From: Rhodococcoides fascians A25f
GTDB taxonomy: Bacteria > Actinomycetota > Actinomycetes > Mycobacteriales > Mycobacteriaceae
Direction of reading: 5' to 3'
Assembly (NCBI RefSeq): GCF_000760935.2
Contig: NZ_CP049744.1
Location: 2,759,501-2,823,500 of the forward strand
DNA length: 64,000 nucleotides
The notes beneath the pieces are model-generated. The model ran no database searches, was not told where the DNA came from, and saw nothing but the letters and a program-made list of their open reading frames with translations. Below are positions 1-64,000 of this stretch, piece after piece (position 1 is the first letter of the stretch; each line of letters starts with the position of its first letter). The translations under genes were made by a program, and so were the position numbers.

Positions 1-1
1 G

Positions 2-610
2 TTGCTCGACGTCCTGACTCCCATCGCCAAGAGCTGGCCGTCACAGTGGTGCCTCGAGGCCAACAGCTTGGCCATCCAGGTGCACGGCGGCTACGGATAC
101 ACACGCGACTACGACGTCGAACAGCACTACCGTGACAACCGGCTCAATCCGATTCACGAAGGCACGCACGGTATTCAGGGGTTGGACCTGCTGGGGCGCA
201 AGGTCGTGATGCAGGGCGGCGCGGGATTGGCGCTACTCGGCGAGCAGGTCTCGGAGACAGTCGCGCGGGCTGACGCTGCCGGCGGTGACGCTGCCACCTT
301 CGGCGCGGAACTGCAGATCCAATTCGCGAGAATCGTCGAGGTCACCGCGGCAGTATGGGGGACCGGTGACGCAGCTCTGGCTTTGGCGAACTCCACTGCC
401 TACCTCGAAGCCATGGGGCACATCGTCATCGCCTGGATGTGGCTCGAACAGCTACTGGCCGTCGGCGCGAAGTCCGGAGACTTCTACGACGGAAAGCGTT
501 CTGCAGCGCAGTACTTCTACGTCTACGAGTTGCCGAAGGTGACGGTTCAGCTCGATCTGCTGGCGCGACTGGACCGCACCACCCTCGATATGTCACCCGC
601 CTGGTTCTGA
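2..610 (+). CDS. Acyl-CoA dehydrogenase, C-terminal part (5' end outside window)
   Basis: This is the C-terminal 202 residues of an acyl-CoA dehydrogenase, a flavoenzyme that introduces the alpha-beta double bond in acyl-CoA thioesters. The segment HGGYGYTRDYDVEQHYRD followed by IHEGTHGIQGLDLLGRK is the typical last helical domain, with the Glu of HEGT (residue 53 here) in the place of the catalytic base. The tail of about 130 further residues resembles the extra C-terminal domain of the larger FadE-type enzymes. The true start lies upstream of the window, so the first codon here is only the frame. The SDR gene follows 27 bases downstream on the same strand and probably shares the transcript, which suggests a fatty-acid or related acyl-CoA degradation context. 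The substrate cannot be told from sequence. Confidence 0.9.
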   Translation: MLDVLTPIAKSWPSQWCLEANSLAIQVHGGYGYTRDYDVEQHYRDNRLNPIHEGTHGIQGLDLLGRKVVMQGGAGLALLGEQVSETVARADAAGGDAATFGAELQIQFARIVEVTAAVWGTGDAALALANSTAYLEAMGHIVIAWMWLEQLLAVGAKSGDFYDGKRSAAQYFYVYELPKVTVQLDLLARLDRTTLDMSPAWF

Positions 611-637
611 CCACGACCTACAAGGAGATTCACGTAC

Positions 638-1399
638 ATGTCGATCTTGGACAAATTCCGCCTCGACGGTCGAGTCGTCATCGTCACCGGCGCATCCTCC
701 GGCCTGGGTGTTGCCTTCGCGAAAGCAGCGGCCGAGGCCGGGGCGGACGTCGTGCTCGCCGCACGCCGCGTGGACAAGTTGGCGCAGACCGCGAAGCTGA
801 TCGACAGTGTCGGAGGACGTTCGATCTCCGTCGCAACCGATGTGGTCGATCCCGACCAGTGCACCGCGATGGTCGAGGCCGCAGTGGCAGAGTTCGGCAA
901 GGTGGACGTGCTGATCAACAACGCTGGAGTCGGCACAGCCTTCCCGGCGACTCGCGAGACTCCCGAGCAGTTTCGCTCGGTGATCGACATCAACCTGAAC
1001 GGGTCCTACTGGGCAGCCCAGGCGTGCGGACGGGTAATGGCACCAGGCAGTTCGATCGTGAACATCTCCAGCGTGCTCGGGCTGACCACTGCGGGCCTAC
1101 CGCAGGCCGCCTACAGCGCAAGCAAGGCCGCCATCGTCGGGCTGACCCGCGACCTCGCGCAGCAGTGGGGCGCGCGAAAGGGGATCAGGGTCAACGCGAT
1201 TGCGCCGGGCTTCTTCCAGAGCGAGATGACCGACTCCTACCAGCCCGGGTACCTCGATTCGATGGCTCCTCGAATGATCCTGGGCCGCAAGGGTGACCCC
1301 GAGGAACTGGCCGCTACCGCGATCTGGCTCGCCTCCGACGCCGGGGGATACGTGACGGGTCAGACCATCGCGGTCGACGGTGGAGTCACGATCACCTGA
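638..1399 (+). CDS. Short-chain dehydrogenase/reductase (SDR family)
   Basis: Classical SDR oxidoreductase of 253 residues using NAD(P)H. The Rossmann glycine motif TGASSGLG is at residues 17-24, NNAG at 94-97, the catalytic Ser near 144-145, and Tyr159-x3-Lys163 in YSASK. The PG motif (APGFF) and a C-terminal VTGQTIAVDGG complete the family pattern, as in 3-oxoacyl-ACP reductase-like enzymes. ATG is preceded by a good AAGGAG ribosome binding site. It follows the acyl-CoA dehydrogenase gene by 27 bases, so a role in acyl-CoA or alcohol oxidation is likely but the substrate is unknown. It ends 6 bases before the convergent cupin gene. Confidence 0.93.
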   Translation: MSILDKFRLDGRVVIVTGASSGLGVAFAKAAAEAGADVVLAARRVDKLAQTAKLIDSVGGRSISVATDVVDPDQCTAMVEAAVAEFGKVDVLINNAGVGTAFPATRETPEQFRSVIDINLNGSYWAAQACGRVMAPGSSIVNISSVLGLTTAGLPQAAYSASKAAIVGLTRDLAQQWGARKGIRVNAIAPGFFQSEMTDSYQPGYLDSMAPRMILGRKGDPEELAATAIWLASDAGGYVTGQTIAVDGGVTIT

Positions 1400-1405
1400 C
1401 GGCTG

Positions 1406-2668
1406 CTACGGCGCTGTCGTCACTGCAATTCCCTCGCGGATGAGTCTGCGCGCAACCACCAGCGCATCGTCGAGGTCGAGGCCCGGCATCGAATCGAGGC
1501 GGCACGGAGCGCCCTTCATCAGGCTCTCGATCGCGTCGGCGCATTGAGACGGCAGCGTGACCGTTTTGTTCCGAAGCACCATCGAGACGCCGTCCTTCGT
1601 GTGCGCGATCCGCGCGAAGATGCCGGGCCGCAATCGAATCGAATCCTCGCCCCGTAACGCACCCATCGCGGCGACGCTCGTCAGCGGGCGCACCGGTTCC
1701 GGTCGCACGAGGTCGTCGTGACGATCTGCGACGCGTTCGGCGAGTCGGCGTACTGCGTCGGGGTCTCGGTCGATCTCGTCGAGCGCGGCGCGCATCGCGT
1801 CGACAACTCGGTGTACGTGCGGAACGATGGAATTCGGGTCGGAGTGGTCGAGGCCGGCGGGGAGGGGAGCACGCAGACTCTCGACGTCGCCGAGCGCTTT
1901 CAGCACGTGGTGGGCGAGGTCGTAGTCGTTGTACGACGCGACGCCGATGGTCAGGTGCACGGTGGTGTCGCCGAGCGCTTGCGCCGAGTGGATCCACCCG
2001 CGCGGTAGGTAGAGCACGTCGCCGGGCTCGAGGACGATGTCCAGTTCGGGAGTGTTCGATGCGTGGTCTTCGACGGCCGACCGTCGGTCCGACCACGGTT
2101 GATTGTTGAGTGGATGCACGTGCACCGGCGAGTGAATGCTCCACCGCTTGGTGCCTGCGATCTGCACGACGAACACATCGTGTACGTCGTAGTGCGGCGA
2201 AAAGCCTTGCGACGCAGCCGGTGTGACATACGAATTGACCTGCACCGGATGGCCCAGCTCGCGAACGAGGTCACCGACGAAATGAATCAGCGGGGGCCAC
2301 AGTCGATGCAGGCCCTGAAGTACCAGCGTATTTCCGGCCGCGAAGGCCGCCAGCACCGCTGCGGAGTCGACCTGGTCCTTCACCTCGGCACCGAAACCGC
2401 CGGACGACGTGAACTGCGACTTGTCCAGCAGGCGGCCGTCTTTGGCCATTCGCACGAACGGAGTGCGTACTCCGCGTTCGGAGATCAGCTCGTCGACCGC
2501 ATCGAGCGTCATCAAATCGTCGAACGAGTCCGAGAGATCAGCGGATCTGGTCAGCTTGGGAGCAACGCCCCAGAACCGATCCGAGAACGTCCCGAGGTCG
2601 ATACCGGTGAGACGACGGAGCGCGGACCGGTGACCCGATCCGCGCTCGCCGCTCAGCTCAGTGCTCAA
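1406..2668 (-). CDS. JmjC/cupin-fold oxygenase (ribosomal-oxygenase-like)
   Basis: Predicted Fe(II)/2-oxoglutarate-dependent hydroxylase of 420 residues. The cupin core has the metal-binding facial triad HxD at His159-Tyr-Asp161 and a distal His227 in the LPRGWIHSA context, with Lys174 (GTKRW) placed as a 2-oxoglutarate ligand. The arrangement resembles the bacterial YcfD/RoxA and human MINA53/NO66 ribosomal oxygenases, which hydroxylate Arg or His side chains of proteins. The C-terminal ~150 residues resemble the winged-helix tail of that family. The start is TTG at 2668-2666, and its last two bases are the first two of the TGA stop of the upstream repeat-peptide gene (TTGA), so translation is probably coupled. 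No separate ribosome binding site is seen. I infer that the repeat peptide is a candidate substrate. A housekeeping ribosomal-protein hydroxylase is the alternative. Confidence 0.85.
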   Translation of the reverse strand: MSTELSGERGSGHRSALRRLTGIDLGTFSDRFWGVAPKLTRSADLSDSFDDLMTLDAVDELISERGVRTPFVRMAKDGRLLDKSQFTSSGGFGAEVKDQVDSAAVLAAFAAGNTLVLQGLHRLWPPLIHFVGDLVRELGHPVQVNSYVTPAASQGFSPHYDVHDVFVVQIAGTKRWSIHSPVHVHPLNNQPWSDRRSAVEDHASNTPELDIVLEPGDVLYLPRGWIHSAQALGDTTVHLTIGVASYNDYDLAHHVLKALGDVESLRAPLPAGLDHSDPNSIVPHVHRVVDAMRAALDEIDRDPDAVRRLAERVADRHDDLVRPEPVRPLTSVAAMGALRGEDSIRLRPGIFARIAHTKDGVSMVLRNKTVTLPSQCADAIESLMKGAPCRLDSMPGLDLDDALVVARRLIREGIAVTTAP

Positions 2669-2922
2669 GCGGTGCCGTCCGCACCGCCGTCGTGCCCGTT
2701 GGGGTTGGATCCGCCGTCGGCCGGGCCTTCGCCTGCTCCGGCGGGGCCGTCTGCTCCGCCGTCATGGCCGTCGGGGTTGGATCCGCCGTCGGCCGGGCCT
2801 TCGCCTGCTCCGGCGGGGCCGTCTGCTCCACCGTCGTGACCGCCCGGGTTGGATCCGCCGTCAGCAGGCCCTTCGCCTGCGGCTCCGCCCGTGGTGGTGA
2901 TGTCGTCGTCGTTGATGCTCAT
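2665..2922 (-). CDS. Small Asp/Gly-rich repeat peptide (three 24-residue repeats), candidate oxygenase substrate
   Basis: An 85-residue protein with a 15-residue head (MSINDDDITTTGGAA) followed by three near-identical 24-residue units of the form GEGPADGGSNPxGHDGG plus ADGPAGA, starting at residues 16, 40 and 64. The one residue that clearly varies is x in NPxG (Gly, Asp, Asn). Each unit has exactly one His (29, 53, 77). There is no Cys, no membrane segment and no signal peptide. The chosen ATG has a strong GGAAGG site 6 bases upstream; an upstream in-frame ATG at 2973 has no such support. The stop overlaps the TTG start of the JmjC-type oxygenase. I do not recognise the family. The layout is like a modified-peptide precursor followed by its modifying enzyme, but this is inference. 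Confidence 0.75.
   Translation of the reverse strand: MSINDDDITTTGGAAGEGPADGGSNPGGHDGGADGPAGAGEGPADGGSNPDGHDGGADGPAGAGEGPADGGSNPNGHDGGADGTA
2679..2894. repeat. 72-bp direct tandem repeat, three copies, within the small peptide gene
   Basis: The string TTGGATCCGCCGTC recurs at 2705, 2777 and 2849, exactly 72 bases apart, with almost all intervening bases conserved between the copies. The period is 24 codons, so the repeat keeps the frame of the minus-strand peptide gene. The near identity at DNA level suggests recent duplication, and copy number may vary between strains. The outer boundaries given are approximate. Confidence 0.9.
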
Positions 2923-2975
2923 CGAGATCCTTCCGGTCGTGGAGGTTCGTGTGCCCGCGCGGCGCGAGAACATCG

Positions 2976-3004
2976 GGGGTATTGACGCGAACGAAGTTTT
3001 TCAA
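2976..3004 (-). promoter_or_regulatory. Candidate promoter for the repeat peptide/oxygenase pair
   Basis: On the minus strand TTGAAA (3004-2999) is followed after 17 bases by TACCCC (2981-2976), a good -35 with a poor -10. The predicted start of transcription would lie about 45 bases before the peptide ATG. The call is weak and rests on the -35 element and position only. Confidence 0.3.
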
Positions 3005-3024
3005 ACAGCAGTGATGTGGAAATT

Positions 3025-3189
3025 TCAGTCGGAGTCTTCGGCGATCTCGGGCGCATTCTCACGTGTCGCCATCCCGCCGCCGCCCCCGCCGTCCACGGGT
3101 CCGGGTCGCCCACCCTTCGGCGAATCCGACGTGGTCGATTCCTTGTTGTCGGTCGGTGTCTCGTCGCCGGCGTTCTCTGTGCGTCCCAT
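3025..3189 (-). CDS. Possible small hypothetical protein, 54 residues
   Basis: An ATG-initiated frame of 54 residues, hydrophilic and low in complexity, with a Thr/Asp/Glu/Ser-rich first half, a central run of six glycines (VDGGGGGGMAT) and an acidic end (EIAEDSD). No ribosome binding site is visible before the ATG, so translation would have to be leaderless. It lies upstream of and on the same strand as the repeat peptide gene, separated by 102 bases, and is divergent from idi. I do not recognise it. It may be a real small gene or chance coding in G+C-rich DNA. Confidence 0.35.
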   Translation of the reverse strand: MGRTENAGDETPTDNKESTTSDSPKGGRPGPVDGGGGGGMATRENAPEIAEDSD

Positions 3190-3233
3190 GGTTCGACAGT
3201 AGACCGGGAATTCGACCGTGGGACCATGGAACG

Positions 3234-3857
3234 ATGGATCGATCACCGGCGCAGCACGTGGTGCTGCTCGACGACGAAGGCCGCGCCGTCGGCACACAGG
3301 ACAAGACGACCGTGCACACGCTGCAGACGCCGCTGCATCTGGCGTTCTCCAGCTATGTGGTCGGATCGGACGGGGCGGTACTGCTCACGCGGCGAGCGTC
3401 GAGCAAGACGACCTGGCCCGGCGTGCTGACCAACACGTGTTGTGGTCACCCAGCCCCCGGCGAAGACCTCGCCGATGCGGTGCTGCGCCGGATCGGCGAA
3501 GAGTTGGGGCTCCGCGCACGCTCGGCCGAACTGGTTCTCCCGCACTTTCGATACCGGGCCGTCATGGACAACGGCATCGTGGAGAACGAGATCTGTCCCG
3601 TGTACCGCGTGCGGGTGGACGAGAGCGCGACGCTCGACCCCGACCCACTCGAGGTGGAGGAGACCCGGTGGGTGTCGTGGTCGGAATTCTCTGCCGGCGT
3701 GCTCGACGGAACCGTCGACGTATCACCCTGGTGTCGAACACAGGTGGAACAATTGACGATTCTTGCCGACGACCCGCTCGGCTGGCCGGTTGCCGCCGAC
3801 GACCTGCTTCCGCCCGCCGCCCGCCGACATCGCCCGCCGACATCGCCGGGCCTCTAG
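3234..3857 (+). CDS. idi: Isopentenyl-diphosphate delta-isomerase, type I
   Basis: Interconverts isopentenyl and dimethylallyl diphosphate in isoprenoid synthesis; a cytosolic enzyme of the Nudix fold that needs Mg2+ and another divalent metal. The 207-residue product has His28 and His35 (spaced like E. coli His25/His32), the active-site TNTCCGHP with Cys70 and His72, and ENE at 117-119 matching the catalytic Glu pair. The ATG at 3234 gives an N-terminus of normal length; the frame is open further upstream but without family similarity. The Nudix hydrolase gene starts 11 bases after its stop, so the two are probably co-transcribed. Confidence 0.93.
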   Translation: MDRSPAQHVVLLDDEGRAVGTQDKTTVHTLQTPLHLAFSSYVVGSDGAVLLTRRASSKTTWPGVLTNTCCGHPAPGEDLADAVLRRIGEELGLRARSAELVLPHFRYRAVMDNGIVENEICPVYRVRVDESATLDPDPLEVEETRWVSWSEFSAGVLDGTVDVSPWCRTQVEQLTILADDPLGWPVAADDLLPPAARRHRPPTSPGL

Positions 3858-3867
3858 TGTTCGTGCT

Positions 3868-4503
3868 GTGAGTGACGATACTTCCGCAGAGTCGGCCGAG
3901 GACCTGCTCGATCGGCATTCCGTTGCGCGCGAACTCGCACGTTTCACCCACCGCACCGCCGAAGCCGACGGCCTGCGCGCCGCTGCGGTGGCCGTCGCTC
4001 TCGGCGGAGCGCCGGGGGACCGGCGCATGCTTCTGACGAAGCGGCCGAGTCGATTGCGCGCGCACCCGGGCCAGTACGCCCTGCCGGGCGGCGGCGTGGA
4101 TCCAGGTGAATCCGCCATGCAGGCGTGCTTACGGGAATTGCACGAGGAGCTGGGCATCAGTGCTGGGTCGGCCGACGTGCTCGGCAGGTTGGACGACTAC
4201 GTCACCCGATCCGGCTACGTCATCACCCCGTTCGTCGTGTGGGTGGGTGACTACTCGTCCACGTTGCGTCCCAACGAGGACGAGGTATCCGAGGTGTTCG
4301 AGGTGACCGTCGACGAACTCGACGTCGATGCGCAGTTCGTATCGATTCCCGAATCGTCCCGCCCGGTGATTCGATGGCCGTACCGAACCGGAGCCATCCA
4401 TGCTCCGACCGGCGCGATCGTCCATCAATTTCGCGAGGTGGCGATGCACGGTCGACACACCAGAGTCGCGGACTTCGAGCAGCCCGTGTTCGCGTGGCGC
4501 TAA
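3868..4503 (+). CDS. Nudix hydrolase, CoA pyrophosphatase type
   Basis: A 211-residue Nudix protein. The Nudix box runs GGGVDPGESAMQACL then RELHEELG and is intact in all its metal-binding glutamates. Just before it, LLTKRPSRLRAHPGQYALPG is the extra motif characteristic of the CoA/acyl-CoA pyrophosphatase group (NudL-like), which splits CoA into 3'-phospho-AMP and phosphopantetheine. The GTG at 3868 is chosen because it lies 11 bases after idi and gives the expected N-terminus. Enzyme class is well supported; the real substrate is inferred. Confidence 0.85.
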   Translation: MSDDTSAESAEDLLDRHSVARELARFTHRTAEADGLRAAAVAVALGGAPGDRRMLLTKRPSRLRAHPGQYALPGGGVDPGESAMQACLRELHEELGISAGSADVLGRLDDYVTRSGYVITPFVVWVGDYSSTLRPNEDEVSEVFEVTVDELDVDAQFVSIPESSRPVIRWPYRTGAIHAPTGAIVHQFREVAMHGRHTRVADFEQPVFAWR

Positions 4504-4562
4504 CGTGGCCGAAGACTCGGCCCGAACGCACGACGAGCAGAAACGACAGGAGGTGATCGTCG

Positions 4563-5165
4563 GTGACGGACAACCGTGAGCTCGAGGTATCCGATCGCAT
4601 TGCGACCGTTCCGAACCTGCTCAGCGCCATCCGGCTCGCCGGCGTTCCGCTGTTCCTGTATCTCCTGCTCGGCCCGGAAGCTGACGGGTGGGCACTGGTC
4701 ATTCTGCTCGTCAGCGGCGGAACCGACTGGCTGGACGGCAAACTCGCTCGCATGCTCGGCCAGGCATCGAAGTTGGGTGCCGTACTCGATCCGTTGGTCG
4801 ACCGGCTCTACGTCGTCAGTACCCTCGTCGCCTTCGTTCTGCGCGGCATCATTCCGTGGTGGGTGGCAGCGATACTGATCGGGCGAGATGCCGTGCTCGG
4901 ATTGACGATGTTCGTCTACCGACGTCGATCTCTACCTCCTCCGGACGTCATCTACCTCGGGAAGGCCGCTACCTTCGTCGTCATGATCGCGCTACCGGTG
5001 CTGCTGGTCTCCGCAGGCACCAGTTCGGTAGCCGACGCGGCAGGGCCACTCGGGTACGCCCTGCTCATCTGGGGCACCGCGCTGTACACCTGGACCGGTC
5101 TGCTGTATCTCGGTAAGGCCATCGCGGTCGCCAGGGCAGTCGATCCGACCGTGGCCGGCACCTGA
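4563..5165 (+). CDS. CDP-alcohol phosphatidyltransferase family protein (PgsA2-like)
   Basis: Integral membrane enzyme of phospholipid synthesis that transfers a phosphatidyl group from CDP-diacylglycerol to an alcohol. The 200-residue product has the family signature D55-x2-D58-G-x2-A-R, then Gly72, Asp76 and Asp80 (TDWLDGKLAR ... GAVLDPLVD), and several hydrophobic segments. GTG is supported by AGGAGGTGA a few bases upstream. It sits where pgsA2 (Rv1822) sits in M. tuberculosis, directly before the DUF881 genes. Whether the product is phosphatidylglycerophosphate, cardiolipin or another lipid cannot be told. Confidence 0.88.
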   Translation: MTDNRELEVSDRIATVPNLLSAIRLAGVPLFLYLLLGPEADGWALVILLVSGGTDWLDGKLARMLGQASKLGAVLDPLVDRLYVVSTLVAFVLRGIIPWWVAAILIGRDAVLGLTMFVYRRRSLPPPDVIYLGKAATFVVMIALPVLLVSAGTSSVADAAGPLGYALLIWGTALYTWTGLLYLGKAIAVARAVDPTVAGT

Positions 5166-5167
5166 CG

Positions 5168-5237
5168 GTGGAGCGTGCGGAACCGGCAGGAGTGGAGCCT
5201 GCGGAACGACCGGGGTCAGGAGTGGAGCCTGTGGAAC
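5168..5237 (+). repeat. Three copies of a 16-bp repeat, GTGGAGCSTGYGGAAC type
   Basis: GTGGAGCGTGCGGAAC (5168-5183), GTGGAGCCTGCGGAAC (5192-5207) and GTGGAGCCTGTGGAAC (5222-5237), spaced 24 and 30 bases apart, fall at the very start of the DUF881 gene and encode VE(R/P)xE-type repeats. A fourth copy, GTGGAGCCTGCAGAAC, is at 26396-26411 near the start of an RNA helicase gene. Confidence 0.7.
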
Positions 5238-6082
5238 GGTCAGCGGCTCGGGTCAGGAGGAATCCTGTCCCGTCGCTGCTGACCTCGTTGCTGACCGACC
5301 ACCTCGATCCGGGATACGCAGGCGCGGCAGCCGAACGCACAGCGCAACACACACGTAAGCCGCGAGTACCTGCTGCCCTGTGGTTGCTGACCGGTGCCGT
5401 CGTGGTGGGTCTGATCTTCGGTGTCGCTCTCTCCCAGTTGGCATCCGGTGCTGCCGAGGTCGATAGCGCAGGTGCCGATGCGTCGGCAGCCGTCCGAGCT
5501 GCCCAGGGCCGAAGCGCCGACCTGGAATCGACGAGAGACGAACTGGCCGAGCAGGTGTCGACCGAACGCGATCGAGCCCTGCAGTCCGACGCCGCGGGCA
5601 GCGCGCTGCTGGACCGATTGAGTGCCGTCGAATCCGCGGCGGGTATCGACACGGTCTCGGGTCCGGGACTGTCAGTGGTCGTCACGGAGCCGACAGGTGC
5701 GAGCGGTTCGTCGGCTCGCACGGGTTCGGGCGCTGCGGTGCTCGATCGAGATATCGCCGCAATTGTCAACTCGCTGTGGGCCAGCGGTGCCGAGGCGGTG
5801 TCCGTGGACGGCGTTCGAGTCGGCCCGAACGTGACCATCAGGCAGGCCGGAGGGGCCATGTTGCTGGACAACCGCCCGATCGACTCGCCGTATGACATTC
5901 AGGCGATCGGACCCCCGCAACGTATCCAAGTCCAATTCGTCGTCAGCGACGCGTATCTCCGAATGAGCACTGTTGCGCAGTTGTACGGCGTCGGGTTCTC
6001 GGTGCGCCCTGCCGATGATCTCGAACTCGGTCCAGCCGCTGTGAGAGAGTCGTTCGAGGCAGAGGAGGCAGGCCCACGATGA
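5168..6082 (+). CDS. DUF881 family membrane protein (Rv1823-like)
   Basis: A 304-residue protein with one membrane segment near residues 67-90 (LWLLTGAVVVGLIFGVALSQ), a coiled-coil-like stretch after it (SADLESTRDELAEQVSTERD) and the DUF881 fold with DTVSGPGLSVVV and later GPPQRIQVQF. The segment SLLTSLLTDHLDPGYA before the membrane helix is typical of the Rv1823 group. The exact start is uncertain: GTG codons at 5168, 5192 and 5222 lie in short DNA repeats and the later two have CAGGA right before them. It begins 3 bases after the phosphatidyltransferase gene and its stop overlaps the next ATG. The biochemical role of DUF881 is unknown; a link to cell-envelope growth is often inferred. Confidence 0.85.
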   Translation: MERAEPAGVEPAERPGSGVEPVERSAARVRRNPVPSLLTSLLTDHLDPGYAGAAAERTAQHTRKPRVPAALWLLTGAVVVGLIFGVALSQLASGAAEVDSAGADASAAVRAAQGRSADLESTRDELAEQVSTERDRALQSDAAGSALLDRLSAVESAAGIDTVSGPGLSVVVTEPTGASGSSARTGSGAAVLDRDIAAIVNSLWASGAEAVSVDGVRVGPNVTIRQAGGAMLLDNRPIDSPYDIQAIGPPQRIQVQFVVSDAYLRMSTVAQLYGVGFSVRPADDLELGPAAVRESFEAEEAGPR

Positions 6083-6522
6083 TGGAGCACGACCCGACGA
6101 AGGCCGTACCGGTCGAGCAGGACGGCGAGGCAACCGGCGCCGACACAACTGTGGACACCCCGATCACCACCACTCACGGGGCATACGCCATTGCCGCTCT
6201 TGCTGCCCTGATCGCTGGAGTGGTCATCGGTACGGTTGCCGGACCACAGGTGCCTGCAGTCGTCGCGCCTTATCTGCCGATCGCCGTCGTCGCTGCGATC
6301 GATGCGGTATTCGGTGGTCTGCGTGCGTTTCTCGACGGAATCTTCGACGCCAAGGTATTCGTCGTCTCGTTCGTCTTCAACGTCCTCGTCGCCGCCTTGA
6401 TCGTGTGGCTCGGTGATCAGCTCGGTGTGGGAACCCAGCTGTCCACGGCCATCGTCGTCGTTCTGGGAATTCGTATCTTCGGCAATGCGGCGGCGTTGCG
6501 CCGCCGTCTGTTCGGTGCTTAG
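6079..6522 (+). CDS. Small basic protein, DUF1290 (Sbp family)
   Basis: A 147-residue membrane protein of the DUF1290 'small basic protein' family (Rv1824-like), with about three to four hydrophobic helices and the conserved block AIDAVFGGLRAFLDGIFDAK followed by FVVSFVFNVLVAALI. The first ATG overlaps the upstream stop (ATGATG; a second ATG follows at once). It is sandwiched between two DUF881 genes, the order kept in mycobacteria and in many Gram-positive bacteria next to cell-division genes. The molecular function is unknown. Confidence 0.87.
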   Translation: MMEHDPTKAVPVEQDGEATGADTTVDTPITTTHGAYAIAALAALIAGVVIGTVAGPQVPAVVAPYLPIAVVAAIDAVFGGLRAFLDGIFDAKVFVVSFVFNVLVAALIVWLGDQLGVGTQLSTAIVVVLGIRIFGNAAALRRRLFGA

Positions 6523-6525
6523 GAG

Positions 6526-7275
6526 ATGACGGCACGAACCGGGCGGCACGGCTGGCGTGCTCGAGCCCTCGATACAGATCGACGCAGGCGCGGAACGGCG
6601 TTCGGCATTCTTGCGCTCGCCCTGCTGTGCGTCCTCGGAATCGGTATCGCCACGCAGGTGCGAGAGACGAGTACCTCCGACAATCTGGAGAATTCCCGGC
6701 CGGAGGACCTGTTGGTCGTGCTGGACACCCTCACCCGGCGCGAGGCGTCGATTCGCGACGAGATCAGCACACTGCAGGCCACGTTGGCGACTCTGCGCCA
6801 GTCCGGCTCGGGATCGGAGGCGGCAGTGGCAGAGGCGCAGGAACGATTGTCCGCGTTGTCGATTCAAGTCGGTACGGTTGCTGCCCAGGGCCCGGGCGTG
6901 ACCTTGGTCGTCGACGACCCGAATTCGGGCGTCGGGTCCGAGGTGTTGCTCGACGCCATGCAGGAGTTGCGTGCCGCCGGTGCCGAAGCACTCCAGATCG
7001 AGGGTGGCGGTAGTGCCGTCCGCATCGGCGTCGATTCGTGGATCGCGGGGCCTGCCGGTCGAGTGGTGGTCGACGGCCGCGAACTGCGAGCCCCGTACAC
7101 GTTCACGGCAATCGGAGACTCGCCCACGCTGGCGTCGGCGTTGAACATCCCCGGGGGCGTGGTGGACACCGTCACGCGCAACGGGGCGTCCTCGAACATC
7201 ACGCAGTCGGACCAGGTCACGGTCTCCGCCTTGCGGGATCCGCGCCCGCGTCAATACGCTCAGCCAGGTAACTGA
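6526..7275 (+). CDS. DUF881 family membrane protein (Rv1825-like)
   Basis: Second DUF881 protein, 249 residues. One membrane segment lies near residues 25-42 (FGILALALLCVLGIGIAT), then a coiled-coil region (LTRREASIRDEISTLQATLA) and the DUF881 core (QGPGVTLVVDD, VLLDAMQELRAAGAEAL, ALNIPGGVVDTV). ATG is 3 bases after the Sbp stop with AGGAG just before it, so the three membrane genes form a tight operon. It probably works with its neighbours in an envelope complex; that is inferred from context. Confidence 0.87.
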   Translation: MTARTGRHGWRARALDTDRRRRGTAFGILALALLCVLGIGIATQVRETSTSDNLENSRPEDLLVVLDTLTRREASIRDEISTLQATLATLRQSGSGSEAAVAEAQERLSALSIQVGTVAAQGPGVTLVVDDPNSGVGSEVLLDAMQELRAAGAEALQIEGGGSAVRIGVDSWIAGPAGRVVVDGRELRAPYTFTAIGDSPTLASALNIPGGVVDTVTRNGASSNITQSDQVTVSALRDPRPRQYAQPGN

Positions 7276-7315
7276 CTGCCCGACCGCCCGGGCCACGATC
7301 GAAGGGAATGCCGCG

Positions 7316-7720
7316 TTGAGCGACATCGACACACCAGCTGATCTGTACTACACGCCCGAGCACGAGTGGGTGCAGCGCACAGGCCCGGCGGCAGTGCGAA
7401 TCGGTATCACCGATTTCGCGCAGTCTCAGCTGGGGGACGTGGTGTTCGTTCAGCTTCCGGCTGTCGGCGACACCGTCACCGCGGGTGAGTCTCTCGGAGA
7501 AGTCGAGTCGACCAAGAGTGTGTCCGACGTGTTCAGCCCGTTGACTGCGAAAGTGATTGGCGTGAACCAGGATTTGGACGGCGAACCGGAGAAGGTGAAT
7601 TCGGGACCGTACACCGGGGGCTGGCTGATCGACCTGGAGGTTTCGTCGCCGGAGGAGTTGGACGCGGCACTGGCGCAGATGCTCGACGCTGCCGGATATG
7701 CTCTCATCACGGCCGAGTGA
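7316..7720 (+). CDS. gcvH: Glycine cleavage system H protein
   Basis: The lipoyl-carrying shuttle of the glycine cleavage complex, which moves the aminomethyl group from GcvP to GcvT. The 134-residue product begins with YTPEHEWV and has the lipoylated lysine in GEVESTKSVSDV (Lys67). Start is TTG with GAAGGGA upstream; no in-frame ATG fits. gcvP lies 3.3 kb downstream, with garA, two MerR genes and a nuclease between; no gcvT is in the window. Confidence 0.95.
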   Translation: MSDIDTPADLYYTPEHEWVQRTGPAAVRIGITDFAQSQLGDVVFVQLPAVGDTVTAGESLGEVESTKSVSDVFSPLTAKVIGVNQDLDGEPEKVNSGPYTGGWLIDLEVSSPEELDAALAQMLDAAGYALITAE

Positions 7721-7932
7721 TCGGCCGGCTGTCGACACCTGCCAACCGGCCACACGGTCCACACTGCGCAGGGTACGGTCGACACCGAGCGAATACCCTG
7801 TCGGGGCGAAGGTCCAGCAAGCTGTACAGACGTAAATAGAACCAGGCGCAACGCAATACCAGATGTGAAGACCATGTACTGCGTTACCCGCGGCGTCTAC
7901 TGCCCGGGTGAACGGACTGAGAAGGAGTAACG

Positions 7933-8430
7933 GTGAGCCAGAACGACAACGACAGCAACTACGGGGAGTCGCCGGCAGAGACCACCTCGGTCTTCCGTGC
8001 AGATTTCCTCCAGGAGCTGGACAACTCCGCGGCCGCCCAGAGCACCGAAGCTCCGGTCTCGGGTGTCGAGGGGCTGCCTGTCGGTGCCGCTCTGCTCGTC
8101 GTCAAGCGCGGCCCCAATGCCGGATCGCGGTTTCTGCTCGACCAGCCGACCACCTCCGCCGGACGGCATCCCGACAGCGACATCTTCCTGGACGACGTCA
8201 CAGTCAGTCGTCGGCACGCCGAGTTCCGGCAGGACGAGGACGACTTCCAGGTCGTCGACGTCGGCAGCCTCAACGGCACCTACGTCAACCGGGAGCCGGT
8301 CGACTCCGCAGTTCTGGCCAACGGCGACGAGGTGCAGATCGGTAAGTTCCGGTTGGTGTTCCTGACCGGGCCGCGGGGCGGCAACGGATCTCAGGTCGGC
8401 GACGCGTCTGCGGGTGCAGGAAGCCAGTGA
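7933..8430 (+). CDS. garA: FHA-domain metabolic regulator GarA/OdhI
   Basis: A 165-residue regulator that in mycobacteria and corynebacteria binds and controls 2-oxoglutarate dehydrogenase and glutamate metabolic enzymes, depending on phosphorylation by PknB/PknG. The N-terminal ETTSVF motif has both target threonines (Thr17, Thr18). The FHA domain spans about residues 55-145 with GRHP (Arg78), VSRRH (Ser92) and the LNGT Asn114. Start GTG with AAGGAG upstream. It is preceded by a 212-base gap that must hold its promoter, and its stop overlaps the next MerR start (GTGA), as with odhI-ftsR in C. glutamicum. Confidence 0.95.
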   Translation: MSQNDNDSNYGESPAETTSVFRADFLQELDNSAAAQSTEAPVSGVEGLPVGAALLVVKRGPNAGSRFLLDQPTTSAGRHPDSDIFLDDVTVSRRHAEFRQDEDDFQVVDVGSLNGTYVNREPVDSAVLANGDEVQIGKFRLVFLTGPRGGNGSQVGDASAGAGSQ

Positions 8431-9164
8431 CCGCCGTCGGGCAGCAGTCCAACGGGGGGATGTCGATTGGCTCCGTCCTCGATCGACTTCGGCCCGACTT
8501 TCCGGATGTGACGATCTCGAAGATCAGATTTCTCGAAGCCGAGGGTCTGATCTCTCCGGAACGTACGCCGTCGGGATACCGGCGGTTTTCCATTGCAGAC
8601 TGCGAACGGCTCCGATTCGTTCTGACCGCCCAGCGTGACCAGTACCTGCCGCTCAAGGTGATCAAGGAGCAACTCGAAGCTATCGATCACGGTGTTGCGA
8701 CTGTCGAGCGAGCCGACGCATCGGTCAAACGGCCGCGGTCTCTGACGCTCGCCGCGGGCGAGGTGTCGCCCGAGGAGTTCTTGCCGGACCGAGAGGTGCG
8801 GATCAGCAAAGCAGACCTCCTGGCGCAGGCCGGTATCGACGACGCGTTCCTGACCGAGTTGCTGCGGAGCGGGTTGATCACTCCCGGGCAGGCCGGTTTC
8901 TACGACGACGGAGCCGTGACGCTTGCACGCACGGCACACGCGATGTTGCAGTTCGGTCTCGAAGTGCGTCATCTGCGTGCCTTCAAACTCGCGGCGGACC
9001 GCGAGGCCGGTTTGGTTGCACAGATTGCCGGACCGGTCGCCAAGGGCCGCGACGCCGGCGCGCGTGATCGCGCGGAAGAAATGATTCGGGAGCTCGCGGC
9101 GTTGTCGTTGACGTTGCACACCTGTCTGGTCAAAGCGGCGGTGCGCGGTGCACTCGACCGGTAA
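8427..9164 (+). CDS. ftsR: MerR-family regulator FtsR (Rv1828/Cg1631-like)
   Basis: A 245-residue DNA-binding regulator. The MerR helix-turn-helix begins near residue 13 (SIGSVLDRLRPDFPDVTISKIRFLEAEGLI) and has the wing sequence SGYRRF. The C-terminal half holds a second MerR-like module, as in Rv1828. In C. glutamicum the orthologue downstream of odhI activates ftsZ, so a role in cell-division gene control is likely. The GTG overlaps the garA stop by four bases, so the two are translationally coupled. Confidence 0.85.
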   Translation: MTAVGQQSNGGMSIGSVLDRLRPDFPDVTISKIRFLEAEGLISPERTPSGYRRFSIADCERLRFVLTAQRDQYLPLKVIKEQLEAIDHGVATVERADASVKRPRSLTLAAGEVSPEEFLPDREVRISKADLLAQAGIDDAFLTELLRSGLITPGQAGFYDDGAVTLARTAHAMLQFGLEVRHLRAFKLAADREAGLVAQIAGPVAKGRDAGARDRAEEMIRELAALSLTLHTCLVKAAVRGALDR

Positions 9165-9261
9165 GGCTCGCTCGCGTCGGATCGACTTCCAATAGACTCG
9201 GCTGCGACGAGCTGAACGAGCGAAGTGCAGCCCGGATTTCTCGAGGTGAGAGGCAGACACG

Positions 9262-9735
9262 ATGAGTGAGATGCGTGTGGTCGGTATTCGTGTCGAACAG
9301 CCGCAGAATCAGCCCGTGCTGCTGCTGCGTGAGGCCGATGGTGATCGGTACCTGCCGATCTGGATCGGTCAAACCGAGGCTGCTGCAATTGCTTTGGAGC
9401 AACAAGGGGTCCAGCCTGCCCGACCGCTCACCCACGATCTCGTCAAGAACCTGATCTCGGCGTTGGGTCGCGAGCTCAAGGAAGTGCGCATCGTGGACCT
9501 TCAGGAGGGCACCTTCTACGCCGATCTCGTGTTCGACAAAGACGTCCGAGTTTCTGCTCGTCCGTCGGATTCCGTCGCCATTGCACTGCGAGCCGGGGTA
9601 CCGATCTTTGCCGAGGAACCCGTGTTGGCCGAGGCCGGCTTGATCATGCCCGACGAGCGTGAGGACGAGGTCGAGAAGTTCAAGGAGTTCCTCGAATCGG
9701 TGTCGCCGGACGACTTCAAGGCCACCGACGGGTAA
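9262..9735 (+). CDS. Bifunctional nuclease family protein (DUF151)
   Basis: A 157-residue protein of the DUF151/BFN family (Rv1829-like), starting MSEMRVVGIRVE with the typical LLLREADGDRYLPIWIG and the SDSVAIALRAGVPIF block. Plant members have DNase/RNase activity; the function of the bacterial ones is not settled. The ATG has GAGGTGAGAGG upstream. It lies 97 bases after ftsR and 274 bases before the next MerR gene. Confidence 0.9.
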   Translation: MSEMRVVGIRVEQPQNQPVLLLREADGDRYLPIWIGQTEAAAIALEQQGVQPARPLTHDLVKNLISALGRELKEVRIVDLQEGTFYADLVFDKDVRVSARPSDSVAIALRAGVPIFAEEPVLAEAGLIMPDEREDEVEKFKEFLESVSPDDFKATDG

Positions 9736-9747
9736 CAGAAGAGTCTC

Positions 9748-9770
9748 AACCTCAACTTTAGGTTCAGGTT
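9748..9770. promoter_or_regulatory. MerR-type dyad, AACCTCAAC-N5-GTTCAGGTT
   Basis: An imperfect inverted repeat: arm AACCTCAAC (9748-9756), 5-base centre TTTAG, arm GTTCAGGTT (9762-9770), with one mismatched pair per nine. It lies just after the DUF151 stop and about 240 bases before the second MerR gene. The form is that of operators bound by MerR-type dimers, so autoregulation by the following gene is a natural guess. Confidence 0.5.
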
Positions 9771-10009
9771 TACGGCGCGTTGCGTTGAATCTGCGCGGTT
9801 GCCCCCATAACGTTCGTGCCAGTGAAGTTCATCGCCGTCGCTGGTCGGATTCGGTGCAGTTTCGCGCCTCTCGCAGACCTGGCGAGGCGTACTCTGGCCT
9901 GGTACACGGTATGACTTCACGCGAGTACACCGAGGCGTTCAGGTGCCCCGGACGGATCGCAGTACTGACTCGATCCGAACGCAGTGAGACATCCGAGAGG
10001 GAGCAGTCA

Positions 10010-10687
10010 GTGGGAGATCAGCCGCAGCAGCATCACGGCAGTCGAGAGTCCGAAGCCGCAGGCCGGACCGAGGACGCGTCCGTCTCCGATGCTCGGGTCG
10101 ACACCCCCGACCAGGCGTCGAACGGCCGGGTCGACACGCCTCAGGACATTCAGCCGGGATTGTTCCCCGATGATTCGGTGCCGGACGAGCTCGTGGGTTA
10201 CCGAGTGCCCAGTGCCTGCCAGATCGCCGGCATCACCTACCGTCAGCTCGACTACTGGGCCCGCACCGGGTTGGTCGTCCCGTCCATTCGCGGCGCAGCA
10301 GGCTCAGGCAGTCAGCGGCTGTACTCGTTCAAGGACATGCTGGTTCTGAAGATCGTCAAGCGACTGCTCGATACCGGTATCTCGTTGCAGAACATCCGCG
10401 TCGCCGTCGATCACCTGCGCCAGCGCGGGGTGGGCGACCTCGCCAACATCACCTTGTTCTCGGACGGCACGACCGTGTACGAGTGCACGTCCGCCGAAGA
10501 GGTGGTCGACCTCTTGCAGGGCGGTCAGGGAGTGTTCGGTATCGCCGTGAACGGCGCGATGCGCGAGCTCACCGGCACCATCGCCGACTTCCCGGCCGAA
10601 CGAGCCGATGGCGGTGAAAGCCAGCCGAGTCCCGAGGACGAGCTGGCCTCACGCCGCAAGAATCGCGCGAGCCGCAAGACCGGCTAG
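10010..10687 (+). CDS. MerR-family regulator (Rv1830-like)
   Basis: A 225-residue regulator. A disordered N-terminus of about 60 residues rich in Asp, Gln and Thr precedes a MerR DNA-binding domain ([26 protein letters not shown], then [23 protein letters not shown]). The C-terminal region has [21 protein letters not shown], typical of the Rv1830 group; a basic tail ends the protein. The GTG at 10010 is chosen because GAGAGGGAG lies in front of it and the upstream open frame has no family similarity. Rv1830 has been linked in the literature (ResR) to growth and antibiotic recovery in M. tuberculosis; transfer of that role here is inference. Confidence 0.85.
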
Positions 10688-10705
10688 ACTTTCCTCGTCG
10701 CGCCC

Positions 10706-10924
10706 GTGCGGGAGAGTTCCGAGGCAGCCAGTCTCGGACGCCGAAGGAGCAATACCTCCCCGTCAATCTCTCAGGCACACGGACCGTGTGGGCTTCGACA
10801 ACTCTGGAAAGTGGTGGGAGTACCCACCCGCCCAAGGGGAAAGGTGCCGGCGCAGTCGACATGACGCGCCGTGTCCGACCGAATCTCTCAGGCGCACGCG
10901 TCAGCGGGCACACGACAGAGGGGG
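10706..10924 (+). ncRNA. Tandem glycine riboswitch (gcvT element) before gcvP
   Basis: Two consecutive glycine aptamers are recognisable. The first has GCGGGAGAGTTC (10709 onward), CGCCGAAGGAGCAA (10739-10752), CCGTCAATCTCTCAGGCAC and GGACCGTGTGGG, closing with CTCTGGAAAG. The second follows at once with CCACCCGCCCAAGGGGAAA, CGAATCTCTCAGGCGCAC and GACAGAGGGGGA. The tandem arrangement with a short linker is the classic form that senses glycine. It sits 67 bases before the gcvP start, so glycine should switch expression of the decarboxylase. I cannot tell from the bases whether control is by termination or translation. Outer limits are approximate. Confidence 0.9.
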
Positions 10925-10990
10925 AGGAGCGGCCGGCGCGTATGCCTCGGTCGTCCGACGCCTCGTCTTTCCGGCACCTGGGAGAACATC

Positions 10991-13843
<2,853 letters not shown>

Positions 13844-13859
13844 TTCGATGGGCCGGTGG

Positions 13860-14999
13860 TCAGCCCCGCGTGAGTTCGAGCATCGCGATCTCGGGCGGGG
13901 CGGCCACCCGCACCGGTGGACCCCACGCGCCGGCACCGCGGGTGGTGTACAGCGTGGTGTTGCCGATCGTGTCCAGCCCTTCGACACTGGGCTGCTGCAG
14001 CGGCACCAGATAGCGGATCGGCCAGATCTGGCCACCGTGTGTGTGCCCGGACACCTGCATGTCGACTCCGAAGTCCGATGCCTCCAAGGCTTGCTTCGGT
14101 TGATGTGCCATCAGTAGTACGAATCTATCGGAATCGATCCCGTCCAATGCCGCAGCGAGATCGGGTTCGTACGGAGCCGGTGCGGTGGCGTCGTTGATGC
14201 CGGCGATATCGATTGCAGCGTCGCCACGAGTGATCGTCGTGCGTTCGTTTCGCAGCACGTCGATGCCGAGCGTGGCCCAGAAGTCGAGCCATTCGCCGCC
14301 GTCGCCCGCATAGAACTCGTGATTGCCGCTGACGGCGAACACTCCCAGCGGCGCGTCGAGGTCGCGAAGCGGCTCGAGATCTTCTCCCACCAGAGCAACC
14401 GTGCCGTCGATGAGATCGCCGTCGAGTAGCACGACATCGGGATTCTGGGCGTTGACCGAATCGACGACCGTACGAACGAATCCCGCACCGCGGGAGGGAC
14501 CGGCATGCAGATCCGACACCAACGCCACTCGTACTCCGTCGAATTCGGCCGGCAGCCCGCCCAGCGCAACGGCGGTGTTCGTCACGCGCGGAGTCGCAGC
14601 TTCTACGAGTCCGTACCCCACTGCGGCAATGCTGACGAGCGCAGTGATCGCCGAGCCGACCCTCGACACCCGCAACCGTGCAGTGGCCGAATCGCGGCGC
14701 ATCGTCGCGAAGACAACTCGAACGACTGTGCAGACGAGCCCGACGAGCACCGTTCCGAGGAACAGGTACAGCACGACGGCGAGCCAGGTGAGGCCGACGA
14801 ACGCCGGACCGCGAGCCCAGGACGGATCGAAGACGACACCGCTGCCGAACCCGATCAGTGCGCACAGCCACAGAAGTAGCAACAGCACATCCGCCGGCCG
14901 CTTCAGGCGAGTAGGTGCTCCGGTGACGGACAGGAACCGCCAATGGAGAAAGAGGGTGACGAGTAGCAGGAAGACGCCGACAAAAAGTACACGAGACAT
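13860..14999 (-). CDS. Membrane-anchored metallophosphoesterase
   Basis: A 379-residue protein with about four hydrophobic helices in the first 130 residues and a calcineurin-like phosphoesterase domain behind them. All metal motifs are present: Asp163-x-His165 (SDLHAG), GDLIDG with Asp195, GNHE at 225-228, the later MAHQP and GHTHGGQ. This is the YkuE/YaeI type often found in the membrane. It is convergent with gcvP (16-base gap) and its start follows the stop of the VWA protein gene by 3 bases, so the two are probably one transcript. The substrate is unknown. Confidence 0.9.
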   Translation of the reverse strand: MSRVLFVGVFLLLVTLFLHWRFLSVTGAPTRLKRPADVLLLLLWLCALIGFGSGVVFDPSWARGPAFVGLTWLAVVLYLFLGTVLVGLVCTVVRVVFATMRRDSATARLRVSRVGSAITALVSIAAVGYGLVEAATPRVTNTAVALGGLPAEFDGVRVALVSDLHAGPSRGAGFVRTVVDSVNAQNPDVVLLDGDLIDGTVALVGEDLEPLRDLDAPLGVFAVSGNHEFYAGDGGEWLDFWATLGIDVLRNERTTITRGDAAIDIAGINDATAPAPYEPDLAAALDGIDSDRFVLLMAHQPKQALEASDFGVDMQVSGHTHGGQIWPIRYLVPLQQPSVEGLDTIGNTTLYTTRGAGAWGPPVRVAAPPEIAMLELTRG

Positions 15000-15002
15000 G
15001 TT

Positions 15003-16718
15003 CTAGTACAGCAACTTTCCAAGTCGATCGATGAGGTCTGGTGAATCCGATGTCGACACTGCTTCCACGGTTCCGCCGGTCCGGGCGGCAATGTCGTCGA
15101 ACGAGGAGGCGTCGGGGTTGTCTCCGATACGCACGATGTTCACCGCCACCGGACGCGCCGGGTCGGTCGCGGCGGTCAGGTCGGTGAGCAGTTCCTCCGT
15201 GGACAAGGACGAGTCGTCCGGTCCGTCGGTGATCAGCACGACGGAATTGACGCGGCCGGGGACGTAGCCGGCCACGGCGTCGCGATATGCGACCAGTACG
15301 GACGCATACGTGAACGATCCGGTTGCCGGCGTCAACGCGGCCGCGGTGGAATCGAGTGCAGCGCGCCTGGGGGTGGTTCCGACCGGAACCGTCATCGGTC
15401 CGGTCGGCACGTCCACTCGAAAAGGCAGTGAGTTGTTCAGATTTTCGCTGAAGCTCCACAGACCCAGCTCGGTGGCGTCGGGGACGCGGTCGAACTGCTC
15501 GCCCAGGGCGCGAACGGTGTTCTGCAGTCTTGTCGCGCCCCCTTCTGCCGTACCCATCGACTCGGACACGTCGAGCAGAACGGTGGCGCGTCGCGGCAGG
15601 ACGGGATTGCGCAGCACGGCGAGCAATGCATCGGCAACCGGTCCCGACGGTGGGGCGACGACCCCGGCGGACTCGGCTTCGTCTACGTCGAACCCAGCGT
15701 CTCGGAGTGTCTGCGCGCCGTCTGCCTGACGGACGAACTCGACGAACGTACTTGCGGCGCGGGTGGACGTCTCGTCGCCGGTGAGGACGACGGCTGGATG
15801 ATCGGCGACAGGCGTCGGACCCTGCGGTCTGACCGCGATCAATGTCGACGAATCGGTCGACGCCAGTTGCTGTTCGGTCACCGGAACTGCATGAACAGGG
15901 GCCTGCGGGCCCGCGGCGTTCTCGAGGCCGGCCAGGGCGTCGTACGTCGTCGACGTGGACAGCGCGGCAGTGTTCGTATCGGTGAAAGCCAGCTCCGACA
16001 TCGCCGAAATCAGCTCCCTCGACGAGACCTGCTCGACGGTCAGCGGCGTGGTCGGGTCGCCCCGTACGCCGGCTGCGATCGCAGCCACCGCGAGAGTGGT
16101 TGCACCGGTGTCGGAACCCGTCGGGACAGCGAGACGGAGCCCGCCCCATTCACCCAATCCGAGAGCCTGTGGGTCGCGTTGCAGCCGGACCAGGTCGGCC
16201 CAGCTCGAGCCCGCAGCGGTCACGGCGTCGGCGACGGCGGTCGGTGCCGCGAGTACCACCGGGCTCGACGCCAGCGACCGTGGAGTGCCGTCGACGGATC
16301 CGCGCGCGGTCACGGCCTCGACGTCGGCCGTGGACTGAGGTATCCACAGGCCCGGTCGGTCGCCGAGCGCACCGGCATCCCACGAGTCGATACCGGAGTT
16401 CAGAGCGGACCGCACCACGTCCGAGGCCGTCGCTCGAACCTGCACTGTCACACAGTGATCCCGTACCACCGGAGCGGTGTCGTTGAACCGCTCGGCCACC
16501 TGTTCGACCGGACCGGATATGTCGGGATCGGCGGCCACAGTGAGCACCGCCGACCCCTCCACACACTGGCTCGCAGCTTCGACCCCTTGATCGGAAATCC
16601 GATCTCGCAGCTGAAACCAACCGAACACGGCCGCAACGATCAACGCGATCGCGATCACGACGACCACGGGTCCGGCGGCTATGGACCTCCCGCGCCCTGT
16701 GTTCCGATGTTCACCCAC
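15003..16718 (-). CDS. Membrane-anchored protein with substrate-binding-like and VWA domains (Rv1836c-like)
   Basis: A 571-residue protein with one N-terminal membrane helix (about residues 14-36, AAGPVVVVIAIALIVAAVF), so the bulk is probably extracellular. Residues ~50-330 look like a periplasmic substrate-binding fold (VLTVAADPDI, SSPVVLAAP, GLRLAVPTGSDTGATT). A von Willebrand factor A domain follows from about 375 with an intact MIDAS start DVSESMG (DxSxS) and a later LITDGPDD. The GTG start is the only good one. The Rv1836c homologue occupies the same place beside glcB. Function unknown; metal-dependent adhesion or complex assembly is the usual guess for such domains. Confidence 0.85.
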   Translation of the reverse strand: MGEHRNTGRGRSIAAGPVVVVIAIALIVAAVFGWFQLRDRISDQGVEAASQCVEGSAVLTVAADPDISGPVEQVAERFNDTAPVVRDHCVTVQVRATASDVVRSALNSGIDSWDAGALGDRPGLWIPQSTADVEAVTARGSVDGTPRSLASSPVVLAAPTAVADAVTAAGSSWADLVRLQRDPQALGLGEWGGLRLAVPTGSDTGATTLAVAAIAAGVRGDPTTPLTVEQVSSRELISAMSELAFTDTNTAALSTSTTYDALAGLENAAGPQAPVHAVPVTEQQLASTDSSTLIAVRPQGPTPVADHPAVVLTGDETSTRAASTFVEFVRQADGAQTLRDAGFDVDEAESAGVVAPPSGPVADALLAVLRNPVLPRRATVLLDVSESMGTAEGGATRLQNTVRALGEQFDRVPDATELGLWSFSENLNNSLPFRVDVPTGPMTVPVGTTPRRAALDSTAAALTPATGSFTYASVLVAYRDAVAGYVPGRVNSVVLITDGPDDSSLSTEELLTDLTAATDPARPVAVNIVRIGDNPDASSFDDIAARTGGTVEAVSTSDSPDLIDRLGKLLY

Positions 16719-16734
16719 GAGCTCGACAAGTCCG

Positions 16735-18909
16735 TCAGGCGTTGACGGCCTTGTACTCCCGTCGGCGGCGGTGCAGGATCGGCTCGGTGTAGCCGTTGGG
16801 CTGGCTGGTGCCCTGGAAGATCAGGTCGCTGGCGGCCTGAAATGCGATGTTCGAGTCGAAGTCGGGAGCCAACGGCTTGTACGTCGGATCCGATTCGTTC
16901 TGACGGTCCACCACCGGGGCCATCCGCTGCAGCGACTCGCGCACCTGCTCTTCGGTGACGATGCCGTGCCGCAGCCAGTTGGCGATGAACTGGCTCGAAA
17001 TGCGAAGCGTCGCACGGTCTTCCATGAGCGCGATGTCGTTGATGTCGGGAACCTTGGAGCACCCGACGCCGTGATCGATCCACCGCACGACGTAGCCCAG
17101 AATCGACTGCGAATTGTTGTCGAGTTCGTTCTGCTTCTCTTCGTCGGTCCAGTCGGTGGACGGAGCCAGCGGAATCTCGAGAATGTCGTCGACCGAGGCG
17201 CGCTTGGCCTGAGCGATCTCGTGCTGACGAGCGAACACGTCGATCTTGTGGTAGTGCAGGGCGTGCAGGGTTGCCGCGGTGGGGGAGGGAACCCATGCGG
17301 TGTTGGCCCCGGCCTTGGGGTGACCGATCTTCTGTTCGAGCATGTCGTGCATCAGATCCGGCATGGCCCACATGCCCTTACCGATCTGCGCCTTGCCTTC
17401 GAGGCCGGCAGCCAGTCCGGTGTCGACGTTGAAGTCCTCGTAGGCGGCAATCCATTTCTCGCCCTTCATCGCACCCTTGCGGACGACCGGACCTGCCTCC
17501 ATCGAGGTGTGGATCTCGTCGCCGGTGCGGTCGAGGAATCCGGTGTTGATGAACACGACGCGCTCGGACGCCGCCTGGATGCACGCTTTCAGATTGACCG
17601 TCGTGCGGCGTTCCTCGTCCATGATGCCGACCTTGAGCGTGTTGTCCGGCAGTCCCAGAACCTGCTCGACACGGCCGAACAGCTCCGCAGTGAAGGCGAC
17701 CTCGTCCGGTCCGTGCATCTTCGGCTTCACGATGTACAGCGAACCCGTGCGCGAGTTGGACAGGACGTTGTCCTCGGTCAGCGAATGCAGACCCGCGAGC
17801 GAGGTGAACAGCGCGTCGAGAATGCCCTCGGGGACCTCGTTGCCGTCGGCGTCGAGGATCGCGTCGGAGGTCATCAGATGACCGACGTTGCGGACGAACA
17901 ACAGCGAGCGTCCGTGCAGCGTCAGTTCGGAACCGTCGACCGAGGTGTAGGTGCGGTCCTTGTTCAGCGCGCGAGTGAAAGTCTTGCCGCCCTTGGAGAC
18001 CTCTTCGGTGAGATCGCCCTTCATCAGTCCGAGCCAGTTGCGGTAACCCAGAACCTTGTCGTCGGCGTCGACTGCTGCGACCGAATCCTCGAAGTCCATG
18101 ATCGTGGTGACCGCAGACTCGAGGAGCACGTCCTTGACGCCCGCTCCGTCGGTCTTGCCGATCGGGCTCTCGGGGTCGATCTGGATCTCGAAATGCAATC
18201 CGTTGTGCACGAACAGAATTGCGGTCGGCGCGTCGGCTGTGCCCTGGTATCCCAGCAGCTGTGCCGGCTCCTTCAGACCCACTGTGCTGCCATCGGCAAG
18301 CGTCACCGTCAACGAGGCGGCGTCGACGACGTAGCCGGTGGTGCCGACGTGCGAGCCGGAGCTCAACGGCAGCGCCTCGTCCAGGAAGTCTCGAGCGAAG
18401 GCGATCACCTTGTCGCCGCGAACCTTGTTGTAGCTCGATCCCTTCTCGGCACCGTCTGCCTCGGGAATGGCGTCGGTTCCGTAGAGGGCGTCGTAGAGCG
18501 ATCCCCATCGCGCGTTGGACGCGTTGATCGCGAACCGGGCATTGAGCACCGGCACCACGAGCTGGGGACCGGCTGTGGTGGTGATCTCGGTGTCCACACC
18601 AGCCGTGCTGATCTGGAAGTCCGCCGGCTCGTCCAACAGGTAGCCGATCTCTTTCAGAAAGGCCTTGTAGGCGGCGCGGTCGTAGTTCGGGCCCGCGTGT
18701 TCGCCGTGCCAGGCGTCGACCTTGCCCTGGATCTCGTCGCGAACGGCCAGCAGAGACTTGTTCTTGGGAGCGAGATCGGCGATCACCGACGCGGCACCGG
18801 ACCAGAAGGCATCGGAATCTACACCGGTACCCGGCAGCGCCTCCTTCTCGACGAAATCGAATAGGACCTTGGCGACCTGAAGTCCACCAGCCTGCACACG
18901 ATCGGTCAT
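16735..18909 (-). CDS. glcB: Malate synthase G
   Basis: Condenses glyoxylate and acetyl-CoA to malate in the glyoxylate shunt; cytosolic, Mg2+-dependent. The 724-residue product has the length of the G isoform and typical blocks such as [35 protein letters not shown] (split around the active-site loop), [15 protein letters not shown] [11 protein letters not shown] and [14 protein letters not shown] context. The ATG at 18909 is preceded by GAGGG; a further upstream ATG at 18957 has no support. It lies 16 bases before the VWA gene. The product is an enzyme needed for growth on fatty acids or acetate. Confidence 0.95.
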
Positions 18910-18973
18910 GAATCCCTCACTCTTTCCGGTCTCGGACACCGAAGACGGTGTCCCCACGACAACGATGTCGATG

Positions 18974-19888
18974 TTACTCGGCAGTAAGTCCGTCGCCGAA
19001 CTCGCCGCCGATCAGTAAATTCTGGCATCGAGCCATCAACGCCGAGCGTAGAGGTGCCGCTTCGGTGGACAGTTCCCCCTGCGCGCGCACATACTCTGCT
19101 CGACCGGCCGCGGTCTCGATTCGAATGGGTTCGAGGTCGTAGTCGCTCAGATCGTAGGGACTCGCCCGCATATCGATCGTGCGCGCGTGCAGCGCCAGCT
19201 CGAAACAGTCGGTCAGAAACTCCGAATCGATCAACGGCCCCAGCTTGTAGCACCACTTGTACAGATCCATGGAGGCGTGAATGCACCCGGGCTGCTCGGA
19301 CCCCATGCGCGACTCCGGGGAGAGCGTCAGCGCGTTGCGCGGTGCGGCGTCGGGGGTGAAGAACCGGAAGGCGTCGTAGTGGGTGCACCGCAACGACATC
19401 GAATCGACCACAGCATCGGTTCCGTCACGACCGAGGCGCAGTGGAACCTGCTCGTGCCGCTGGGCCGAGATTCCTCCGCGGTAGACCATCGCCCACTCGT
19501 GCAGGCCGAAGCAGCCGAGCAGGGGTGCTCGCTCAGCGGTGGCGGTCAGCAGTCCCAGGATGAATTCGATACTCGCGCGACGGCGCTCGACGAGATCGGA
19601 CCGCACCCGGTAACCGACGCCCCGGTCGGTCTGTACCTGTTCGTAGGACGCGAACTCGGCATATTCGCGTGCACGTTCACCGGTCAGGACGATGCCGTGA
19701 CCCGGATTCCACCGGCGTAGTTGACCAGGGCGGTGACTGTAATACGTGAACAGGAAATCCAGCACCGGATGGGTGTTGCCACGTCCTCGGTCGGTCAGAT
19801 AATCACCGACGAGATGCTCGACCCGCGCCGCGTGCGCAGCCCGTCTGGTGGTCCACTCCGCTTCGGTCATCGACGCCGGGACGGACAT
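18974..19888 (-). CDS. Conserved actinobacterial protein, often annotated 3-methyladenine DNA glycosylase
   Basis: A 304-residue soluble protein. The N-terminal region [20 protein letters not shown] with [22 protein letters not shown] is a pattern I associate with actinobacterial proteins labelled '3-methyladenine DNA glycosylase', but I see no recognised glycosylase motif, so the label is weak. Conserved-looking His, Cys and Trp residues ([27 protein letters not shown]) suggest a folded enzyme. Its ATG directly abuts the stop of the upstream CNNM/CBS gene, so it is part of that operon. Confidence 0.6.
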
Positions 19889-21019
19889 CTACGCGTTCCG
19901 TGGGGGAGTGCTCGACGAGCTCGATGCAGATTGACCCGGCCGAGGACCGGCCACGCGGTGCGTGCCGTCTCGAACGGTACCGACGAACTCCTCGACCAAA
20001 TCTTCCAGTGCGACGATCCCGACCGTGGCCCCCGTCGCGTCGTGCACGGCTCCGAGGTGGCTGCTGGCGCGTCGCAACTTGGTCAGTGCATCGTCGAGCA
20101 CCGTGTCGATGGAGACGACGGGCAGTGCTCGAACGTCGCTCCGTGGGATGACCGTGTCCGGTCCGGCCGATTCGTCGGCCATGTCGTCGAGAACGTCCTT
20201 GAGGTGCAGATAGCCGACCAGCGCGCCGGCTGCGTCGCGGACCGGGTAGCGCGAGAAACCGGTCTCGATGACGGCGCGTTCGACCGAGCCCAATGTGGGT
20301 CCGAGAGTGTGATCGGGCCCGGACAACTCGATGCTGCGAACCTGGTGGGAAGGGATCAACACCTCGCCGACCGTCCGACCGGACGTCTCGAGAGCCTGCC
20401 GCAGTCTTCGGTGCTCCTCGGCGTCGATCAGTCCCTCGGACCGTGATTCGCCGATCATCTGCGACAACTCCACCGCCGAGACCGAAGAACTCAGCTCGTC
20501 CTTGGGTTCGATACGCAGCATCCGGAGTGTCAGGTTGGCGCACAGGTTGTAGAACGAGATCAGCGGCAGCGCGACCTTGATGAACACGAGGTGGATCGGC
20601 ACCAGAATCATGGCGGTGCTCTCCGGACCCGCGATCGCGATGTTCTTGGGAACCATCTCGCCGACCAGGATGTGCAGGACGACCACAAGAGTCAACGCGA
20701 TGGCGAAGGCGATCGGGTGCAGGAACGACTCGGGGATTCCGACGGCGTCGAGGGGGACCTCGATCAGGTGCGCCACCGCCGGCTCGGCTACCCGGCCCAG
20801 GAGAATCGAGCAGATCGTGATGCCGAGCTGGGCAGCGGCGAGCATCTGCGACAGATTCTGACCGGCCTCGATGACACTCTGTGCGCGTTTCTTCCCCTGC
20901 GCGAGCAGCGCTTCGAGTCGATCGCGCCGAGCGGAGATCAAAGCGAACTCGGCGCCGACGAAGAATGCATTTCCGGCCAGCAGGAGAACGGCGAGACCGA
21001 CTCCGAACAGGTCACCCAT
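19889..21019 (-). CDS. CNNM/CorC-type membrane protein with CBS domains (Rv1841c-like)
   Basis: A 376-residue protein with an N-terminal DUF21/CNNM membrane domain (about four helices; [21 protein letters not shown] and [14 protein letters not shown] are diagnostic) and a pair of CBS domains from about residue 215 ([30 protein letters not shown]). Proteins of this family are linked to Mg2+/Co2+ efflux or resistance. It ends without a full CorC/HlyC C-terminal domain. GGAGGGAGAGATCG precedes the ATG, and the gene overlaps its upstream paralogue by 8 bases. Confidence 0.88.
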
Positions 21020-22391
21020 CGATCTCTCCCTCCGATCTCATTCGAGCCACCGTTGCGGCGTCGACGGGCAACAGCAACACCCGATCTATCCGACGACCGT
21101 CCATCCGTATCACCCGTGCCACCCAGCCGCCGTCTCCGTCGAGCGGATCCTCGCTCGCCGGCGGCGGGAGGAGAACCGCGTCCCCCTCGCTCGGGATACG
21201 TGCCAACTCGGACAGAACCAGACCACCGATGGTTTCGTACTCGCCCTCCGGGGCGGAATAGCCTGTGGCCGACGCCACTTCGTCGATACGCAGGAGGCCG
21301 GCGCAGTCCCAGCCCTCGCCGGAACGCGAGACATCGAGTTCCGGCTCGTCGTGTTCGTCGCGTACGTCACCGACGATCTCCTCGATGAGATCTTCCATCG
21401 TCACCATGCCTGCGGTACCGCCGTACTCGTCGACGACGAGCGCCACCTGCATGCCGTCGGCCCGTACCCGTTCCATCACCGCGTCGCCGTCGAGGCTCGA
21501 CGGTACGACGGGGACATCGCGTGCCAGGGACTCGACCGTTGTCGTACGACGAAGCGCTCCGGCGACGGTGAACGCATGCTTGATGTGGACGACGCCGACG
21601 GTGTCGTCCAGATCGCCGTCGACCACCGGGAAGCGTGAAAAGCCGGTGCGCGCCGCAGTTTCGATCAGATCGGCCACGGTCGAGTCTGTGGCGAGCGTCT
21701 CGATCTTGACTCGTGGTGTCATCAGCTCCTCGGCTGTGCGATCGCCGAACTGCAACGACCGATCCACCAGTCGAGCCGTGTTCTCGTCGATCGATCCCTG
21801 CCGTGCGGACGTGCGCACGAGCGAACCCAGCTCCTGTGGCGACCGAGCCGATCTGAGTTCCTCGGCCGGCTCGATTCCGAGCCGTCGAACGAGCCAGTTG
21901 GCAGATCCGTTGAGCCCGTTGATCGCCCACTTGAAGATCAGCGAGAACCCTGCCATGGCGCCTGCGGTGACGCGGGCCGTCGACATCGGTTTCGCGATCG
22001 CAATGTTCTTCGGGACCAGCTCACCGAAGATCATCGAGAACGAGGTGGCCAAGATCAGTGCCACGGCAAGTGAGATGCCCGACGCGAGCGTCTCGGACGC
22101 GCCGAGCGCATCGGCCACCGGCCGAATGAAGCCGGCCAACACCGGTTCGGCGAGATAACCGGTGATCAGAGTTGTGATGGTGATGCCCAGTTGAGCACCG
22201 GAGAGTTGGAACGACAGGGTCTTGTGGGCGTGCAGAACCTGGCGCGAGCGCATGTCGCCGTTCTCGGCCTGAGACTCGACCGCACTGCGTTCCAAGGCAG
22301 TGAGGGAGAACTCGGCTGCGACGAACAAGGCGGTACCGGCCGTCAGCGCAACGAAGCCGAGAAGGCTGACGATGGTGAGAAGAGTCGCCAT
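21012..22391 (-). CDS. CNNM/CorC-type membrane protein with CBS and CorC_HlyC domains (Rv1842c-like)
   Basis: A 459-residue paralogue of the following gene. It has the DUF21 membrane domain ([36 protein letters not shown]), two CBS motifs ([37 protein letters not shown]) and a complete C-terminal CorC_HlyC domain ([25 protein letters not shown]). Predicted inner-membrane transporter or regulator of Mg2+/Co2+. The ATG lies 3 bases beyond the end of a 63-codon leader frame that has its own ribosome binding site. The pair of paralogues probably forms a heteromeric complex; that is inference. Confidence 0.9.
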
Positions 22392-22394
22392 GTC

Positions 22395-22586
22395 TCAACT
22401 CCGTCCGAGCCGGGGCCGTCGAAGCTGAGACAGGAGCATCGCGCCGCCGGACTGCGCGCGGCCGCTGAAATCGGTGTCGCCGGGTTTCTCTCCCGGCTCG
22501 ATAGAGGATCCCTCCGAAGTGGAACTCTCGTCGTGCTGCTCTGCAGTTGCCGGACCGGCAACCGAAATAGTGGGTGCCTCGGGCAC
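22395..22586 (-). CDS. Possible 63-residue leader ORF before the CNNM/CorC gene
   Basis: The 345-base gap between guaB1 and the CNNM gene contains a minus-strand frame starting GTG with a good GAAGGGA site 5 bases upstream and ending (TGA) 3 bases before the CNNM ATG. The product is hydrophilic, rich in Ser, Pro, Glu and Asp in its middle (ESSTSEGSSIEPGEKPGD), and not recognisably a protein family. Its position and composition resemble regulatory leader ORFs before Mg2+ transporter genes, but it may also be a small protein or a coupled upstream gene. Nothing else stands out in the rest of the gap. Confidence 0.45.
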   Translation of the reverse strand: MPEAPTISVAGPATAEQHDESSTSEGSSIEPGEKPGDTDFSGRAQSGGAMLLSQLRRPRLGRS

Positions 22587-22736
22587 CTGATTCCCTTCTG
22601 TATGGTCCGCGCTGTGACCCCACCGGTGCGGGACCTACGATTCGACGGCACCCAGGCACTTGAGTGATCGGCCTCGGGCGCACGGCGAGCGCGGACAACT
22701 GTGATTGCTGTTGAAGAGTCTAACCGTGAACCGGGG

Positions 22737-25080
<2,344 letters not shown>

Positions 25081-25084
<4 letters not shown>

Positions 25085-26436
25085 CCGCGTCGTCCTCGGC
25101 CGGTGCCCCGACTGCCTCCGGTTCGGCCCCGTCGTTCGTGCCGCGCGGGCGCGGCCCCCCGCCGGGCCCCACGCTCCGGCAGATCACCGCGAACGGATCC
25201 CGAGGTGTCGGCCATATTGGACAGTGGTCTGCCGATGGGGGTGCGAGCGCCGGTCATGCGGCGCCACGAGACCGGGTCCGCTTCGGTATCGACGACGGTG
25301 GCCGAGATTCCCGCTTCGTCTGCCATCGCACGCACCCGAGTCAACTGATCTTCGGTAGCCAAGGTCACGACGGTTCCGCTGGCCCCGGCTCGCGCGGTTC
25401 GGCCTGCACGGTGCACGTAGTCCTTGGAATCCATCGGCGGGTCGACGTGCACCACCAACGTGACGTCGTCGACGTGCACACCGCGAGCCGCGACGTCGGT
25501 TGCGATGAGAGCGGCCGAACTGCCGTCCGCGAAGGCGGCCAGCGAACGCGTGCGGTGTGCCTGAGTCTTGTTGCCGTGCAACGACGATACGGGTACGCCC
25601 AGTCGGCGACACTCGTCGGTGAGTCGATCGACCGCGTGGGTGGTACGGACGAACAGCAGCGTTCGACCGTCTCTGTTGGCGAGTGCGGCAGCTACTTCGG
25701 TCTTGTGCGCGCCATCGACCTCGAACACGTAGTGCGCAATGTCGGGCACGCTCACCGATTCGGCAGTGGAGTGCTCCGCCGGATCGTCCATGAAGGTCTC
25801 GACCAGGCGGTCGGTGTCCTGGTCGAGGGTTGCCGAGAACAACAACCGCTGGCCGTCGGGCGGAGTCGCGGCCAGCAGGGATTCGATCTGGGGCAGAAAC
25901 CCCATGTCCACCATTCGGTCGGCTTCGTCGATCACGGTCGTCTCGACGCGATTCAGCGCGATGGAACGTCGCTCGAGCAGGTCGTTGAGACGGCCGGGGG
26001 TGGCGACCACGATGTCGACACCGCGCTGAATCTCGCGAACGTTTCGTTCGAGGGGGACACCGCCCACGACACAGACGGTGCGCAGGCCGAACGTGGCACC
26101 GTGCAGGTCGAGGACCTCGTGGATCTGGAGTGCGAGTTCCCGAGTCGGTGCGAGCACGAGCCCACGCGGTGCCGCCGGCTCGCTTCGACGACCTGCCAGC
26201 CGTACGAGCAGTGGTAGTCCGAACGCAAGCGTCTTCCCCGATCCGGTCGGGGCGCGTCCGAGTACGTCCCGGCCGGCAAGTGCGTCGGGGACGGCAGCAA
26301 CCTGGATCGGAAAGGGGCGGGACACACCCGCATTCTTCAGCGAATGTACGAGAACCACCGGGAGCCCCAAGTCTGCGAACGATGAAGCGGGTGGAGTGGA
26401 GCCTGCAGAACGCCCCTTCGGTGATTGACCCGGCAT
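25081..26436 (-). CDS. DEAD-box RNA helicase (RhlE-like)
   Basis: A 451-residue ATP-dependent RNA helicase. Motifs in order: Q motif (FPIQ), I (APTGSGKT), Ia (APTRELA), Ib (TPGRL), II (DEAD in VIDEADRMVDMGF), III (SAT), IV, V (TDVAARGVHV) and VI (HRAGRTARAG). The C-terminus is a basic Arg/Gly-rich tail (RRGAAPARHERRGRTGG). ATG at 26436 is the natural start. The N-terminal codons include a copy of the 16-bp repeat found at the DUF881 gene start (encoding RSAGSTPP). It is coupled to the DMT transporter downstream. Confidence 0.93.
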
Positions 26437-26578
26437 AGCTGTGACCTTACCGCCGCGTCGAGCGCGCATGGAATCTTCTTGTCGGTGCCGCGCGCAATAC
26501 TCTGCCGTAGAACGCACGTTCGAATGCGTTCTACATCGCGGTTGCCGTGGGGGCGACCGCTCGCCGAGTGGGGGAGCT

Positions 26579-27049
26579 ATGTGCAGGATGTGTGACGGCT
26601 ACGGCGTCGACGAGTACATCGGAGATGTGAAGAGCGCCATCGATCGATTCGGATGGGCCTTGCAGTACGTCGAATCGGAGGTCGACCGGGACGGTATCCA
26701 TCCGGCGTTCTGCTACACCGTCGGTCTCACCGGTTTCGGAAGTCCGGAGATCGTCGTGACGGGTCGCGACCCGAACGAGTCTTCACGAATACTGAATGCG
26801 CTCGGCACTTCGGTAGCGTCGGGGCTTTTGGAGGTCGAAGCTGGAATCGGCTGCTGGGCAGCAGGATTCGAGCTTTTCACCATCGACGTACCGGATTGTG
26901 TCGACATTCTCCACGCAGCGTCGGACGTGTACGGCAAGGGGTGCTTCAGCGCCGTTCAGGCCGTGTGGAAGGACTGCGACGGTTCGTTGCCGTGGGAGGG
27001 CATTCCCTCGACGGTGGTCCAACCGGTGCTCGGTCCGTTGCCCTGCTGA
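26579..27049 (+). CDS. DUF4262 family protein
   Basis: A 156-residue soluble protein of the DUF4262 type, recognised by FGWALQYVESEVDRDGIHPAFCYTVGLTGFGSPEIVVTG (read in two parts) and the later conserved Gly/Asp pattern. It starts with a Cys pair (CRMCDGYG). ATG is preceded by GGGGGAG. Function is unknown in the family. It is divergent from the helicase gene and convergent with gnd. Confidence 0.8.
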   Translation: MCRMCDGYGVDEYIGDVKSAIDRFGWALQYVESEVDRDGIHPAFCYTVGLTGFGSPEIVVTGRDPNESSRILNALGTSVASGLLEVEAGIGCWAAGFELFTIDVPDCVDILHAASDVYGKGCFSAVQAVWKDCDGSLPWEGIPSTVVQPVLGPLPC

Positions 27050-27066
27050 CTGCAGTCGTCCATGAA

Positions 27067-27101
27067 CCGGTGGCGCCGCGTGAAGCACGCTGCGCCACCG
27101 G
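27067..27101. terminator. Strong hairpin between convergent DUF4262 and gnd genes
   Basis: Arms CCGGTGGCGC (27067-27076) and GCGCCACCGG (27092-27101) pair perfectly, and the inner GCGTG/CACGC continue the stem to an AAG loop. There is no clear T-run, so it may be a non-canonical or RNase-stabilising end for both genes. Confidence 0.5.
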
Positions 27102-27115
27102 CGGACGAGGGTCGG

Positions 27116-28567
27116 TCAGGCCTCGATCTCGGACCGATCGCCACTCCAGAGGGTGTGGAACTTTCCTTCCGAGTCGGTTCGCTCGTAGGTGTGGGCACCG
27201 AAGAAGTCACGCTGACCTTGAGTCAATGCCGCTGGCAGACGCTCTGCCCGCAACGCGTCGTAGTACGAGAGAGACGACGCGAACGCGGGGACCGGAATGC
27301 CCAGCGAGGCTGCAGTGATGACGACCCGACGCCAGCTGTCGATGGCGTTCTCGATGGCGTCACGGAAGTACGGTGCCAGGATCAAACTGGGCAGCTCGGC
27401 GTTGTCGTCGTACGCGTCCTTGATGCGGTCGAGGAACCGCGCGCGAATGATGCAACCGCCTCGCCAGATCGTGGCCAGGTCGCCGGGATGCAGACTCCAG
27501 TCGTATTCGGCGCTGCCCGCGGCGATCTGGTCGAAGCCCTGCGCGTAGGCGACAATTTTCGACGCGTACAGCGCCCGGCTGATGTCGTGTGTGAACTGCT
27601 CCGCGTCGGTGGGCTTGTCCGCAAGGGCACCCGAGGCCAGCCCGACGGCCGCCTTGCGCTGCGCCCGCGATCCCGACAGGGCCCTGGCGAAGACCGCTTC
27701 GGCGATACCGGTGACGGGAACACCCAGATCGAGTGCGGCCTTGACGGTCCAGCGGCCGGTGCCCTTCTGCTCTGCGGCGTCGACGATCACGTCCACCAAC
27801 GGCTGACCTGTCTTGGCGTCCACCTGGCGGAGCACCTCGGCGGTGATCTCCACCAGGTAGCTCTCCAAATCGCCGTTGTTCCACTCGGTGAACACGTCGG
27901 CGACCTGTGCCGGGGTGTAACCGAGGGCATCGCGGAACAGGTTGTATGCCTCGCCGATGAGCTGCATATCGGCGTATTCGATTCCGTTGTGCACCATCTT
28001 CACGAAGTGGCCGGAGCCGTCGGGTCCGATGTGGGTGCAGCACGGCGTGCCGTCCACCTGTGCCGCAATGGACTCGAGCAGCGGACCGAGTGCCTTGTAG
28101 GACTCGGCCGGGCCGCCCGGCATGATCGACGGGCCGTTGAGAGCGCCCTCCTCGCCTCCGGAGATTCCGGCACCGACGAAGAGCAGGCCGCGCTCCTTCA
28201 TGGCAGCCTCTCGACGGATGGTGTCGGTGTACAACGCGTTGCCACCATCGATGATGATGTCGCCCTCTTCCATCGCGCCCGCGAGTTCCTCGATCACCGC
28301 GTCCGTCGGGTCGCCCGCCTTGACCATGATGAGGACCCGGCGCGGCTTCGCGAGCGCAGCGACGAACTCCTCGATGGTTTCGGTACGGATGAAGTTTCCC
28401 TCGCTGCCGTGCTCGGCGATCAACGCATCGGTCTTGGCGACACTGCGGTTGTGCAACGCGACGGTGTGCCCGTGATGCGCGAAGTTGCGTGCGATGTTGG
28501 AGCCCATGACGGCGAGTCCGGTGACTCCGATCTGAGCCAGTTCTTTCGGTTCTGCTGCTGAGGTCAT
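27116..28567 (-). CDS. gnd: 6-phosphogluconate dehydrogenase (decarboxylating)
   Basis: Oxidises 6-phosphogluconate to ribulose 5-phosphate in the pentose phosphate pathway. The 483-residue product has the long-chain form: N-terminal Rossmann domain (IGVTGLAVMGSNIARNFAHHGH), substrate motif GISGGEEGALNGPSIMPGG, HNGIEYADMQLIGEAY and a C-terminal tail with GQRDFFGAHTYER. ATG at 28567 follows a weak site; the frame is open further upstream without similarity. It corresponds to gnd1 (Rv1844c) in position. A helicase terminator lies just upstream. Confidence 0.95.
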   Translation of the reverse strand: MTSAAEPKELAQIGVTGLAVMGSNIARNFAHHGHTVALHNRSVAKTDALIAEHGSEGNFIRTETIEEFVAALAKPRRVLIMVKAGDPTDAVIEELAGAMEEGDIIIDGGNALYTDTIRREAAMKERGLLFVGAGISGGEEGALNGPSIMPGGPAESYKALGPLLESIAAQVDGTPCCTHIGPDGSGHFVKMVHNGIEYADMQLIGEAYNLFRDALGYTPAQVADVFTEWNNGDLESYLVEITAEVLRQVDAKTGQPLVDVIVDAAEQKGTGRWTVKAALDLGVPVTGIAEAVFARALSGSRAQRKAAVGLASGALADKPTDAEQFTHDISRALYASKIVAYAQGFDQIAAGSAEYDWSLHPGDLATIWRGGCIIRARFLDRIKDAYDDNAELPSLILAPYFRDAIENAIDSWRRVVITAASLGIPVPAFASSLSYYDALRAERLPAALTQGQRDFFGAHTYERTDSEGKFHTLWSGDRSEIEA

Positions 28568-28649
28568 ACAGACAGCTTTCCCTGCCGAGCGGCGTCGCGC
28601 GAGCCAACCCCTCCAGCAGAACTCAAACCTGGCCGCAGACAACGACAAA

Positions 28650-28680
28650 AGGTGCCGCATTCGCGAAGAATGCGACACCT
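28650..28680 (-). terminator. Rho-independent-type terminator after the RNA helicase gene
   Basis: On the minus strand AGGTGTCGCATTC (28680-28668) pairs with GAATGCGGCACCT (28662-28650) around a TTCGC loop with one mismatch and is followed by TTTT. It should end the helicase transcript before gnd. Confidence 0.7.
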
Positions 28681-28751
28681 CATGTCGTCGAAATATGCTC
28701 CGGCCGATTCACGACCGCACGGTTACGAACCGATCAGTGGCTACGATTTGA

Positions 28752-30488
28752 TCAGTGGCTGCGAGCCGGACCGTCGAAACCGTCGTACGAGCGACGTTCC
28801 GTGCGGCTGCGGAAGCCACCCGACCGGTGCTCGTCCTGGCGGGGAGCGGATGCCGGGCGACGGTTGTCCGAGCCCCGGTTGTCGGAGCCGCGTCCTTCGT
28901 AGCCCCGGCTCTCGGAGCCGCGGTACGAGCTCGAGTCGGTGCGACGCGGGCGGTCACCCTGGTAGCCGCCCTCGCTGCGCGGGTTGGAACCCTGGTATCC
29001 GCCGCTCGAGCGCGGGTTCGAGCCCTGGTATCCGGTGCGGGGGCGGTCACCCTGGTAACCGCCTTCACTGCGTGGGTTGGAGCCCTGGTATCCGCCGCCG
29101 GAGCGCGGGTTCGAGCCCTGGTATCCGCCGCCGCTGCGGGGATTGGAGCCCTGGTATCCGCCGCTGCTGCGGGGGTTCGATCCCTGGTAGCCGGGACGGC
29201 TGTTGCGATCGCGGGGCGAGGACTCGGCGCGCAACGGCTCACCGGTGGGCTTCTTCGCGCCGGTGATGCTGTTGAGCTCGGCCGAACCGGGCGAGACGTT
29301 GACAGCAGTGGCCTTGACGCCGGCCATACCGGTCAGACGCAGAACCTGACGACGCTGGTTGGGGAGCACGATCGCGACGACGGTGCCCTTCTCGCCGGCG
29401 CGCGCCGTACGTCCTGCGCGGTGCAGGTAGTCCTTGTGATCTGCGGGCGGATCGACGTGAACGACGAGGTCGATACCGTCGACATGGATTCCGCGAGCGG
29501 CAACGTCGGTGGCGACGAGGACGGGGGTGCGGCCGTTCTTGAAGCGCTCGAGAACCCGGGTGCGCTGATTCTGTGCCTTGCCACCGTGCAGTGACTCCGC
29601 GGCGATACCGAGCGCACGAAGGCGATCGGTGATTCCGTCGCAGCCCAGCTTGGTACGCGCGAACATGATGGTGCGGCCGCCTTCGCGGGCACCGATCTCG
29701 GAGAGAACCAGATCCTTCTGACCCCGGTCGACCATGAGGACGTAGTGGTCCATGGTCCGGACGCTGGCCTTGCCGTCCTGAGTGGAGTGCTCGACGTGGT
29801 CGGGCAGGAACTGGCGGACCAGCGACTGAACTTCACGATCGAGGGTTGCCGAGAACAGCATGCGCTGTCCGTCCGCCGGAGTGTCGGCGAGGACGGCACG
29901 CACCTCGGGCAGGAAGCCCATGTCGGCCATCTGATCGGCTTCGTCGAGTGCGGTGATCTCGATGGAATCGAGGATGCAGGTGCCCTGACGAAGGTGATCG
30001 GCGAGGCGGCCGGGCGTGGCGACGAGTACGTCCACTCCGCGTCGGAGCTGCTCGACCTGCTTGTTGAACGGGGTGCCGCCGACGGCAGGCATGACGCGCA
30101 AGCCCTGCGCGTTGGCGTAGGGAGCAAGGGACTCCACGACCTGGAACGCGAGTTCCCGAGTGGGAACCAATACGAGCGAACGCGGGCGCTTGGCGGCCGG
30201 TCGATCGGTGTGCAGCGACAGGCGCTGAAGGATCGGCAGGCCGAAGGCGAGCGTCTTGCCCGAACCTGTCTGTGCCCGGCCGAGAACGTTCTTGCCGGCG
30301 ATGGCGTCGGGAAGGGCCTTCTCCTGGATGGGGGACGGCACGGTGATCGAGTTACGCGCCAGTGCGGCGACGACAGCCTCGGGCAGTCCGAGCTCGGCGA
30401 AGGTGAAGGCCGGTGCCGCTACGGGCGTCGGGACTGCCGTGGAGTCGGAAGTGGTGGAAACGGGTGTGTTGGAAACAGCGTGGGTCAC
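28752..30488 (-). CDS. DEAD-box RNA helicase with undecapeptide-repeat tail
   Basis: A 578-residue ATP-dependent RNA helicase, probably DeaD/RhlE-like. The core is about residues 30-395, with the Q motif, AQTGSGKT, PTRELA, DEAD (ALDEADQMADMGF), SAT, and HRAGRTARAG. The C-terminal ~150 residues are disordered and hold eight YQG units, mostly of 11 residues (YQGSNPRSxGG), then RGSE/GSDNRG-type Arg/Gly/Ser repeats. Such tails promote RNA binding and condensate formation in other helicases. GTG at 30488 has GAGAGG upstream. A long 278-base region lies between this start and the next gene. GTG and repeat count are firm; the physiological role (cold shock, ribosome assembly) is inferred. Confidence 0.92.
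   Translation of the reverse strand: MTHAVSNTPVSTTSDSTAVPTPVAAPAFTFAELGLPEAVVAALARNSITVPSPIQEKALPDAIAGKNVLGRAQTGSGKTLAFGLPILQRLSLHTDRPAAKRPRSLVLVPTRELAFQVVESLAPYANAQGLRVMPAVGGTPFNKQVEQLRRGVDVLVATPGRLADHLRQGTCILDSIEITALDEADQMADMGFLPEVRAVLADTPADGQRMLFSATLDREVQSLVRQFLPDHVEHSTQDGKASVRTMDHYVLMVDRGQKDLVLSEIGAREGGRTIMFARTKLGCDGITDRLRALGIAAESLHGGKAQNQRTRVLERFKNGRTPVLVATDVAARGIHVDGIDLVVHVDPPADHKDYLHRAGRTARAGEKGTVVAIVLPNQRRQVLRLTGMAGVKATAVNVSPGSAELNSITGAKKPTGEPLRAESSPRDRNSRPGYQGSNPRSSGGYQGSNPRSGGGYQGSNPRSGGGYQGSNPRSEGGYQGDRPRTGYQGSNPRSSGGYQGSNPRSEGGYQGDRPRRTDSSSYRGSESRGYEGRGSDNRGSDNRRPASAPRQDEHRSGGFRSRTERRSYDGFDGPARSH
28957..29214. repeat. 33-bp tandem repeats encoding YQGSNPRSxGG in the helicase tail
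   Basis: CCCTGGTA recurs at 28957, 28990, 29023, 29050, 29083, 29116, 29149 and 29182, i.e. 33-base spacing with one 27-base unit. The frame is kept, so this is a coding repeat, not a CRISPR array. Confidence 0.9.
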
Positions 30489-30766
30489 GCAGTAAAGCCT
30501 CTCCGGATTACGGGCACGCCAATAAGCCCGAAGCTGAGAGCACCCGAACGAGAAGGGAAACACGAAAAACAGCCAGAACACATTGATACGAGCCAGGGCA
30601 CTGTCACCTGGCCATCGATATGCGGATGAGAACCGCATAAAGTGGGGCTGTTTGTGCCATTTCGATTGCTAGGTCGCGATGGCGACCGAGGTCCACTCTA
30701 CGGGATGGATCGCGAATTGTTCACCCCGAGTCGATGTGACCTGTGCGACGCCGAACAGCCGAGAGC
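30489..30766. other. 278-base upstream region of the RNA helicase gene
   Basis: No convincing gene is present. The region lies between the helicase GTG and the end of the blaR-like gene, both on the minus strand. Its length would allow a long 5' untranslated leader, as known for cold-inducible DEAD-box helicase mRNAs, but I see no specific element that proves this. Confidence 0.4.
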
Positions 30767-31723
30767 TCACCCGACCAGCTTGCTCAGTTCCTCGAGCCAA
30801 GGCATCGCCACATAGATCGTCGGAAGTACGAGGATCACCACAGCGGTCGCGTAGGCAACCGCAGCGATGCGGACGTCGCTGCCGGGACCGCTCAACCGCT
30901 GCACCCTGATCAGGGTGTGAGGCCCTCCGGCCGCCATGGCACCTCGCGGTGCGGTGGACCCTGCGCACGCGACCAGTGCCCGAGCCAGCGGGGTGGGTCC
31001 GGTCACCTTGACCGCCGAGTCGTCGGCCAACAGCTCGACCAACAACTGCACGCTGCCCAGTGCCGACTTGCTTCGTACGATTCTCGGGAATGCCTCGTTG
31101 ACCGCGGTGAATGCTTCGAGGACCAAGTCGTGGCGGGCGCGAAGGTGCGACCGTTCGTGGCTGAGGATGGCGGTGATCTCGGCCTCGCAGAGATTGGCGA
31201 GCGTTCCCCGACTCAGTACCACCCTCTGACGCAGACCTGGCAGGCAATACGCGATCGGCTCGGCAGCGTCGAGCACGCGGATATCCGCATCGCGCAGACT
31301 ACGAAAGGGATTCTCGTTCAGGTTGTTTCGATCCAGCAGGTCGACGAGCATGCGGTGCCGAGAGCGGCGACGACGGGTTCGGACCGCCACCTGAACAACG
31401 GAGAACATCAGCTTGGCACCGATGCCGAGGGTGATCGCGAGTACGACCACGTACAGGATCCACAGGGGAAGGCCGAGCGCGTCGATTTCGTCGGTGGGTG
31501 CTGTGGTGGGACGACCGTCCGGGCCGGGAACCAGAAGCAGTCCGCCGATGGCGAGACCTGAGCTGAATGCCGAGAGCACGGCGGCCAGCGCAATTGCCTG
31601 CCACAGAACCAGCGCTGCACGCGGGGACCGATACGGCCAACTGGCGCGAGCGAGCACGGCTGGCACCGGCCCCGCCAGAATCAGCGCGAGTACCGCGAAT
31701 ACCAACGCAGTCGTCGAGTTCAT
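30767..31723 (-). CDS. BlaR1-like M56 membrane metallopeptidase (Rv1845c-like)
   Basis: A 318-residue membrane protein with about four helices and a zinc protease motif HERSH (residues 189-193) in LSHERSHLRARHD, followed by a conserved Glu-rich helix (LLADDSAVK). Length is much shorter than staphylococcal BlaR1 because there is no C-terminal penicillin-binding sensor domain, as in the mycobacterial Rv1845c. It probably cleaves or destabilises the neighbouring BlaI repressor after an unknown signal. The start lies 23 bases downstream of the blaI stop, so the two form one operon. Confidence 0.88.
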   Translation of the reverse strand: MNSTTALVFAVLALILAGPVPAVLARASWPYRSPRAALVLWQAIALAAVLSAFSSGLAIGGLLLVPGPDGRPTTAPTDEIDALGLPLWILYVVVLAITLGIGAKLMFSVVQVAVRTRRRRSRHRMLVDLLDRNNLNENPFRSLRDADIRVLDAAEPIAYCLPGLRQRVVLSRGTLANLCEAEITAILSHERSHLRARHDLVLEAFTAVNEAFPRIVRSKSALGSVQLLVELLADDSAVKVTGPTPLARALVACAGSTAPRGAMAAGGPHTLIRVQRLSGPGSDVRIAAVAYATAVVILVLPTIYVAMPWLEELSKLVG

Positions 31724-31746
31724 GTCCTCACTTACTACGGCGAGCG

Positions 31747-32163
31747 TCAGTCCGTCGGACGGCCTTCTCCAGCCGAAGGGGACTCTCTCGTCGATTGTGC
31801 CACTTCCAGAGCGGCGAGTGCCTCACGGAGTGCGGCGGCTTCGTCGGCCCCCACCTGTCCGACGAAGTGGACGAGTGCGGCAGCGCGTCCACCGGACGCG
31901 GGTGCCTGCGACAACGCGTCGACCATCAGGCTCGCAACCAGCTCGTCTCGTCCGTGGAGGGGCGCATACCGGTGAGCTCGGTCGTCGCGCTGCTGAACGA
32001 CCAGCTTCTTCTTCGCCAACCGCTGCAACACCGTCATCACCGTCGTGTACGCGAGCTCGCGATGCGTCGCGAGTGCTTCGTGTACCTGTCGAACGGTCTG
32101 GGGATCCGTCGACTCCCACAGATGGTCCATCACTGCGCGCTCTAGTTCACCAAGACCAGCCAT
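31747..32163 (-). CDS. blaI: BlaI-family transcriptional repressor
   Basis: A 138-residue winged-helix repressor: LGELERAVMDHLWESTDPQTVRQVHEAL and TTVMTVLQRLAKKKLVVQQRDDRAHRYAPL form the DNA-binding domain, the rest dimerises. ATG at 32163 is preceded by a short region containing the 19-bp operator. In mycobacteria the homologue represses beta-lactamase and other genes and is relieved by BlaR; no beta-lactamase gene is in this window. It probably controls itself and the divergent esterase gene. Confidence 0.93.
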   Translation of the reverse strand: MAGLGELERAVMDHLWESTDPQTVRQVHEALATHRELAYTTVMTVLQRLAKKKLVVQQRDDRAHRYAPLHGRDELVASLMVDALSQAPASGGRAAALVHFVGQVGADEAAALREALAALEVAQSTRESPSAGEGRPTD

Positions 32164-32197
32164 TCTTCTTACTCTACGGCTACTCCGACGCTGATGC

Positions 32198-32216
32198 GTA
32201 CTACCCGTGGTAGTAC
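32198..32216. promoter_or_regulatory. BlaI operator, perfect 19-bp palindrome
   Basis: GTACTACCCGTGGTAGTAC: two perfectly complementary 8-base arms around CGT. It matches the TACTAC...GTAGTA type of BlaI/MecI operators. It lies 34 bases upstream of the blaI ATG and in the divergent region before the esterase/synthase pair. Confidence 0.85.
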
Positions 32217-32364
32217 CTACCGTCAGGGCAGTGTGGGTTCGGTCATAGTCCTGGCGTCTCGAATCGACGGGTCTCCACGGGGAGCACCTCGGGGCGAATA
32301 TCCTTCTCACGTGATCGTGCCGCCCCGCGGCCCGACTCTTCGAGAAGTGAGCGGAGACGCAAGA

Positions 32365-33666
32365 GTGGAGTGGTTCGATTCTCTGTCGTTGATCGACGGC
32401 CCGGTACCGGTGATCGTGTCCGTTCTCGGCGCGCTCGGTGGAGTGTGGTTGGTCGTCTCGTCGTCGCGGCGATACTCGAGACGTGCACTGCCGATCGCGG
32501 CGACGGTTGCGATCGTTGTCACGGCTCTCGGTTACGTGGTGGTCGAGAAGGTATGGCGACCGTTTCCGGATCCGATAGCCACCTCGATCTACGTCTGGAT
32601 CGGCGTGGGTCTCGCCGCACTGTTCGCGGTGGTCTCCCGCTTGCTCGCAGCTCGTGGGGTGCTGGGCAAACTGACGACGGTGGTGGCAGCGATCCTCGTG
32701 GTCGCAGCTGCGGCGCTGCACGTCAACCTGGAGTTCGATGCATATCCCACCGTGGGCAACGCCCTCGGAGTCGAGTCCGCTGCCCGTATCCAGTTCTCGG
32801 ATGTGCCGGCCGCGGTGGCGCAGACCGTCAGCGGTTCGCCCCTGGATTCGGTGTGGACCGCACCTGCTGATCTGCCGACCGCAGGACGTGTCACCTCGGC
32901 ACCGATCCCGGCCACCGCGTCCAACTTCTCAGCTCGGGACGCCGAGATCTATCTCCCGCCCGCGTATTTCGCCGATCCTCGCCCGTTGCTGCCGGTCCTG
33001 GTGTTGCTCGCGGGTCAGCCGGGTGCGCCCGAGGACTGGCTCAACGGCGGAAAGCTCGCCCAGACCATGGACAACTTTGCCCGTGACCATGCCGGTCTTG
33101 CGCCCGTCGTGGTTGTCGCGGACGGCACCGGGTCATCGATCGCCAATCCACTCTGTGTCGATTCGCCGCTGGGGAACGTGGACACGTATCTGTCCCGGGA
33201 CGTTCCCGATTGGATCGACGCCACCTTGCAGGTGGACCGCGATCGCGCTCACTGGGCGATCGGTGGATTGTCCTACGGTGGCACGTGCTCCATTCAGATG
33301 GCGACCAATCACCCCGACGTCTATCCCACCTTTCTCGACCTGTCGGGTCAACGCGAGCCCACCCTCGGGGATCGGGATCGAACCGTGCAGCAGGCCTTCG
33401 GCGGCAATTCTGCGGCATTCACCGCGATCAACCCGCTCGACCTGCTCAAATCGCGTCGGTACCCCGACTCGGCCGGTATTTTCGTCGTGGGCTCGGACGA
33501 CAAGGATTACAAACCGGGTCAACAAGAGATGTACGACGCGGCGAAGGCCGCTGGAATGGATGTGCAGTACGTGGAAGTACCTGGCGGACACAGCTTCGCA
33601 GTGTGGTCGGAAGGCCTGCGTCGTGAACTCCCATGGCTGGCAACGAGAACAGGGCTGACTTCGTGA
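32365..33666 (+). CDS. Membrane-anchored alpha/beta-hydrolase esterase
   Basis: A 433-residue protein with about four N-terminal hydrophobic helices (PVPVIVSVLGALGGVWLV; ALPIAATVAIVVTALGYVVV; IYVWIGVGLAALFAVVS; VAAILVVAAAALHV) and a C-terminal alpha/beta-hydrolase domain of the esterase D/antigen-85-like shape. The nucleophile is in GGLSYGGTCS; GGHSFAVW carries the catalytic His. GTG at 32365 has GCGGAG upstream; the frame is open to 32194. The stop overlaps the next start (GTGA). Next to an aminoacyl-phosphatidylglycerol synthase it may hydrolyse aminoacylated lipids, as known for such pairs in Corynebacterium and Enterococcus. The exact reaction is inferred. Confidence 0.75.
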   Translation: MEWFDSLSLIDGPVPVIVSVLGALGGVWLVVSSSRRYSRRALPIAATVAIVVTALGYVVVEKVWRPFPDPIATSIYVWIGVGLAALFAVVSRLLAARGVLGKLTTVVAAILVVAAAALHVNLEFDAYPTVGNALGVESAARIQFSDVPAAVAQTVSGSPLDSVWTAPADLPTAGRVTSAPIPATASNFSARDAEIYLPPAYFADPRPLLPVLVLLAGQPGAPEDWLNGGKLAQTMDNFARDHAGLAPVVVVADGTGSSIANPLCVDSPLGNVDTYLSRDVPDWIDATLQVDRDRAHWAIGGLSYGGTCSIQMATNHPDVYPTFLDLSGQREPTLGDRDRTVQQAFGGNSAAFTAINPLDLLKSRRYPDSAGIFVVGSDDKDYKPGQQEMYDAAKAAGMDVQYVEVPGGHSFAVWSEGLRRELPWLATRTGLTS

Positions 33667-36317
33667 ACGTGACCGAGCCGGAGCTACCCGCGACAGTCAC
33701 CTCGTCGTCGGCAGAGGCCGACGCAGGCGACGTCGCCGGACCTTCGTGGATATCGAAGCGAACCAAGGCGTTGAAGTTGGGATCGTCCGCAGCGATGCGT
33801 CAGATTCGCAGATTGTGGTCGCTCATCGTGTTCGGAGCGGTGGGGGCCCCGGTCAGTTTCACGTTGCTTGCGATCGTGTGGTTGACCGGTATCGCTGCGG
33901 CCGTGTTCGACGATCGTGGCGAATTGGACAAGTACTTCGCCGTGGGCATCATGCCGTTCGAGCACTGGCACCTGTGGACCCCGCTGACCTCGGGATTGGC
34001 GGCTCCCAATATCGCCGGTTGTGTGGTGGCGACTGTTGCCGTTCTGCTCGCCGCTGCGCCTATCGAGCGCCGGACAGGGTCCCGTCGCTTTGCCATCGCT
34101 GCGTTCGTCACCCAGGTAGCCGGTTCGCTGCTCGGTCTCGGTCTCGCAGCTCTGGCCAAGACCTTCGATGCCGATTGGGGTTTCCGGCTGCACGTCGGAA
34201 CCGCGGTAGGTCCGACGACCTGGATATTCGGCGTGGTGCTGGTTGCGACCTCGCGGATGGATACGTTGTGGCGCAGACGGATCCGCGTCGGCGTGCTGGC
34301 ACTGCTGGTGACGTTGGCCCTGTTCGGTGGGCACCTACAGGACGTGGTTCGACTGGCCGCCGCGGTGATCGGTCTCGTCGTGGGGCCGTGGATCGTCGGT
34401 CGGTCGGCACGTGGCCCTCGATTGGCGGGTACCCAACGCGAAGGCCGCGTGCTGGTTGCGCTCATCGTTGCTGCGAGTGCATTGGGTCCGGTTCTGGCGG
34501 CCCTGAGCCCCAACGCTGTCGGTCCGTTCGCCGTCCTTCGAGATGTGGTTCGAGGAGTTCCCTACACGGCAGCCGAGGTGCGCGAGATTTGTGCCGATGC
34601 GACCACCGATCCGGTGGAGTGCCGTCGCGGTCTGCTCGATCTCAGGCTCGGCGGCGTCGGTCCGACGATTCTGAGCATCATGCCCTCCCTGTTCTTGCTG
34701 GTGATCAGCGACGGCCTTCGGCGAGGCAGGCGTTTCGCGTGGGCTCTGGCGATGGTCTCCCAGCTGATCCTGCTCGCACTGTCGGTGGCCAACTTCGCCA
34801 TTCGGTTCCTGGAGGCCGGCGACGACCAGTCGCTGTTCTACGGACTCGAATCGCCGACCGCGTATCGCACCGCGGTGCCGTTCTTGCTACCACTGATCGT
34901 GCTGGTGGTTCTCTTGGTCACGCGCAAGTTCTTCGACGTGTCGGCGCCCTCGGGCACCTACCGGCGGTGGGCGGCGTCGGTGATCGGGGTCGGGGTGGGA
35001 CTCGGCGTGGTCTACACGGTCGGTGGGTACCTCGCGCGCGGCGGCTTTGCCGATTCGCCGTCGTTCGGTGGTTTGCTGTCGGACTTCCCGCAGCGCCTGA
35101 TTCCGCCCGTCTATCTGCAATGGCTCGAACCCGCTCTGCTGCCACAGAGCATTCCCACAACCTTGCTGTTCGAGTGGACCGGCGTGGTGTTCTGGTCGGT
35201 GGTCTGTGTTTTCGCTGCGAGCACCTTCCTGACTCCGGTGTACGGGACGGAGACCGACGCGACCGAACGGGCGCGCGGACTGCTCATGGCGAGCAGCGGT
35301 TCGGCGCTGTCGTGGATGACGACCTGGCGCGGAAACAAGTACTGGTTCGGCCCCGACGGCCGCAGTTACGTCGCCTACCGCGTCATCTCGGGTGTAGCTC
35401 TGACCACCGGCGATCCAGTGGGTCCGCGAGAGTCGTTGCGGGACAACGTCGTCGAATTCGCCGAGTTCGCGTCGAAGAACGGCTGGATACCGTGTTTCTA
35501 TTCCGTCACCCCCGATGTTCGCCGCATCACCGATTCTCTCGGCTGGGGCGGAATCCAGGTGGGTGAGGAGACGGTGCTCGACCTGGACGGAATCGCTTTC
35601 ACCGGCAAGCGTTTCCAAGACGTGCGCACGGCACTGAATCGGGCGAAGAAGGCGGGTGTCGTAGCCGAATGGATTCGTTTCCCGTCGGCACCACTGGCCA
35701 TCACCGATCAGATCACCGCGATTTCGGAGGAATGGGTAGCAGACAAGGGCATGCCCGAGATGGGGTTCACCCTCGGCGGTCTCGAGGAGGTCGACGACGA
35801 GAACGTCCGCTGCCTGATCGCGGTCGACGAGCATCGGACCGTGCACGGCGTGACCTCGTGGATGCCGGTGTACGAGGACGGCGTCATCGTCGGATGGACG
35901 CTCGACTTCATGCGCCGTCGTTCGGAGGGCTTTCGGCCGACGATGGAATTTCTCATCGCGTCGGCTGCTCTGCTGCTCGAGCAGGAGGGTGCCAGATTCC
36001 TCAGTTTGTCCGGCGCACCGCTGGCAAAGGTCGACGAGAAGCAACCCGAACACGTCTCCAGCGCAGAGCAGTCGACCCTGTCGGGACTGCTCGAACGGTT
36101 GCTCGACGTGCTCGGACGCACCCTCGAACCCGTCTACGGATTCCGTTCTCTCCTGGCATTCAAATCCAAGTTCCAGCCTCGCTACGAACCGATGCACATG
36201 ACGTTCGCGGATCCGGCCGCACTGCCCAGTATCGGTAACGCGATCGGTCGGGCCTACCTGCCCGACGTGTCGATCGGTCAGGGGTTCAAGCTGGTGCGCA
36301 CCATGATCGAGCGGTGA
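33663..36317 (+). CDS. Aminoacyl-phosphatidylglycerol synthase-like membrane protein (DUF2156 / MprF-like)
   Basis: An 884-residue protein. The N-terminal ~500 residues hold many membrane helices, the first of which have a rhomboid-like look (HWHLWTPLTSGL). The C-terminal ~330 residues are a DUF2156 tandem GNAT-like catalytic domain: GSALSWMTTWRGNKYWFGPDGR, RVISGVALTTGDPVGP, KRFQDVRTALNRAKKAGV, FMRRRSEGFRPTMEFLIASA. This family transfers amino acids from aminoacyl-tRNA to membrane lipids, which changes surface charge and peptide or drug resistance. GTG at 33663 (GTGA overlap with the esterase) is preferred; an ATG at 33633 is the alternative. The amino acid and lipid cannot be told. Confidence 0.85.
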   Translation: MNVTEPELPATVTSSSAEADAGDVAGPSWISKRTKALKLGSSAAMRQIRRLWSLIVFGAVGAPVSFTLLAIVWLTGIAAAVFDDRGELDKYFAVGIMPFEHWHLWTPLTSGLAAPNIAGCVVATVAVLLAAAPIERRTGSRRFAIAAFVTQVAGSLLGLGLAALAKTFDADWGFRLHVGTAVGPTTWIFGVVLVATSRMDTLWRRRIRVGVLALLVTLALFGGHLQDVVRLAAAVIGLVVGPWIVGRSARGPRLAGTQREGRVLVALIVAASALGPVLAALSPNAVGPFAVLRDVVRGVPYTAAEVREICADATTDPVECRRGLLDLRLGGVGPTILSIMPSLFLLVISDGLRRGRRFAWALAMVSQLILLALSVANFAIRFLEAGDDQSLFYGLESPTAYRTAVPFLLPLIVLVVLLVTRKFFDVSAPSGTYRRWAASVIGVGVGLGVVYTVGGYLARGGFADSPSFGGLLSDFPQRLIPPVYLQWLEPALLPQSIPTTLLFEWTGVVFWSVVCVFAASTFLTPVYGTETDATERARGLLMASSGSALSWMTTWRGNKYWFGPDGRSYVAYRVISGVALTTGDPVGPRESLRDNVVEFAEFASKNGWIPCFYSVTPDVRRITDSLGWGGIQVGEETVLDLDGIAFTGKRFQDVRTALNRAKKAGVVAEWIRFPSAPLAITDQITAISEEWVADKGMPEMGFTLGGLEEVDDENVRCLIAVDEHRTVHGVTSWMPVYEDGVIVGWTLDFMRRRSEGFRPTMEFLIASAALLLEQEGARFLSLSGAPLAKVDEKQPEHVSSAEQSTLSGLLERLLDVLGRTLEPVYGFRSLLAFKSKFQPRYEPMHMTFADPAALPSIGNAIGRAYLPDVSIGQGFKLVRTMIER

Positions 36318-36323
36318 CCGCGG

Positions 36324-37193
36324 CTAGACGGCTGTGGATGGGCCCGCGGCGGAGTCGTCCGCGGACCTGACAGGCCCTCCGACCGACCCGTACACGTGCC
36401 GGGTCCCGATCGGAACGATGAGAGGTCGATCGGACATCGGGTCTTCGATCACGGTGGCCTCGAGGCCGAAGACGTCGAGCAACAACTGCTCCGATATGAC
36501 GTCCTGAGGTCGGCCGGAAGTAACGATCTGCCCCTGCTTCATGACGATCAACCGGTCGCTGTAGCGAAGTGCAAGATTGAGATCGTGCAGCACCATCACG
36601 ATCGTCCGTCCGAGCTCGGCGTGCAGTCGATCGACGAGATCGAGGACCTCGATGGAGTGTGCGAGGTCGAGGTACGTCGTCGGCTCGTCCAGCAACAGGA
36701 TGTCGGTGCCCTGGGCCAGCGCCATGGAGATCCACGCTCTCTGACGCTGACCGCCCGAGAGTTCGTCGACGGGTCGGTCGGCGAGGTCGCCGACTCCGGT
36801 CAACTCGAGTGCGTTCGCCACCTCGGCCTCGTCGTCGGAGCTCCACTGCCTTATCCACGATTGGTGGGGATGACGACCACGTGAGACGAGGTCTGCGACA
36901 GTCAGACCTTCGGGGGCGGTCGGGGCCTGCGGCAACATGCCGAGAGTCCGGGCAACCTCTTTGGTCTTCATCGAGGAGATCGCTCGGCCGTCGAGCATCA
37001 CACTGCCCGCCTTGGGCTTGAGCAAGCGACCGAGCGAACGCAGGAGCGTCGACTTCCCGCAGCCGTTGGGTCCGATGACCGTGGTGATGACTCCGGTGTG
37101 AATTTCGAGGTCGAGGTGCTCGACAATGGTGCGATCGCCGTAACCGAGGCTGAGATCCTGCGCGATCAGACGCGAGGGGTGGCTGGTGGTCAT
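36324..37193 (-). CDS. Iron-chelate ABC transporter, ATP-binding subunit (FecE/FepC-like)
   Basis: A 289-residue ABC ATPase. Walker A GPNGCGKST at 41-49, the LSGGQRQRAW signature, Walker B ILLLDEPTTYLD and a later switch His (VLHDLNLALRYSD) are all present. The length and the FGLEATVIEDPMSDRPL tail are usual for the ferric-siderophore group. The start overlaps the permease stop by 4 bases. It powers import with the two FecCD-type permeases; no substrate-binding protein gene is present here. Confidence 0.93.
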   Translation of the reverse strand: MTTSHPSRLIAQDLSLGYGDRTIVEHLDLEIHTGVITTVIGPNGCGKSTLLRSLGRLLKPKAGSVMLDGRAISSMKTKEVARTLGMLPQAPTAPEGLTVADLVSRGRHPHQSWIRQWSSDDEAEVANALELTGVGDLADRPVDELSGGQRQRAWISMALAQGTDILLLDEPTTYLDLAHSIEVLDLVDRLHAELGRTIVMVLHDLNLALRYSDRLIVMKQGQIVTSGRPQDVISEQLLLDVFGLEATVIEDPMSDRPLIVPIGTRHVYGSVGGPVRSADDSAAGPSTAV

Positions 37194-38290
37194 ACGGAAG
37201 CCTTTCGATTACTGCGAACGAGAAGGTACAGAAGGAACGGTCCGCCGAGGGCCGAGGTGACGATGCCGACCGGAAGTTCGACCGGCAGAATCGTTCGAGC
37301 GATCAGATCGCTCGCTACGACGAGTAATCCACCGAGCAGTGCCGACGCAATGATGGGCGGACCAGGCGTTCGCAGGATTCGGAGTGCGATCTGTGGCGCT
37401 GCCAGTGCAACGAATCCGATGGGTCCGGCCGCGGCAGTGGCGATGGCGGCAAGAGCGACGGCGGACAAGAGCATCATGGCCTGGCTGTGTTGCAGGCGTA
37501 TTCCGAGCGATCGGGCGTTGTCGTCACCCAGGCGTAGCGCGCCCAGGGTGAACGTCGCGATGACCGTGCCACCGCCGACGAGTACGACAGCGGCCGCGAC
37601 CGGCCAGACCGACGCCCAGTTGGCACCGTTGAGTGAGCCGTTGAGCCACACCTGAGCGCGCGAGACGTCGTTGATGTCGGCGCTGATCAGTAGCCATCCG
37701 ATGACGGCAGTAAGCATGGCGTTGACCGCAATTCCCACCAGGATGAGCCGGAAACCGTCGACACCTTTTCGCCAGGCGAGGGTGTAGATCGCGATTGCGG
37801 TGAGCACACCGCCGATCAAGGCCGCAAGCGGCAGGCCCAGAGTGGCGAGCAGACCGCTGAAGCTGCCGCCTCCGCCGAGCACGATCAGCGCGACGGCTGC
37901 GGCACTGGAACCGGCGGTGATACCGAGGATGTCGGGGCTGGCGAGCGCGTTGCGGGAAATCGACTGGGTGATGGCTCCGGAGATACCGAGGGCAGCTCCG
38001 ACGAGGAGGCCGGTGAGCGATCGAGGCAGCCGCAGATCCATGACGATGAAGCGCTCGATCCTCGAGCCGCCTCCGAGAAGTACGTCGAGAACCTGTGCGA
38101 TCGACAGAGGAAAGTCACCACGTCCGATGTTGATGCACATCACCAGCACGAGGGCTGCCGCCAGCAGGACGGTGGCGATGACCATCAGCGGTCGTCGGAC
38201 CAAGGAAATGGGGCCGAGACGAAACGCGGGTCGGGCGCGAACGACGCCCTTGTCGGACGACGGCGGTGTCGACTGCAGATCGGTTGTCAC
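37190..38290 (-). CDS. Iron-chelate ABC transporter permease (FecCD family)
   Basis: A 366-residue permease with about nine to ten membrane helices and FecCD hallmarks: RLPRSLTGLLVGAALGISGAI, NALASPDILGITAGSSAAAV, LGDDNARSLGI, GPIGFVALAAPQIAL. It pairs with the larger RDD-fused permease and the ATPase in one overlapping operon. Starts GTG, overlapping the upstream stop. Confidence 0.93.
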   Translation of the reverse strand: MTTDLQSTPPSSDKGVVRARPAFRLGPISLVRRPLMVIATVLLAAALVLVMCINIGRGDFPLSIAQVLDVLLGGGSRIERFIVMDLRLPRSLTGLLVGAALGISGAITQSISRNALASPDILGITAGSSAAAVALIVLGGGGSFSGLLATLGLPLAALIGGVLTAIAIYTLAWRKGVDGFRLILVGIAVNAMLTAVIGWLLISADINDVSRAQVWLNGSLNGANWASVWPVAAAVVLVGGGTVIATFTLGALRLGDDNARSLGIRLQHSQAMMLLSAVALAAIATAAAGPIGFVALAAPQIALRILRTPGPPIIASALLGGLLVVASDLIARTILPVELPVGIVTSALGGPFLLYLLVRSNRKASV

Positions 38291-39762
38291 AGGCCGACCA
38301 ACTTCCGACGACGAACGAGAGCGATGAAGAACGGCGCGCCGATCAGGGCCAGAACGATGCCCACCTGGAGCTCACCCGGGCGCACGACGACCCGTCCGAC
38401 GACGTCGGCGATCATGAGCATCACACCGCCCATGAGGCTTGCATAGGGGACCAGCCAGCGGTAGTCGGGTCCGGTCACCGCTCGGGCGATGTGCGGTACG
38501 ACGAGGCCCACGAAGGCGATCGGCCCGCATGCTGCGGTCGCTGCCCCGGTCAGCAGGGTGATAGCGAGGATCCCGACGGTACGGGTGACCGCAATGTTGG
38601 TCCCCAGTGAGCGCGCGACATCCTCACCGAGGCTCATGACGTTCAGGCCGGGAGTGCTCGCGACTGCGATGAGGACGCCGATCACCAGGAACGGCAATAC
38701 CTGCCACAACACGTCCAGGCCGCGTCCTGCGACCGATCCGACCACCCAGAAGCGGTAGCCGTCCAGACTGGTCTGATCGAGCAGGACGACGGCGTTGGTC
38801 ATCGCCGAGAGGAAGAATGCGACGCCGGCCCCGGCCAACGCGAGATTGACCGGACTCGATCTGCCCGACCCGATCGACGACAGTCCGAACACGACGACGC
38901 TCGCCGCCGCCGAACCGGCGAACGCGAACCACAGGTATTGACTCGGCGAGGTGAACCGGAACAGGTAGATGGCCATCACGACGAAGAACGCCGCGCCCGA
39001 GTTGAGGCCCAGCAGGCTGGCGTCGGCCAACGGGTTGCGTGTGTGCCCTTGGATGAGAGCGCCTGCGATGCCGAGCGCAATACCCACGACCAGTGCAAGC
39101 ACAGTGCGGGGAACTCGCAGCGTGCGCACGATGATGTCGGTGTCGGTACCCGTCGAATTCAGCAGGGCGTGGGCTATCTCGGCGAAGGTCAGGGGTCGAG
39201 CGCCGATGGCGATGCTGGCGAGAATTCCGGCCACGAGAGCGGCGACGAGTACGGCCAGGCCAAGCAATCTCCGGCGCCGAATGGCAGCGACCGAACCGTC
39301 CTTGGGAATGGGCTCGAATCCTTCTGCTGCAGCGACCTTTTCGCGCACCACCTCCGACGACGCAGAGCCGATCCGAAACTGGCGACGCAGCGCTCGACGT
39401 GCGCCGATCGGGCCGTGGGTGACGGTGTCTCGCAGCGTCAGCCCCAGCCATCGCTTGCCGGTGCTCTGGCCGTCGTTGCCGTCGCGGTACCCGCGGTTCC
39501 AGACGAACAGAGCCAGAGCGACGCACACCGAAATCGCGCCGAATACGAATCGGTCCGCTTGTCCGCCCCCGTTGTCGTCACGCAGTGCGTCGACGATCGA
39601 CCATCCGACGAACAACGGGACCACGACGATCAGGGCGTCGATGGCGCCTGCCGCGATGCAGGAGCTCCGCGGCGGCGGGCCGTCGGGCACGTTCTCGGTC
39701 CCGTACTGCTCATCGGGAGACCGGCGAGCGCCGTGCGGGCCGAGTAGCGGAGCTGTGGTCAC
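38287..39762 (-). CDS. FecCD-family permease with an N-terminal RDD domain
   Basis: A 491-residue permease, about 150 residues longer than usual. Residues ~30-135 form an RDD-type membrane domain: AIDALIVVVPLFVGW, WNRGYRDGNDGQSTGKRWLGL and RRALRRQF correspond to the three conserved RDD blocks. From about 165 on it is a standard FecCD permease (RVPRTVLALVVGIALGIAGALIQ, RNPLADASLLGLNSGAAF, GPIAFVGLVVPHIAR). GTG start with GGAG nearby, downstream of an IdeR box. The fusion may regulate or stabilise the complex; its role is unknown. Confidence 0.88.
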   Translation of the reverse strand: MTTAPLLGPHGARRSPDEQYGTENVPDGPPPRSSCIAAGAIDALIVVVPLFVGWSIVDALRDDNGGGQADRFVFGAISVCVALALFVWNRGYRDGNDGQSTGKRWLGLTLRDTVTHGPIGARRALRRQFRIGSASSEVVREKVAAAEGFEPIPKDGSVAAIRRRRLLGLAVLVAALVAGILASIAIGARPLTFAEIAHALLNSTGTDTDIIVRTLRVPRTVLALVVGIALGIAGALIQGHTRNPLADASLLGLNSGAAFFVVMAIYLFRFTSPSQYLWFAFAGSAAASVVVFGLSSIGSGRSSPVNLALAGAGVAFFLSAMTNAVVLLDQTSLDGYRFWVVGSVAGRGLDVLWQVLPFLVIGVLIAVASTPGLNVMSLGEDVARSLGTNIAVTRTVGILAITLLTGAATAACGPIAFVGLVVPHIARAVTGPDYRWLVPYASLMGGVMLMIADVVGRVVVRPGELQVGIVLALIGAPFFIALVRRRKLVGL

Positions 39763-39798
39763 AGTGTCGTGACTCCTCGCTGTATCGAAGGGACTCGT

Positions 39799-39817
39799 TT
39801 AGGTTACGGAACCCTTG
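39799..39817. promoter_or_regulatory. Weaker candidate IdeR/DtxR site
   Basis: TTAGGTTACGGAACCCTTG agrees with the IdeR consensus TTAGGTTAGGCTAACCTAA at about 13 of 19 positions, including the first 8. It is closer to the permease start than the strong box, so it may add to iron control of the importer operon. Confidence 0.4.
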
Positions 39818-39867
39818 CTTTCCATGTGAGGTGAGGTAAGGGTAGCGGTACCTGATTCCCAAAATTA

Positions 39868-39886
39868 TCTGGTTAGGCTAACCTAC
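39868..39886. promoter_or_regulatory. IdeR/DtxR iron box in divergent region
   Basis: TCTGGTTAGGCTAACCTAC agrees with the IdeR consensus TTAGGTTAGGCTAACCTAA at 16 of 19 positions, with a perfect GGTTAGGCTAACC core. It lies between the importer operon and the divergent gene at 39942, so both are probably repressed by iron-loaded IdeR. Confidence 0.85.
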
Positions 39887-39941
39887 ATAACGAGTCGGGG
39901 TGCGACGAATCCACCCGCCACGAACTTCAAGGAGCGATCAG

Positions 39942-40703
39942 GTGTCAGTTGCAACGGCGGCATTCTCCAGCTGGGCCGATGTTCATCGATTCTCGAACCG
40001 ATCCGATGGGACGGCCCAGTTGGCCGACTCGTGTGAGACTCTTCGCGCGCTCAATCCCGATTACCCGCGGATGTACGCGGTGGCTGCCATGGCGAACGAG
40101 GGTAAGCGCCGGTGGTGGCAGTTGGCCGTCGGTCTCACGGACGGACGTGTCGAGCGGATGTACAGCCGGTCGCTCGAGGATCTGGACGTGCCGGAGGCTG
40201 CTGCAGTTCAGGTGGCCACTGCCTTGATTCACGCTGTGGTCGGCCGAGTATCCGCGCTGCTGGTCCTGGAGGCCCGGGCGTGGGATCCGGGCATCGACAA
40301 CATGTGGATCCACATGGACAGCGACGGTGGAATCGATTGGGCGGGTGTCGCGTCGCCGATCCTACGGGTGCTGCCCGGCGATCCCTCGGCGGGTGAGCCC
40401 GGCACGGTCACCCTTCCGTGCGAGGAGGCTCTGCTCGTCTGGACGGCGCATCGCTGCACGACGTCGCTCGGTGCGGTGTTTCGCGCGATTTCGGAGCGCG
40501 CTCCGCTCGATGTTCGCGTCTTCTGGGCCCTGGTCGGGGACGCGATTCTCGGCGCGTCGACGTACGTTCCGATTCTGGCCGGGGCGAGCGCGTCCGACGG
40601 AGCTCGTCGGGGTCAAATGCTGCTCGACGCCATGGTCGACGCAGGCGCTCCCGTCCGGTCACGCGCCGGGGTTCCCGGACGAGCGAGACTTCGGGTGTCC
40701 TGA
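39942..40703 (+). CDS. Iron-regulated protein of unknown function (possible FhuF-like)
   Basis: A 253-residue soluble protein divergent from the iron importer across an IdeR box. N-terminal blocks (SSWADVHRFS, AQLADSCETLRALNPDYPRMYAV) and the general shape recall FhuF-like siderophore-iron reductases, but the C-terminal CC...C cluster that binds 2Fe-2S in FhuF is absent, so either it is a different protein or a degenerate one. GTG has AAGGAG with correct spacing. Iron regulation is supported by the box; the function is not known. Confidence 0.6.
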   Translation: MSVATAAFSSWADVHRFSNRSDGTAQLADSCETLRALNPDYPRMYAVAAMANEGKRRWWQLAVGLTDGRVERMYSRSLEDLDVPEAAAVQVATALIHAVVGRVSALLVLEARAWDPGIDNMWIHMDSDGGIDWAGVASPILRVLPGDPSAGEPGTVTLPCEEALLVWTAHRCTTSLGAVFRAISERAPLDVRVFWALVGDAILGASTYVPILAGASASDGARRGQMLLDAMVDAGAPVRSRAGVPGRARLRVS

Positions 40704-40800
40704 AGCTCTTGCGCCGTTACTAAGGTTTGCCTATGCTGACTACATACCAACGGACCGCGCCGGAGTCCTGAGGGCTGCAGTGACTCCCGGTCCTTGCCAC

Positions 40801-40837
40801 GGTGGGCCTCTCGTTCTTCACGAACGGGAGGCCCACC
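40801..40837 (+). terminator. Rho-independent terminator hairpin
   Basis: GGTGGGCCTCTCGTTC (40801-40816) pairs with GAACGGGAGGCCCACC (40822-40837) with a single G-U pair, loop TTCAC, followed by GATTTTCG. It lies between the iron-region gene and the thioesterase gene and should end the former; because its upstream region could hold a promoter, attenuation of the thioesterase is also possible. Confidence 0.75.
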
Positions 40838-40926
40838 GATTTTCGTGGGTCGACCGTCGTGTAATTCTGATGGAAAGTCGGCTGCACGGTCGGCCCACAT
40901 GTTTCGACGCAACCGGAGGCAGTGCA

Positions 40927-41388
40927 ATGACGGACTCGAACGGCACCACGGAAGAGACGCCTTTCGACGCCTTGACGCCGGAACAGTTGACCGAGCTGTG
41001 CCACCGTGGATTCGACGGAGTCGTCGGTCTGAAATACCTCGCGGTGTCCGGCGAGGACGTGCGCGCGGAGTGGACAGTGACTCCGCAGCTCCATCAACCC
41101 GCAGGAATCATGCATGGTGGCGTCCTGTGCGCGGTGGTCGAATCGGTGGCCAGCATCGGCGGATCGGCCTGGTTCGGGTCACGTGGACACGTGGTCGGCG
41201 CCAACAACAACACCGACTTCCTGCGAGCCACGCGATCGGGAACCTTGGCCGCACACGGACATCCGATTCATCGTGGACGCACCCAGCAGCTGTGGCAGGT
41301 GGACATCTCCGACGAGACCGGACGCTTGGTAGCTCAGGGCAGAGTCCGACTGGCAAATATCGAAAACACTGCACATCTGGGACAGTGA
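40927..41388 (+). CDS. Hotdog-fold PaaI-type thioesterase (Rv1847-like)
   Basis: A 153-residue acyl-CoA thioesterase of the PaaI/YbgC hotdog group with the active-site helix HQPAGIMHGGVLCAVVESVAS and the later FLRATRSGTLAA. ATG with GGAGG upstream. In mycobacteria the same gene precedes urease, and here the aldolase gene is inserted between. Its stop overlaps the next ATG (TGATG). Substrate unknown. Confidence 0.9.
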   Translation: MTDSNGTTEETPFDALTPEQLTELCHRGFDGVVGLKYLAVSGEDVRAEWTVTPQLHQPAGIMHGGVLCAVVESVASIGGSAWFGSRGHVVGANNNTDFLRATRSGTLAAHGHPIHRGRTQQLWQVDISDETGRLVAQGRVRLANIENTAHLGQ

Positions 41389-42662
41389 TGCCCATGACGG
41401 GCTACAACCAGCATCCAGATTCACCGGTCACCGCGCTGACTCCCGACGCTCTCGATCGCCTCGAGACACTCTTCGGGCCCATCGACGAGGATCTGGCGCG
41501 GCACTATCCCGGGGACCGCATCGGCGGGCAGCCTTCCCACACCGTGTACGTCTCGGCGGCGGAAGCCTCGGCGAATGTGCCCGCCGAGTGGGGCGCTGCA
41601 TCCTCCGCGATTCTGGACGCTCACCCCGAGGCATTCGCCGAACTCGACACTGCGAACGTTCTGCCCCTGGTTCGTGCGCGATTGAGCACGGCCCCCATCC
41701 AGGACCTCCGATTCGATTTCGAGGACGGGTACGGATGGCGGTCGGACGTCGTCGAAGACCGTCATGCAACGGCCGCGGGTGCAGCGTTGGCGGCCTTGGC
41801 GAAAGATGCCGATGGTCCGACCTGGTTGGGTATTCGTTCCAAAGGACTTGCAGCACACGAGCGTCGGCGCGGGATTCGCACCCTCGAGCTCGTTCTGGAC
41901 GGGGCCGGGGGAGTGCCCGACGGTTTCGTGTTCACCGTGCCCAAACTGCGCGCCACCTCGCAGGTGGCCGCGGTGGTCGCGTTGTGCGAGGAACTCGAGC
42001 GCGCGCACGGCCTGCCCGATCGCGCCCTTCGATTCGAGTTGCAGATCGAGAGTCCCCAGGCGGTCATCGGGGCCGACGGTACGACGACTCTCGCACGGGC
42101 GATCACGCGCGCCGACGGCCGCTGCACGTCACTGCACTACGGAACCTACGATTACAGCGCCGCGTGTGGGATCACGTCCGCGCAGCAGTCGCTGGCACAT
42201 CCGGTGGCGGACCACGCGAAGAACGTCATGCTGGTGGCAGCCGCGCAGACCGGAGTGTGGGTGTGCGACGGTTCGACCCAGGTTGTTCCCACCGGCAGCC
42301 CGGAGCAGGTTTCGGCGTCGGCGCGGCGGCACTTCGATCTGGTGACGAGGTCCCTCGAACGCGGTTTCTACCAGGGCTGGGACATGCATCCCGGGCATCT
42401 GGTGACGCGGTGGCTGGCCACCTTCGGTTTCTTCCGCCACGCCATGCCGGTCGCGGCTGCTCGACTCGGGGGCTACCTCGATCGTCAGGGCGGTGAGGTG
42501 ATGGACGAACCCGCCACCGCGCAGGCGTTGGCCGGCGTGCTGGTGCGAGGCCTCGACGCGGGTGCGTTCGGCCTCGCCGAACTGCAGGCAATTGCCTCGG
42601 GAATCGACCGAGACGTCCTGCGGGGACTGCTCGATCGATCGGTGACCGTGCCCCTCGGGTGA
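41388..42662 (+). CDS. HpcH/HpaI aldolase/citrate-lyase-family protein
   Basis: A 424-residue TIM-barrel protein. [11 protein letters not shown] (Mg2+ site), [17 protein letters not shown] and the [15 protein letters not shown] block belong to the CitE/HpcH family, which cleaves or forms carbon-carbon bonds of oxo- or acyl-CoA substrates. It is longer than CitE and belongs to the actinobacterial subgroup with DUF label 6986, as I recall. The ATG overlaps the thioesterase stop by one base. The urease genes follow after 85 bases. Substrate unknown. Confidence 0.8.
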
Positions 42663-42747
42663 GGCGCGAACCGGCGCTCCGCTGCCGGGCTGCCTCGAGC
42701 GTGTCAGAATTGCCGAGCACCATCACCGATCGGGACGGAGAACTCCA

Positions 42748-43380
42748 ATGCGGTTGTCTCCGCACGAGCAGGATCGACTGCTCGTCAGCTATGCGGCCGA
42801 GCTCGCGCGTCGTCGTCAGGCTCGAGGCTTGAAGCTCAATCATCCCGAGGCCATCGCGGTCATCACCGATCACCTTCTCGAGGGTGCCCGGGACGGGCGA
42901 TCCGTTGCAGATCTGATGTCCTCGGGGCGCGAAATCCTCACTGCCGACGATGTCCTCGGTGGGGTTCCCGAATTGCTTCCCGAGGTGATGGTCGAAGCGA
43001 CCTTTCCCGACGGCACGAAATTGATCACCGTGCACGAGCCGATCTCACCCAAGCGAGGTGACGGTCACCTGATTCCCGGCGAGATCATCACCGTCGCAGG
43101 GGACATCGAGATCAACGAGGGTGCCGAGGTGATCACGATGGTCGTCGTGAACGGCGGAGATCGGCCGGTTCAAGTGGGCTCACACGTGCACTTCCCACAG
43201 TCCAACACCGCCCTGCAGTTCGATCGTGAGCGTGCCCACGGCCACCGCCTCGATATTCCGGCGGGCACAGCGGTACGTTTCGAGCCCGGCATCGAACAGA
43301 CAGTTCGGCTCGTGCCTCTCGGTGGCACGCGCGAGGTCCACGGTTTGAGCATGACACCTCCCGGAAAGTTGGACAGCTGA
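42748..43380 (+). CDS. ureAB: Urease gamma-beta fusion subunit (UreAB)
   Basis: A single 210-residue chain holding urease gamma (about 1-100, [20 protein letters not shown] ... [18 protein letters not shown]) and beta (about 103-210, [42 protein letters not shown]). Bacterial ureases normally have separate ureA and ureB, as in M. tuberculosis, so this is a fused form like Helicobacter UreA. ATG starts after a GGACGGAG site. Stop overlaps the ureC ATG (TGATG). Confidence 0.93.
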
Positions 43381-45101
43381 TGGCGCGTCTGAGCCGTAGT
43401 CGATACGCACAGTTGTTCGGGCCCACCACGGGTGATCGAATTCGCCTGGCAGACACGGATCTTCTGATCGAGGTCACCGAGGACCGCAGCGGCGGCCCGG
43501 GCAACGCGGGGGAGGAAGCGGTCTTCGGCGGCGGCAAGGTGATCCGCGAGTCGATGGGTCAATCGCGTGCTACCCGCGCAGACGGAGCTCCCGACACGGT
43601 GATCACCGGGGTGGTTGTCGTCGACTACTGGGGAATCATCAAGGCCGACCTCGGTATTCGCGACGGGCGCATCGTGGCATTGGGCAAGGCAGGCAACCCC
43701 GACACCATGACCGGAGTCCATCCCGATCTGGTGATCGGGCCCTCGACCGAGATCATCGCAGGCAACGGAAAGATCGTCACGGCCGGCGGCATCGACTGTC
43801 ACGTCCATCTGATCTGCCCGCAGATCAAGGAGGAAGCTCTCGGTGGAGGCATCACCACCGTGATCGCCGGCGGCACCGGACCCGCCGAAGGAAGCAAGGC
43901 CACCACGGTCACCCCGGGTGCATGGCACCTGTCCCGGATGCTCGAAGCTCTCGATGACTGGCCGATGAACATCGTGCTCCTCGGCAAGGGCAACACTGTC
44001 AACCCCGACTCCATGTGGGAGCAATTGCGCGCAGGCGCATCAGGATTCAAGCTGCACGAGGATTGGGGCTCGACCCCTGCTGCGATCGACGCGTGCCTGC
44101 GAGTATGTGAGGACGCCGGTGTGCAGGCCGCGCTCCACTCGGACACCCTGAACGAGGCCGGCTTCGTCGAGACCACCCTCGCTGCGATCGACGGCCGTGG
44201 AATTCACGCCTATCACACAGAAGGCGCGGGCGGCGGGCATGCACCCGACATCATCACCGTGGCAGCGCAAGGGCACGTACTGCCCAGCTCGACCAACCCG
44301 ACGCGTCCCCATACCGTCAACACCCTCGACGAACATCTCGACATGCTGATGGTGTGCCATCACCTGAGTCCGTCCATTCCGGAGGATCTGGCCTTCGCCG
44401 AAAGTCGTATCCGGCCGTCGACCATTGCGGCCGAGGATCTGCTGCACGACATGGGTGCGATCTCGATGATCGGCAGCGATGCGCAGGCAATGGGCCGGAT
44501 CGGCGAGGTCGTTCTGCGTACCTGGCAGACAGCACACGTGATGAAATCTCGTCGGGGGTTCCTCTCCGGAGACAACGGGGCCGACAACAACCGCGTCATG
44601 CGGTACGTCGCCAAGTACACGATCTGCCCGGCCGTGGCCCACGGGCTGGACGACGAGATCGGCTCGATCGAGCCGGGAAAATTGGCCGATCTGGTGCTGT
44701 GGGATCCGGCGTTCTTCGGTGTCCGTCCGCACATGGTCGTCAAGGGCGGAATGATCGCCTGGGCGGCTATGGGCGATGCCAACGCGTCCATCCCGACCCC
44801 GCAACCCGAGCTTCCGCGTCCGATGTTCGGGGCCTCGCCCAAAGCAGCTGCCGCGACATCGCTGCACTTCGTCGCTCCCCAGGCAATCGAAGATGGACTT
44901 GCCGGCCGCCTGAACTGCGATCGCCGGCTCGTTCCGGTCAAGAACGTCCGCAGCGTCAGGAAGTCCGACATGGCTCTCAACGACGCCATGCCCGACATCG
45001 AGGTGGATCCGGACACCTTCACGGTGCGCATCGACGGCGACGTGTGGAAAGAACAGCCGGCAACCGAACTGCCGATGGCGCAGCGATACTTCCTCTTCTG
45101 A
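43380..45101 (+). CDS. ureC: Urease alpha subunit
   Basis: Catalytic subunit of urease (573 residues), which hydrolyses urea to ammonia and carbamate at a dinickel site. All ligands are present: His141/His143 (HVHL), the carbamylated Lys224 (GFKLHEDWG), His253, His279, Asp367 (GSDAQAMG) and the flap Cys326-His327. The ATG overlaps ureAB and the stop overlaps ureF, so the urease genes are translated in series. Confidence 0.97.
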
Positions 45102-45757
45102 TGACGGCTGCTCGTCTGCAGGTGACAACGCTTCTCTCACTTGCCGACTCACGTCTGCCCACCGGTGGACACGTGCATTCCGGTGGAGTGGAGGAGGCGA
45201 TCGCCTCGGGTTTCGTCCGAGACATCGCGACACTCGAGGCTTTCTTGCGACGTCGTATCAGGACCTCCGGTGCCACCATGGCGTCGGTGGCTGCAGCGAT
45301 CGTCCACGGCTCGCTCGGCACCGAAGGTGCCGACGCCGAGTGTGACGCTCGGACGCCGTCTCCGGCGGCCAGATCCGCGTCACGCGCACAGGGTCGCGGT
45401 CTGCTCCGATTGGCCAAATCGGCTTGGCCGCATCATGATTGGACAACGATCGGCCGTAAGCCGCACCTTCCCGTGGCTGCAGGGCACGTGGGACTCGCGT
45501 GCGGGCTGTCGGTTGCCGATACAGCGGCTGTGCAGGTGTACATCACCATGACCGGTTCGGCGATCGCGGCGCAGCGTCTGCTGGCGCTCGATCCGGCCGA
45601 GGTTGCCGCATGCACCATCCGGTTGGGCGACTTCTGTGACGACGTGACCGCCTCGGTGTGCGAATGCCTACCCGAGCTGATGGAGTTGTCGGATCCGTTG
45701 CTGGACATGTTCGCCGAAGCCCACGCCGTCCGCGATCGTCCGTTGTTCGTATCCTGA
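45101..45757 (+). CDS. ureF: Urease accessory protein UreF
   Basis: All-alpha nickel-incorporation chaperone, 218 residues; [23 protein letters not shown] at the start and [18 protein letters not shown] are typical. It works with UreD and UreG to carbamylate the active-site lysine and load nickel. The ATG overlaps the ureC stop by one base (TGATG). The 45359-45390 stretch ([12 protein letters not shown]) is a normal family insertion. Confidence 0.93.
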
Positions 45758-45809
45758 AATTCCGATCCACTGTTTCGACCGACTGTTCTCGAACAATGAA
45801 GGAGATGTC

Positions 45810-46514
45810 ATGCCCCCGCACCTGATCGACGGTGAGCCCCACGACCACGGACTGGATCGTCCGAAACGCGCGCGGGAGGCAGGCGAGGCGCTGCGAGTGG
45901 GAATCGGTGGACCGGTCGGTTCCGGAAAGACCGCATTGGTGGCTGCCCTGTGTCGCCAGCTTCGTGACGAGCTGTCGCTGGCTGTTCTGACCAACGACAT
46001 CTACACGACCGAGGACGCCGACTTCCTGCGTCGGCATGCGGTGCTGCCGGACGAGCGCATCACGGCCGTACAGACAGGTGGCTGCCCGCACACCGCCATT
46101 CGCGACGACATCACGGCCAATCTCGACGCCATCGACGACCTGATCGAGAACAATCCGCCCCTGGACCTCATTCTGGTCGAGTCGGGCGGAGACAATCTCA
46201 CCGCTACGTTCTCGTCCGGTCTCATCGATGTGCAGATCTTCGTCGTCGATGTCGCAGGCGGCGACAAGGTTCCGCGCAAGGGTGGACCCGGTGTGACCTT
46301 CTCCGATCTGTTGGTGGTCAACAAGACAGATCTGGCCCCCTACGTCGGGGCCGATCTGGGTGTGATGGAACGCGATGCGGCACAGGTGCGCGAGGGCCGA
46401 CCGACTGCGCTGATCTCACTCACCGACGACCCGGCCGCGACCACGGTACTCGCGTGGATTCGCGAGCAGCTGAAGGTCGTTGCCGATGCCGACGCGCATG
46501 CCCACACGCACTGA
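45810..46514 (+). CDS. ureG: Urease accessory GTPase UreG
   Basis: SIMIBI-class GTPase that supplies energy and nickel for urease maturation, 234 residues. The P-loop [28 protein letters not shown], the metal motif in [11 protein letters not shown] and [13 protein letters not shown] are present. The tail DADAHAHTH is a short His-rich stretch that could bind nickel. ATG has AAGGAGATG upstream. Confidence 0.96.
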
Positions 46515-46520
46515 GCGTCG

Positions 46521-47189
46521 ATGCACACCGAGTTCTGCATCGATGCGAGCCTGCATCGCAGCCCACGCATCACCTCGGTGGGCGGCCTTGCCGGTCGGCA
46601 GACCGGGCCGGATACGGTCCACCTGATCGGAACCGCCGCAACGCCACTCGGTGGCGACACCATCACCGTCAGAATCTCCGTGGCGGCCGGCGCACACCTG
46701 GAGGTCCGCAGCGTCGCGGCGTCGCTGGCGATGCCCGGTGGGCAGCTGCGTCATTCGTCGGCGCAGTGGCACGTCGAGGTGGGTGCGGGTGCGTCTCTGA
46801 TCTTCGATCCCGAGCCGATGGTCGTCGCGTCGGACGCGTCGCATTCGGTGGTCAATACTATTGCGCTGCAACAGGATTCGAACTTGTGGTTGCGCGAGCG
46901 GACGCAGATCGGGCGTTTCGAGGAAGCGTCGGGTCGGTGGACCAGTGCGATGCGCTGCGACGTCGGAGACACTCCGTTGTTGCGCCACCGGGTGGAACTG
47001 GGCGAGGGATCGATCTCGCACGACGCGTTGTGGGCTCCACTGTCGATGTCGAGTACGTTGCAATACCCCGATGATCGTGCGTCCGAGGTCGATCTGCGCG
47101 GCGGAAGCGTTCGGCTGGCTCTGGCAGGAGGCGGCTCGCTGACTACTTCGGCGGGGCACCGCCTGCCGCCCAGTGATCCGAGTACGTGA
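46521..47189 (+). CDS. ureD: Urease accessory protein UreD
   Basis: A 222-residue UreD/UreH family protein that forms the pre-activation complex with UreF and UreG. RSVAASLAMPGGQLRHSSAQWHVEVGAGASL and GRWTSAMRCDVGDTPLLRHRVELGEGSISHDALW are in family style. The start lies 6 bases after ureG. The gene ends in front of a strong two-way terminator. Short for the family, like the mycobacterial form. Confidence 0.88.
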   Translation: MHTEFCIDASLHRSPRITSVGGLAGRQTGPDTVHLIGTAATPLGGDTITVRISVAAGAHLEVRSVAASLAMPGGQLRHSSAQWHVEVGAGASLIFDPEPMVVASDASHSVVNTIALQQDSNLWLRERTQIGRFEEASGRWTSAMRCDVGDTPLLRHRVELGEGSISHDALWAPLSMSSTLQYPDDRASEVDLRGGSVRLALAGGGSLTTSAGHRLPPSDPST

Positions 47190-47210
47190 GAGCGGCACGC
47201 CGAACGAAGA

Positions 47211-47248
47211 ATCGCATCGGCCGACGGTGTCCGGTCGGCCGATGCGAT
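47211..47248. terminator. Bidirectional terminator between ureD and ndh
   Basis: ATCGCATCGGCCGAC (47211-47225) and GTCGGCCGATGCGAT (47234-47248) are perfectly complementary 15-base arms around an 8-base loop. No T-run is seen, so termination would depend on stem strength; it separates two convergent genes. Confidence 0.7.
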
Positions 47249-47275
47249 GTCTCGAAGCTGGGGGTCAGCGGTGGG

Positions 47276-48679
47276 TCAGCCCGCTGCCTTCTCGCGTTCC
47301 TGTTCCGTCTCGGCGGTGTCCGGCTCGACGGCACCCGCGCGTTCGAGAGAATTCAGTTGTTCGATGGCCAACCTCGCGAACACCTGCTGTTCGGTCGATG
47401 CCATCTGGGCGCGACCGCGGCCGAGGAAGGTCACGAACCAGGAGATGACGGTGGTGATTCGACTGCGGTAGCCCACGAGGTAGTACAGGTGCAACGCAAG
47501 CCACATCAGCCATGCGATGAAGCCACCGAACTCGAGCTTGCCGACCTTGGCGACTGCGTTGAACCGCGACACCGTTGCCATCGAGCCCTTGTCGAAGTAC
47601 TTGAACGGCGCACGCTGAGCAGGGTCGTCCTCGCCCTTCACCGATGCCTTGATCCGCTTGGCGGCGTACGTCGCTCCCTGAATGGCGCCCTGCGCCATGC
47701 CCGGTACATCCTTGACCGACATGAGGTCGCCGACCACGAACACGTTCGAGTGGCCCTTGACGGTCAGATCGGGTTCGACGAGCACACGTCCGGCCCGGTC
47801 GGTCTCCGAACCGGACTGATCCGCGAGCTGCTTGCCGAGGGGGCTGCCCTGAACGCCTGCCGACCAGACCTTGCACTGCGCCTCGATGCGACGCGTCGTG
47901 CCGTCCTTCTCCTTGACGGTCAGGCCGTCGTTGTCGACGTCGGTGACCATCGCGTTGAGCTGGATTTCGACGCCGAGCTTCTCGAGTCGTTCCGCGGCCT
48001 TGCGGCCGAGCTTCTCGCCCATCGGCGGCAGTACGGCGGGCGCTGCGTCGAGCAGGATCACGCGGGCGTCGCGAGGATCGATGTTGCGGAAAGCTCCGTC
48101 GAGCGTTCGGTCGGCGAGCTCGGCGATCTGCCCGGCTAGTTCCACACCGGTGGGGCCGGCCCCGACGACGACGAAGGTCATGAGGCGGTCCTTCTCCTCC
48201 TGATCGTCGGAGAGTTCCGCCTGCTCGAACGCGCCGAGAATGCGTCCCCGCAGTTCGAGTGCGTCGTCGATGGTCTTCATGCCGGGCGCGAACTCGGCGA
48301 AGTGATCGTTGCCGAAGTAGGACTGCTGCGCGCCGGCTGCGACGATCAGGCTGTCGAAGGGAGTGACGGTGATGCGCTCGAGCAGCTTCGACGTCACCGT
48401 CTTGGCCTCGAGGTCGATGTTCAACACGTCGCCCAGCAACACCTCGGCGTTCTTCTGCTTGCGGAGAATGACGCGGGTGGTGGGAGCGATCTCGCCGACG
48501 GACAGGATGCCCGTCGCGACCTGGTAGAGGAGCGGCTGAAAGAGGTGGTGCGTCGTCTTGGCGACGAGGGTGATGTCGACGTCGGCCTTCTTGAGCGCCT
48601 TGACGCCGAACAGACCTCCGAACCCGGAACCGATGACGACGACACGATGACGCTTCGATTCGACCGGTTGGATGCTCAT
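47276..48679 (-). CDS. ndh: Type II NADH:quinone oxidoreductase
   Basis: A non-proton-pumping membrane-associated NADH dehydrogenase (467 residues) that passes electrons from NADH to menaquinone. FAD-binding GSGFGGLFG near residue 17, the NADH-binding TFVVVGAGPTGVELAGQ and AGVQGSPLGKQL sites are present. A C-terminal amphipathic stretch (IAWLMWLALHLYYLVGYRSR) should hold it to the membrane. Same place as Rv1854c beside urease in mycobacteria. ATG with AGGGAGCAGGT upstream. Confidence 0.95.
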   Translation of the reverse strand: MSIQPVESKRHRVVVIGSGFGGLFGVKALKKADVDITLVAKTTHHLFQPLLYQVATGILSVGEIAPTTRVILRKQKNAEVLLGDVLNIDLEAKTVTSKLLERITVTPFDSLIVAAGAQQSYFGNDHFAEFAPGMKTIDDALELRGRILGAFEQAELSDDQEEKDRLMTFVVVGAGPTGVELAGQIAELADRTLDGAFRNIDPRDARVILLDAAPAVLPPMGEKLGRKAAERLEKLGVEIQLNAMVTDVDNDGLTVKEKDGTTRRIEAQCKVWSAGVQGSPLGKQLADQSGSETDRAGRVLVEPDLTVKGHSNVFVVGDLMSVKDVPGMAQGAIQGATYAAKRIKASVKGEDDPAQRAPFKYFDKGSMATVSRFNAVAKVGKLEFGGFIAWLMWLALHLYYLVGYRSRITTVISWFVTFLGRGRAQMASTEQQVFARLAIEQLNSLERAGAVEPDTAETEQEREKAAG

Positions 48680-48785
48680 TACCTGCTCCCTAGACGTTGA
48701 GATGTAGCCACAACGGTAGCCGCCATCCTTCGCGGCGTCTCGGCGAGGTGGCTGTACCGGTACAGAGCGGGGAGCGCAGCGGAAA

Positions 48786-49586
48786 CTAGCGGCTGCCCAC
48801 CGCTCGCTTCGCCAGTTCCACGGTCGCGGCCCGCAGTTCCCCAGCCGAGTCGATCGGGGTCGCGTAGCCGACCCTGGTGTACGCGACTCCGCGCGGCGTG
48901 AGCACCTTCAGGTCGAGTCCGTAGCGGTCTGCGGCGGTGCATTCGGCGGACGTGGCATCGGGATAGCCACCCAGTTCGCGGGCCATCGCCATCAGAGACG
49001 TCGAGTGGTCGGCGTTGAGGTGCTCGATCGCGTACGCGGAGGTGGGCGATACCGGATCGGGTGCGGCCTCGGCGTAGTCCTCGGCAGTTGCCGAATCCAT
49101 CCGCCCGTATCCGCCGACCCAGCGGACCCGATGCACGCGCATGACCCAGAGCGTGAAGTCGCTGTAGTCGAGGTAGTACTTCGCCGCAGGAACCCCCGCG
49201 AGATGCGCCTCGCGGGCAGCAGACAGCTCGTCTCCCTCGGGGCGTTCGACCACGCCGGCCAGAGTGATTCGGCCGGACGCCAACGGATCGGTCTGCGATT
49301 GCGGTGCCACGATCGACAGGCTCGCGCGCTGATCGCCTGCGAGGTTGCGCCCGTGCTCGGCCATCCGCGACACACACAGAACCGGAGCGCCGCCGTGCAA
49401 TCCGTACGTGACGAACGATGCCCAGGGATCGCCGTCCGCGGTCAGGCTCGCAAGGGTCGCAATGTTGGTGGACGCGGCGATCGTGCGCGCCTCCTCGGCC
49501 GCCGAGGGACGACGGTCGGCGACCACGGGAGACAGGGGAGGGGGAACGGACGGAGCGTCACCGGGGTCGCCATGATCGAGTGCCAT
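48786..49586 (-). CDS. DUF2470 / pyridoxamine 5'-phosphate oxidase-like (HugZ-type) protein
   Basis: A 266-residue protein with a split-barrel flavin/heme domain (TNIATLASLTADGDPWASFVTYG; GDQRASLSIVAPQS) and a C-terminal DUF2470 domain (AIEHLNADHSTSLMAMARELGG; LDLKVLTPRGVAYTRVGYATP). This architecture is shared by HugZ-like heme-degrading proteins and related oxidases. No clear ribosome binding site precedes the chosen ATG. The role in heme use is inferred. Confidence 0.8.
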   Translation of the reverse strand: MALDHGDPGDAPSVPPPLSPVVADRRPSAAEEARTIAASTNIATLASLTADGDPWASFVTYGLHGGAPVLCVSRMAEHGRNLAGDQRASLSIVAPQSQTDPLASGRITLAGVVERPEGDELSAAREAHLAGVPAAKYYLDYSDFTLWVMRVHRVRWVGGYGRMDSATAEDYAEAAPDPVSPTSAYAIEHLNADHSTSLMAMARELGGYPDATSAECTAADRYGLDLKVLTPRGVAYTRVGYATPIDSAGELRAATVELAKRAVGSR

Positions 49587-49608
49587 GCGCAGAAGCTTAG
49601 GCGACGAC

Positions 49609-50286
49609 CTACAGGAGGTGTCGGGCATGAATCAGAGCGTCGGCGAGCAATGCGACACCGAGCACGACGAAGATGACGCGCACCGTCGGCGGGCCGTACC
49701 GCGTCAAGCCACGCACGGTGGTGACGAACGCCCGCCTGGAACGTCGACTCTTCCTGGACGCCAGAATCAGGACGAGGATGGGCGGAATCAGTGCGATCAG
49801 GCAGTAGACGACGACTATGGCCGGCCACCACTGCGGGCGGGGAACATAGGTCGAGAGCATCGTCAGCCCGGCGAGGTACGGCACTGCCGTCGGGCCCTGC
49901 ACCAGACCGATCGTCAACCCTGTCAGGGCGACCACGGGAATGCTGGAGCCGGCTCGGGCGGCCCATGCCGGTGGGCGACGCTCGGCGGTGCGCAGCGCGC
50001 CGAGGCTGATCAGGACCAGCCCGACGACGAACTCCGTGCGATACCGGACCGTGGGAGTGACGGTGAAGTCGAACAGATCCGTGACGAAGTCGATGCCGAG
50101 AACGGTGACAATGCCGAACGCCGTCGTCGCCGTGAACACTCCGCCGACGAAGGCCAGCCCGGCTCGGAACGGCGACCGCCGTGTGGTTCTCGAGTGCACC
50201 GCAATAGCGGCAGTGACGCCGATCAGCAAGACGTCGAGCGAATCGAGTATCGCAAAGCCGACGAGCGCGAGCAGCAAAGTCACCAT
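49609..50286 (-). CDS. GAP-family (Sap/LysE-like) membrane protein
   Basis: A 225-residue protein with about six membrane helices (FAILDSLDVLLIGVTAAIAV, AGLAFVGGVFTATTAFGIV, VVALTGLTIGLVQGPTAVP, VVVYCLIALIPPILVLIL, VRVIFVVLGVALLADALI). Mycobacterial homologues of the GAP/Sap type have been linked to glycopeptidolipid export, but this is not shown for this branch. ATG at 50286. It is close to, but not overlapping, its neighbours on the same strand. Confidence 0.7.
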   Translation of the reverse strand: MVTLLLALVGFAILDSLDVLLIGVTAAIAVHSRTTRRSPFRAGLAFVGGVFTATTAFGIVTVLGIDFVTDLFDFTVTPTVRYRTEFVVGLVLISLGALRTAERRPPAWAARAGSSIPVVALTGLTIGLVQGPTAVPYLAGLTMLSTYVPRPQWWPAIVVVYCLIALIPPILVLILASRKSRRSRRAFVTTVRGLTRYGPPTVRVIFVVLGVALLADALIHARHLL

Positions 50287-50305
50287 GGAAGGTTCAGGGT
50301 ATCGG

Positions 50306-50860
50306 TCAGGTGAAGGCGATATCTTTCGTCGCCACTGCCGCCGCGGTACGTCCGGGCGCGGTCTGGTTGTCCCAGTACAGATTGGTGTGTGCGATGACCT
50401 GCTCGGGCAGGGGAGCTCCCCATTTCGTCAGGTCTTCCGTCGTGTGAGCGTCGCTCGCCAGCGTGACGTCGTATCCGCGCGCCAGAGCGCCGTGAAGGGT
50501 GGATCGGACGCAGAAATCGGTCTGTGCGCCTGCGACCACGACATGCCCGGCTTCGGCCGCTGTCAGCTCGGCCTCCAACGTCGTGCTCTCGAAGGCGTCT
50601 CCGTGTTTCTTGTGCACGATCGGGTCGCTCGAAGCCACAGGTAGCGCCTCCAGAAGGTTCCACCCGTCCGTCCCGAAGTGCAGTTCCTCTTCGGCCGAGT
50701 GCTGTACCCAGATCACCGCAGTACCCGTCTCCCGTGCGCGGGTCACCAGGGACACGATGTTGTCGATCACGCGTTCTCGCTCGTGCACACCCACCATCAC
50801 GTCGTTCTGTACGTCGACGATCAGCAGTGCGGTTGTGTGGCGGTCGGGCAGGGTGGTCAC
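50306..50860 (-). CDS. Isochorismatase-like cysteine hydrolase
   Basis: A 184-residue hydrolase with the catalytic triad of the family: Asp16 in LIVDVQND, the Lys of VHKKHGDAF and the Cys in AQTDFCVRST. Family members hydrolyse amides or nicotinamide-like or isochorismate substrates; this one cannot be assigned further. GTG start with GGAAGGA upstream at proper spacing. Stands alone between two other same-strand genes. Confidence 0.88.
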   Translation of the reverse strand: MTTLPDRHTTALLIVDVQNDVMVGVHERERVIDNIVSLVTRARETGTAVIWVQHSAEEELHFGTDGWNLLEALPVASSDPIVHKKHGDAFESTTLEAELTAAEAGHVVVAGAQTDFCVRSTLHGALARGYDVTLASDAHTTEDLTKWGAPLPEQVIAHTNLYWDNQTAPGRTAAAVATKDIAFT

Positions 50861-50902
50861 GACAATTCCTTCCGAAAGGTGTCTCGTCCGAGTGCCTGCA
50901 CG

Positions 50903-53287
50903 TCAACTCCCGACGTACGCGGCCAGATGTCGGCCGGTGAGCGTGGAACCGTCCGCCACCAGATCGGACGGCGTTCCTTCGAACACCACGAGTCCGCCGT
51001 CGTGTCCGGCACCGGGGCCCAGATCGATGATCCAGTCGGCGTGTGCCATCACCGCCTGGTGATGCTCGATCACGATCACCGACTTGCCCGAGTCGACCAG
51101 TCTGTCGAGGAGCCCGAGCAGCTTGTCGACATCGGCCAGATGCAGTCCGGTGGTGGGTTCGTCCAGCACGTAGACCCCACCCTTGCCTGCCATGTGCGTG
51201 GCGAGCTTGAGGCGCTGGCGCTCGCCACCCGAGAGCGTCGTCAGCGGCTGTCCGATCTTCAGGTAGCCGAGCCCGACGTCGTTCAAGCGCTGCAGAATCT
51301 TGTGCGCTGGGAGCAGTTTGGCTGCGCCGTCGGAGAAGAACTCCTCGGCCTCTGCGACCGACATGGACAGGACCTCGTCGATGTTACGACCGCCGAAGTG
51401 GTACTCGAGTACCGAAGCTTGGAACCGCTTGCCCTCGCACACCTCACACGTCGTGGCCACCCCGGCCATCATCGCGAGGTCGCTGTAGATGACGCCTGCC
51501 CCGTTGCACGTCGGGCACGCGCCTTCGGAGTTGGAGCTGAACAGAGCCGGTTTGACGGCATTCTCCTTGGCGAAGGCCTTCCGTATCGGTTCGAGCAATC
51601 CGGTGTACGTCGCGGGGTTGCTTCGCCGTGAACCACGGATGGCACCCTGGTCCACCGACACCACATCGTCTGTGCCCGAGAGCGACCCGTGAATCAGCGA
51701 GCTCTTGCCCGAGCCTGCGACGCCGGTGACGACGACCAGCACTCCGAGTGGAACGTCGACGTCCACGTCGCGCAGATTGTGTGAGTTCGCACCGCGAATT
51801 TCTAATACTTCCGAGAACCCACGCACCGAGTCCTTGAGCGACGCTCGATCGTCGAAATGCCGACCGGTGACCGTGTCGCTGTGTCGCAGTCCGTCGACGG
51901 TGCCCTCGAAGCACACGTGCCCGCCGGCGCTGCCGGCACCTGGACCCAGATCCACCACGTGATCTGCGATCGAGATCGTCTCGGGCTTGTGCTCGACGAC
52001 CAGCACCGTATTTCCCTTGTCTCGCAACTGCAACAGCAGGTTGTTCATCCGTTCGATGTCATGCGGGTGCAAGCCGGTCGTGGGCTCGTCGAACACGTAC
52101 GTCACGTCGGTCAGCGAGGAGCCGAGGTGGCGAATCATCTTGGTACGCTGGGCCTCTCCACCGGACAGCGTCCCCGAGGGACGATCCAGGCTCAGGTATC
52201 CGAGCCCGATCTCCACGAACGAGTCCAGGGTCTCGCTCAGCGTCGTCAACAATGGTGCCACCGACGGTTCCTTCAGGCCTGCAACCCATGTGGCCAAATC
52301 GCTGATCTGCATCGAACAGGCGTCGGCGATGTTGATGCCTTTGATCTTCGACGATCGTGCTCCCGCGTTGAGTCGGGTGCCGTCGCAGTCGGGACACGTG
52401 GTGAAGGTGATCGCGCGGTCGACGAAGGCGCGGATATGCGGCTGCATTGCCTCGACGTCCTTGGACAGGAACGACTTCTGAATCTGAGGTACGAGTCCGG
52501 AGTAGGTCAGATTTATGCCCTCGACCTTGATCTTCGTGGGCTCGCGGTAGAGCAGATCGTCGAGTTCCTTCTTCGTGTACTTCGCGATGGTCTTGTCTGG
52601 GTCGAAGTAACCGCAGCCGCGGAAAATTCGGCCGTACCAGCCTTCCATGCTGTAGCCGGGAATCGTGATGGCGTTCTCGTTGAGGGACTTGCTCGCGTCG
52701 TACAGGGCGGTGAGATCGAAGTCGCTGACCGAACCTCGACCCTCGCAGCGTGGGCACATGCCGCCGGTGACGGAGAAGGACTTCTTCTCGGTGGTCTGAC
52801 GGCCACCCTTGTCCACCTTGTAGGCGCCTGCACCGGAGACCGATGCAACGTTGAACGAAAAAGCTTGTGCTGAGCCGATATACGGTTTACCGACTCGACT
52901 GAAGAGAATGCGAAGCATGGCATTGGCGTCGGTGGCCGTACCGACGGTGGAGTGAGGATTGGCACCCATGCGCTGTTGATCGACGATGATGGCCGTGGTG
53001 AGCCCGTCCATGACGTCGACGTCGGGTCGGGCGAGTGTCGGCATGAATCCCTGGACGAAGGCGCTGTAGGTCTCGTTGATCATCCGCTGCGATTCCGCAG
53101 CGATAGTGCTGAAGACCAGTGAGCTCTTGCCGGAGCCCGACACACCGGTGAACACGGTGAGCCGTCGCTTGGGCAAGTCCACGTCTATGTCCTGGAGGTT
53201 GTTCTGCCGTGCTCCCTGTACACGAATCACATCGTGACTATCGGCAGCGTGCGGTTCCGAGACCTGCGTGACCTTCTTCGTCGCCAT
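50903..53287 (-). CDS. UvrA-like ABC ATPase (drug-resistance/UvrA paralogue type)
   Basis: A 794-residue protein with two ABC ATPase modules as in UvrA: Walker A GVSGSGKSSL and GVAGSGKSSL, two signature motifs (LSGGEAQRTK, LSGGERQRLK), Walker B-type DEPTTGLH twice and Cys pairs CPRC, CPDC, CPTC and CEVC for zinc binding. It is shorter than UvrA (about 950), so part of the inserted domains is missing. Such paralogues occur in actinobacteria and are often annotated as excinuclease or drug-resistance ABC proteins. ATG start. Not the main UvrA, by length and context. Confidence 0.85.
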   Translation of the reverse strand: MATKKVTQVSEPHAADSHDVIRVQGARQNNLQDIDVDLPKRRLTVFTGVSGSGKSSLVFSTIAAESQRMINETYSAFVQGFMPTLARPDVDVMDGLTTAIIVDQQRMGANPHSTVGTATDANAMLRILFSRVGKPYIGSAQAFSFNVASVSGAGAYKVDKGGRQTTEKKSFSVTGGMCPRCEGRGSVSDFDLTALYDASKSLNENAITIPGYSMEGWYGRIFRGCGYFDPDKTIAKYTKKELDDLLYREPTKIKVEGINLTYSGLVPQIQKSFLSKDVEAMQPHIRAFVDRAITFTTCPDCDGTRLNAGARSSKIKGINIADACSMQISDLATWVAGLKEPSVAPLLTTLSETLDSFVEIGLGYLSLDRPSGTLSGGEAQRTKMIRHLGSSLTDVTYVFDEPTTGLHPHDIERMNNLLLQLRDKGNTVLVVEHKPETISIADHVVDLGPGAGSAGGHVCFEGTVDGLRHSDTVTGRHFDDRASLKDSVRGFSEVLEIRGANSHNLRDVDVDVPLGVLVVVTGVAGSGKSSLIHGSLSGTDDVVSVDQGAIRGSRRSNPATYTGLLEPIRKAFAKENAVKPALFSSNSEGACPTCNGAGVIYSDLAMMAGVATTCEVCEGKRFQASVLEYHFGGRNIDEVLSMSVAEAEEFFSDGAAKLLPAHKILQRLNDVGLGYLKIGQPLTTLSGGERQRLKLATHMAGKGGVYVLDEPTTGLHLADVDKLLGLLDRLVDSGKSVIVIEHHQAVMAHADWIIDLGPGAGHDGGLVVFEGTPSDLVADGSTLTGRHLAAYVGS

Positions 53288-53293
53288 GAGCAG

Positions 53294-54238
53294 TCAGGCT
53301 AGTCGCACCGGGATGTCCACGCTTCTCGATTCCTGATCGATTCCGGTGGCGCACAGTGCCGCGTCCAATCGCCTCAGGTCGGTTGTCGACGACTCGAGGA
53401 GTGGACGGCGGACGGTTGCGCCGGACAGCACGCCGATCCTGACCAGTGCGGCCTTGGCCATGATGGCTCCTTGCGTCGTACGCATGACGGCGTCGGTCAG
53501 CGGCAACAGTGACCGCTGTACTGCGTTTGCCCGATCCAGGTCGCCGGTCCGGACGGCTTCGATCATCTCGGCGTACCGGTCGGCCACGGCGTTGCCGGTG
53601 ACACTGACCAAACCTGTTGCGCCACAACAGAGGTAGGGGAGAGCAAGCTCGTCGACTCCGCAGTAGTAGGCAAGCTCCGTCGAGGCCATGACAGTCATGG
53701 CTTCGTAGAGGTCGCCCTTTGCGTCTTTGACCGCCCTGATCGAGGGATGTCGGGACAGTTCGATCAACGTCGCCTGCTCGATGGCGATGCCCGTGCGCGC
53801 CGGGACGTCGTACACCATGACGGGAAGCCCACCGGCTCCGGCGATGTCGACGATGTGCGCCGCAATGCCTGCCTGGTTGGGGCGCGAATAGTGGGGGGCG
53901 CTGATCAGTAGTGCATCGGCACCGGCCGCTGCAGCGGACCGAGCCATGTCCGTTCCCGCCGCCGTGTCGTTGGTACCGACTCCGGCGATCACCCGAAGGG
54001 CATGGTTCGAGTGCACTCGGGCCTGCGTGATCAGCTCCGACATCTCGTGAGAGGTCAGAGTCGGTGCTTCACCGGTGGTGCCACCGACGACGACTCCGTC
54101 GCATCCGGTCGACAGCAGGTGCACGAGCAGTGCGTCGAAGCCGGAGCGATCGATAGTTCCGTCCGGCTGCATGGGCGTCACCATGGCGACGAGATTGGTG
54201 CCGAAGATCGACGAGGAAGAAGGCGCGGAATTGGTCAC
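53294..54238 (-). CDS. dapA: 4-hydroxy-tetrahydrodipicolinate synthase family protein (DapA)
   Basis: Class I aldolase of the DHDPS family (314 residues), which condenses pyruvate with aspartate semialdehyde for lysine and diaminopimelate. Schiff-base Lys171 lies in AVKDAKGD, Tyr143 in VYDVPARTG, GTTGE at 53-57, and Tyr117 in SAPHYSRP. The GTG at 54238 starts MTNSAPSS. It may be a paralogue of the main dapA, since it is not in a lysine operon here but faces a LysR gene. Ends 6 bases from the UvrA-like gene start. Confidence 0.87.
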   Translation of the reverse strand: MTNSAPSSSSIFGTNLVAMVTPMQPDGTIDRSGFDALLVHLLSTGCDGVVVGGTTGEAPTLTSHEMSELITQARVHSNHALRVIAGVGTNDTAAGTDMARSAAAAGADALLISAPHYSRPNQAGIAAHIVDIAGAGGLPVMVYDVPARTGIAIEQATLIELSRHPSIRAVKDAKGDLYEAMTVMASTELAYYCGVDELALPYLCCGATGLVSVTGNAVADRYAEMIEAVRTGDLDRANAVQRSLLPLTDAVMRTTQGAIMAKAALVRIGVLSGATVRRPLLESSTTDLRRLDAALCATGIDQESRSVDIPVRLA

Positions 54239-54310
54239 CAGGTGAGTGTGGTCGGCCCGACACCTACGGTCCAGCGATGGATTATCGGCATTATTGCGTA
54301 GTGTTGCTTC

Positions 54311-55210
54311 ATGATCGATGTGAGCGCACTCCATGCATTGCGCGCGGTAGCTGCCCTGGGAACCCTGGCCAGGGCGGCCGACGAGCTCGGATACACCTCG
54401 TCTGCGATTTCCCAACAGATCAAACGACTCGAACGGCAGATCGGGACGCCGGTGTTGGCGCAGGCCGGCCGAGGCGTCGTACTCACCCCGGCCGGTCGAG
54501 CGGTGGTCGACTCTGCGGACGAGGTGTTCCATGCCCTCGAGCGCTGCGTGGAGTCGGCACGCTCCGCGGACGAAGGCGTCGCTCGTGGGGTCGTGCGCCT
54601 CGTCGGCTTCTCGACCGCCCTTCGCGGTCTGGTGGCACCTGCGCTGAGCCGACTGCACCGGCGGTATCCCGATCTGACCGTCCACATCAGCGAGGAAGAT
54701 CCCGATCGCGCCCTGCACAGCGTCCACGCGGGTACCGCCGACTTGGCGCTGGTGCACGACGCGGACGGTGTACCGGCGGCGGCGCCGCCCTCGATCGTCC
54801 GACGACCGATCCATACCGACTACGGCGACGTGATCATGAAGCGTACTCATCCACTCGCCGGACGGGAGTCTGCGCTGACCCATTCCGAACTCGCCCGCTA
54901 CCCGTGGGTGACGAGCCCGGCGGGAACGGTGTGCCATCAGTGGTTCCGTCGGCTGTTCGCCGACACACCCACCGACGTAGTAGTTCGCCATCTCGTCGAT
55001 GATTTTTCGACCCAGCTCGCACTGGTCGAAGGGGACGACGTTCTTGCGCTCGTTCCTCGTCTCGCACGGCCGGTTCTGAGCGTCGGCCTCGTTGCAGTGT
55101 CACCGGCACGCACTCCCACGCGTGAGGTGCAGGCGGCCTGGAGGCACAGTGCGAATGCGAGCCCCGCAATTCACGCGGTACTGGACGTCCTGAACCCGGC
55201 CTCGAGCTGA
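54311..55210 (+). CDS. LysR-family transcriptional regulator
   Basis: A 299-residue regulator with N-terminal winged HTH (LHALRAVAALGTLARAADELGYTSSAISQQIKRLER) and a C-terminal substrate-binding effector domain. Divergent from the dapA-like gene with a 72-base gap, so it is likely to regulate it, for example in response to lysine or a related metabolite. Its 3' end overlaps the convergent HelR gene by 40 bases. Confidence 0.88.
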   Translation: MIDVSALHALRAVAALGTLARAADELGYTSSAISQQIKRLERQIGTPVLAQAGRGVVLTPAGRAVVDSADEVFHALERCVESARSADEGVARGVVRLVGFSTALRGLVAPALSRLHRRYPDLTVHISEEDPDRALHSVHAGTADLALVHDADGVPAAAPPSIVRRPIHTDYGDVIMKRTHPLAGRESALTHSELARYPWVTSPAGTVCHQWFRRLFADTPTDVVVRHLVDDFSTQLALVEGDDVLALVPRLARPVLSVGLVAVSPARTPTREVQAAWRHSANASPAIHAVLDVLNPASS

Positions 55211-57387
55211 GAGGTCAGAATTGTCAGCCGCCCGGTAGCTCGTGTCATTGCCACGTAGCGGTCGACGGCACCGGCGATTCCGGGCCCGAACGACTCCGGG
55301 TCGACGAGGACGACCAGATCGAATTCGAGACCCTTGGTCAGTTGGGGCGTCAGTGAGCGTATGCGTTCGGATCCCGCGAACGTAGAATCGCCTATGACAC
55401 AGCCGATTCCGATGGTGTTCGATTCCATCCACCTTTCCAGGATCGACGACAGATCTGCCGAGTTGCCGTACTCGACAGGCACACCGCTGCTGCGAATCGA
55501 TACCGGGACGTTGGCGTCCGGCAACACTGCACGGATCACCGGCTCGGCCACCGCCATCACTTCTCGCGGGGTGCGGTAGTTGACGCCGAGGGTGGCAACG
55601 TCGATATGGTCGATCCCCACTCTTTTGAGCCGTTCGAGCCAGGATTCGGAGAACCCACGACGCGACTGCGCGCGGTCTCCGACGACAGTGACGCTGCCCG
55701 AAGGGCAGCGGCGGCGCACCATGTGCCACTGGGCATCCGTCAGCTCCTGAGCCTCGTCCACGACAATGTGTGCGAACGGTCCGGCCAGTGGGTCGATGGG
55801 GATCTCCTCGAATCCGGCTCGATCGACGAGCGCATCGCGAATTCCGTCCTGGCGAAGCTGTGCAGCCATCATTTCGTCGTCGTCGGCAGCCATGAGTTCG
55901 TCGACGACGCGATCCATCCGCGTCCGCTCGACTGCCGAAGCTGCCTCGCGGCGTTGCATGCGCCGCGCATGCTCGGGATCTCCGAGCCGCATGCGCGCAG
56001 CGTCCAGCAGGGGTAGATCGGCCAGTGTCCATCGCGTCGGATCGGTTCGTTGCAGCATGCGCACCTGCTCAGCACTCAGCCAGGGTGCACATCGACGGAG
56101 ATACGTCGGCACGCTCCACAAGTCGGCAACGAGGTCGGCGGCCTCGATGATTGTCCAGGAGTTTTCGAGCGTTCGACGTAGATGCTTGTTGCGCTGCAGA
56201 GACCGTCGTACTTCCTGGGTGGACTCGTCGCCGTGGTATCGCTCCGTGAGAATTGTGAGGAGTAGGTCCCAGATCTGTTCTCGTGCCTCGTTGTGCGGGG
56301 TACCGGGCTCGGCTGCCCCGAACGCTTCGATCCAATCGTCCGGAGTGAGTCTCAGGTCGGCCCATTCTGTTTCCACGATCATGTTCTGGGTGGGCGGTTG
56401 CTCGTAGAACGCGACGGCCGCGTCGATTGCGTCGATCATTCCGAGAGTGGACTTCATTTGCGCCACAGCAGGATCGGGTTCTTCTGTTGCGTTCGTTCCT
56501 TCTGAAACGAGGTCCTGGAGGGTGCAGGTGTGTACACCGTCTTCGCCGAGACTCGGCAGGACGTCGGAGACATAGGCGAGGTACGGCTCGTGCGGGCCCA
56601 CGAACAAGACTCCGCCCCGGTTGTGTCCGATGCGTGAATCCGTGTACAGAAGATAGGCAGTACGGTGAAGAGCGACAACCGTTTTCCCGGTTCCCGGCCC
56701 ACCGTCGACGACAAGCGCTCCGCGCGCATCTGCTCGAATGATCGCGTCCTGATCTGCTTGTACTGTGCCCAGTACGTCCCGCATCCGCGCCGAGCGTTCG
56801 GTACCCAAGCTGGCGATGAATGCCGATTGATCGTCGAGCGCCGCATCGGAGTCGAGCCCTGTCGAGTCGAAGACCTCGTCCCAGAAGTCCGTGATGACGC
56901 CGTTCGTCCATCGATAGCGTCGGCGACTCTGGAGCCCCATTGGGTTTGCATGGGTCGCACCGAAGAAGGGCTCGGCAGCGGGGGAGCGCCAGTCCACCAG
57001 AAGTTGCTCGCCCGAGTTCCCCAACAGTCCGAGGCGCCCGATGTACACAGGCTCGTCCGAGTCGACGGGCACGATGCGACCCAGACACAGATCGATCCCG
57101 TAGCGATGCAGTGAACGAAGACGCCCGCGCAGTCGATGGACCTCGAAGTCTCGCTCCATCACCTCCTGACCCATCCGGCCCGACGACTTCTGGATGGTGT
57201 TCAGCCGATCCGTCGTATCGTATCGAGACGTCTCGATACTCGAATAGATTGCTGAAAAGTGTTGCTGATCAACCTCGATCAGCTCTGGATCGCGCTTGTG
57301 AGAGAGACTATCGGGCAGGTCGAAGACGCGTGGGCGCACAGGATTCACAGAACTCCGATCGACTGATTCATGACGGTAGCGAGCCAT
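55171..57387 (-). CDS. helR: HelR/HelD-type RNA polymerase-recycling ATPase
   Basis: A 738-residue UvrD/PcrA-like superfamily 1 motor of the HelD family. A N-terminal coiled-coil region (DPELIEVDQQHFSAIYSSIETS) precedes the ATPase, with Walker A GGPGTGKTVVALHR, Walker B VVDEAQELTDAQW and motif VAMTRATGRLTIL. In Streptomyces and Mycobacterium abscessus, HelR displaces rifamycin from or recycles RNA polymerase and gives rifamycin tolerance. Assignment to HelR rather than plain HelD is helped by the rifamycin-associated element 14 bases upstream of the ATG. The 3' end overlaps the LysR gene tail. Confidence 0.9.
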   Translation of the reverse strand: MARYRHESVDRSSVNPVRPRVFDLPDSLSHKRDPELIEVDQQHFSAIYSSIETSRYDTTDRLNTIQKSSGRMGQEVMERDFEVHRLRGRLRSLHRYGIDLCLGRIVPVDSDEPVYIGRLGLLGNSGEQLLVDWRSPAAEPFFGATHANPMGLQSRRRYRWTNGVITDFWDEVFDSTGLDSDAALDDQSAFIASLGTERSARMRDVLGTVQADQDAIIRADARGALVVDGGPGTGKTVVALHRTAYLLYTDSRIGHNRGGVLFVGPHEPYLAYVSDVLPSLGEDGVHTCTLQDLVSEGTNATEEPDPAVAQMKSTLGMIDAIDAAVAFYEQPPTQNMIVETEWADLRLTPDDWIEAFGAAEPGTPHNEAREQIWDLLLTILTERYHGDESTQEVRRSLQRNKHLRRTLENSWTIIEAADLVADLWSVPTYLRRCAPWLSAEQVRMLQRTDPTRWTLADLPLLDAARMRLGDPEHARRMQRREAASAVERTRMDRVVDELMAADDDEMMAAQLRQDGIRDALVDRAGFEEIPIDPLAGPFAHIVVDEAQELTDAQWHMVRRRCPSGSVTVVGDRAQSRRGFSESWLERLKRVGIDHIDVATLGVNYRTPREVMAVAEPVIRAVLPDANVPVSIRSSGVPVEYGNSADLSSILERWMESNTIGIGCVIGDSTFAGSERIRSLTPQLTKGLEFDLVVLVDPESFGPGIAGAVDRYVAMTRATGRLTILTSQLEAGFRTSSTA

Positions 57388-57401
57388 TCTGAGCCCTGTA
57401 C

Positions 57402-57421
57402 GGGGTCTTGCCGCAAGCCCC
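57402..57421 (-). promoter_or_regulatory. Rifamycin-associated element (RAE) before helR
   Basis: The minus strand reads GGGGCTTGCGGCAAGACCCC, an inverted repeat that matches the rifamycin-associated element known upstream of rifamycin-inactivating and HelR genes in actinobacteria (consensus, from memory, GGGGCTTGCGGCAAGGCCC). It lies 14 bases before the helR ATG. Rifamycin induction of helR is predicted. Confidence 0.85.
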
Positions 57422-57584
57422 GGGGTGCGCTATACATTGAAAGTGGAAAGAGGTGATCCTCGCTTTCCGAACCCATGGCCCGATCGCACGTCCGTGCTAC
57501 TGCCTGGATGTCTTGCTCTTGCCGGAACCGGCCTGCTTGCCGGTGGCGAAGAGGCGGCGCGAGTGCCAGCTTGCGCTGGGCTGG

Positions 57585-59780
57585 CTATGGATCGGTGAGC
57601 AGCAAATCTGCGATCGCGTCGGCATCGACCGGTCGTCCCAACAGGAACCCTTGGGCGAAATCGCATCCGGCAGCGGCCAATGCCTCGAGTTGTTCCTCGG
57701 TCTCGACCCCTTCCCCGACGACGGTGACATCGAATGCCCGGGCGAGTGCGACGATCGCCGAGATGATGGCGCAGGCGCGTGGGGCCGGCAGTCGGGCGAT
57801 ATACGACCTGTCGATCTTGAAACTCTCGAACATGGGATAGCGGTCGAGATACGACATGGAACTGTGTCCCTTTCCCATGTCGTCGAGCAGCAGAGTGACA
57901 CCCATCGAATGCAGCGTGGAGACGGTGTCGGCAACTCGTTCGGTGTCCGCGACCCAAACGGTTTCGGTGACCTCCAAACCGAGGGCGAAAGCGGGAAGTC
58001 CAGTGTCTGTCAACACGGACGCAACCTCTTTCGGAAAATCCGGATCTCGAAGTTGGAGTGCGCTGACGTTGACGCGAACGACGATGTCGGAGAACGTGCG
58101 CCACCGTGCCGCAGCGGCACACGCGGTGCGAAGGGCCCAGGTGCCCAATGGCGTTGCAAGGCCGGTTCTCTCGGCGACGCTGACGAATTCGCTGGGTTCT
58201 ATCGGTCCGAGGTGGTGGTGATTCCATCGAGCCAGCGCCTCGACCGCAACGACCTTTCGAGTCGCGATCTCCACCAGCGGTTGATAAGCCAACGTGAGTT
58301 CGTTCGCTTTCAGAGCCGCCCTGAGATCGATCGAGAGTGACCTGATGCGATCGGCGTCGTAGAGATCGGTTGGATCGAAGACGGCATGGCCGCCCGTACC
58401 GCTGTCCTTCGCCCGGTACATGGCCAGGTCCGCACGGTGAATGAGCTCCTGTCGCGTCGAATTCCGGTCGGATACAGCGATGCCGATACTCGCGCTGAGG
58501 GGAATCGGAACATCGACGGCAGAAAACGGCACCGCGATCGAACTCGAGATGTGCCGCGCGAGTTCTTGCGCATGCTCGACGCTGTCCACTCCCTCACACA
58601 CGATCAGGAACTCGTCTCCGCCGAGGCGCGCAACTGTATCGGCTTCTCGAACTGCCGAGGCAAGTCGATCGACGAACTTGACCAGCGCCCTGTCACCGGC
58701 ATCATGGCCCAGGCTGTCGTTGATGATCTTGAAGTCGTCGATGTCGAGCAACAGCAGCGCAACAGTGCCGAACTGTTGCCGCGCGCGAACCAGCGCAGCG
58801 TCGATGACGTCGTAGGCGAGCGTTCGGTTCGGCAGACCGGTGAGTGCGTCGTGTGTGCTGCGTCGTCTCAGCTGGCGTTCCAGGTCGATCCTTCTCATTG
58901 CCGCGGAGACGATCCCAGCGACGGAACCGAGAAACGACACCTCCTCGTCGCGGTAGAGACGGGCCTCCACGCTGTGGATTGTGAGCACACCCCAGGCGGC
59001 GCCGGCAACGTCGAAGATCGGAACTCCCACTCCGCTGCGCAGCCCGAAAGCAGCCATAGTTTCAGTGCGAAAACGCGTCTCGACAGTGCGGTCGTTGCAC
59101 ACGGCCGGCTCGGAGTTCGCCAGGACGAACCCCATCAGCGAACCGTCTCCCGGTGGAACATCGTGCCGTATACCGAGTACACCGCTTGCTGCGTCCATGG
59201 TCAGGTAAGGATCGTCGGGGCGTTCGAGATGGGAGATTGCCGAGTTTCCGACACCGATCAAGGTTGCGGCGGTATCGGTGGCGGCGGTGAGCAGTGTCGG
59301 TAGGTCGGCGATGACGGCGAATCTGCTGAGGTCGGCAAGAGCTTTCTGTTCTCGAGCATGCCGACCTGCGACGAGTACGTCTGCGGCCATCCGAGCATTG
59401 CGCTGTTCGACGGTGTGACGATGGCGAATGATGGAAGCAACCAAGTCGGGCCCACCGTCGCCGGAATCGATCGAATAGGCGGTGACCATCACCGGAATTT
59501 CGGCACCGGTCATCTGATGGCGTAATTCGCAGTATCCCTCCCACTTTCCGTCGATGCGCAGACCGTCACCGATACCTGCCGCGAGATCGAGCCCACCCGG
59601 GGTGAGGAATTCGAGCGCACTCAACTCCATGGCAGCGGATAGGCTCGTCGATCCGGTCAGTTCCAAGCCTGCAGGATTGATATAGAGGATCTTTCCCGAG
59701 AAGTCGGACAGGGAAACGAAGTCCGGGAATCGATCGAGAAACGACCGAAGGCTCACCGGATCGCCCGCGAGATCTTTCAC
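57585..59780 (-). CDS. PAS-GAF-GGDEF-EAL cyclic-di-GMP signalling protein
   Basis: A protein of 731 residues that both makes and breaks cyclic di-GMP in principle. In order: PAS (FLDRFPDFVSLSDFSGKILYIN), GAF (LSRFAVIADLPTLLTAATDTA to DEEVSFLGSVAGIV), GGDEF (RLGGDEFLIV intact, so diguanylate cyclase is likely active) and EAL (VEALARWNHHH, LEVTETVW, LLLDDMGKGHSSMSYL and FKIDRSYI, so phosphodiesterase residues are mostly kept). GTG at 59780 is chosen for GGAGGACCG before it; GTG at 59819 is the alternative. No membrane segment is seen. Confidence 0.92.
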   Translation of the reverse strand: MKDLAGDPVSLRSFLDRFPDFVSLSDFSGKILYINPAGLELTGSTSLSAAMELSALEFLTPGGLDLAAGIGDGLRIDGKWEGYCELRHQMTGAEIPVMVTAYSIDSGDGGPDLVASIIRHRHTVEQRNARMAADVLVAGRHAREQKALADLSRFAVIADLPTLLTAATDTAATLIGVGNSAISHLERPDDPYLTMDAASGVLGIRHDVPPGDGSLMGFVLANSEPAVCNDRTVETRFRTETMAAFGLRSGVGVPIFDVAGAAWGVLTIHSVEARLYRDEEVSFLGSVAGIVSAAMRRIDLERQLRRRSTHDALTGLPNRTLAYDVIDAALVRARQQFGTVALLLLDIDDFKIINDSLGHDAGDRALVKFVDRLASAVREADTVARLGGDEFLIVCEGVDSVEHAQELARHISSSIAVPFSAVDVPIPLSASIGIAVSDRNSTRQELIHRADLAMYRAKDSGTGGHAVFDPTDLYDADRIRSLSIDLRAALKANELTLAYQPLVEIATRKVVAVEALARWNHHHLGPIEPSEFVSVAERTGLATPLGTWALRTACAAAARWRTFSDIVVRVNVSALQLRDPDFPKEVASVLTDTGLPAFALGLEVTETVWVADTERVADTVSTLHSMGVTLLLDDMGKGHSSMSYLDRYPMFESFKIDRSYIARLPAPRACAIISAIVALARAFDVTVVGEGVETEEQLEALAAAGCDFAQGFLLGRPVDADAIADLLLTDP

Positions 59781-59998
59781 CGGTCCTCCGATCCAGCTCG
59801 CTCGTGATCCGAGCGCCACCGAGTCAATGCTATTCGGCGGGTGCGGTGAGTGTGAACGATTGCCACGACGGGCCCCGAACTAGCTGCTCGACACGCATGG
59901 ATCAGAGCGACGGCGGGCGTAGTGGACAACACTCGTGCACAGGCGGAGTTGATGGCAACGGGTGCGGCTTCGGAGGCGCGCCGACGGTACTTCTGGGC

Positions 59999-60661
59999 CT
60001 ATGGTCGTGTGCGAGGCCGTCGAGCCACGAAGATCGCGACATTGCCGACCATCGTTACCTCGGCTTGCTCGAATATTTCGGACAGTGACCGGCGAAGGCC
60101 GGGCAGATCGTCCTGGCGATTTTCGAACACGCCGGTTTGGTTGTAGGCGAACATCAGCGCCTTGCCGAGGGCGGTGAACCTCTGGTCGACACCGATCACG
60201 GTCGATCCGAACAACACTCCCTCCGGCGTCAGCGTCTCCGCCAGGTTTGTCAGCGCGACGGCCTTCGTGGACCAGTCACCGGGAAGACAATGCAGAACAT
60301 AGTTGATCGACACCGAGTCGAACTTCTCGATGCTCTCGTCCAATGGCACCAGAACATCGTGTTCGATCAGCGTGAGAGCAACATCCAGTCGGGATGCAGT
60401 GTGTTCGAGTGAGTTGGCGTTGAGGTCCAGGAGGGTGAGGTCGATATCGGCGGGGAGGTCGATGTTGGCGAGGGCCCAGCCGGATCCAGGGCCGACCTCC
60501 AGGTGGCGGTGACCGATGTGCCGTCGGTAGAGATCGACGAAATGAGCTCTGTTGCAACGCCATCCGAAACTGTTCGAAAGTCGGATCACCCACAGGTCGT
60601 ACAGTCGTAGGACAAGCTTGGTGTACGGGGCCGCCCCAGCTCGGGTGGATAGCGATGTCAT
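59999..60661 (-). CDS. Class I SAM-dependent methyltransferase
   Basis: A 220-residue methyltransferase. Motif I is LEVGPGSGWALANI, motif II is in TLLDLNANSLEHTASRL, and SINYVLHCLPG is in the usual post-motif position. The N-terminus RLYDLWVIRLSNSFGWRCN recalls the methyltransferase 11/12-type group of actinobacteria. Substrate unknown. The 218-base gap before the signalling gene shows only short open frames with no similarity. Confidence 0.85.
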   Translation of the reverse strand: MTSLSTRAGAAPYTKLVLRLYDLWVIRLSNSFGWRCNRAHFVDLYRRHIGHRHLEVGPGSGWALANIDLPADIDLTLLDLNANSLEHTASRLDVALTLIEHDVLVPLDESIEKFDSVSINYVLHCLPGDWSTKAVALTNLAETLTPEGVLFGSTVIGVDQRFTALGKALMFAYNQTGVFENRQDDLPGLRRSLSEIFEQAEVTMVGNVAIFVARRPRTRP

Positions 60662-60703
60662 GTGGTAGTTCGCCTCTCAGAACTTCCGGGAGTTACGGAA
60701 GTG

Positions 60704-61243
60704 TCACCACACCACAGTGGTGTCTTCGACGCGAACTCGACCGAAGAATCTGTTCGTGATGTCGTCTCCGGAATGGTCGAAGCTGGCGACGATCGATGCG
60801 AGCTCGTCCACGAGAGCGCGAAGCGCAGGGGAGTAGACATCGATTCCGCTGTCGCGGAACCAGCCCCAAGCGGGCGGAATGCAGCTGATAGCGACGACGA
60901 TCTCGCAGCCGTGGTGTACGTCGACTTCGATCCGAATGTCTCTGGGTGCGTCGCCAACTGGATCGACAGGGGTGGTCCCGGAGAATTCGGTAGCGGAGGG
61001 ACGGTAGCTGCGGGCCATCGTGATGTCGTCGCGAATCATCTCGGCGATGCTGTCGAGTCCCGAATGTCGGCCGAGACGGCCGTGGCTCGAACCGTACTGT
61101 CGATGAGTTTCGGTGATCGGCCGCGACGTGCGAAGTATCCGATTCAGCATTCGCTGCGCCGTGTCCCGTTCCGAGCTGCCCGTGCGGGGGTGGTCGATCA
61201 ACGTTCGCAGCCGGGAGACTCTGACTGCGGGGTTGGTTGCCAT
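60704..61243 (-). CDS. Hypothetical protein, DUF2786-like N-terminus
   Basis: A 179-residue protein. The first ~40 residues (VSRLRTLIDHPRTGSSERDTAQRMLNRIL) look like the DUF2786 type often found in phage and actinobacterial genes. The rest (SYRPSATEFSGTTPVDPV and CIPPAWGWFRDSGIDVYSPA) is not recognised. ATG at 61243 is used. Divergent from the GNAT gene and on the same strand as the methyltransferase. Confidence 0.6.
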   Translation of the reverse strand: MATNPAVRVSRLRTLIDHPRTGSSERDTAQRMLNRILRTSRPITETHRQYGSSHGRLGRHSGLDSIAEMIRDDITMARSYRPSATEFSGTTPVDPVGDAPRDIRIEVDVHHGCEIVVAISCIPPAWGWFRDSGIDVYSPALRALVDELASIVASFDHSGDDITNRFFGRVRVEDTTVVW

Positions 61244-61292
61244 GGGCCGAGAATATCGCGCAGGCGGCATCGGCGGCACATATCCTGATTCC

Positions 61293-61808
61293 ATGGAGTC
61301 CGTTGACGTCGTCATCCGCTCGGTCGACGCAAAGGACGTACGCGATCCGCAGAAATTGGCGTCGATCTGGGTTCGCTCGACGGACCTGCGCGACGGATGC
61401 GCGGAACCGACGCGCGTGTCGCCGGCAATGGACGGCATTCGACGAAGGATCGAACTGGACGATGCCCGTGCTCTCGTGGCCGAGTATGCGGGCGACATTG
61501 TTGGTTTCGTACTGTGCGCTGTTCAGGGCGACGTTCTGGAAATCTTCTACCTGGCTGTCGATCCGGAGATGTGGGGGCGGGGGATCGCCACATGCTTGCT
61601 GCACGCGGTCGACAGTCATGCGGGGTCCGTCGGATGCGATACCTGCGAGCTGTGGGTTATCGACGACAACGAACGTGCCGTCGGTGTGTACGAGGGCGCA
61701 GGATGGCTCAGAACGGACATAACGCAGATGGACGCGGCATCTGGTCGACTGGAGCGGAGACTGTTCCATCGGACGACCGATAGTCGAGATCACGTCCGAT
61801 CTCGATGA
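61293..61808 (+). CDS. GNAT-family N-acetyltransferase
   Basis: A 171-residue acetyl-CoA-dependent acetyltransferase; LEIFYLAVDPEMWGRGIATCLLHAVDSHA is the acetyl-CoA binding motif A and NERAVGVYEGAGW is motif B. ATG at 61293 gives a normal length. Divergent from the DUF2786-like gene by 49 bases. Substrate unknown. Confidence 0.85.
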   Translation: MESVDVVIRSVDAKDVRDPQKLASIWVRSTDLRDGCAEPTRVSPAMDGIRRRIELDDARALVAEYAGDIVGFVLCAVQGDVLEIFYLAVDPEMWGRGIATCLLHAVDSHAGSVGCDTCELWVIDDNERAVGVYEGAGWLRTDITQMDAASGRLERRLFHRTTDSRDHVRSR

Positions 61809-62170
61809 AACACGTTCGCGAAATATAGCTTTCGTCGAATTTCGATGAGGCGATCGACGTTCTGGCCGAGGCCCGCCACGACCGACCCGACGACCCACTC
61901 GTCGCCTGCTATCCGGCGCTTGCCCTCACCAGCGCAGGAAAGGCGGTGCCTGCGGTTGCTCTCCTTCTGGAAACGGCGGTGAACCACATAGCCGACGAGC
62001 CCCTCCAGAACGGCCGCTGGGCGCTGACGAATTACGCCCAGGCGCTGCGGTACGGGTACTGGTCACCGGAACCAGGCACACAAGCGACGTCCGCTGCGGC
62101 GAGTAGAGCCCGTCCAACGATCGCTGATCAGGTTCGGTCGACTCCACGTTCCCATTCCAGCAACGAATGA
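61805..62170 (+). pseudogene. TPR-like gene remnant with an in-frame stop
   Basis: An ATG at 61805 (MKHVREI) is stopped by TAG at 61826 and the same frame then runs on through FDEAIDVLAEARHDRPDDP, CYPALALTSAGKAVPAVALL, and DEPLQNGRWALTNYAQALR before losing similarity. The middle looks like a tetratricopeptide-repeat type protein of roughly 80 residues. No start with a ribosome binding site follows the stop. It looks like a decayed gene; a GTG at 61946 could still give a short peptide. The rest of the interval up to 62310 shows nothing else. Confidence 0.5.
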
Positions 62171-62310
62171 CCCCGGTCAGATCCTGGGGGTGCAGTCGAA
62201 ACCAAAAGCGTCGATGAGATGTCGAGTGGTCGCTCGTGACACCGCGTACGCGGTACCGAGATTCGGACGCGTTGCGGGGTGCACTGGGAACAGTCCAGAC
62301 TGAAGCAATC

Positions 62311-63495
62311 ATGACGAACGACGACTTTCGAGCAAATCCGCGCACAGTGAGGACGAGACGGACGGCACCGCTGGAGGCAGCGGTCGAACTGACGTCCAGT
62401 GGCGTACCAGTTTCCGAGCGTGACTTCTTCATCGAAGAGTTCCGTGGGGTCACCATCGTGGTTGCCTTACCCGTCGTGAGCGCCGCTGGGCTGCAAGCAG
62501 TCAGCCGCACGGTGGGTGAGTTCGGTACAGGGGATACCCGGTTCATTTTTGTCGTTCCTTCCGACTGTGTTTCGAAGACCGCCATTGCGATCGGTGGTCT
62601 GGCCATGGACGGTTCGACGGCGTGGACCGACGAGGCAGTTGCCCGTCTGTGGCTCGCTATCGCGGACTCGGAATGCGTCGTGATCGGGACCGAGGCTTCC
62701 GACGTCGCGCGCACCGCCGGGTCTGTAGCTGCAAGCGTTCGGGCATCCAAGATGGTGCTCACCGATCCGGGCGGCGGCTGGGGGACTCCACCTCGAAGCT
62801 TCGCGGATATCGACGTGCACCGCGAACGTCTGTCCCGTCACCTGGCCGAACGAGGGCTCGAGGATTTCCCGTACGCGGCACAGGACGCGCTTGCAGACGG
62901 CGCGTACAGTGTAAACCTCTGCCGTGCAGAGGATCTCGAATTCGAGCTGTTCACCTTCGACGGCCGCGGCACCGTCCTGACCCAGGGGCGGTACCTCCAC
63001 TTGGCCTCGCTACAGGTGGACGATTTTCCTGCAATCGAGGCGCTGGTCGCGCAGGGAGTCCGCGAAGGTGTTCTCAAGCGGCGCAGCCGGATCGAGATTG
63101 CGAGGATGGCTGCCGGTGGGCTCGGAGCTCGGGTCCTACGCACCGGACACCTGGCCGGTATCGTCGGACTCGAGGTCGACCGATACGCCGGAACCGGATT
63201 CGGCGAGGTGTCGGGCTTGATCACGGTCGCAGAGTTTTCCGGTCTCGGCGCTGGGGGCCTACTGATCGACGGATTGATGGATCTCTGTCGCGAGCGGGGG
63301 ATCGCGAACCTGTTCGCAGTGACCGTCAGCGGTGAGGCTGCAGATTTCTTCGGCCGACGGGGATTCCGTGAAGTGGGACGCCAGGATGTGCCTGCCGCGA
63401 AATGGAATCACTACGACGCCGATCGGCTGGAGGCCGCTCGTTGTTTTCTGCGGTCCGTCCCAGCAACCGCGGGGAGTGTTTCCCAGACCACGTGA
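62311..63495 (+). CDS. N-acetylglutamate synthase-like protein (degenerate amino-acid kinase + GNAT)
   Basis: A 394-residue protein with the two-part layout of ArgA. The first ~250 residues follow the amino-acid kinase fold (FIEEFRGVTIVVALP, then SKMVLTDPGGGW and LADGAYSVNLCRAEDLEFELFTFDGRGTVL), though the usual glycine-rich nucleotide loop is weak. The last ~140 residues are a GNAT domain (EVSGLITVAEFSGLGAGGLLIDG; FAVTVSGEAADFFGRRGFREVG). It may be a classical ArgA-type N-acetylglutamate synthase with a regulatory kinase-like half, or a shifted function. ATG at 62311 is preferred over GTG at 62236; neither has a strong ribosome binding site. Confidence 0.7.
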   Translation: MTNDDFRANPRTVRTRRTAPLEAAVELTSSGVPVSERDFFIEEFRGVTIVVALPVVSAAGLQAVSRTVGEFGTGDTRFIFVVPSDCVSKTAIAIGGLAMDGSTAWTDEAVARLWLAIADSECVVIGTEASDVARTAGSVAASVRASKMVLTDPGGGWGTPPRSFADIDVHRERLSRHLAERGLEDFPYAAQDALADGAYSVNLCRAEDLEFELFTFDGRGTVLTQGRYLHLASLQVDDFPAIEALVAQGVREGVLKRRSRIEIARMAAGGLGARVLRTGHLAGIVGLEVDRYAGTGFGEVSGLITVAEFSGLGAGGLLIDGLMDLCRERGIANLFAVTVSGEAADFFGRRGFREVGRQDVPAAKWNHYDADRLEAARCFLRSVPATAGSVSQTT

Positions 63496-63536
63496 AGGCG
63501 AGTATCGGGCGTGTACACCGGTGTGCCGACCTTGTG

Positions 63537-63567
63537 TTGACCTTCCCCCTGGGGGAGGCATCACCGT
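63537..63567 (+). promoter_or_regulatory. MerR-type promoter with palindrome CCTTCCCCC-T-GGGGGAGG
   Basis: TTGACC (63537-63542) is followed by a near-palindrome CCTTCCCCCTGGGGGAGG (63541-63558) and, after a 19-base spacer, CACCGT (63562-63567). The long spacer filled by a dyad is the form of MerR-activated promoters. With this -10, the transcript would start at or near the SnoaL ATG, so it may be leaderless. Confidence 0.55.
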
Positions 63568-63573
63568 GGTGTC

Positions 63574-63918
63574 ATGACCACAGAATGGGATGAACTCCCG
63601 GACACCGTAAAGAAGTTCATGACCGCACTCGACGCCCGACAAGGCACCCGAGCGCTCACCGTGTTCACCGCAGATGTCGTGGTGACCGATGAGGGCCACG
63701 ACCACTCGGGCCGCGACGAGATCGAGGCCTGGCTGACTGCCTCGGTCAGTGAGAGTGAGTACACCTACACAACAGAGTTCACCGGAGCGACCACGACCGG
63801 CACGACTGTCGACGTCACGCAGCACCTGGAAGGCAATTTCCCAGGGGGAGTTGTCGATCTGCACTATCGCTTCACCCTGGACGGCGCACTGATCGATCGG
63901 TTGGTGATCGAGCCATGA
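63574..63918 (+). CDS. SnoaL-like (NTF2-fold) protein
   Basis: A 114-residue protein of the SnoaL-like cone-fold group: WDELPDTVKKFMTALDARQGTRALTVFTADVVVTDEGHDHSGRDEIEAWL is typical (read in parts), with a C-terminal LDGALIDRLVIEP. Such proteins often accompany short-chain dehydrogenases, and here the next SDR gene overlaps it by 4 bases (ATGA). The MerR-type promoter lies directly upstream. Function unknown. Confidence 0.85.
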   Translation: MTTEWDELPDTVKKFMTALDARQGTRALTVFTADVVVTDEGHDHSGRDEIEAWLTASVSESEYTYTTEFTGATTTGTTVDVTQHLEGNFPGGVVDLHYRFTLDGALIDRLVIEP

Positions 63919-64000
63919 GCAAACGATGGTTCATCACCGGTGGCACGCCAGGCGGCTTCGGTATGGCGTACGCCGAGGTGGCGCTGGAGGCGGGGGACCG
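63915..64000 (+). CDS. Short-chain dehydrogenase, start only (cut by window end)
   Basis: Only the first 28 residues are present: MSKRWFITGGTPGGFGMAYAEV. The TGGTPGGFG stretch is the SDR cofactor loop (TGxxxGxG). The ATG overlaps the SnoaL stop by 4 bases (ATGA), so the two genes are translated together. The rest lies beyond the window. Confidence 0.85.
   Translation, partial: MSKRWFITGGTPGGFGMAYAEVALEAGD

Follow-up and report, generated by a model that had tools for sequence, protein, structure and literature searches.

A conserved gene pair for an aspartate-rich repeat peptide and a predicted JmjC oxygenase: a candidate minimal RiPP-like system in Actinobacteria

The 64,000-nucleotide stretch of Rhodococcoides fascians A25f DNA analyzed here (the window, from an assembly of 5.9 Mb) contains a small gene for an aspartate-rich repeat peptide that overlaps the start of a gene for a predicted JmjC oxygenase, and the two genes are found together in a wide range of Actinobacteria. 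Our reading, in which we place slightly more belief than doubt, is that they form a minimal RiPP-like system in which the peptide is a precursor whose core aspartates are hydroxylated by the JmjC enzyme. In the precursor, a conserved acidic leader (M-x-I/L-x-DDDITT) would precede a repetitive core in which Asp-Gly and Asp-Ala abound. The enzyme would grip the leader by its C-terminal RRE-like winged-helix domain and, using Fe(II), O2 and 2-oxoglutarate, would hydroxylate aspartates of the core; the likeliest outcome is attack at the β carbon, with more than one hydroxylation in each repeat. A third gene that is present in most relatives encodes a Suc_Fer-like, thioredoxin-like protein with probable iron-sulfur ligands, which may aid redox chemistry or iron supply, and the subclade of the window would manage without this gene at the peptide-oxygenase locus.

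The features of the gene pair are collected in Table 1. A preliminary description of this locus, made from the DNA alone, had reported a repeat peptide gene joined by a TTGA overlap to an oxygenase with an HxD...H site, and the coordinates, the reading frames and the invariance of the metal site all agree with that report, as does the GGAAGGA element with its mention of a strong ribosome binding site. The three repeats that it counted, at 24-residue spacing and with one His each, are also present, the third unit having 22 residues; the repeat units, which share GEGPADGGSNPxGHDGGADG, begin at peptide residues 16, 40 and 64, exactly 24 apart. The 4-nt gene overlap is seen again at many orthologous loci. 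Among the matches listed in an oxygenase-only scan, the best relatives of the window locus are Rhodococcus strains, including R. fascians-like ones. The same strand carries a second small ORF (54 aa, MGRTENAG...DSPKGGRPGPVDGGGGGGMATRENAPEIAEDSD, positions 3025-3189, minus strand) immediately before the repeat peptide gene; among the pattern-searched loci, this ORF is present only in the genome of the window and at L003-L007 and L009. NCBIfam gave no match for the oxygenase, the repeat peptide or this small upstream ORF, and Pfam gave none for the repeat peptide or the product of the upstream ORF.

Table 1. Features of the peptide-oxygenase gene pair, in window coordinates
Feature	Position	Strand	Basis
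Repeat peptide gene, candidate precursor, 85 aa, ATG to TGA	2665..2922	-	homologues and codon comparison
Leader-like segment MSINDDDITT	2893..2922	-	near-kin and distant orthologue peptides
Repeat 1, 24 aa, GEGPADGGSNPGGHDGGADGPAGA	2806..2877	-	
Repeat 2, 24 aa, GEGPADGGSNPDGHDGGADGPAGA	2734..2805	-	
Repeat 3, 22 aa, GEGPADGGSNPNGHDGGADGTA	2668..2733	-	
Shine-Dalgarno-like GGAAGGA, 5 nt before peptide ATG	2928..2934	-	read from sequence
TTGA overlap of oxygenase TTG start and peptide TGA stop	2665..2668	-	sequence
Predicted JmjC (PF08007) Fe/2-oxoglutarate oxygenase, 420 aa, TTG start	1406..2668	-	profile match
HYD, residues 159-161, two metal ligands	2186..2194	-	invariant in 28 aligned sequences
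H227, third metal ligand	1988..1990	-	invariant in 28 aligned sequences
C-terminal winged-helix domain, residues 335-420, RRE-like	1409..1666	-	folded alone, Foldseek

The oxygenase-only scan supplied the best 80 loci (L003-L082) out of a larger number that matched, and in each of the 78 that are evaluable an ORF rich in Asp and devoid of Arg terminates close to the start of the oxygenase gene, L082 lying at a contig edge and L047 being partly masked. Whether the peptide always lies directly before the oxygenase was a question raised in the preliminary description, and for these 78 near relatives the answer is affirmative. The same type of ORF is found at 27 of 27 loci chosen by the peptide (the window's own among them), at 26 of 26 loci chosen by the JmjC domain (three irregular peptides included) and at 13 of 16 loci of a scan across the phylum, which gave 55 matches and for which this figure omits 25 weaker matches and the non-evaluable L242; the three misses (L239, L241 and L244) carry Asp repeats with Arg among them. 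As a control, 2239 positions drawn at random within the loci examined gave such an ORF 45 times. Asp-repeat frames are present at L035, L110, L111, L132, L140, L156 and L244, and in part at L047, the rest of which is masked. By profile, the peptide occurs in 45 of 394 Actinomycetes genomes, and each of the 45 has, by comparison of coordinates by eye, a same-strand PF08007 match no more than about 1 kb downstream. PF08007 is commoner overall (144 of the 394 genomes), the remaining PF08007 genes of the class belonging mostly to other JmjC groups. Orthologues of the oxygenase itself, defined by a profile match at E ≤ 1e-60, occur in 66 of the 394 genomes and also in other classes of the phylum. 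By eye, these 66 genomes comprise the 45 with the profile-detected peptide, 17 whose Asp repeat is divergent but clear, three with irregular Asp-containing peptides (G081/L154, G273/L151 and G354/L149) and one, G097, that lies at a contig edge and was left out of the peptide assessment. The preliminary description held that oxygenase homologues mostly lacking the peptide neighbor would speak against a functional pairing; this is not the case within the orthologue group, although more distant PF08007 genes often have no peptide. At L149 (profile score 218), a distant JmjC relative follows a different, Cys-containing small ORF ending in DPSDDCWIVCNPNYCY.

In 64 of the best 80 oxygenase loci, the oxygenase gene is directly followed, in the same orientation, by a Suc_Fer-like (PF06999) gene (the copy at L027 matches PF06999 with E 1.8e-16), and by hand count such a gene adjoins the oxygenase in 37 of the 45 Actinomycetes genomes with the peptide. 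The earlier two-gene account of the system missed this gene, and it likewise missed the RRE-like domain of the oxygenase. Among the best 80 loci, the third gene does not adjoin the pair in L003-L015, which are Rhodococcus loci including the nearest relatives of the window, or in L026, L071 and L048, where only 1265 nt of contig are left; among the 45 peptide genomes, it is not adjacent in G000, G118, G095, G196, G046, G079, G093 and G253, the contig of the last stopping 1.1 kb past the oxygenase. The pattern suggests that the gene was lost in the L003-L015 loci and, because it is absent beside the pair in the subclade of the window, the peptide and the oxygenase would together be the minimal unit. 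Rhodococcus loci L016-L023, in contrast to L003-L015, have the Suc_Fer-like gene beside the pair. Only a distant PF06999 paralogue, located elsewhere (G000:C1:334464), is present in the window's genome; it was rejected as the missing third gene with a score of 175 compared to 399-456 for the operonic copies of L016-L023. CX8C is kept in the PF06999-like frames, and H-x-GG-D occurs in 108 of 111 such frames with the motif (45 further frames give no match, and the loci overlap) as well as in the paralogue. Apd1 and Aim32 are described, in the accessible part of PMC8482512, as [2Fe-2S] thioredoxin-like ferredoxins with the Aim32 motif CX8C...HX3H. PF06999 and CX8C are common to these proteins and the third gene, but the latter mostly departs from the complete ligand motif, H-x-GG-D taking the place of HX3H.

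Within 5 kb, no other sense-strand cluster in the best 80 loci extends to more than 4 of the 20 genera, this being a weak test in that the ORF caller picked up the Suc_Fer gene in just 29 loci. An antisense ORF cluster found in 13 loci (9 genera) at the position of the Suc_Fer gene looks like the shadow of that gene. Nor is any protease or exporter gene widely shared within the same 5 kb, as judged with this ORF caller of low sensitivity. The lack of a shared protease would suit an alternative in which the peptide is indeed the substrate but oxidation of Asp ends in backbone cleavage or a cross-link, and RiPP precedents can be cited for both outcomes, namely PMC12636437 ("Oxidative Peptide Backbone Cleavage by a HEXXH Enzyme") and a macrocyclization by a 2-oxoglutarate dioxygenase, each to the extent that the accessible text describes it. 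The HEXXH precedent, however, concerns another enzyme family, and the sequence offers no direct pointer to cleavage or cross-linking; we regard this alternative as unlikely.

The predicted oxygenase matches PF08007 with 103.7 bits against a curated cut-off of 22 (E 6.4e-30), its sequence matches among solved structures are NO66, MINA53, YcfD and related proteins, and its closest folds are NO66 and MINA53, so that profile, sequence and fold all uphold the kinship with these enzymes that had been proposed at the outset. NO66 (RIOX1), MINA53 (RIOX2) and YcfD (RoxA) have the same PF08007 core, HxD...H site and full-length fold with a C-terminal winged helix, identity to the window oxygenase in structural alignments being about 15-25%; as in the ribosomal oxygenases, the JmjC, helical dimerization and winged-helix domains all lie in one chain. 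The metal triad H159, D161 and H227 is invariant in 28 aligned sequences, that of the window included, as are N145, Y147 and K174, which we take to be the counterparts of the residues of NO66 that engage 2-oxoglutarate. Judged by its sequence, the protein is probably a 2-oxoglutarate-dependent hydroxylase. NO66, MINA53 and YcfD act on ribosomal proteins according to the titles of their PDB entries, whereas the overlapping gene makes the repeat peptide the likely substrate of the window oxygenase, and the constant pairing of an Asp-repeat gene with the oxygenase argues for a substrate other than a ribosomal protein. One oxygenase (G274:C1:60589-61221) matches only positions 7-217 of the 407-position profile, with its peptide still matched, and is possibly a truncated or broken copy.

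When residues 335-420 are folded alone (pLDDT 88.1), the best Foldseek matches besides ribosomal oxygenases are TruD, PqqD, the PbtF RRE, ThcOx, TbiB1, lasso B1, McbB and MccB, and the isolated C-terminus resembles RiPP recognition elements, ranked after its ribosomal-oxygenase kin. With this RRE-like domain on the oxygenase, the precursor reading is no mere guess, and the winged helix may bind the leader. The RRE reading is weakened, however, by the fact that Rv2067c, GdmN and NovN, which are neither ribosomal oxygenases nor RREs, score about as high as PqqD in the structural comparison. On the peptide side, the start is exactly M-x-I/L-x-DDD-I/M-TT in 57 of the 78 near-kin peptides (evaluable loci of the best 80) and slightly different in most others. 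A leader of the form L-x-D/E-D/E-DI-x-T is recognizable in several distant orthologues, and L/I-x-D/E-D/E-DI-x-T is kept in most divergent peptides; the family as a whole combines a leader with a variable core, a few divergent peptides (e.g. L104, L112 and L140) having no obvious DDDI leader. Repeat number, which the preliminary description had singled out for comparison, varies from one to three among the 78 near-kin peptides, 68 having three repeats, nine having two and one having a single repeat. That description also saw a precursor and its tailoring enzyme in the gene pair, a view strengthened by the conserved pairing, the common leader and the RRE-like domain, with the role of the peptide as precursor being what we infer from them. 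It is quite unlikely that the peptide is instead an accessory, such as an acidic chaperone, an iron carrier or an inhibitor, and that the oxygenase acts on another protein: the low-complexity acidic repeat, a gene overlap suggestive of matched production and a fold identical to that of ribosomal-protein hydroxylases are compatible with such a role, but a constant leader set against diverging cores, a variable repeat number and the RRE-like domain suit a precursor better.

The residue expected to be modified within this putative precursor differs from the one first proposed, which was the single His of each repeat. Among 223 repeats from the 78 near-kin peptides, His is present in 219 and Asn at unit position 9 in 220, while Asp occupies position 5 in 222 and positions 14 and 18 in all 223. 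Other peptide homologues have Gln, Asn, Arg or Lys at the His site, and beyond them the whole repeat unit dissolves: L143 and L158 contain long (ADGG)n runs, the latter without any His; the L140 core is composed of His-free EGPADGGAEGTPGVQDGGADGG units; and outside the class the cores are of the DADAADADASDA or DGTDGDATDGTDG kind, with DGTDGDATDG among the distant His-free cores. L229-L232, L234-L236, L238 and L241 have no His, L233 has two and L237 has one, so the rule of one His per repeat does not extend to the peptide homologues and divergent orthologues. Common to the divergent cores is Asp amid small residues. We prefer Asp to His as the target because Asp persists while His is lost further out. 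Hydroxylation of one His per repeat, in the manner of MINA53 and NO66 on ribosomal proteins, would fit the near-kin repeats and the fact that the nearest folds are those of these His hydroxylases, but the replacement of His in other homologues, together with the retention of the same gene order around His-free cores in L140, L158, L229-L232 and others, makes it very improbable. Asp hydroxylation is the preferred chemistry on the basis of these comparisons. FIH and AspH hydroxylate Asp or Asn at the β carbon, and by analogy the hydroxyl group would be placed there in the peptide cores.

The repeat peptide has 169 homologues among database proteins (E ≤ 0.01, best 5e-23), those with names including proteins of Mycobacterium, Leifsonia, Salinispora, Phytohabitans and Actinoplanes; one homologue, P0014 of Leifsonia poae, bears the database name "BatC protein". 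Codon comparison with six near relatives gives 11-18 synonymous versus 1-6 non-synonymous differences (raw counts, not normalized for sites), and the three units inside the window peptide differ from one another by 5-9 synonymous versus 1-2 non-synonymous changes. Given these homologues and the mostly synonymous codon differences, the reading frame is no product of chance. That the small ORF serves only to regulate translation of the oxygenase, as a coupled upstream ORF before an ordinary ribosomal oxygenase, would account for the recurrent TTGA overlap but is extremely unlikely given the large excess of synonymous change, the occurrence of peptide homologues across many families and a peptide-oxygenase gap of up to an estimated 158 nt (L064).

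A short peptide of another kind often precedes the JmjC gene at 33 distinct lower-scoring loci (profile scores 80-193). Its leader resembles LVVAVEEIxxxRxR and its core SDGGGTGRSDxND or SRDITAGGDSDGTDGSSDFI, TDGTDGSS-like cores also being represented, and Asp-Gly and Asp-Asn recur in these cores. By eye, not all loci having been read closely, peptides of this type are present at at least 18 of the 33 loci (L114, L115, L116, L117, L119, L128, L130, L139, L155, L168, L169, L171 and L173-L178), and there is no such peptide at L126, L145 and L161, among others. This second group is possibly a sister precursor family.

JmjC oxygenases are already known in RiPP pathways. In the accessible portion of PMC12707348, the JmjC enzyme BipG acts on a RiPP precursor with a gain of 16 Da on Orn, corresponding to Orn hydroxylation, and its relative PbsQ, described as JmjC or cupin-like, is reported from biphenomycin-type RiPPs in that of PMC12257519. 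The gene pair of the window resembles these systems in combining a JmjC oxygenase with what would be a ribosomal precursor. As far as the two accessible texts go, however, the BipG and PbsQ clusters are larger, with MNIO, rSAM and peptidase genes, whereas the Asp-repeat operon has two or three genes, and no Asp-repeat precursor appears in the biphenomycin-type systems. PMC12710340, again in its accessible part, describes RRE domains fused to PF08007 and places the nearest bacterial JmjC homologues of fish and algal examples in RiPP-like contexts; the domain pairing is the same, but the fusions described there come without the Asp-repeat precursor family, its leader or the Suc_Fer partner. Neither the Asp-repeat precursor nor its leader or Suc_Fer partner was described in the open-library literature searched, where the repeat strings of the peptide also gave no match, and the Asp-repeat precursor variant is apparently undescribed.

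The final product may possibly serve in metal binding. A more ambitious proposal, which we put forward tentatively and think rather doubtful, is that ribosomal poly-(β-hydroxyaspartyl) peptides with (ADGG)n- or (DADA)n-like cores occur throughout the phylum, many of their aspartates being hydroxylated by a JmjC enzyme that has a leader-binding domain of its own. Such a peptide would be a genetically encoded metal ligand of tunable composition and, in concert with the Suc_Fer-like iron-sulfur partner, would buffer or sense iron. Because orthologues are widespread in the class and reach other classes too, the system may serve some basic function, such as the sensing of metal, redox state or oxygen. 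If our reading of the gene pair is correct, a common and apparently unstudied actinobacterial operon would constitute a peptide-oxidizing system of two or three genes, and it would offer a simple model for substrate choice by JmjC enzymes of the ribosomal-oxygenase family. It would also connect the winged-helix domain of ribosomal oxygenases with the RRE found in RiPP enzymes and open a way to peptides carrying many hydroxylated aspartates.
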